From the NCBI GenBank assembly GCA_022564935.1, contig JADFKM010000032.1, positions 1 through 22,427 on the forward strand: a DNA stretch of 22,427 bases, given 5' to 3'. Below the pieces are notes generated by a model that was not told where the DNA came from, made no database searches, and saw only the letters and a program-made list of their open reading frames with translations. The DNA is from Candidatus Dadabacteria bacterium. GTDB lineage: Bacteria > Desulfobacterota_D > UBA1144 > Nemesobacterales > JADFKM01. Below are positions 1 through 22,427 of this stretch, piece after piece. A program made the position numbers and the translations under genes. Position 1 is the first letter of the stretch; each line of letters starts with the position of its first letter.

Positions 1-1212
1 ATCCAGCCTCGACATAAGCGTGTCTGAAAGCTCGCCGGTGGGGGTGAAGGCGATTCCCGGAAGCTCCGAGGTGTCCTGCTTCATAAGGGCAAGGCCGAGC
101 TCGAGCAGGAAGAAATCCCAGAACGCAAGCGTCCTGTGGGGAGTCGAGCCGTATACACCCGCTGCGTCATCGAGGTCGATTACCCGGTCATCGGGGAGCG
201 GGAAATGCGCCCTGTACAGCGCATCGCATACAGCTGTCAGAGAGAACGCCCTCTTGGTTTGCTCCGGTATCGAGTCCTCAACGGCGGGCGCGAACGTATC
301 GACCACCGCTTTCATGATTTTCCTGAGCCTTCTCTGCCCTATGCTCTCAGTGAGGGGATATATGGGCACGATGCGGTTGAAGTTCAGCTTGTCTTCGGTG
401 AGCTCTTCACCTTCTGCAACCACTTCAACTGCTTCAGGCCTGGGGTGTACAATCTGCAGCACCTTGGAGTACCTGTCGCAGCTAACTTCGCCGCTCACCA
501 CCACCGTCGCCCCCCGTTTGTAGAAGCTGTTGAGATACCTTGCGTTGAATTGGAACCAGGTAAGCTGGATTTCACCCGTATCGTCTGAGAGCAGCACCTT
601 ATATAGACTCCGCGAGCGGGCGCCCACCCTTCCCGCCACAACTACTTTCCCCATTATCGTCTCAGTCTCTCCGGGGCTTACCTCCGCTATTTTTTTTATG
701 CGCCTTCTGTCCTCATACCTCCGTGGAAAGTAGTACAGGGCGTCTTCGGCTGTAGTAATACCTTTCTTGGAAAAAATCTGCGCCATCCTCGGCCCTACCC
801 CCTTAATGTACTGGATGGGAACACGGGAGGGCTCCGAGGCGTCATCGGGGCGTGAGTCCGCATCATCTGATTTCGCTGGGGATTTCGCAGAGGGCTTCAC
901 TGGGGTCTGCTTGCCGCCCTTCGCTTCGGCATCGGAGAGCTCGCCCAACTCCTTAATGCGCTCGAGGGTACGGCGCACAATTTTTTTCTTATTTGCTGTA
1001 GTATGAGCGTCGTATCCGGCAAAAGAGCTCTCTATCTCTTTAATGAACCTGCGCCGGACCGGGTTAAGCTCTAGAGTGCAGGCCTTCAGCACTATGTCGC
1101 CTGCAAGTCCTTCAAGACCCTGCACCTTATCTAAGTTCGCAAAACGGTTTTTGGCTGCAAATACTAGGGGCTTTTCCAGGGACTGGATCAATTTTTCGAA
1201 CTCGCCGGGCAT
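1..1212 (-). CDS. recG: ATP-dependent DNA helicase RecG, N-terminal part (runs off the left edge)
   Basis: The gene is open to the window edge, giving 404 codons of the N-terminus. RecG remodels stalled replication forks and Holliday junctions. Visible parts are an N-terminal extension of about 130 residues ending in a low-complexity Lys/Pro/Ser/Asp linker, then the wedge region beginning near IQYIKGVGPRMAQIF with LYYFPRRYEDR, and an OB-fold stretch (LLSDDTGEIQLTWFQFNARYL). The helicase Walker A and DEAD-like motifs would lie beyond position 1. The extended N-terminus is seen in several non-enterobacterial RecG proteins. The start ATG at 1212 is fixed by an in-frame TAG two codons upstream. 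No Shine-Dalgarno sequence precedes it and a promoter sits almost on top of the start, so the mRNA may be leaderless. It is transcribed in the same direction as topA, with 134 bases between them. Confidence 0.93.
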   Translation of the reverse strand, partial: MPGEFEKLIQSLEKPLVFAAKNRFANLDKVQGLEGLAGDIVLKACTLELNPVRRRFIKEIESSFAGYDAHTTANKKKIVRRTLERIKELGELSDAEAKGGKQTPVKPSAKSPAKSDDADSRPDDASEPSRVPIQYIKGVGPRMAQIFSKKGITTAEDALYYFPRRYEDRRRIKKIAEVSPGETETIMGKVVVAGRVGARSRSLYKVLLSDDTGEIQLTWFQFNARYLNSFYKRGATVVVSGEVSCDRYSKVLQIVHPRPEAVEVVAEGEELTEDKLNFNRIVPIYPLTESIGQRRLRKIMKAVVDTFAPAVEDSIPEQTKRAFSLTAVCDALYRAHFPLPDDRVIDLDDAAGVYGSTPHRTLAFWDFFLLELGLALMKQDTSELPGIAFTPTGELSDTLMSRLD

Positions 1213-1220
1213 GTACTATG

Positions 1221-1250
1221 ATTGTACTATGTTAGCCGGGGATAGTTCAA
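1221..1250 (-). promoter_or_regulatory. Putative recG promoter overlapping an 8-bp direct repeat
   Basis: Read on the minus strand: TTGAAC (1245-1250), an 18-base spacer, then TACAAT (1221-1226). The start codon lies 8 bases past the -10 box, so transcription would begin only a few bases before the ATG. The same stretch holds a direct repeat GTACTATG-ATT-GTACTATG (1213-1231) with an 11-base period, about one helical turn, which could be an operator. This rests on consensus matching only. Confidence 0.45.
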
Positions 1251-1346
1251 GAACCGGGGAAGCTAGTAGTACCATAAAACGGGAGGGAGAAATCAGGTTC
1301 TTATAACGATATTGAACACTTTCTGACAGCATACTTACGGCATGAA

Positions 1347-3476
1347 TCAAACTTCGGCCTGCTCCTTGTCCGGCTCAGGCGCATTTTCAGCCTCAGGGGC
1401 AGAGTCCCCGCTTCCATGCTCGGACTGTTGAGCTTCAACGTCGGTCAGCTTCCTTATGCCCCTGCACTCCGGATAACCCGTGCAGCCGAAAAACTTGCCG
1501 TACTTGCTTGAGCGCAGTGCCATAGGCTCGCCGCAAAGCTCACACCTTACGTCCTCTCTTATATCCTGCTCCTTTTTTACGACCACCTCTACCTTGCCGT
1601 CTGTTCCATACTTGAAACGCTTCGCGTTCTTGCAGTCAGGATACTTCGAGCACGACAGGAACTCCCCCTTCTTCCCCCACTTGATTATCATGGGCGCGCC
1701 GCATGCGTCGCAGGAAATGTCGGTGGGAACCCCCTCGCGCCTGATGCTCTTGTCGGACTGCTCGGCTTCATCGAGCCTCCGGGAAAAACCCTTGTAAAAG
1801 GTTTTCAAGAGCTCCACCCAGTTAACGCTGCCTTCCTCCACCCTGTCTAAGTTTTCTTCCATAGCGGCCGTGAACTTAATATCCATGACCTCCGGGAAGC
1901 CCATGGTGAGATAGTCGGTTACGGATTTGCCGAGAAGAGTCGGAATCAGTCTGGCCCTCTCCTTTATGACGTACTCCCTATTCTGGATAGTGGACAGTAT
2001 AAGGGCGTATGTAGAGGGCCTTCCAATCCCCTTTTCTTCAAGCTCCTTCACGAGCGAGCTCTCGGTAAATCGGGGCAGGGGCTGGGTGAAGTGCTGGATT
2101 CCTTCGAGGTTAAGCAGCCTCAATACTTCGTCTTTCCGGAGTTCGGGGAGGGTAACATCTTCTTCTTTCTCCTTGGCTTCATTCCCATTCGACTCCTCCT
2201 CTTCCCTGCTCTCGGTATAGACGGCGGTAAATCCCTTGAACCTTATAACCGACCCCGTTGCCCTGAAGATTCCCTCACCCGCTTCTATTTCCACTGTGGT
2301 CTGGTCGTACACAGCGGGTGACATCTGAGATGAAACGAACCTTTTCCAGATGAGTTCATACAGTCGATACTCGTCTGAGGAGAGGTGCTTTCTCACCGAC
2401 TCCGGCTCGTATGACACGAAGGTAGGCCTTATGGCCTCGTGGGCGTCCTGAGCGGACTTTTTGACTTTAAACACATTTGGCTTATCGGGAAGATAGGAGC
2501 TTCCGTATTTTTCCGTTATGTAAGCCCGGACTTCGCCAAGCGCATGGTCCGATACTCTGACAGAATCTGTCCTCATATAGGTGATCAGTCCCACAGGGCC
2601 TTCGGCCCCAAGCTCGATGCCTTCGTAGAGCTTTTGGGCGATGGTCATGGTTTTTTTGACGGGAAACCTCAGTTTCCTAGACGCCTCCTGCTGGAGCGTG
2701 CTCGTTATAAAGGGAGCAAAGGCTTTCCTCTGCCTCTGTTTTTTCTCTACCGAGAGAACTTTATAGTTCTCATTTCGCAATGCCTCCACGATTGGCACGG
2801 CCTGCTCCTCACTGCCGACTTCGGCTTTTTCGCCTTTGTACTTAGAAAGCTTAGCGGTAAAAGTTGCGTCATCGTCTCCGTCCTTTCTAAGTAAAGCCTC
2901 GACGCTCCAGTGCTCGACGGGCACAAACGCATCTATCTCCCTCTCCCTTTCTACAATCATACGCAGAGCGACGCTCTGCACCCTGCCCGCGCTCAAGCCC
3001 TTTCTGACTTTCTTCCATAAAATCGGGCTGACCTTATAGCCGACGAGACGGTCAAGGATTCTCCTCGCCTGCTGGGCCTCGAACCGCTCTTTGCTGAGTG
3101 TAAGGGGGTTTTCCATCGCCTTTTTGATGGAATTCTCGGTTATCTCGTAAAACAGCACCCTGTATGCCCTGTCCCTTATGCCGAGCTGATCCACTATGTG
3201 CCACGCTATGGCTTCGCCCTCTCGGTCGGGGTCTGAGGCGAGATATATTTTATCCACATCTTTTGCCGCCTTTTTGAGCTTCGATAAATAATTTCTCTTA
3301 TCTTTTATCACCACATACTTAGGCTCGAAATCTTTCTCCACGTCCACTCCAAGCTTGCTGGACGGGAGGTCTACAAGGTGCCCCGAGGAGGCCTCCACGT
3401 TGTAATCCCGTCCGAGGTACTTTTTAATTGTCCTCGCCTTAGCGGGCGATTCAACAATAATTAGTGATTTTGCCAT
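1347..3476 (-). CDS. topA: DNA topoisomerase I (type IA)
   Basis: This enzyme relaxes negative supercoils through a transient 5'-phosphotyrosine link. It has 709 residues from the ATG at 3476. The Toprim domain opens with AKSLIIVESPAKA and contains SDPDREGEAIAWH (residues 81-93). The catalytic tyrosine is Tyr300 in LITYMRTDSVRVS. Two C-terminal C4 zinc ribbons follow (CDACG...CSKYPDC and CELCG...CTGYPEC), then an acidic Glu/Ala/Pro-rich tail. A GTG at 3482 is in frame but lies inside the Shine-Dalgarno region (AGAGGGTGG). The ATG at 3476 has GAGGG five bases upstream, so it is preferred. There is no dprA neighbour, unlike many genomes. Only two zinc ribbons are visible, fewer than in some homologues. 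Confidence 0.97.
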   Translation of the reverse strand: MAKSLIIVESPAKARTIKKYLGRDYNVEASSGHLVDLPSSKLGVDVEKDFEPKYVVIKDKRNYLSKLKKAAKDVDKIYLASDPDREGEAIAWHIVDQLGIRDRAYRVLFYEITENSIKKAMENPLTLSKERFEAQQARRILDRLVGYKVSPILWKKVRKGLSAGRVQSVALRMIVEREREIDAFVPVEHWSVEALLRKDGDDDATFTAKLSKYKGEKAEVGSEEQAVPIVEALRNENYKVLSVEKKQRQRKAFAPFITSTLQQEASRKLRFPVKKTMTIAQKLYEGIELGAEGPVGLITYMRTDSVRVSDHALGEVRAYITEKYGSSYLPDKPNVFKVKKSAQDAHEAIRPTFVSYEPESVRKHLSSDEYRLYELIWKRFVSSQMSPAVYDQTTVEIEAGEGIFRATGSVIRFKGFTAVYTESREEEESNGNEAKEKEEDVTLPELRKDEVLRLLNLEGIQHFTQPLPRFTESSLVKELEEKGIGRPSTYALILSTIQNREYVIKERARLIPTLLGKSVTDYLTMGFPEVMDIKFTAAMEENLDRVEEGSVNWVELLKTFYKGFSRRLDEAEQSDKSIRREGVPTDISCDACGAPMIIKWGKKGEFLSCSKYPDCKNAKRFKYGTDGKVEVVVKKEQDIREDVRCELCGEPMALRSSKYGKFFGCTGYPECRGIRKLTDVEAQQSEHGSGDSAPEAENAPEPDKEQAEV

Positions 3477-3498
3477 TTCCACCCTCTTTTAATGGATT

Positions 3499-3526
3499 AA
3501 TATAAACAAAGCCTCGGCACTTTCAA
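3499..3526 (-). promoter_or_regulatory. Putative sigma-70 promoter of topA
   Basis: On the minus strand, TTGAAA (3521-3526) and TATATT (3499-3504) are separated by 16 bases. The predicted start is near 3492, giving a leader of about 15 bases that contains the topA ribosome-binding site. Called by consensus only. Confidence 0.5.
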
Positions 3527-3600
3527 GTACACGACAAACAACTAAGAAACTATAAAGTGCAAAAAGGAGACCATTTCAAAATATCTTCAAACACGATTGA

Positions 3601-3633
3601 AAAGCGGGTTCCACCCGGGGCTGCCGAGCCCCC
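3601..3633 (-). terminator. Tandem GC-rich hairpins after ugd
   Basis: Downstream of the ugd stop, the minus strand forms GGGGCT-CGGC-AGCCCC (3617-3632) followed by CGGGT-GGA-ACCCG (3605-3617) and then CTTTTC. The U-tract is short, so termination may be partial. The position just after ugd fits a terminator. Confidence 0.45.
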
Positions 3634-3651
3634 AAAGCTCCATATTTTAAT

Positions 3652-4965
3652 CTAACCTTCAGTATTACTCCTGCCAAACGCAAAGTATTTGAACCCCTTC
3701 TCGGCGAGCTTTCTGGGATCGTAGAGGTTCCTCCCGTCAAAAATCACTGCTCCCGACATGGAGCTTTTCAGCCTGTCAAAATCCGGCTGCCTGTACTCGT
3801 TCCACTCGGTAAGCACCACTAGGGCATCGGCGCCCCCGCAGGCGTCATAGCTGGATTCCACATACTCCACCCGGTCGCCCAAGCACAGTCTCGCATTTTC
3901 AATAGCCGCCGGGTCATGCACGGCCACCCGGCCGCCGTGAGAGAGTATCCTCTCGATAACGAAAAGGGACGGGGCCTCGCGAATATCATCGGTTCTCGGT
4001 TTAAAGGACAGCCCCCACACCCCAAACCTCCTGCCTTTCAAATCCCCCCCGAAAAAGTCCAAGATACCCTCGAAGAACCGCTCTCTCTGCATCCGGTTAA
4101 CTTCTTCCGTCGCACTGCATACCTTTAGCTCATACCCCAATTCCCTGGCCGTTTGAATAATGGCTTTCACATCCTTGGGAAAGCACGACCCCCCGTAGCC
4201 GACCCCGGGGAAAAGGTAGTGCCTGCCAATTCTAGAATCGGCGCCCATAGCCACCCTGACCTCCGCTACGTCGGCCCCGACAAGGTCACACAAGTTAGCC
4301 ATTTCATTCATGAACGATATCCTGGTGGCGAGCATCGCATTGGAGGCGTACTTTGCTATCTCAGAAGAGCGTATCGAAACGACTATAGTCCTGTCCCCGG
4401 AGCGCATGAACGGCTGATAAAGCTCCTTCAATACTTCACCCACCGATGGGTTGTCGACGCCAATAACAACCCTGTCGGGCTTCATAAAGTCTTCGACCGC
4501 AGCGCCCTCCTTCAAAAACTCCGGGTTTGAGGCGACATCGAACTCAACCTGGGTGTTCTGTCCCACTAATTCCCTAACCTTCTCTGTGGTGCCCACGGGC
4601 ACCGTGCTCTTTGTCACGATTATTTTGTAATCGTACAGCAGCTTCCCAATCGAGCGCGCTACATCGAGCACGGCGCCGAGGTCGGCCGAGCCGTCTTCGC
4701 GCGGGGGGGTCGATACGGCTATGAATATTATGTGCGAGTTTCTAACCACATGTTCAAGGTCGGTCGTAAAGCTCAGCCTGTTCTCCCGGATGTTCCTTTC
4801 AATCAGCTCCCTGAGGCCGGGCTCATAGATATGCAGCACTCCACCTTTAATGAGTTCTATCTTTTCAGTATCCACATCCATACAAATCACGCTGTTTCCG
4901 CTCTCCGCAAAGCAAGAGCCGGTAACAAGGCCTACACATCCGGTTCCAATCACACCTATGTCCAT
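3652..4965 (-). CDS. ugd: UDP-glucose 6-dehydrogenase
   Basis: A cytoplasmic NAD-dependent enzyme that oxidises UDP-glucose to UDP-glucuronate, a precursor for capsule, exopolysaccharide and modified lipid A sugars. It has 437 residues, the usual length. The N-terminal Rossmann motif is GVIGTGCVGLVTG. Lys205 lies in SSEIAKYASNA, and the catalytic Cys261 lies in GVGYGGSCFPKDV. The C-terminal UDP-binding domain includes WGLSFKPRTDDIREAPS. The related GDP-mannose dehydrogenases are less likely given this pattern. The start ATG at 4965 has AGGAG eight bases upstream. That ribosome-binding site lies inside the 20-bp repeat that flanks the AT-rich island, so the native promoter of ugd has probably been displaced by the island. 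Transcription may now come from the SPARTA operon or from the 98-base gap after it. Confidence 0.95.
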   Translation of the reverse strand: MDIGVIGTGCVGLVTGSCFAESGNSVICMDVDTEKIELIKGGVLHIYEPGLRELIERNIRENRLSFTTDLEHVVRNSHIIFIAVSTPPREDGSADLGAVLDVARSIGKLLYDYKIIVTKSTVPVGTTEKVRELVGQNTQVEFDVASNPEFLKEGAAVEDFMKPDRVVIGVDNPSVGEVLKELYQPFMRSGDRTIVVSIRSSEIAKYASNAMLATRISFMNEMANLCDLVGADVAEVRVAMGADSRIGRHYLFPGVGYGGSCFPKDVKAIIQTARELGYELKVCSATEEVNRMQRERFFEGILDFFGGDLKGRRFGVWGLSFKPRTDDIREAPSLFVIERILSHGGRVAVHDPAAIENARLCLGDRVEYVESSYDACGGADALVVLTEWNEYRQPDFDRLKSSMSGAVIFDGRNLYDPRKLAEKGFKYFAFGRSNTEG

Positions 4966-4968
4966 TCT

Positions 4969-4988
4969 TAAGCTCCTGAAGTTCCGTT
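4969..4988. repeat. Left copy of the 20-bp direct repeat bounding the island
   Basis: TAAGCTCCTGAAGTTCCGTT occurs here and again, identical and in the same orientation, at 8042-8061. Similarity continues imperfectly for about 15 bases to the right (11 of 15 match). This copy contains the ribosome-binding site of ugd. The two copies bracket exactly the AT-rich TIR-APAZ/Argonaute segment, which suggests a duplication made when that segment entered. Confidence 0.9.
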
Positions 4989-4989
4989 T

Positions 4990-5010
4990 AAGCAGTACTG
5001 CTTTTTTATT
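4990..5010 (+). terminator. Perfect 14-bp palindrome followed by a T run
   Basis: AAGCAGTACTGCTT (4990-5003) is a perfect palindrome, and T6 then ATTT follow on the plus strand, which is the layout of a short intrinsic terminator. No plus-strand gene ends here. On the minus strand the same hairpin has no U-tail. It may instead be a protein-binding site between the island and ugd. Confidence 0.35.
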
Positions 5011-5015
5011 TCTCT

Positions 5016-5055
5016 ATTCATAGAACATCATTATATTGAAATGATGTCTATGAAT
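5016..5055 (-). other. Long imperfect inverted repeat just after the Argonaute gene
   Basis: Left arm ATTCATAGAACATCATT (5016-5032) and right arm AATGATGTCTATGAAT (5040-5055) pair over 16 bases with one bulge, around a 7-base loop. The hairpin begins 8 bases after the Argonaute stop codon. No U-tract follows it, so it is not a classical intrinsic terminator. It could protect the 3' end, act as an operator, or be a remnant of a mobile-element end. A TATAAT-like box on the minus strand (5030-5035) lies inside the hairpin and could give ugd a new promoter, though no good -35 box is visible. Confidence 0.6.
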
Positions 5056-5063
5056 CACTCAAA

Positions 5064-6569
5064 TTAAATATAATGTTTAAATGTCAATACTCCTATTTCT
5101 TTCGTGGGCCCCGCAGTTAATATTTCACCGATTAAATCTGCAAATTTTAAAGTTACTGGAACACCATCACCATAAATACAAGTATTATAGTTGAGTTTAG
5201 TAAGGGATAGGATATCCTTGCAAACTTGTACAATATCAGCCTCGCCTTTTACAATTTCAACACTGAGAGGATTAGGAGTTTCTAAACCCATAACCGTTTG
5301 AATTCTTGGTATAAATCCTTTTGTCCATAGAAAGGCTTCTCTTTCATCAATTACTAAAGCCATACCTCTCAGTATGGGATAAGCGTAATCTCTATACAGC
5401 TTAAATACCCTGTCATCTCTAATCCTAACGCCTATAACTTTTGATTTATCTCTAGCTGCTTCTTCGAATCCTTCCCATTCCTCATCATTGAAATAAGTTT
5501 TTGCATGTATAAAGATTTCTTTGGGATAATCTTCATTTTTTTCATCGAAAGTTTTTAGTGCCTTCTCGATTAACTCTTTTGCGCTTTCCTTTGATAAATG
5601 AAACTCCCCGATTTTTGGATTATACCAGGGGCCTACATTTCCTCTGAATACCATGCCATCCCCTGAGTCAAGGAACATTTGCGCAGCACAACATGCTGTT
5701 TTTTCATCTGAAGCTGTATCTATTCTTTTATAAACTAATCCGACATAAGAGACACCTTTCCGAACACTTCCTAGCTTCCAAGGTAAACCTCCACTCTTAT
5801 AATACAGTGTAGTTGAGATGCTCCAAGCTTTAGCTGAATCAAAAATTTCTTCAATCTCTATCCCTCTTTTTGTAAATATTTCTCTATAGGCGATAGTACT
5901 CTCTTTAATTATCTGTGTAATAATTCCATCTTCCAATAATCTCGTCTTCAACTGATTATGGAAGTTAACTTCATACTGATAAGCCTCTTGGAGTTTCTGA
6001 TCTTCAGAAAAAAGAAATAATGCTCGGCTATTCCTTGAATATTTACTCTTAAGTCCAATTTTTATATTGTCTTCAGAAGGTGGGATTTTTGATTTAGGAC
6101 GGCCATATGTATATACCTCATCAGGAATAACAACGAACCAAACAACTACAGGAATTTCCTCTTCCCTTTTAAATCTGATTAACTTATCAGCAAATAAATT
6201 GACAAGATTGTATACCCTCTGGTGAGAGTCTTGGTACTTCAAATACTTTATTATATCGTTTTTATCAATGTCTAATTCTTGTACTGCACTTAAATTTAGG
6301 CTGAATTCAAAAGCTGCTTCGATTCCAGGGAAGAAGGGCCTTGCAAAATCTTCTTCCTTACTATAAACAGGTTTTTCTATGCTTTTTAACCACTCAATCA
6401 GCCGACTTCTACCGAAATAAGTACCAATAATCCCGATGTTTGTAAATTTTATATCCTTTCTAGTGTAAGGGCCAAAGAGTGTTATGCCATCTCTAGGATC
6501 AATTGATTTTTGATTATATCCAAACGATAATAAAGGCTCTCTTAAATGGATTAATCTTACATTTCTCAT
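5064..6569 (-). CDS. Short prokaryotic Argonaute (MID-PIWI), SPARTA type, catalytically inactive
   Basis: This 501-residue protein carries only MID and PIWI regions; no N or PAZ domain is present. The MID part lies roughly at 120-240, with AYQYEVNFHNQLKTRLL (196-212) holding likely guide-phosphate contacts such as His204 and Lys208. The PIWI part starts near KAWSISTTLYYKSGGLPWKL. Where active Argonautes have the first catalytic Asp this one reads YVGLVYKR (275-282), and the later RDG-like position reads FIHAKTYFN. The DEDX tetrad is therefore absent. It should act as a guide-RNA and target-DNA sensor, not a slicer. It lies 12 bases after the TIR-APAZ gene, as expected for a heterodimeric SPARTA complex. 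The ATG at 6569 has no Shine-Dalgarno sequence, only AT-rich sequence before it. The gene is strongly AT-rich compared with its neighbours, consistent with transfer. Confidence 0.88.
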   Translation of the reverse strand: MRNVRLIHLREPLLSFGYNQKSIDPRDGITLFGPYTRKDIKFTNIGIIGTYFGRSRLIEWLKSIEKPVYSKEEDFARPFFPGIEAAFEFSLNLSAVQELDIDKNDIIKYLKYQDSHQRVYNLVNLFADKLIRFKREEEIPVVVWFVVIPDEVYTYGRPKSKIPPSEDNIKIGLKSKYSRNSRALFLFSEDQKLQEAYQYEVNFHNQLKTRLLEDGIITQIIKESTIAYREIFTKRGIEIEEIFDSAKAWSISTTLYYKSGGLPWKLGSVRKGVSYVGLVYKRIDTASDEKTACCAAQMFLDSGDGMVFRGNVGPWYNPKIGEFHLSKESAKELIEKALKTFDEKNEDYPKEIFIHAKTYFNDEEWEGFEEAARDKSKVIGVRIRDDRVFKLYRDYAYPILRGMALVIDEREAFLWTKGFIPRIQTVMGLETPNPLSVEIVKGEADIVQVCKDILSLTKLNYNTCIYGDGVPVTLKFADLIGEILTAGPTKEIGVLTFKHYI

Positions 6570-6581
6570 TTTAACAAAAAC

Positions 6582-7973
6582 TTAGGTTTCTACATCTTGG
6601 TAATACTCATCTACATTCTTACTTATACTAATTAAGTTTTGCCTTTCTCTTGCTTCGGGTTGGTTGTATCCAATATTAGAATAAAAAGACAGGGTTAGTA
6701 AAGGCATTTTTAAAGTAAAATCTTTATTTAGAGGTATTTCTGTCTTTCCATTCTCATCTTTGATTGCATTAATAAAAGCTATAAGTTGATCTCTCCATTC
6801 TTCATTAAACCATTTCTTGCCTTTATTTCTTCTTGCGGAATGTAGTCGTTTACTATCTTTCCAGATATGATAGCCGTTATCAGAAAACAATATATGAGAC
6901 TTTAAACTAAAACACACCGTAGGATATAAAAGCGTCTTTGAAGAAACTGCGAAATGCCAATTTCCAACTTTGTTATCATTAATCTTATATCTACCAACTA
7001 AGTTTTTTGTCTTTTCTCTATTCGGATAACTAAACTTAACTCTGTTTTTTTCCAATTTCAGTTTCGGAAAAAAGTATGCATTAGATTTATTAGCCATCTC
7101 ATACCAATATAATCCTCTCCTTTTCATCAATAAATGGAAGGTTCTATTTAGCAGCCAGTTCAACAAGTTCTTAGCATTCAAAAGAGTCGGGAAAGTATCC
7201 CTATCGAAACCATTAAGAATGCTAGAAGATCCGATTTGATATTTTTTTATTGGAAGGATTTCTAAATCATCATTTTGTTTATTTATAGTTTTTATTTCAT
7301 CGGTAAAAGTTACTAAAATATTTCCATGCCTGATTATTGGATACTCAAAATATTCTGCATAAATTGTTTTTGCCTGTTTCTCATTTTCGTACTGGTATAA
7401 GTATAGATTTTCAGGCAATTCTTCTATTGGCCACCAATTGCTATAATATTTTTCCTTTTTTTTGTATAAGCCAAATTTAGTTGTAAATTCGTTTTCGTAC
7501 CAAGATATGACAGATCTATTATCACCGACAGTATCTTTAGGAACCTTGTCTTTTTCAAGCTTTTTGATTAATTGTTTTAATCCTACTGCCCAATTACTGT
7601 GGAATGTTATATGCTTGTATCGATTCAATCCTATAAAAGAATTGAAAGGTGCATCCTCATCAATATTCAAGGGAATTATAAGATCTTTTAATCCTAATTT
7701 TTTTGCGATACTTTCGGCGAGACTGATTTCTTTGTCAATTCCGTCCTTTAAAACACCTGGTTCATTACAAATGGAATTTGAGAAAACGAGTAGAAATTTT
7801 ATCGTATTATTTCTAATTTCATTATCAATTTCAGACCAGAACTTTTCGCCTCCGATTAAGCCCTCAAGGTCACACCAAACCTTGTATCCTAAAAGTTGCA
7901 ATCTTGAAGCTAACCAAATTGTAAATTCATTGTCTTCCGGATTTGCATGGCTTATGAATAAGGTTTTTCTCAT
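6582..7973 (-). CDS. TIR-APAZ effector of a SPARTA defence system
   Basis: This protein has 463 residues. The N-terminal TIR domain (about 1-135) opens with KTLFISHANPEDNEF and GYKVWCD. The likely NADase glutamate is Glu82, in KDGIDKEISLAE, judged by position against the family. The rest is an APAZ domain, recognisable by MANKSNAYFF, WHFAVSSKTLLYP and LHSARRNKGKKWFNEEWRDQL. In studied SPARTA systems the TIR-APAZ chain pairs with short Argonaute. On guide-RNA-directed binding of invader DNA, four heterodimers assemble, TIR hydrolyses NAD(P)+, and the cell dies or stalls. Here it is the first gene of a two-gene minus-strand operon. No Shine-Dalgarno sequence precedes the ATG at 7973, as in the partner gene. 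Function is inferred from family resemblance, because no experiment tests this locus. Confidence 0.88.
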   Translation of the reverse strand: MRKTLFISHANPEDNEFTIWLASRLQLLGYKVWCDLEGLIGGEKFWSEIDNEIRNNTIKFLLVFSNSICNEPGVLKDGIDKEISLAESIAKKLGLKDLIIPLNIDEDAPFNSFIGLNRYKHITFHSNWAVGLKQLIKKLEKDKVPKDTVGDNRSVISWYENEFTTKFGLYKKKEKYYSNWWPIEELPENLYLYQYENEKQAKTIYAEYFEYPIIRHGNILVTFTDEIKTINKQNDDLEILPIKKYQIGSSSILNGFDRDTFPTLLNAKNLLNWLLNRTFHLLMKRRGLYWYEMANKSNAYFFPKLKLEKNRVKFSYPNREKTKNLVGRYKINDNKVGNWHFAVSSKTLLYPTVCFSLKSHILFSDNGYHIWKDSKRLHSARRNKGKKWFNEEWRDQLIAFINAIKDENGKTEIPLNKDFTLKMPLLTLSFYSNIGYNQPEARERQNLISISKNVDEYYQDVET

Positions 7974-8041
7974 ATAAACTATTTTAATTCATGTATTACT
8001 AAACTTAAACAACTTGCTTATTTCTTGTAATTCCTTTTGAG

Positions 8042-8061
8042 TAAGCTCCTGAAGTTCCGTT
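8042..8061. repeat. Right copy of the 20-bp direct repeat bounding the island
   Basis: Identical to 4969-4988, same orientation, with copy starts 3,073 bases apart. It lies 68 bases upstream of the TIR-APAZ start codon. Read on the minus strand it still carries AGGAG, but no ugd reading frame follows. It is probably the stranded half of the original ugd leader, or a target duplication. Confidence 0.9.
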
Positions 8062-8503
8062 CAACCGGTACAGCGTGTGCAGAAAAGTTCGCTATTAGAG
8101 CACATATGTTTCTCGTCGAATTGCAAAGTATTTACCACAAAGGTCGAATATAACCAAAAATGAAACTTTAAATCCAGCGAAATAGACCGTTGTTTTTCTC
8201 CGGTTATAAATCCTAATTAACGCAGCTTTAAGTTCACATCAATAATAAAACCGCTTTGAGCAAAACACCCTATCCTAAGATTAAAATACCAAGTATTAAA
8301 ATGCCTAAGTTTAAAAAATCTCCCGATACATTCTCAAAACAAGTACAATCTTCAATTCTTGGCCAATTATCATACTCAAGCAGGGAGTATTGTAAAAAAC
8401 GACCCCATGTTTTTATCCCCGGCTTCTATACACCGGTATCATTATAATATAAGATAATTTCCGTACATTACTCTACTATTTCCCCTGAGCTAGAAACCCC
8501 AAC
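8062..8503. other. AT-rich intergenic stretch between the island and recF
   Basis: This 442-base stretch has no convincing gene. It contains a three-unit 15-bp tandem repeat (8274-8318) within an open frame that starts at TTG 8256 and lacks a ribosome-binding site. A TATAAT box (8443-8448) lies 55 bases before recF without a clear -35 element; it is the best candidate for the recF promoter. The part near 8062 may be the ancestral upstream region of ugd. Confidence 0.5.
8274..8318 (+). repeat. Three imperfect 15-bp tandem repeats
   Basis: Units are CCTAAGATTAAAATA, CCAAGTATTAAAATG and CCTAAGTTTAAAAAA. In the frame opened at TTG 8256 they would encode PKIKI-PSIKM-PKFKK inside a 63-residue peptide. 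There is no ribosome-binding site and no ATG, so coding is doubtful. The repeats themselves are clear. Confidence 0.6.
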
Positions 8504-9589
8504 GTGCAGCTTAAATCTCTGACGCTCCAAAATTTCAAAAACTACCGTCGGGAAACATTCAGTTTTCACGACCGCTTCAACCTCATTACGGGGGAAAACG
8601 GCCATGGCAAGACCAACCTCCTCGAAGCCATCCACTTTCTCTCTACAACCAGGCCGTTCAAGCAGCATAAGATGGAAGACATCATCTGCTTCGGCCAGAC
8701 CGAGGGTCGGATTAAGGGTGAGTTTAATACCCGTAGCGGCCTGAGCGAGGTGCACATTATGCTCGACCGTGGGGGGAAAACTATTAAGCTCAACGGCAAA
8801 GTGCTCTACGACTCTAGGAAGATCACCGGCCGGTTCAATGTGGTAACATTCCTGCCCGAAGACACCGAATATGTAAAAGGGTCTCCCGCGGATAGGAGGC
8901 GGTATCTGGACATATTGGTATCGAATTTCGAGCCCGTCCATCCCCGGGACCTGAAGCAGTACTCCCGCGCGGTATCACAAAGAAACGCCATTTTGCAAAA
9001 AGCCACAAAAAAGAGCGATATCCTGGAGCTCTGGGACGGGCAAATCGCCGAGCTGGGCGGGCGCATCATGAACAGGCGTATCGCAACAATCGAGAAGCTC
9101 AAGCCCCTGGTGGCAGGGATTTACAACACCATAGCTCACCAGAAAAAACAAATAAAAGTGGAGTACAACTCTCCTGTATCGACCGAAGGAAACCTCGAAG
9201 AAAATATACGCGAGGGTCTGCAGACAAATCTTCAGCACGATATAAAACGCGGACATACCACCGTAGGCCCCCACCGAGACCAGCCGGAATTCATCCTGGA
9301 CGGCAGGGACGCCTCGAAGTTCGCATCCCAGGGAGAGGCAAAGACCCTGGCTATTGCCCTGAGAGCGGCCGAGATATCCCTCATCCGCAGCATCCTGGGC
9401 AGGCTGCCCATCGTACTGCTGGACGACATCTCAAGCGAGCTTGACAGGGGCAGGAAGCTCTTCTTGTTCAAGCTGCTGAGCGAGTTCCAGGGGCAGATAT
9501 TCATCACCGCCCTTGAAACGACAGACGTCATATACGAAGGGCAGAAGAAAACGTTTCTCATAAAAGACGGCAAGGCGAAGACGGCCTGA
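8504..9589 (+). CDS. recF: DNA replication and repair protein RecF
   Basis: An SMC-like ATPase that binds DNA at single-strand/double-strand junctions and, with RecO and RecR, loads RecA at gaps. It has 361 residues, the normal size. The N-terminus LKSLTLQNFKNYRRETF is typical. Walker A is GENGHGKTN, the ABC-type signature is SQGEAKTLAIALRA, and Walker B is IVLLDDISSELD. The start is GTG at 8504: an in-frame TGA lies six codons upstream and no ATG is available between. The Shine-Dalgarno sequence is weak. Unusually it is not beside dnaA, dnaN or gyrB. It is instead followed 57 bases later by hpt and preceded by the SPARTA island. Codon use and G+C match the chromosome, so it is a resident gene. 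Confidence 0.96.
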   Translation: MQLKSLTLQNFKNYRRETFSFHDRFNLITGENGHGKTNLLEAIHFLSTTRPFKQHKMEDIICFGQTEGRIKGEFNTRSGLSEVHIMLDRGGKTIKLNGKVLYDSRKITGRFNVVTFLPEDTEYVKGSPADRRRYLDILVSNFEPVHPRDLKQYSRAVSQRNAILQKATKKSDILELWDGQIAELGGRIMNRRIATIEKLKPLVAGIYNTIAHQKKQIKVEYNSPVSTEGNLEENIREGLQTNLQHDIKRGHTTVGPHRDQPEFILDGRDASKFASQGEAKTLAIALRAAEISLIRSILGRLPIVLLDDISSELDRGRKLFLFKLLSEFQGQIFITALETTDVIYEGQKKTFLIKDGKAKTA

Positions 9590-9638
9590 TGGGAAAAGAC
9601 TGCGCTACAACCAATCACTGGCGTCACGGAGAGTATTC

Positions 9639-9650
9639 ATGAACATATGA
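9639..9650 (+). promoter_or_regulatory. Three-codon mini-ORF overlapping the hpt start
   Basis: ATG-AAC-ATA-TGA follows GGAGAG (9628-9633) at five bases, the ideal distance. Its TGA overlaps the hpt ATG in an ATGA arrangement. The same ribosome-binding site is 13 bases from the hpt start, which is too far to be good. Ribosomes may thus read M-N-I, stop and re-initiate on hpt. Confidence 0.35.
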
Positions 9651-10186
9651 TCCGAGAGATAAAGGGCAGGAAGCTGAAGGAGGTGTATTCCGAAAAACAG
9701 ATCGCCGGCAAAGTCCGGGAGCTTGCGGGAAGGATTCGGGCCGATTACGAGGGCAAAGACCCCATCCTCATCGGCGCTCTCAAAGGGGCCTTCATATTCC
9801 TCGCCGACCTGGTGCGCGAAATCCCCTTTCCCGTGCAGGTAGAGTTCGTGCGCCTCTCAAGCTACAGGAACGGCATGGAGCCCGGAGACCTAGACGTTCT
9901 GCTTGATTTGACTATCCCCGTTAAAGGCCGTCATGTGCTCATAGTAGAGGACATCATCGACACCGGTGTAACCTCCGTTGCAATAAAGAACATACTGCTT
10001 GCTCGAAGCCCCGCAACGCTTCGGATCTGCGCCCTTGTGGACAATCCGAGCAAACGCAGGGTTCAGATTGACGCCGATTACGTAGGGTTCCGACACGACG
10101 ACGGGTTCATCGTGGGCTACGGTACCGACTGGGGAGAGGAGGGTAGGAATTTGAGGGAGATTTATGTGTTGGAAGAAGAGGGTTGA
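9647..10186 (+). CDS. hpt: Hypoxanthine phosphoribosyltransferase
   Basis: A cytoplasmic purine-salvage enzyme that joins hypoxanthine (and often guanine) to PRPP, giving IMP or GMP. It has 179 residues, the family length. The loop ALKGAFIFLADL (44-55) and the region EFVRLSSY are characteristic. The PRPP-binding motif is VLIVEDIIDTGVTS (97-110), with the acidic pair Glu101-Asp102. The C-terminal motif DDGFIVGYGTDWGEEGRNL is the conserved metal and purine contact region. The start at 9647 overlaps the stop of a three-codon mini-ORF that sits better on the ribosome-binding site. It lies 57 bases after recF and may be co-transcribed with it. Xanthine-specific enzymes share the fold, but this sequence fits the hpt group. 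Confidence 0.94.
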   Translation: MIREIKGRKLKEVYSEKQIAGKVRELAGRIRADYEGKDPILIGALKGAFIFLADLVREIPFPVQVEFVRLSSYRNGMEPGDLDVLLDLTIPVKGRHVLIVEDIIDTGVTSVAIKNILLARSPATLRICALVDNPSKRRVQIDADYVGFRHDDGFIVGYGTDWGEEGRNLREIYVLEEEG

Positions 10187-10507
10187 GAAATGAGAGCGTG
10201 CATATTAAGGCATTTGTACTAGGGAAAAAGAATTAAGCGCGGTACTCAATCTCGCATTACGTATAGACTCAAAATAAGTGAAAGATTCTAGCTGAGGATA
10301 GTCAACTCCATTGTATGTAATCTGAAATTAAATTCAACTGCCTCTAACCAACCCCACCACCCTATTTTGCTCTAATAGCCTCAATGGCATCGGCGCATTC
10401 TTTGCTTACACTAAATTTTTCTTAGAAAAAGTAGATATTGCAGGTTATCTTAATCGGCATAGGTAATTATTTCCTTCTGCAATAATTCAGTTAGGAGGTG
10501 ATGCTAT
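10187..10507. other. Intergenic region upstream of the small ORF and lipoprotein
   Basis: These 321 bases hold no recognisable gene. Two short inverted repeats are visible: TTTTTC-TTA-GAAAAA near 10420-10435, and AATTATT (10465-10471) with AATAATT (10481-10487), which lies just before the strong ribosome-binding site at 10493. The second could act as an operator or a structure controlling the small ORF. No convincing -35/-10 pair was found. Confidence 0.4.
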
Positions 10508-10588
10508 ATGAAATCCTGGGGAAATACCAAAAAATGTTTTTATAGAACTTTACGTACACTACTAAATGGGATAATATTTCAAAAATAA
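10508..10588 (+). CDS. Small ORF of 26 codons with a near-perfect ribosome-binding site
   Basis: ATG at 10508 follows AGGAGGTG (10493-10500) at seven bases, the strongest Shine-Dalgarno match in the window. The peptide begins MKSWGNTKKCFYRTLRTLL and ends GIIFQK. It is basic, amphipathic and has one Cys. The TAA ends 21 bases before the lipoprotein ATG, and that gap carries the lipoprotein's own AGGAG. It may be a leader peptide, a small membrane-active protein, or the first gene of a two-gene operon. It matches no family I recognise. The quality of the ribosome-binding site is the main evidence that it is translated. Confidence 0.45.
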   Translation: MKSWGNTKKCFYRTLRTLLNGIIFQK

Positions 10589-10609
10589 TTGTATAGGAGC
10601 TGTGTATAT

Positions 10610-11377
10610 ATGTATAAAAAGTATAATAAGCTTTTACTTCTTTTAATTATAGGTGTCTTGCCTTTCTTTATTATTGGTGGGTGTAACGGCGACGGCGATA
10701 GTGGTAACGACGGGGATCAGATCCCCTTCGCCGATGCGGAGGTCTTCTTTGAGTTCAACGCCACGGATCTCGATCTGGGCATTCAGATCTTCTTCGATGC
10801 AGAAGGCTGGCTAGAGGTTGAGGTCAGCGGCCCGAACGGCACGATCTTCAGGGTCGAGAACGCTGGAAGCTTGATGGAAATCGGCAGTACCGAGCTCTTC
10901 ACCGAGAGCGAGGAGCCGGAGCTCGACGAGTTCCCGATCGAAGAGTTCCTGGCACTGTTTCCTGAGGGGGAATATCAATTCTCTGGCACGACGGTTGACG
11001 GAGACGAGCTGGTGGGCACGGCGGAGCTGACGCACGACCTTCCGGCCGCGCCGAACATCACCTCGATCGGGAACCCCGTCATCGAATGGTGCGACACTTC
11101 AGAAGAAGGAGATCCAGCAATTGTCCGCTACCAGGTCATTGTCGAGTTCGTCGAGTTGGACGAGTTCGACGAGGAGACCGGACGCGTGTTCGAGTTTAGC
11201 GTCGACGTTCTGGCTGACCCCGAGGCCACGTGCTCCAATGGAACCCAGAGCGTGACGGTTCCGCCGGAGTTCTTCGAGAGCCTCGAAGAACTCGACGGCG
11301 AGTTCAAGGCCGAGGTGTTGGCGAGCGAGGAAAGCGGAAACAAGACCATCTCGGAGCAGGAATTCGAGTTGGAGTAG
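10610..11377 (+). CDS. Acidic putative lipoprotein of unknown function
   Basis: This protein has 255 residues from ATG 10610, with AGGAG ten bases upstream. A TTG at 10589 is in frame but lies before the ribosome-binding site. The N-terminus YKKYNKLLLLLIIGV with FFIIGGC is a lipoprotein signal with lipobox IGGC. The mature part starts Cys-Asn-Gly-Asp-Gly-Asp and is very rich in Asp and Glu, probably beta-rich, with a Cys pair (EWCDTS and ATCSNG) that could form a disulfide. The signal region is AT-rich, and from about 10685 the DNA turns strongly GC-rich, as if a foreign mature domain were joined to a local signal. The stop is followed by a GAG/TAG repeat containing three in-frame TAGs. I do not recognise the family. 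It is likely membrane-anchored in the periplasm or outer membrane. Confidence 0.75.
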   Translation: MYKKYNKLLLLLIIGVLPFFIIGGCNGDGDSGNDGDQIPFADAEVFFEFNATDLDLGIQIFFDAEGWLEVEVSGPNGTIFRVENAGSLMEIGSTELFTESEEPELDEFPIEEFLALFPEGEYQFSGTTVDGDELVGTAELTHDLPAAPNITSIGNPVIEWCDTSEEGDPAIVRYQVIVEFVELDEFDEETGRVFEFSVDVLADPEATCSNGTQSVTVPPEFFESLEELDGEFKAEVLASEESGNKTISEQEFELE

Positions 11378-11418
11378 GAGGAGTAGGAGTAGGCCCGGAC
11401 GCCACCTCCGTGGGATCC

Positions 11419-12048
11419 ATGTGCTCCATTCTCATCCCGCATCACAGCCCTAGCGGAGAGCATGTTAGAGATTTGAGCCCTTTAGTGGTTGGCATTGTGC
11501 TAGTGCTTGAGGGTGTGGACGACGAAGGCGTAGAGATCCGATTGGAAATTACCGTTTTGGATGAGACCGAAGAGGTCGCGGGCGTAACCACACGCGTAAT
11601 GGAGGCGGCGGAATTCGAGGACGGTGAACTCATCGAGGTCTCCAGGAACTTCTTTGCCCAGGCCCCCGACGGCACCGTTTGCTACTTCGGCGAGGCTGTA
11701 AATGATTTCGAGGACGGCGAGATCGTTGGTCATGAAGGCGAATGGCGAGCGGGAAAGAACGGTAATCTCCCCGGGATCTTTATGCCGGCTGACCCGCAAG
11801 TCGGCGATGTGTATCAACAGGAAAACGCCCCCGGTATAGCCGAAGACCAGGCGGAAGTGGTTGCTTTGGGCGAGCCTATCGACGTTCCGGCGGGAATGTT
11901 CGACGATACGCTCACTACCGAGGACTGCAATCCGCTCGAAGACGGCGCAACTGACGAAAAGGTTTTCGTGCGTGGAATCGGTCTGGCGATCGACGAAGAT
12001 GCGGAATTAACCGAGTTTGACGAAGATGTGGTATTTGACCAGTTTTAG
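11419..12048 (+). CDS. Acidic hypothetical protein, likely missing its original 5' end
   Basis: The convincing homologous-looking part runs from about 11482 (PLVVGIVLVLEG) through EIRLEITVLDETEEVAG, SRNFFAQAPDGTVCYFGE, GHEGEWRAGKNGNLPGI, and MPADPQVGDVYQQENAPG to VRGIGLAIDEDAEL. This resembles a family of exported proteins of unknown function found in several environmental bacteria (recalled from memory). Relatives normally have a signal peptide and a clear NPYFPL-like start; here the upstream residues are unrelated. ATG 11419 is the only reasonable start, with a poor ribosome-binding site. The frame stays open upstream through the preceding gene, but that part is a shadow. It could be an intact cytoplasmic version, or a decayed gene that lost its secretion signal. 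The gene is GC-rich and acidic like its upstream neighbour. Confidence 0.6.
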   Translation: MCSILIPHHSPSGEHVRDLSPLVVGIVLVLEGVDDEGVEIRLEITVLDETEEVAGVTTRVMEAAEFEDGELIEVSRNFFAQAPDGTVCYFGEAVNDFEDGEIVGHEGEWRAGKNGNLPGIFMPADPQVGDVYQQENAPGIAEDQAEVVALGEPIDVPAGMFDDTLTTEDCNPLEDGATDEKVFVRGIGLAIDEDAELTEFDEDVVFDQF

Positions 12049-12092
12049 GTAAAAATGGGACGGTCACACCCAAATATAAACTGAATAAATTT

Positions 12093-12121
12093 GGGCATTA
12101 GTCATCTGTTGGCTAATGCCC
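12093..12121. terminator. Perfect 9-bp stem-loop between converging genes
   Basis: GGGCATTAG (12093-12101) and CTAATGCCC (12113-12121) form a perfect stem with an 11-base loop. It lies between the plus-strand hypothetical gene and the end of hpf on the minus strand, the place for a bidirectional terminator. The plus side lacks a U-tract; on the minus strand it is followed by AAATTTATT. Confidence 0.5.
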
Positions 12122-12192
12122 TAACATAAACCTTACTTGACAGGACTTAATTAAACACTTGCACTCAAAATTGTTCCATTCACGCACATGCT

Positions 12193-12750
12193 TTATGGCC
12201 CAATCAGCCCGAAGCTGCCGTTGGTCTTCCTGTAAATTACGTTTATCTCCCCGGTGGTTGCATTCCTGAAGGGGAAAAAGAACCTCTCCTCGCTTAACAA
12301 AATCACGGAGGCGTCCTCGACCGTCATGGGCTTCATCACGGGAAGTTTTTCCTCGATCACGCCTTCCATATCGTCACGCTCGGCAGATGGGATACCTGTT
12401 GTTTGATTCCTCTGTTTTGCCCTCTGTCTCTCTCTTCGCTGCTCTAGGCGTCTCTCCTTGAGACGGTTCAGCTGCCTTTCCACATCGTCTATGGCAAACT
12501 CAAGAGATTTATAAGTGTCGTTGCTCTCCTCCCACGCATGCAGCGACCCGCCGCCGGGGGTTTTGAGGTAAACATTAATGTCGACTCGATGGCGGCTTCC
12601 GTGCTTCTCGACCGTGAAGGTGATGACGACATCTACTTCCCCTTCTCCCACCTCTTTGAGGTGGCGCTCAAAACCGACGAGCTTGTGGTTAACGTAACTT
12701 TTCAAATCATCGGAGAGCTCCATTCCCTTGGCTACCATATCAATGTTCAC
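12193..12750 (-). CDS. hpf: Ribosome hibernation promoting factor, long form
   Basis: This protein binds the 30S decoding region and pairs 70S ribosomes into inactive 100S dimers during stationary phase or stress. It has 185 residues, the size of long HPF. The N-terminal S30AE/YfiA domain covers about 1-100 (MVAKGMELSDDLKSYVNHKL, then DVYLKTPGG-like strands). A charged Arg/Lys/Gln linker (RRLEQRRERQRAKQR) leads to the C-terminal dimerisation domain, ending KPMTVEDASVILL, FFFPFRNATTGEINVIYRKTNGSFGLIGP-type strands. The start is GTG at 12750 with AGGAGG six bases upstream. An ATG between the two is out of frame and reaches a stop after four codons. It stands alone, without rpoN or PTS genes. 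Its 3' end faces the upstream genes across a stem-loop. Confidence 0.93.
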   Translation of the reverse strand: MNIDMVAKGMELSDDLKSYVNHKLVGFERHLKEVGEGEVDVVITFTVEKHGSRHRVDINVYLKTPGGGSLHAWEESNDTYKSLEFAIDDVERQLNRLKERRLEQRRERQRAKQRNQTTGIPSAERDDMEGVIEEKLPVMKPMTVEDASVILLSEERFFFPFRNATTGEINVIYRKTNGSFGLIGP

Positions 12751-13077
12751 TCATGACCTCCTAATTAAATTGGGTTTCAATATCGCACCTTTAAACGAAG
12801 TGGCACCCGGGAAGCTTCAGCGCTAAGACACCTCTTCTCTTCCAGCATGTGAAGAAAGCCGTTAAATACACCGGGCAGTAATTTTATTTAAAACATTTGG
12901 AATGGCAAAACCTATGCAAACAGTATAACGAGAAAGCCTTAATTTAACTACCCCCTGAGGAGATAAACAAGGGACCGGTTTTCCCAATGTCGGGTTAACG
13001 ATAATCCCTCATGCTCCCATAATGATTATAACACCGCTTTGAGGACAATATCCACCGGCTAACCCCTGGAGAAACCC
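12751..13077. other. Intergenic region between hpf and tenA
   Basis: These 327 bases lie between the 3' end of tenA and the 5' end of hpf. They should hold the hpf promoter, but no clear -35/-10 pair was found on the minus strand. A TGGCAC-N7-GC sequence on the plus strand (12801-12815) resembles a sigma-54 site but points the wrong way for hpf. No RNA gene was recognised. Confidence 0.4.
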
Positions 13078-13743
13078 TCATCCCACGGGCCAGTCCTGGC
13101 GCATAAAGCCCATATCCCAGAACATCCATTCGTACCTGCTGGTGGTTATAAAACGGCTCTTTACCATGCGCTTTTCTTCCTCCCGCAGACTTTCGCCTAC
13201 TTCATTCGCCAGAGCCAGGACTGCCTTTACTATAACTTCGAACTCCTCGCCCCCGTACGTATCTATCCACCTCTGATACAGGGCATTAGGGGAGCCCTTT
13301 TTTATCAGCTCCTTCCCCACCTCGCCGTATATCCAGTAGCAAGGCAAGATGGCCCCGATCACCTCATGGAAGGGAGCGGAATACGCTACGGACAGCAGGT
13401 AGCTGGTGTAAGCGAGGTTGTTGGGCGCGAGTGGGGTTGAATACACATCCTCGGTGTCGATACCGAAGTCCCTGAAAAAGCTCTCGTGGAGCGCCCTTTC
13501 GACCTTTAAAGCCCCTGCTGAGTGCTCGTTGAACATTATCATCCACTCATCCACAGGAGACTTGGCCGCCGCTATGCTGAGAGCCCTTGCAAACTCCCTC
13601 AAATACAGCGCGTCCTGTACTGCGTAGTATTTGAAGCTCTCCTCAATGAGCGTCCCGTCAGTAAGGCCCACTATGAAATCGTGCTCAAGTATAGCGTTAT
13701 AGATCTCTGTGATCGAGCTCCATAGCTCATCGGTTAACGGCAT
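13078..13743 (-). CDS. tenA: TenA family aminopyrimidine aminohydrolase (thiaminase II)
   Basis: TenA hydrolyses formyl-aminopyrimidine or aminopyrimidine breakdown products of thiamin so that the pyrimidine can be reused. This 221-residue protein keeps the residues known in Bacillus TenA at the same numbers: Asp44 (AVQDALYL), Tyr112, catalytic Cys135 (AILPCYWIYG), Tyr163 (DTYGG) and Glu205 (TSRYEWMFWD). This supports the start at 13743 and an active enzyme. No thiamin gene is adjacent and I see no TPP riboswitch motif upstream. The ATG has a poor ribosome-binding site. A 13-codon ORF (13727-13768) with a better one, AAGGTGA, overlaps the start in another frame and may couple or damp translation. 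It is divergently placed from yqeY, 201 bases away. Confidence 0.93.
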   Translation of the reverse strand: MPLTDELWSSITEIYNAILEHDFIVGLTDGTLIEESFKYYAVQDALYLREFARALSIAAAKSPVDEWMIMFNEHSAGALKVERALHESFFRDFGIDTEDVYSTPLAPNNLAYTSYLLSVAYSAPFHEVIGAILPCYWIYGEVGKELIKKGSPNALYQRWIDTYGGEEFEVIVKAVLALANEVGESLREEEKRMVKSRFITTSRYEWMFWDMGFMRQDWPVG

Positions 13744-13944
13744 AGCACAAGCCCCGCAACATTTTCATCTTCACCTTAATTAACTTACCAGGGATTTCCA
13801 CGGGGAAATATCGCGAGCGGAGGTCACGAATTAAGATTCATGAACAATTCAATAAAACACGCACCTGACTGCCCTTGATTATGAATAAACAAACCGTTTA
13901 CATTTAGGAAATGTGCTCAACCCTGAATTAAAAGAGGTGATGCG

Positions 13945-14481
13945 ATGAATCTGAAAGAAAGAATTAAAGAGGATATGGTGAATGCGCTCAGGAACAAGAG
14001 CAAATTAGAGCTGAGTGTGCTCAGGATGGTGCAGTCGGCTATAAAAAATAAAGAGATAGAGCTTAGAAAGGGCGAGGAGGCACTCGGGGATGAAGAGGTT
14101 GCAGCCGTGGTATCAAGCGAGATAAAGAAAAGGAAGGAGGCCATAGAGCATTACACCAAAGCACACAGGCAAGACCTCGTCGACAGCGAAAAAGCCGAGC
14201 TCGATGTGCCTACCTCCTACATGCCGGAGCAGATGGGCGAGGACGAGATCAGGGAGCTTGTGAAGAAAGCTATCGAAGAGGTTGGAGCACAAGGCCCCTC
14301 GGACATGGGAAAGGTAATGAAATCCCTCATGCCGCAAGTAAAGGGCAAAGCCGACGGGGCAACGGCAAACAGAATAGTAACGGAAGAGCTGTCAGAGCAA
14401 ATGACAAGAATCCGCTCATCCCTTTTTGGTAATTATATTCCACAACCAACACTCAATACACCTTCGCTGGTACTTGCATAA
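13945..14481 (+). CDS. yqeY: GatB/YqeY domain protein
   Basis: This protein has 178 residues. The YqeY family is related to the C-terminal tail domain of the GatB amidotransferase subunit and is thought to contact tRNA; its cellular role is not settled. The N-terminus LKERIKEDMVNALRNKSKLELSVLRM and the core DVPTSYMPEQMGEDEI are typical, as is the end GKADGATANRIVTEELS. The ribosome-binding site GAGGTGAT precedes ATG 13945. Family members usually finish near 150 residues. Here about 28 extra residues follow (EQMTRIRSSLFGNYIPQPTL and beyond), with no sign of another domain. They may arise from loss of an original stop codon. Although YqeY is often linked to rpsU or dnaG, here it precedes pepF. 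Confidence 0.92.
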   Translation: MNLKERIKEDMVNALRNKSKLELSVLRMVQSAIKNKEIELRKGEEALGDEEVAAVVSSEIKKRKEAIEHYTKAHRQDLVDSEKAELDVPTSYMPEQMGEDEIRELVKKAIEEVGAQGPSDMGKVMKSLMPQVKGKADGATANRIVTEELSEQMTRIRSSLFGNYIPQPTLNTPSLVLA

Positions 14482-14510
14482 AGGTTCCACACCCTAGATG
14501 ACTTACCGAT

Positions 14511-14541
14511 GGGGACACGGGTACGTGAATCCCGCTTCCCC
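14511..14541 (+). other. Nested stem-loop in the yqeY-pepF gap
   Basis: GGGGA (14511-14515) pairs with TCCCC (14537-14541), and inside it CGGG (14518-14521) pairs with CCCG (14531-14534). No U-tract follows. It may be a weak terminator for yqeY or a structured leader of pepF. Confidence 0.4.
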
Positions 14542-14643
14542 AGTCCTTGCATGCCGATAATTACAAAGTACTATTTATTTAAGGCGCACAGTCTATCGGA
14601 ATTTCCTCACAAAGAACTCCGGCATTCACCGGGAGAAACGCAA

Positions 14644-16467
14644 ATGGCAGAGGCAACAAAGAAAACTGCAACAGGAGCCGAGGGCGTAAAGTGGAACCTG
14701 GACGACCTTTACTCGGGCATTGACGACCCGCAGATAGAAGCCGACCTGGAGCGATCCCTAGACAGGGCAAAATCGTTCGAAGAGCATTACCGGGGCAAGA
14801 TCGACTCCCCTACCGTCACCCCTGCCCTTCTGTTTGAGGCCACAGCCGAGCTTGAGGACATTCAGGAGACGATGGGAAAGGTCATCGCCTTCGCCCACCT
14901 CCTCTTCGCCTCGGACACTGCCGACCCGAAGCACGGAGCTTTCCTGCAATCGTCCCAGGAAAGATTAACGCAGATAAGAAAACACATTCTTTTCTTCGAG
15001 CTTGAGCTTACGGACATCCCCGACGATACGGCGAAAAAAATCCTAGAAGACGAAGCGCTCAAAAAGTACAGACACTTCCTGGAAAACGAGAGGAAGTACA
15101 AGCCCCACCGCCTGAGCGAGCCCGAGGAAAAGATAATGGACGAAAAGTCCAATACCGGCCTCAGGGCGTTCCGGAGACTGTTCGACGAAGTGATAAACAA
15201 CATAGTGTTTAAGGTCAGAATCGAGGGAAAAACACAGAAAATGACTGAATCCGAGGTGCTCTCGCTCCTCTACGACCCCGACAGGAACAAGAGGAAAGCG
15301 GCGGCCAGAGGGCTTACAAACGGCCTAAAACAAAACCGCCGCGTGCTCACCTACATCTTCAACACCCTCGTCCAAGACCACGCCACGACCGACAGATTGA
15401 GGCAGTACCCACACCCGATGGCGTCCAGAAACCTCGACAACGAGATAGACTCTGAAACGTTGGAAGCTCTCTTGAAAGCAACCGAGGCCGGCTACGACCT
15501 GGTGCATAAATACTACCGGCTGAAGCGGAAGCTGCTCGGGGTGCAAAAGTTCTACGATTATGACCGCTACTCCCCGGTTTTCCCCGAGAAGAGAACCGTA
15601 CCGTTTGAAGAGGGCAAGGAGATTATTCTGGAGTCTTTCGAAAGCTTCTCTCCTCAGTTCTCAAACATAGCAAGTGAGTTCTTCGACAAGAACTGGATCG
15701 ATGCGGAGCTAAGGGAGGGCAAGCGCGGGGGAGCTTTCAGCCACGGCACGGTGCCGAGCGTTCACCCCTACGTGTTCATGAACTACACCGGCAGGCCGAG
15801 GGACGTGATGACACTCGCTCACGAGCTCGGCCACGGCATACACCAACACCTATCTAGAAAACAGGGCTACTTCCAATGCAACACCCCGCTCACAACCGCC
15901 GAAACGGCAAGCGTATTCAGCGAGATGGTCGTGTTCCACAAGCTCAAAGAGTCCGAAAAAGACACCAAAGCCAAACTGGCGCTGCTCTGCAGCAAGCTAG
16001 AGGACATATTCGCCACCGTGTCGCGCCAGGTTGTGCTGACCAGGTTCGAGCAGAGCCTCCATGAGGCAAGAAAGAAAGAAGGAGAGCTCGACACAGAAAG
16101 GATTAACACCCTCTGGGTCGAGGCGAACAGGCCCATGTTCGGCGATGCGATTGAAACGACAAAAGACTACGCGCTGTGGTGGATGTACATACCCCATTTC
16201 ATACACTCCCCCTTCTACTGCTACGCATACGCATTCGGAGAGCTGCTCGTGCTAGCGCTCTACAACATTTACCTACGTGAAGGAAACGCATTTACGAAAC
16301 GCTACGTCGAGCTCCTGTATGCAGGAGGCTCCGACACCCCCGAGAGACTACTCGGGAGGCTGGGTGTGAACATCAAAGACCCCGGTTTTTGGCGGAGCGG
16401 CACAGAGCTTCTCCGGGAGATGGTAAATGAAGCGCTTGAGCTTGCAGACGGTATAGCAGCACAGTAG
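14644..16467 (+). CDS. pepF: M3 family oligoendopeptidase (PepF/F-like)
   Basis: A cytoplasmic zinc metallopeptidase that trims oligopeptides. It has 607 residues, the usual size for M3B peptidases. The start begins NLDDLYSGIDDPQIEADL, typical of the PepF N-terminus. The zinc motif is HELGH at residues 393-397 (TLAHELGHGIHQHLS). The third ligand is probably Glu420 in TTAETASVFSEM. The conserved YCYAYAFGELLVLALY follows near the C-terminus. An upstream ATG at 14509 is in frame, but the residues it would add show no family resemblance and cross a stem-loop. The ATG at 14644 has GGGAGA seven bases upstream and is preferred. The next gene starts 19 bases after the stop, so they probably share a transcript. 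Confidence 0.94.
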   Translation: MAEATKKTATGAEGVKWNLDDLYSGIDDPQIEADLERSLDRAKSFEEHYRGKIDSPTVTPALLFEATAELEDIQETMGKVIAFAHLLFASDTADPKHGAFLQSSQERLTQIRKHILFFELELTDIPDDTAKKILEDEALKKYRHFLENERKYKPHRLSEPEEKIMDEKSNTGLRAFRRLFDEVINNIVFKVRIEGKTQKMTESEVLSLLYDPDRNKRKAAARGLTNGLKQNRRVLTYIFNTLVQDHATTDRLRQYPHPMASRNLDNEIDSETLEALLKATEAGYDLVHKYYRLKRKLLGVQKFYDYDRYSPVFPEKRTVPFEEGKEIILESFESFSPQFSNIASEFFDKNWIDAELREGKRGGAFSHGTVPSVHPYVFMNYTGRPRDVMTLAHELGHGIHQHLSRKQGYFQCNTPLTTAETASVFSEMVVFHKLKESEKDTKAKLALLCSKLEDIFATVSRQVVLTRFEQSLHEARKKEGELDTERINTLWVEANRPMFGDAIETTKDYALWWMYIPHFIHSPFYCYAYAFGELLVLALYNIYLREGNAFTKRYVELLYAGGSDTPERLLGRLGVNIKDPGFWRSGTELLREMVNEALELADGIAAQ

Positions 16468-16486
16468 CTTAGTTGGAGATTTATCC

Positions 16487-17419
16487 ATGGCCGAACAACT
16501 CACGGATGAAAAGCCGCATTCCACGGCGCCGGGCAATGAAACCAATTACCTGCTCTATGATGGGGACTGCGCAGTTTGCACAAAAATGGTCGCCGCCCTT
16601 AAGAGTGTCGATAAAAAAAACCTCTTTACCACCGTCCCTTTTCAGCAGTCCGGCGGCTTAAGCATCGATACAACGGAGCTTGACTTCGACCGTGAAATTT
16701 ATCTCTATACCCGGGACGGGGGACTGTATAAAGGTCCGGACGCCTATCTCTACGCCCTCAGACATTCACAGATTAGCGCCGTGGGGAAGGTGTTGTCGCT
16801 CCCCGTGCTTCGCCATGTATTCAGCGCACTTTATTACGCCTTCGCCGAAAACCGCTACCTGTTTAACCCCTGCGACGAAAACACCTGCTACCCTTCCCCA
16901 AAAAGCAGCTCTTTAACATCCCATGCAGTGCTGACGGGCGCTTTCATTCTGACAACGTCTGTCGGTCTGTTTTTGTACGCGCTTTCGTTAAAAGAGATGT
17001 CGCCCTCGCTGTCTTCGCCGAGCGCCGCCGCTCTAATCACCGCAACAACGTGGCTTGCGCTTGCCTTTACGCTTCTCCCTCTATTTCTAATCTCAAGAGC
17101 CTCCGCCGGAAACTCCGCCATGTCCGGAAGGGACCTGTTCCTCTCCCTCACCTACCGACTACTCGTAGCGTTGACGTGCACGGCGCTCGTTCTTCTCATA
17201 GCCGCGCTCCTCAATACCGCCCTCGGCGCCTTTGCCCTCGACCCCGGCATCGGAGCGGCCCTGAATACTGGGGCGGTGGCTGTATGCGTTTTAATGATAG
17301 CGTATATATTCATCAAATTGGCCGCTCAAATCCAGCTGCCCGTTTATGCCGCCCTTGCAGTATCTGTGTCTTTATATTGCATAGGCTTAGCGCTGTTCAA
17401 AGCGACGGGCATTCTCTAG
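16487..17419 (+). CDS. DCC-type thiol-disulfide oxidoreductase domain (DUF393) fused to a five-helix membrane region
   Basis: This protein has 310 residues. Residues 21-130 form a DUF393 domain with YDGDCAVCTKMV, in which Cys28 and Cys31 make the DCxxC motif. Two further cysteines lie at 129 and 134 (NPCDENTCYP). The C-terminal half has five probable membrane helices at about 146-166, 181-203, 221-243, 259-279 and 284-304. Most DUF393 proteins are short and soluble, so this is a membrane-anchored version. With the short N-terminus and no signal peptide, the thioredoxin-like domain should face the cytoplasm. Redox activity is inferred from the motif alone. Start ATG 16487 has TTGGAGA upstream. 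It follows pepF closely. I do not know a specific substrate. Confidence 0.82.
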   Translation: MAEQLTDEKPHSTAPGNETNYLLYDGDCAVCTKMVAALKSVDKKNLFTTVPFQQSGGLSIDTTELDFDREIYLYTRDGGLYKGPDAYLYALRHSQISAVGKVLSLPVLRHVFSALYYAFAENRYLFNPCDENTCYPSPKSSSLTSHAVLTGAFILTTSVGLFLYALSLKEMSPSLSSPSAAALITATTWLALAFTLLPLFLISRASAGNSAMSGRDLFLSLTYRLLVALTCTALVLLIAALLNTALGAFALDPGIGAALNTGAVAVCVLMIAYIFIKLAAQIQLPVYAALAVSVSLYCIGLALFKATGIL

Positions 17420-17575
17420 CTCGGCCGTGCAGACTTTCAAACACAAGTTTGCACCAAAACCCAAGGGACTGCCAGCCTGCTGAAATAAAGACGTAGTAAT
17501 GACGGCGCTCAAATCGGCAAATAAACCAATATACTGTTAATTTATAAAATAAATTCCTATACGGAGGATAAGTAC

Positions 17576-18364
17576 ATGGATTTGGTGTCGAACCGGTTGA
17601 TGATTTTTCTGACTGTATCGCTCCTCTCGCCTCTCGTCCTAGGAGGGAGCGCTACGCACCCCGTGGCGGGAGGAGAGATGAAGGGCACAACCGTGAAATA
17701 CAGCTCCAGGGGAGAAGAAATATCCGGGTACCTGGTAAAACCGGAGGGCAAGGGCCCTTTCCCCGCCGTGGTGATGATTCACGAGTGGTGGGGACTGAAC
17801 GACCAAATAAGGGGCAAGGCCTCCGAGCTTGCAGACCAAGGATACGTGGTATTGGCCGTAGACCTGTACAGGGGCAGGGCCACCTCCGACCCTGGAGAAG
17901 CCCACGAGCTCATGAGGGGGCTCCCGGAGGACAGGGCCGTCGCCGACATGCTCGCCGCAGTCCGGTACCTCCAATCCCAACCGTACGTAAAGGGCAGCAG
18001 AATAGGCTCTATCGGATGGTGCATGGGGGGTGGGTACTCGCTCTCACTAGCCATCAACAGCCCCGAGCTCGCCGCATGTGTTATTTACTACGGCAGGCTG
18101 GTCACTGACCCTAGGGAGCACAACAGGATCCAGGCCCCCATAGCCGGCTTCTTCGGGGACAAAGACAGGGGTATTCCCCCCTCGAGCGTTGATAAGTTCG
18201 AGAGCTCCCTCAAATCGCTCGACAAGGAAATCGAAACACACCTTTACCATGGAGCGGGACACGCTTTCGCAAATGAAAACAGCCGCTCCTTCAACAAAAA
18301 AGCGGCCGAGGATTCGTGGGTGAAAACCCTGAGATTCTTCAAGGACAAGTTAAAGGACAACTGA
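17576..18364 (+). CDS. Exported dienelactone hydrolase family protein
   Basis: An alpha/beta hydrolase of 262 residues. Residues 1-33 look like a signal peptide (LMIFLTVSLLSPLVLGGSA), so it probably acts in the periplasm. The domain keeps the dienelactone hydrolase pattern: VVMIHEWWGLND with Glu70, catalytic Cys149 in GSIGWCMGGGYS, Asp195 (FFGDKDRG) and His229 (GAGHAF). The nucleophile is Cys, as in true dienelactone hydrolases, but members of this exported subgroup seldom have proven substrates, and no chlorocatechol genes are near. ATG 17576 follows GGAGGA at seven bases. The AT-rich stretch before it (TATACT 17530-17535, TATAAA 17543-17548) is a likely promoter region without a clear -35 box. 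It is a single gene, 109 bases before rsmD. Confidence 0.9.
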   Translation: MDLVSNRLMIFLTVSLLSPLVLGGSATHPVAGGEMKGTTVKYSSRGEEISGYLVKPEGKGPFPAVVMIHEWWGLNDQIRGKASELADQGYVVLAVDLYRGRATSDPGEAHELMRGLPEDRAVADMLAAVRYLQSQPYVKGSRIGSIGWCMGGGYSLSLAINSPELAACVIYYGRLVTDPREHNRIQAPIAGFFGDKDRGIPPSSVDKFESSLKSLDKEIETHLYHGAGHAFANENSRSFNKKAAEDSWVKTLRFFKDKLKDN

Positions 18365-18463
18365 TTGCTGCGGGCAAATTCGTCTGTAAGTGCCTCTATC
18401 CGCAGCAAATTCGTAGTCGCATGGGGCACAGGCAGTTTTGTCCAAGACAACATGGTATGGTAG

Positions 18464-18469
18464 TATAAT
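18464..18469 (+). promoter_or_regulatory. TATAAT box almost touching the rsmD start
   Basis: A perfect TATAAT ends four bases before the rsmD ATG at 18474. A -10 box here would start RNA at about 18474-18477, so the mRNA would have no leader. The -35 region is poor: TTGTCC at 18438-18443 is 20 bases away. Confidence 0.4.
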
Positions 18470-18473
18470 TCTC

Positions 18474-19025
18474 ATGTTGCAGGTGCTAACAGGCTCGGCA
18501 AAAGGCAAAAAGCTCAAGGTGCCCAAGGGAACCCCCGTCAGGCCCACTACGAGCAGGGTAAGAACCTCTATTTTCGATACCCTCGGAAGCCTCGCTGGTC
18601 TTAACATTCTTGACATCTTCTCCGGGGCCGGAGGGCTCGGTATAGAGGCCCTCAGTCGCGGAGCGGAGCGGGCAACGTTCGTTGAAATAAATCCCAGGGT
18701 GATGCGGGCCTTAAAGGAAAACATTTCGAATTGCGGGTTCGGCGATAGGGTGGAGCTGATTTGCTCCCATTACAAAGAGGCGCTCGGGAATCTGAAGAAT
18801 AAGGGGGATGAGTACGACCTCATATTTGTCGATCCCCCATATTTCTTATATGAAGAGCTAACGGTAAACGATCTAATCTTGGCTGTCTCCCCGCTGCTCT
18901 GCGGCGGCGGAACGGTCGTTGTCAAGCACGACTACAAGTTCGACACCCCGCCCGAGGGGTTCGTAAAATCCACAAGGCCATTCGGACAAACCCATGTAAG
19001 CTACTTCCATAGAGGTGAAGGATGA
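18474..19025 (+). CDS. rsmD: 16S rRNA (guanine(966)-N(2))-methyltransferase
   Basis: An SAM-dependent enzyme that methylates G966 of 16S rRNA in the 30S subunit. It has 183 residues from ATG 18474. The SAM-binding motif is DIFSGAGGLGIEALSRG (47-63), and the catalytic motif is DPPY at 120-123 (IFVDPPYFLY). An earlier TTG at 18438 is in frame, but it lies before a TATAAT box and would add residues not seen in the family. A TTG at 18477 would give the family spacing exactly (QVLTGSAKGKKL), so the start is uncertain by one codon. No ribosome-binding site is visible, and a leaderless message is possible. The stop overlaps the coaD start as ATGA, so coaD translation is coupled. Confidence 0.92.
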   Translation: MLQVLTGSAKGKKLKVPKGTPVRPTTSRVRTSIFDTLGSLAGLNILDIFSGAGGLGIEALSRGAERATFVEINPRVMRALKENISNCGFGDRVELICSHYKEALGNLKNKGDEYDLIFVDPPYFLYEELTVNDLILAVSPLLCGGGTVVVKHDYKFDTPPEGFVKSTRPFGQTHVSYFHRGEG

Positions 19026-19531
19026 AAAGAATAGCTCTTTATCCCGGCTCCTTCGACCCGCTGACAAGAGGCCACATTAACATCGTGGAGAGGGGAACGA
19101 GAATTTTCGACGAGGTAGTAGTTTCGGTAGCCCACAATTTGTCGAAGAAAACCACCTTTACCCTAGAGGAAAGGCTTGAGATTTTGAAAGAGACGTTCCG
19201 AGACCACTCCAAAGTAAGGGTCGATTATTTCGACGGCCTCCTCGTTAACTACGCCCGGACACTCGGCACTAACATACTGCTCAGAGGGCTCAGAACGGTC
19301 TCAGACTTCGAGTACGAGCTACGTATGGCGCTGGCGAACAAATCCCTTTCCCCAGAGCTCGAAACCGTATTTATGGTCACCGAAAGCGATTACGGGCACA
19401 TAAGCTCCTCTCTGATAAAGGAGATAGTGAGCCTCGGCGGCTCGGCTGCCGATATGGTGCCAAAGCTGGTTGAAGAAAAACTTAGGGGAAAGCTTCTGAG
19501 GAATTTAAGGGAGGCGAAGCAACCGCTATGA
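19022..19531 (+). CDS. coaD: Phosphopantetheine adenylyltransferase
   Basis: The enzyme of the fourth step of coenzyme A synthesis: 4'-phosphopantetheine plus ATP gives dephospho-CoA. It has 169 residues, slightly longer than many. The nucleotidyltransferase motif GSFDPLTRGHINI, with the GH pair, is intact, as is RGLRTVSDFEYELRMALANK. The closing ISSSLIKEIVSLGG is the second signature. ATG 19022 overlaps the rsmD stop by four bases and has AGGTGA upstream inside rsmD. Its own TGA overlaps the aspC start in the same manner. The order rsmD-coaD is common in bacteria, and addition of an aminotransferase recalls deltaproteobacterial genomes. Confidence 0.96.
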   Translation: MKRIALYPGSFDPLTRGHINIVERGTRIFDEVVVSVAHNLSKKTTFTLEERLEILKETFRDHSKVRVDYFDGLLVNYARTLGTNILLRGLRTVSDFEYELRMALANKSLSPELETVFMVTESDYGHISSSLIKEIVSLGGSAADMVPKLVEEKLRGKLLRNLREAKQPL

Positions 19532-20721
19532 AGCTTGCACGGAGAGCCGAGAAACTCAGGCCTTCTGCGACGCTTGCGATCACGGCCAAGGCAAATTCTC
19601 TCAGGGCGCAGGGCATCGACATTGTCAGTTTCGGGGCGGGTGAGCCTGATTTCGACACCCCCGAGAACATTAAAGAAAAAGCGATCGAAGCAATAAGGGA
19701 CGGGTTTACGAAGTACACCGCAGTTGGTGGGATAGACGAGCTCAAACAGGCAATAGTTGACAGGCTTCACACTGACTACGGACTCCTGTACTCAAAAGAC
19801 CAGGTCACCGTGTCATGCGGAGCAAAGCACACGCTTTACAACATTTCGCAGGTGCTCTTAGATAACGGCGACGAGGTAATAATCCCTGCGCCGTATTGGG
19901 TCACATATCCCGAGCAGGTATATCTCGCCGGCGCCAAGCCGGTAACTATCCCTACGACCGAGGCGGACGGCTTCAAGACGACTGCGGAAAGACTGAAAGG
20001 AACAATAACTCCCAATACCAAGGCGCTGATACTCAACTACCCTTCCAACCCCACGGGGGCCACCTACACCGAAGGGGAGCTGAGGGAAATTGCAGAAGTC
20101 GCCATGGACTCCGGTCTCCTCATAATCTCCGATGAGATATACGACAAGACAATCTATGACGGCACTGTCCATACCCCCGTTGCTTCACTCAGCGATGAGA
20201 TCAAAAAGTCCACGATCCTTGTAAACGGAGTATCGAAGACCTATTCCATGACGGGCTGGAGAATAGGCTATGCCGCGGGGCCGCCGGAAGTTATAAGCGC
20301 CATGAACAAACTTCAGGGCCAATGCACCTCAAACCCGACTTCCCTATCGCAAAAGGCTGCAATCGAGGCGCTAAACGGCAATCAGGACACCGTAGGGCGT
20401 ATGGTCGGAGAGTTCGAAAAAAGGAAGAACTACATAGTCGAAAAACTGAACTCTATCCAGGGACTTACATGCTTCTACCCGCAGGGTGCCTTTTACGTTT
20501 TCCCCAACGTTTCAAGGTTCTTCGGTAAAAGCTACCACGGGAAGAAAATATCCAACAGTGTGGATTTTACCGGATTCCTCCTCGAAGAGGCGAAGGTAGC
20601 AGTCGTGCCGGGAATCGAGTTCGGCGCTGAGGGTTACGTGCGTATATCTTATGCGACTTCCATGAAAGAAATCGTTAAGGGCACAGACAGGATCGAGGAA
20701 GCCCTTAAAAACCTGAGCTAG
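19528..20721 (+). CDS. aspC: Class I pyridoxal-phosphate aminotransferase (aspartate aminotransferase type)
   Basis: A cytoplasmic enzyme that interconverts aspartate and 2-oxoglutarate with oxaloacetate and glutamate. It has 397 residues. The PLP-binding lysine is Lys237 in NGVSKTYSMTGWRIGY, with Arg245 nearby. Asn174 (NPTG), Asp202 and Tyr205 (SDEIY) complete the cofactor site. The N-terminal FGAGEPDFDTPENI and the Arg in VRISYATS near the end bind substrate carboxylates. This pattern fits the I-gamma subgroup (Bacillus AspB/Thermus AspC), whose members can also serve as prephenate or aromatic transaminases, so exact specificity is open. The start overlaps the coaD stop as ATGA; the nearest GGGAGG is 13 bases upstream, so translational coupling seems important. 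Confidence 0.94.
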   Translation: MKLARRAEKLRPSATLAITAKANSLRAQGIDIVSFGAGEPDFDTPENIKEKAIEAIRDGFTKYTAVGGIDELKQAIVDRLHTDYGLLYSKDQVTVSCGAKHTLYNISQVLLDNGDEVIIPAPYWVTYPEQVYLAGAKPVTIPTTEADGFKTTAERLKGTITPNTKALILNYPSNPTGATYTEGELREIAEVAMDSGLLIISDEIYDKTIYDGTVHTPVASLSDEIKKSTILVNGVSKTYSMTGWRIGYAAGPPEVISAMNKLQGQCTSNPTSLSQKAAIEALNGNQDTVGRMVGEFEKRKNYIVEKLNSIQGLTCFYPQGAFYVFPNVSRFFGKSYHGKKISNSVDFTGFLLEEAKVAVVPGIEFGAEGYVRISYATSMKEIVKGTDRIEEALKNLS

Positions 20722-20793
20722 ACACTCTCCTCGTAAGTTCGTATCCTCATGCGCATTAAAAAACGTATAGCGGCGCCATAACTCTCAACAGGC

Positions 20794-21924
20794 ATGGATA
20801 AAATCGTTTGTGGCCTGTCCAACCCGCTAAGCGGCAGATACGCCCCGCAGGGACGTGAGGCCTTCAACGGCCTTTCGCTCTGGGCGAGGGATGTGAATGA
20901 ATCCGGGGGTGTCTACCTGCCCGGAGCACGGAAGCGCGCTCATATTCGGCTTATTCATTACGACAACAGGAGCGAAGGGGAGCCAACCAAGCTACAGGTT
21001 GAGAGGCTCATAACTCACGACGGCGTGGACATTCTTATCGGCCCCTACTCAAGCGGTCTCACTCTAGAGGCCTGCGGGGTTGCAGACAGCCACAACAAAA
21101 CACTGTGGAACCACGGGGGCTCATCCGATGAGCTATTCAACCGGGGATACGGCTGTATAGTAAGCGCGATCACGAGCGCAAGCGGCTATTTCAAGGGCAT
21201 ATTGGACATGATTTCCGTTGTGGACACGAAGTCTAAAGCCCTGGCTGTGATATACGCATCCGACAGCGGCTTTTCGTCCGAAGTAGCCGCAGGCGCCCTA
21301 AGATACGGACAGGAAATTGGGTTTCAGGCAGAGGAATTCAAATATACATCCGGTGAAAGCGATTTCCAATGTCTTTTAACACACATCAAGCGGTTCTGTC
21401 CCGACGTGATGCTATGCGCCGGGAGGATGGATGACGACATTGCCCTGGCAAAACAGATACTGCGCAACGGTGTAGAGGCCGGGGCCATCGGCCTTGTGGC
21501 CGCGGGAGTTAACGACTTCCATGAAAGCCTCAGACACTGCGCTGAGGGGTTTATAGGCCCGAGCCAGTGGGAGCCGCGCCTCGACACGGAGACCGATATC
21601 GGCCCCCGGTCGAGCGAATTTGAAAGCCGATACAAAGATTCCTACGGAAGGGCGCCCGACTACCCCGCAGCCCAGGCCTACAATATCGGACTGGTAATCG
21701 AGCGCTGCATAGCCGAGGCGGCAACGCTTGATGGCCGCATGCTCAAAGAAGCCGCCGGTCGTTTACGGTTCAGGACTTTCTACGGAGATTTCGGCATCGA
21801 CCCTCTCACGGGCGCTCAGACCGCACACAGGATGGTCACTGTGCAGTGGCAAGGGGGAAAGAAATTAATAATCTATCCCCCCGAGGCGGCAACTGGGGAT
21901 TTGATATATCCCGTGAACCGTTAA
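20794..21924 (+). CDS. Branched-chain amino-acid-binding-type protein (periplasmic-binding fold) without signal peptide
   Basis: A 376-residue protein of the Leu/Ile/Val-binding (Peripla_BP_6) family. Family features are CGLSNPLSGRYAPQGREAFNG at the N-terminus, VDILIGPYSSGLTLEA, and DYPAAQAYNIGLVIERCI near the C-terminus. Typical members are exported and feed an ABC permease. Here the mature-like fold starts at residue 4, and an in-frame stop lies five codons upstream of the ATG, so no signal peptide can be added. No permease or ATPase gene is adjacent. It may be a cytoplasmic ligand sensor like the AmiC type, a leaderless decayed transporter component, or it may use another export route. The ribosome-binding site is weak. 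It lies 72 bases after aspC. Confidence 0.85.
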   Translation: MDKIVCGLSNPLSGRYAPQGREAFNGLSLWARDVNESGGVYLPGARKRAHIRLIHYDNRSEGEPTKLQVERLITHDGVDILIGPYSSGLTLEACGVADSHNKTLWNHGGSSDELFNRGYGCIVSAITSASGYFKGILDMISVVDTKSKALAVIYASDSGFSSEVAAGALRYGQEIGFQAEEFKYTSGESDFQCLLTHIKRFCPDVMLCAGRMDDDIALAKQILRNGVEAGAIGLVAAGVNDFHESLRHCAEGFIGPSQWEPRLDTETDIGPRSSEFESRYKDSYGRAPDYPAAQAYNIGLVIERCIAEAATLDGRMLKEAAGRLRFRTFYGDFGIDPLTGAQTAHRMVTVQWQGGKKLIIYPPEAATGDLIYPVNR

Positions 21925-22011
21925 ACAAACGCAGCCGGCAAAATAAGCGTTTTCATTCACGCTCTATTATTAACGCCTGTTTTCAGAGGAAAAATTAATA
22001 AAGCCTTGTCG

Positions 22012-22034
22012 CCCGGCAAGAAACCGCCGCCGGG
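22012..22034 (+). other. GC-rich hairpin upstream of the small CxxC ORF
   Basis: CCCGGC (22012-22017) pairs with GCCGGG (22029-22034) around an 11-base loop. No U-tract follows, and the small ORF begins 27 bases later. It may be a structured leader. I could not match it to a known riboswitch. Confidence 0.4.
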
Positions 22035-22061
22035 TGAAACAGACAGTTGAGGGAGGCCGAC

Positions 22062-22157
22062 ATGGGCAAGTGTATGAACTGTTTAACTGCTGTTTTTGAG
22101 CGCGGTTATTACCTTAAGCCCCTGAAGGAAAATCACAAGACATCAAGTGTACTCTAA
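22062..22157 (+). CDS. Small ORF of 31 codons with a CxxC motif
   Basis: ATG 22062 follows GGGAGG at five bases. The peptide starts MGKCMNCLTAVFERGYYLKPL and ends SVL. CMNC could bind a metal or act in redox chemistry, though a complete zinc site would need partners. A GC-rich hairpin lies upstream. Its last 15 bases overlap, on the opposite strand, the 3' end of the dodecin gene. The strong ribosome-binding site supports translation; no family is recognised. Confidence 0.4.
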   Translation: MGKCMNCLTAVFERGYYLKPLKENHKTSSVL

Positions 22158-22349
22158 AATAAACGTTATCCTTACGTGCGCCCTGTATTCCTGAATCTTC
22201 CCCTCCTCGATATGGGCGTTGAACTTGGCAACCTCAAGGCCCGTTAGACCGCGAAGAGTCTTATTTGCTCTATTCAGGGCGCTTAAGACTGCATCATCCC
22301 GTGACTTTTCCGATGAACCTATAACTTCAGTTACTCTTGCTACAGCCAT
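22143..22349 (-). CDS. Dodecin family protein lacking the flavin-stacking residues
   Basis: A 68-residue protein with the dodecin pattern AVARVTEVIGSSEKSRDDAV, ANKTLRGL and HIEEGKIQEYRAHVRITFILEY. Dodecins assemble as hollow dodecamers that store flavins or related ligands. In flavin-binding members a Trp (in RGIRWFEV) and a Gln (in HYQVTLKV) sandwich the flavin. Here the same places read RGLTGLEV (Gly37) and EYRAHV (Arg56), so riboflavin binding as described is unlikely. The sequence is closer in that respect to the non-flavin, calcium-type dodecins of mycobacteria. The ATG at 22349 has GGAGG five bases upstream, which favours it over the in-frame GTG at 22361. A C-rich stretch (G-rich on the coding strand) lies just upstream. 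Confidence 0.9.
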   Translation of the reverse strand: MAVARVTEVIGSSEKSRDDAVLSALNRANKTLRGLTGLEVAKFNAHIEEGKIQEYRAHVRITFILEYT

Positions 22350-22373
22350 ATTGACCTCCACATTTTAGGATTT

Positions 22374-22387
22374 CCCCCCTCCCCCCC
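22374..22387 (-). promoter_or_regulatory. G-rich tract in the dodecin leader
   Basis: On the plus strand the run is C6-T-C7. In the dodecin transcript it would be G7-A-G6, about ten bases before the ribosome-binding site GGAGG. Such a run is prone to slippage and can form G-quartet structures. Its effect, if any, is unknown. Confidence 0.4.
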
Positions 22388-22427
22388 GTTTTTATCAAAT
22401 GAGGAAGAGAAAGTCAATAGCTGTTTT

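What the first reader, a model, noticed from the sequence alone, without database searches (positions are those of the whole stretch)
4969..8061. Perfect 20-bp direct repeat exactly bounds the SPARTA cassette and carries the ugd ribosome-binding site
TAAGCTCCTGAAGTTCCGTT appears at 4969-4988 and at 8042-8061, with weaker similarity continuing about 15 bases. Between them lies only the AT-rich operon, with no transposase or integrase. This suggests a two-gene minimal mobile unit, or a recombination scar, that split ugd from its old upstream region and duplicated its leader. Such self-contained repeat-bounded SPARTA cassettes are, as far as I know, little described.
Basis: seen in the sequence. 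Interest (0 to 1): 0.75.

Follow-up and report, generated by a model that had tools for sequence, protein, structure and literature searches.

The report
Defence gene pair bounded by repeats
In an uncultured Dadabacteria-like bacterium, a two-gene anti-phage (SPARTA) cassette sits between two identical 20-letter DNA repeats that look like the scar of a single past insertion just in front of a sugar-metabolism gene; the scar is real, but other SPARTA loci examined lack such repeats and nothing shows that the cassette can move by itself.

Summary
TAAGCTCCTGAAGTTCCGTT occurs exactly twice in the 2-Mb genome, 75 bp beyond one end and 68 bp beyond the other end of a genuine SPARTA operon (TIR-APAZ plus short pAgo). 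A 9/13 similarity continues on one side only. This is not chance, and none of 20 other SPARTA loci has flanking repeats above background. The pAgo tree places this SPARTA with a G223/Bacteroidia-type clade, apart from the only other Dadabacteria copy (G020), so it was acquired separately. Best reading: an att-like insertion scar. A compact SPARTA segment integrated by single-site (Campbell-type) recombination in the ugd leader, probably by a tyrosine recombinase supplied in trans; the enzyme is inferred. The 'two-gene minimal mobile unit' claim is not supported: no recombinase, no terminal inverted repeats, no termini shared with the nearest relative, no second insertion. No genome close enough to show the empty site is held. 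Defence genes in direct-repeat-flanked islands are already well known, so this is a new member of a known kind. Side result: G020's SPARTA replaced the middle of a variable hrcA-lpd intergenic spot without making repeats.

The parts
4969..4988 (+). left (ugd-proximal) copy of the exact 20-bp direct repeat; read on the minus strand it contains the ugd ribosome-binding site AGGAG
4989..5001 (+). imperfect continuation of the left repeat, 9/13 to 8062-8074; overlaps the palindrome AAGCAGTACTGCTT (4990-5003)
5018..5056 (.). stem-loop between the pAgo stop codon and the ugd leader; with the small palindrome, folding z = -2.9; no T-run after it on the minus strand
5064..6569 (-). short prokaryotic Argonaute (MID-PIWI), 501 aa
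   Evidence: PADLOC pAgo_I 2e-199; PDB short pAgo of SPARTA, 8fex 2e-149
6582..7973 (-). TIR-APAZ, 463 aa, partner of the pAgo
   Evidence: PADLOC 4e-146; Pfam TIR_2; PDB TIR-APAZ 8fex 1e-67
8042..8061 (+). right (recF-side) copy of the exact 20-bp direct repeat
8062..8074 (+). imperfect continuation of the right repeat, presumed chromosomal arm
3652..4965 (-). ugd (UDP-glucose/GDP-mannose dehydrogenase), native left neighbour; topA-ugd order kept in relatives
8504..9589 (+). recF-like ATPase, native right neighbour, divergent from ugd

Best explanation
The repeats are the scar of one insertion. A compact DNA segment (about 3.07 kb) carrying only a SPARTA operon integrated into the leader of ugd, in the gap between divergent ugd and recF, by recombination between a site on the incoming (probably circular) DNA and a chromosomal site sharing an identical 20-bp core and a partly matching 13-bp arm. 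The joined ends are the two hybrid junctions (attL/attR-like). Because the core contains the ugd RBS, ugd kept a working RBS while its old upstream DNA was moved 3 kb away; ugd now lies 98 bp downstream of the pAgo stop on the same strand. Most likely the recombination was done by a tyrosine recombinase supplied in trans or since lost. Shown: the exact repeat, its uniqueness, its placement, the one-sided arm similarity, the SPARTA identity and its separate acquisition. Inferred: the empty site, the circular form, the enzyme, and any effect on ugd expression.
For: Unique exact 20-bp repeat tightly bracketing the operon. One-sided similarity beyond the core, 9/13 versus 2/13, expected if two pre-existing partly matching sites recombined, not if a target was simply duplicated. 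No inverted repeats at the two ends. SPARTA in only 2 of 57 phylum genomes, the window's pAgo grouping with G223/Bacteroidia-type SPARTAs and G020's with alphaproteobacterial plasmid SPARTAs, both with high support. The genome encodes four phage-type integrases beyond the two best Xer-like hits, two of them beside tRNA-His and tRNA-Ala genes, so integrases able to act in trans are present. Published precedent: defence islands without transfer genes flanked by 14-bp direct repeats at a tyrosine-integrase core site (PMC12595487), and defence hotspots with no detectable mobile element (PMC10121019).
Against: No empty site could be examined. None of the genome's integrases is linked to this site, and two of them sit next to tRNA genes, which suggests other targets. 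The arm similarity (P about 0.003) is modest. No circular form is known. The 20-mer occurs in no viral contig.
Confidence: 0.5

Rival explanations
1. Integrase-independent capture: foreign DNA joined the chromosome through short homology (20-33 bp) by illegitimate or RecA-type single crossover of a circular molecule, giving the same hybrid repeats once, with no mobile element involved.
For: No recombinase in the unit; only one insertion; other SPARTA loci lack repeats; the other Dadabacteria SPARTA (G020) entered hrcA-lpd by a repeat-less replacement, so ordinary DNA exchange does bring in SPARTA in this order.
Against: Twenty identical bases shared by chance between a foreign segment and the ugd leader, placed within 75 bp of both operon ends, is a demanding coincidence unless the site was recognised.
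Confidence: 0.25
2. Target-site duplication by a transposase with a long stagger (20 bp), the transposon being non-autonomous.
For: Exact duplication flanking a foreign segment.
Against: No terminal inverted repeats; 20 bp is long for known DDE transposons (general knowledge); the similarity continuing outside the exact repeat on one side is not predicted.
Confidence: 0.1
3. Remnant of a larger island flanked by att sites, of which everything except SPARTA was deleted.
For: Direct-repeat-flanked islands usually carry an integrase (PMC12595487); islands often decay.
Against: Only 68 and 75 bp of non-coding DNA remain at the ends, with no gene fragments found by ORF listing.
Confidence: 0.1
4. 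The two copies are a shared regulatory leader (duplicated RBS or cis-element for both operons), not an insertion scar.
For: Both copies lie upstream of minus-strand genes; a stem-loop lies near the left copy.
Against: No Rfam match in the window; the right copy is 68 bp from the TIR-APAZ start, not at RBS distance; no copies before other genes in the genome.
Confidence: 0.04

Closest known systems
SPARTA (short pAgo + TIR-APAZ; PDB 8fex/8ffi, 8ifk, 8qlo)
   Same: Both proteins match over nearly full length, adjacent on one strand
   Different: Only the setting differs: a bare operon between 20-bp direct repeats; ordinary SPARTA otherwise
Integrase-dependent defence islands flanked by short direct repeats (e.g. 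I23/I44/I55 in Pseudomonas, PMC12595487)
   Same: Defence cargo, short exact direct repeats at the ends, one repeat copy overlapping a functional part of the host gene
   Different: No integrase or AlpA here; about 3 kb and two genes; the site is a gene leader, not tmRNA/tRNA
Defence hotspots without a recognisable mobile element (E. coli hotspot #37, PMC10121019)
   Same: Defence genes between housekeeping genes with no known mobility genes
   Different: Here a direct repeat marks the exact ends; only one genome is available

Membership tests
SPARTA | short pAgo (MID-PIWI only), related to solved SPARTA pAgos | tested here: met
   501 aa; PDB 8fex_B 2e-149 over residues 5-501; PADLOC pAgo_I
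SPARTA | TIR-APAZ partner in the same operon | tested here: met
   463 aa, 12 bp upstream of the pAgo ATG; TIR_2, TIR-APAZ 8fex_A 1e-67; candidate catalytic Glu at residue 82 in a stretch conserved with the solved protein
SPARTA | NAD(P)ase activated by guide RNA and target DNA | not testable with these tools
   needs biochemistry
Tyrosine-recombinase integrative element | identical core repeats at both ends | tested here: met
   20 bp exact, unique in the genome
Tyrosine-recombinase integrative element | encodes its own integrase | tested here: not met
   only the two SPARTA genes lie between the repeats
Tyrosine-recombinase integrative element | empty attB site with one core copy in relatives | tested here: inconclusive
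   no same-family genome held; the 20-mer is absent from relatives except chance-level 3-mismatch hits
DDE transposon / MITE-like unit | terminal inverted repeats | tested here: not met
   no inverted pair at the two ends
DDE transposon / MITE-like unit | several copies with the same ends | tested here: not met
   only two 20-mers in the genome

The most novel reading that the evidence does not exclude
SPARTA operons can travel as bare, recombinase-free two-gene cassettes that are integrated at att-like sites by an integrase borrowed from other elements (a minimal defence satellite).
Probability: 0.1. Interest if true: 0.7.

Novelty: new member of a known kind. Interest (0 to 1): 0.3.

Why it matters
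How small defence systems with no mobility genes move between genomes is an open question. A precise scar round a bare SPARTA operon gives one testable case: the junction sequences predict the empty site and the circular form. By itself it documents one horizontal acquisition and does not change what is known of SPARTA.

Tried and rejected
Empty site in close relatives: none held; ugd leaders of relatives (63-69% protein identity) show no recognisable 20-mer. Dispersed repeat family: rejected (3-mismatch hits in relatives are at or below the control rate). Flanking repeats as a general SPARTA feature: rejected; 20 other TIR-type loci give 7-13 bp, the same as cross-locus controls. The nearest relative (G223) has a 13/14 repeat 61/64 bp from its operon ends, suggestive but not significant over 20 loci; its flanking gene was found in no other genome of its family, so no empty site there either. 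Shared non-coding termini with that relative: none above shuffles. The 20-mer in viral contigs: none; SPARTA pAgo in phages or viral contigs: none. Right junction in plasmids: none. tRNA or Rfam RNA at the site: none.

Full report
Observation. The 20-mer TAAGCTCCTGAAGTTCCGTT is present at 4969-4988 and 8042-8061, identical, and nowhere else in the window or in the 1.99-Mb genome even with 3 mismatches. A shorter 16-mer with 2 mismatches finds three further places, about what its control gives. Ungapped extension gives 33 nt at 88%. Beyond the exact core the right-hand arms agree at 9 of 13 positions and the left-hand arms at 2 of 13; random pairs from the same regions reach 9/13 with frequency 0.003. 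In about 180 kb of the same genome, the window pair is the longest exact direct repeat at >700 bp spacing, apart from a 127-bp contig-end repeat on an integrase-containing contig.

What lies between. Two minus-strand genes, TIR-APAZ (6582-7973) and short pAgo (5064-6569), with strong PADLOC and PDB matches to SPARTA. The repeats are 68 bp upstream and 75 bp downstream of the operon. No other gene, no recombinase and no terminal inverted repeats were found. The neighbours ugd and recF appear native: topA-ugd order is kept in relatives, and recF homologues are found in nearly all of them, though not next to ugd.

Where it came from. The closest named relatives are Candidatus Dadabacteria; no other genome of the window's family is held. 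Only 2 of 57 genomes of the phylum have a related pAgo. In a maximum-likelihood tree the window's pAgo pairs with G223 (61% identity; 99/94 support, then 100/99 with one from G606), while G020's pAgo groups with alphaproteobacterial plasmid SPARTAs (100/100). The two Dadabacteria SPARTAs are therefore best read as separate acquisitions.

A comparison case. G020's SPARTA sits between divergent hrcA and lpd. Among 12 congeners, several have a short intergenic gap of 214-226 bp; others hold a 373-aa DUF4143 ATPase, a 239-aa protein of no Pfam family, or both. The 143-bp middle part of the empty allele is missing from G020, and no flanking repeat is seen. SPARTA there replaced the middle of a variable intergenic spot, unlike the repeat-bounded insertion in the window. 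Both SPARTA operons lie between divergent housekeeping genes, where insertion should do least harm (inference).

Is the repeat general? No. For 20 other TIR-type SPARTA loci (chromosomes and plasmids), the longest exact direct repeat between the two flanks (600 bp each, shorter at two contig ends) is 7-13 bp, equal to flanks paired across loci (6-13 bp). The nearest relative, G223, has a 13/14 repeat at 61 and 64 bp, a geometry similar to the window's 75 and 68, but this is not significant among 20 loci and could not be tested further.

Mechanism. An identical core with a partly matching arm on one side fits recombination between two pre-existing similar sites, as in attB x attP, better than duplication of a target by a staggered cut. 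Tyrosine integrases other than the two best Xer-like hits exist in the genome, two of them beside tRNA genes, so an enzyme acting in trans is possible. An integrase-free single crossover at a short shared stretch gives the same outcome and cannot be excluded. In either case the core carries the ugd RBS, so ugd kept its start signals. Its former upstream DNA now lies beyond the cassette; ugd is 98 bp downstream of pAgo with no terminator-like site on that strand between them and a stable stem-loop in the gap. Whether ugd is now co-transcribed with SPARTA is not known.

Known context. Islands with defence cargo and 14-bp direct repeats, dependent on a tyrosine integrase and lacking transfer genes, are described (PMC12595487), as are defence hotspots with no detectable mobile element (PMC10121019). 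The titles and abstracts found in the held literature gave no description of a bare SPARTA cassette between direct repeats, but that library is partial and most of those papers were not read. The window therefore adds one well-marked example to a known kind.

Verdict. Observation confirmed. Insertion scar likely (about 0.85 over all insertion mechanisms). Site-specific recombination is the most likely route (about 0.5). Self-contained mobile unit unproven and unlikely (about 0.1).

Noticed in passing
L145, L159-L164 (hrcA-lpd interval of genus g6): The gap between divergent hrcA and lpd is an exchange spot in this genus: empty in some species, holding a DUF4143 ATPase, a 239-aa protein of no Pfam family, both, or SPARTA in others, with no mobility genes seen.
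   Followed up: partly
L222 (G000:C7) 3733-3859 and 8476-8602: A 127-bp exact repeat 4743 bp apart, the second copy at the contig end, enclosing a tyrosine recombinase (6582-7550, minus strand); may be a circular or tandem element, or an assembly-graph loop.
   Followed up: no
L206 5032-5045 and 8093-8106: The nearest relative of this SPARTA (G223) has a 13/14 direct repeat CTTTACCACT[A/G]TTT 61 and 64 bp from its operon ends, a geometry like the window's; a Y1 (IS200-like) transposase gene lies nearby at 8802-9770.
   Followed up: partly
window about 7989-8061, minus strand: The right 20-mer and the DNA next to it can be read as TELQELTQKELQEISKLFKFSNT-stop, which looks like the tail of a coiled protein; possibly the truncated end of a donor gene upstream of TIR-APAZ. 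No start codon; weak.
   Followed up: no
window 10589-12048: Two overlapping plus-strand ORFs in different frames, the first with a lipoprotein-like signal; possibly adjacent secreted proteins or a frameshift.
   Followed up: no
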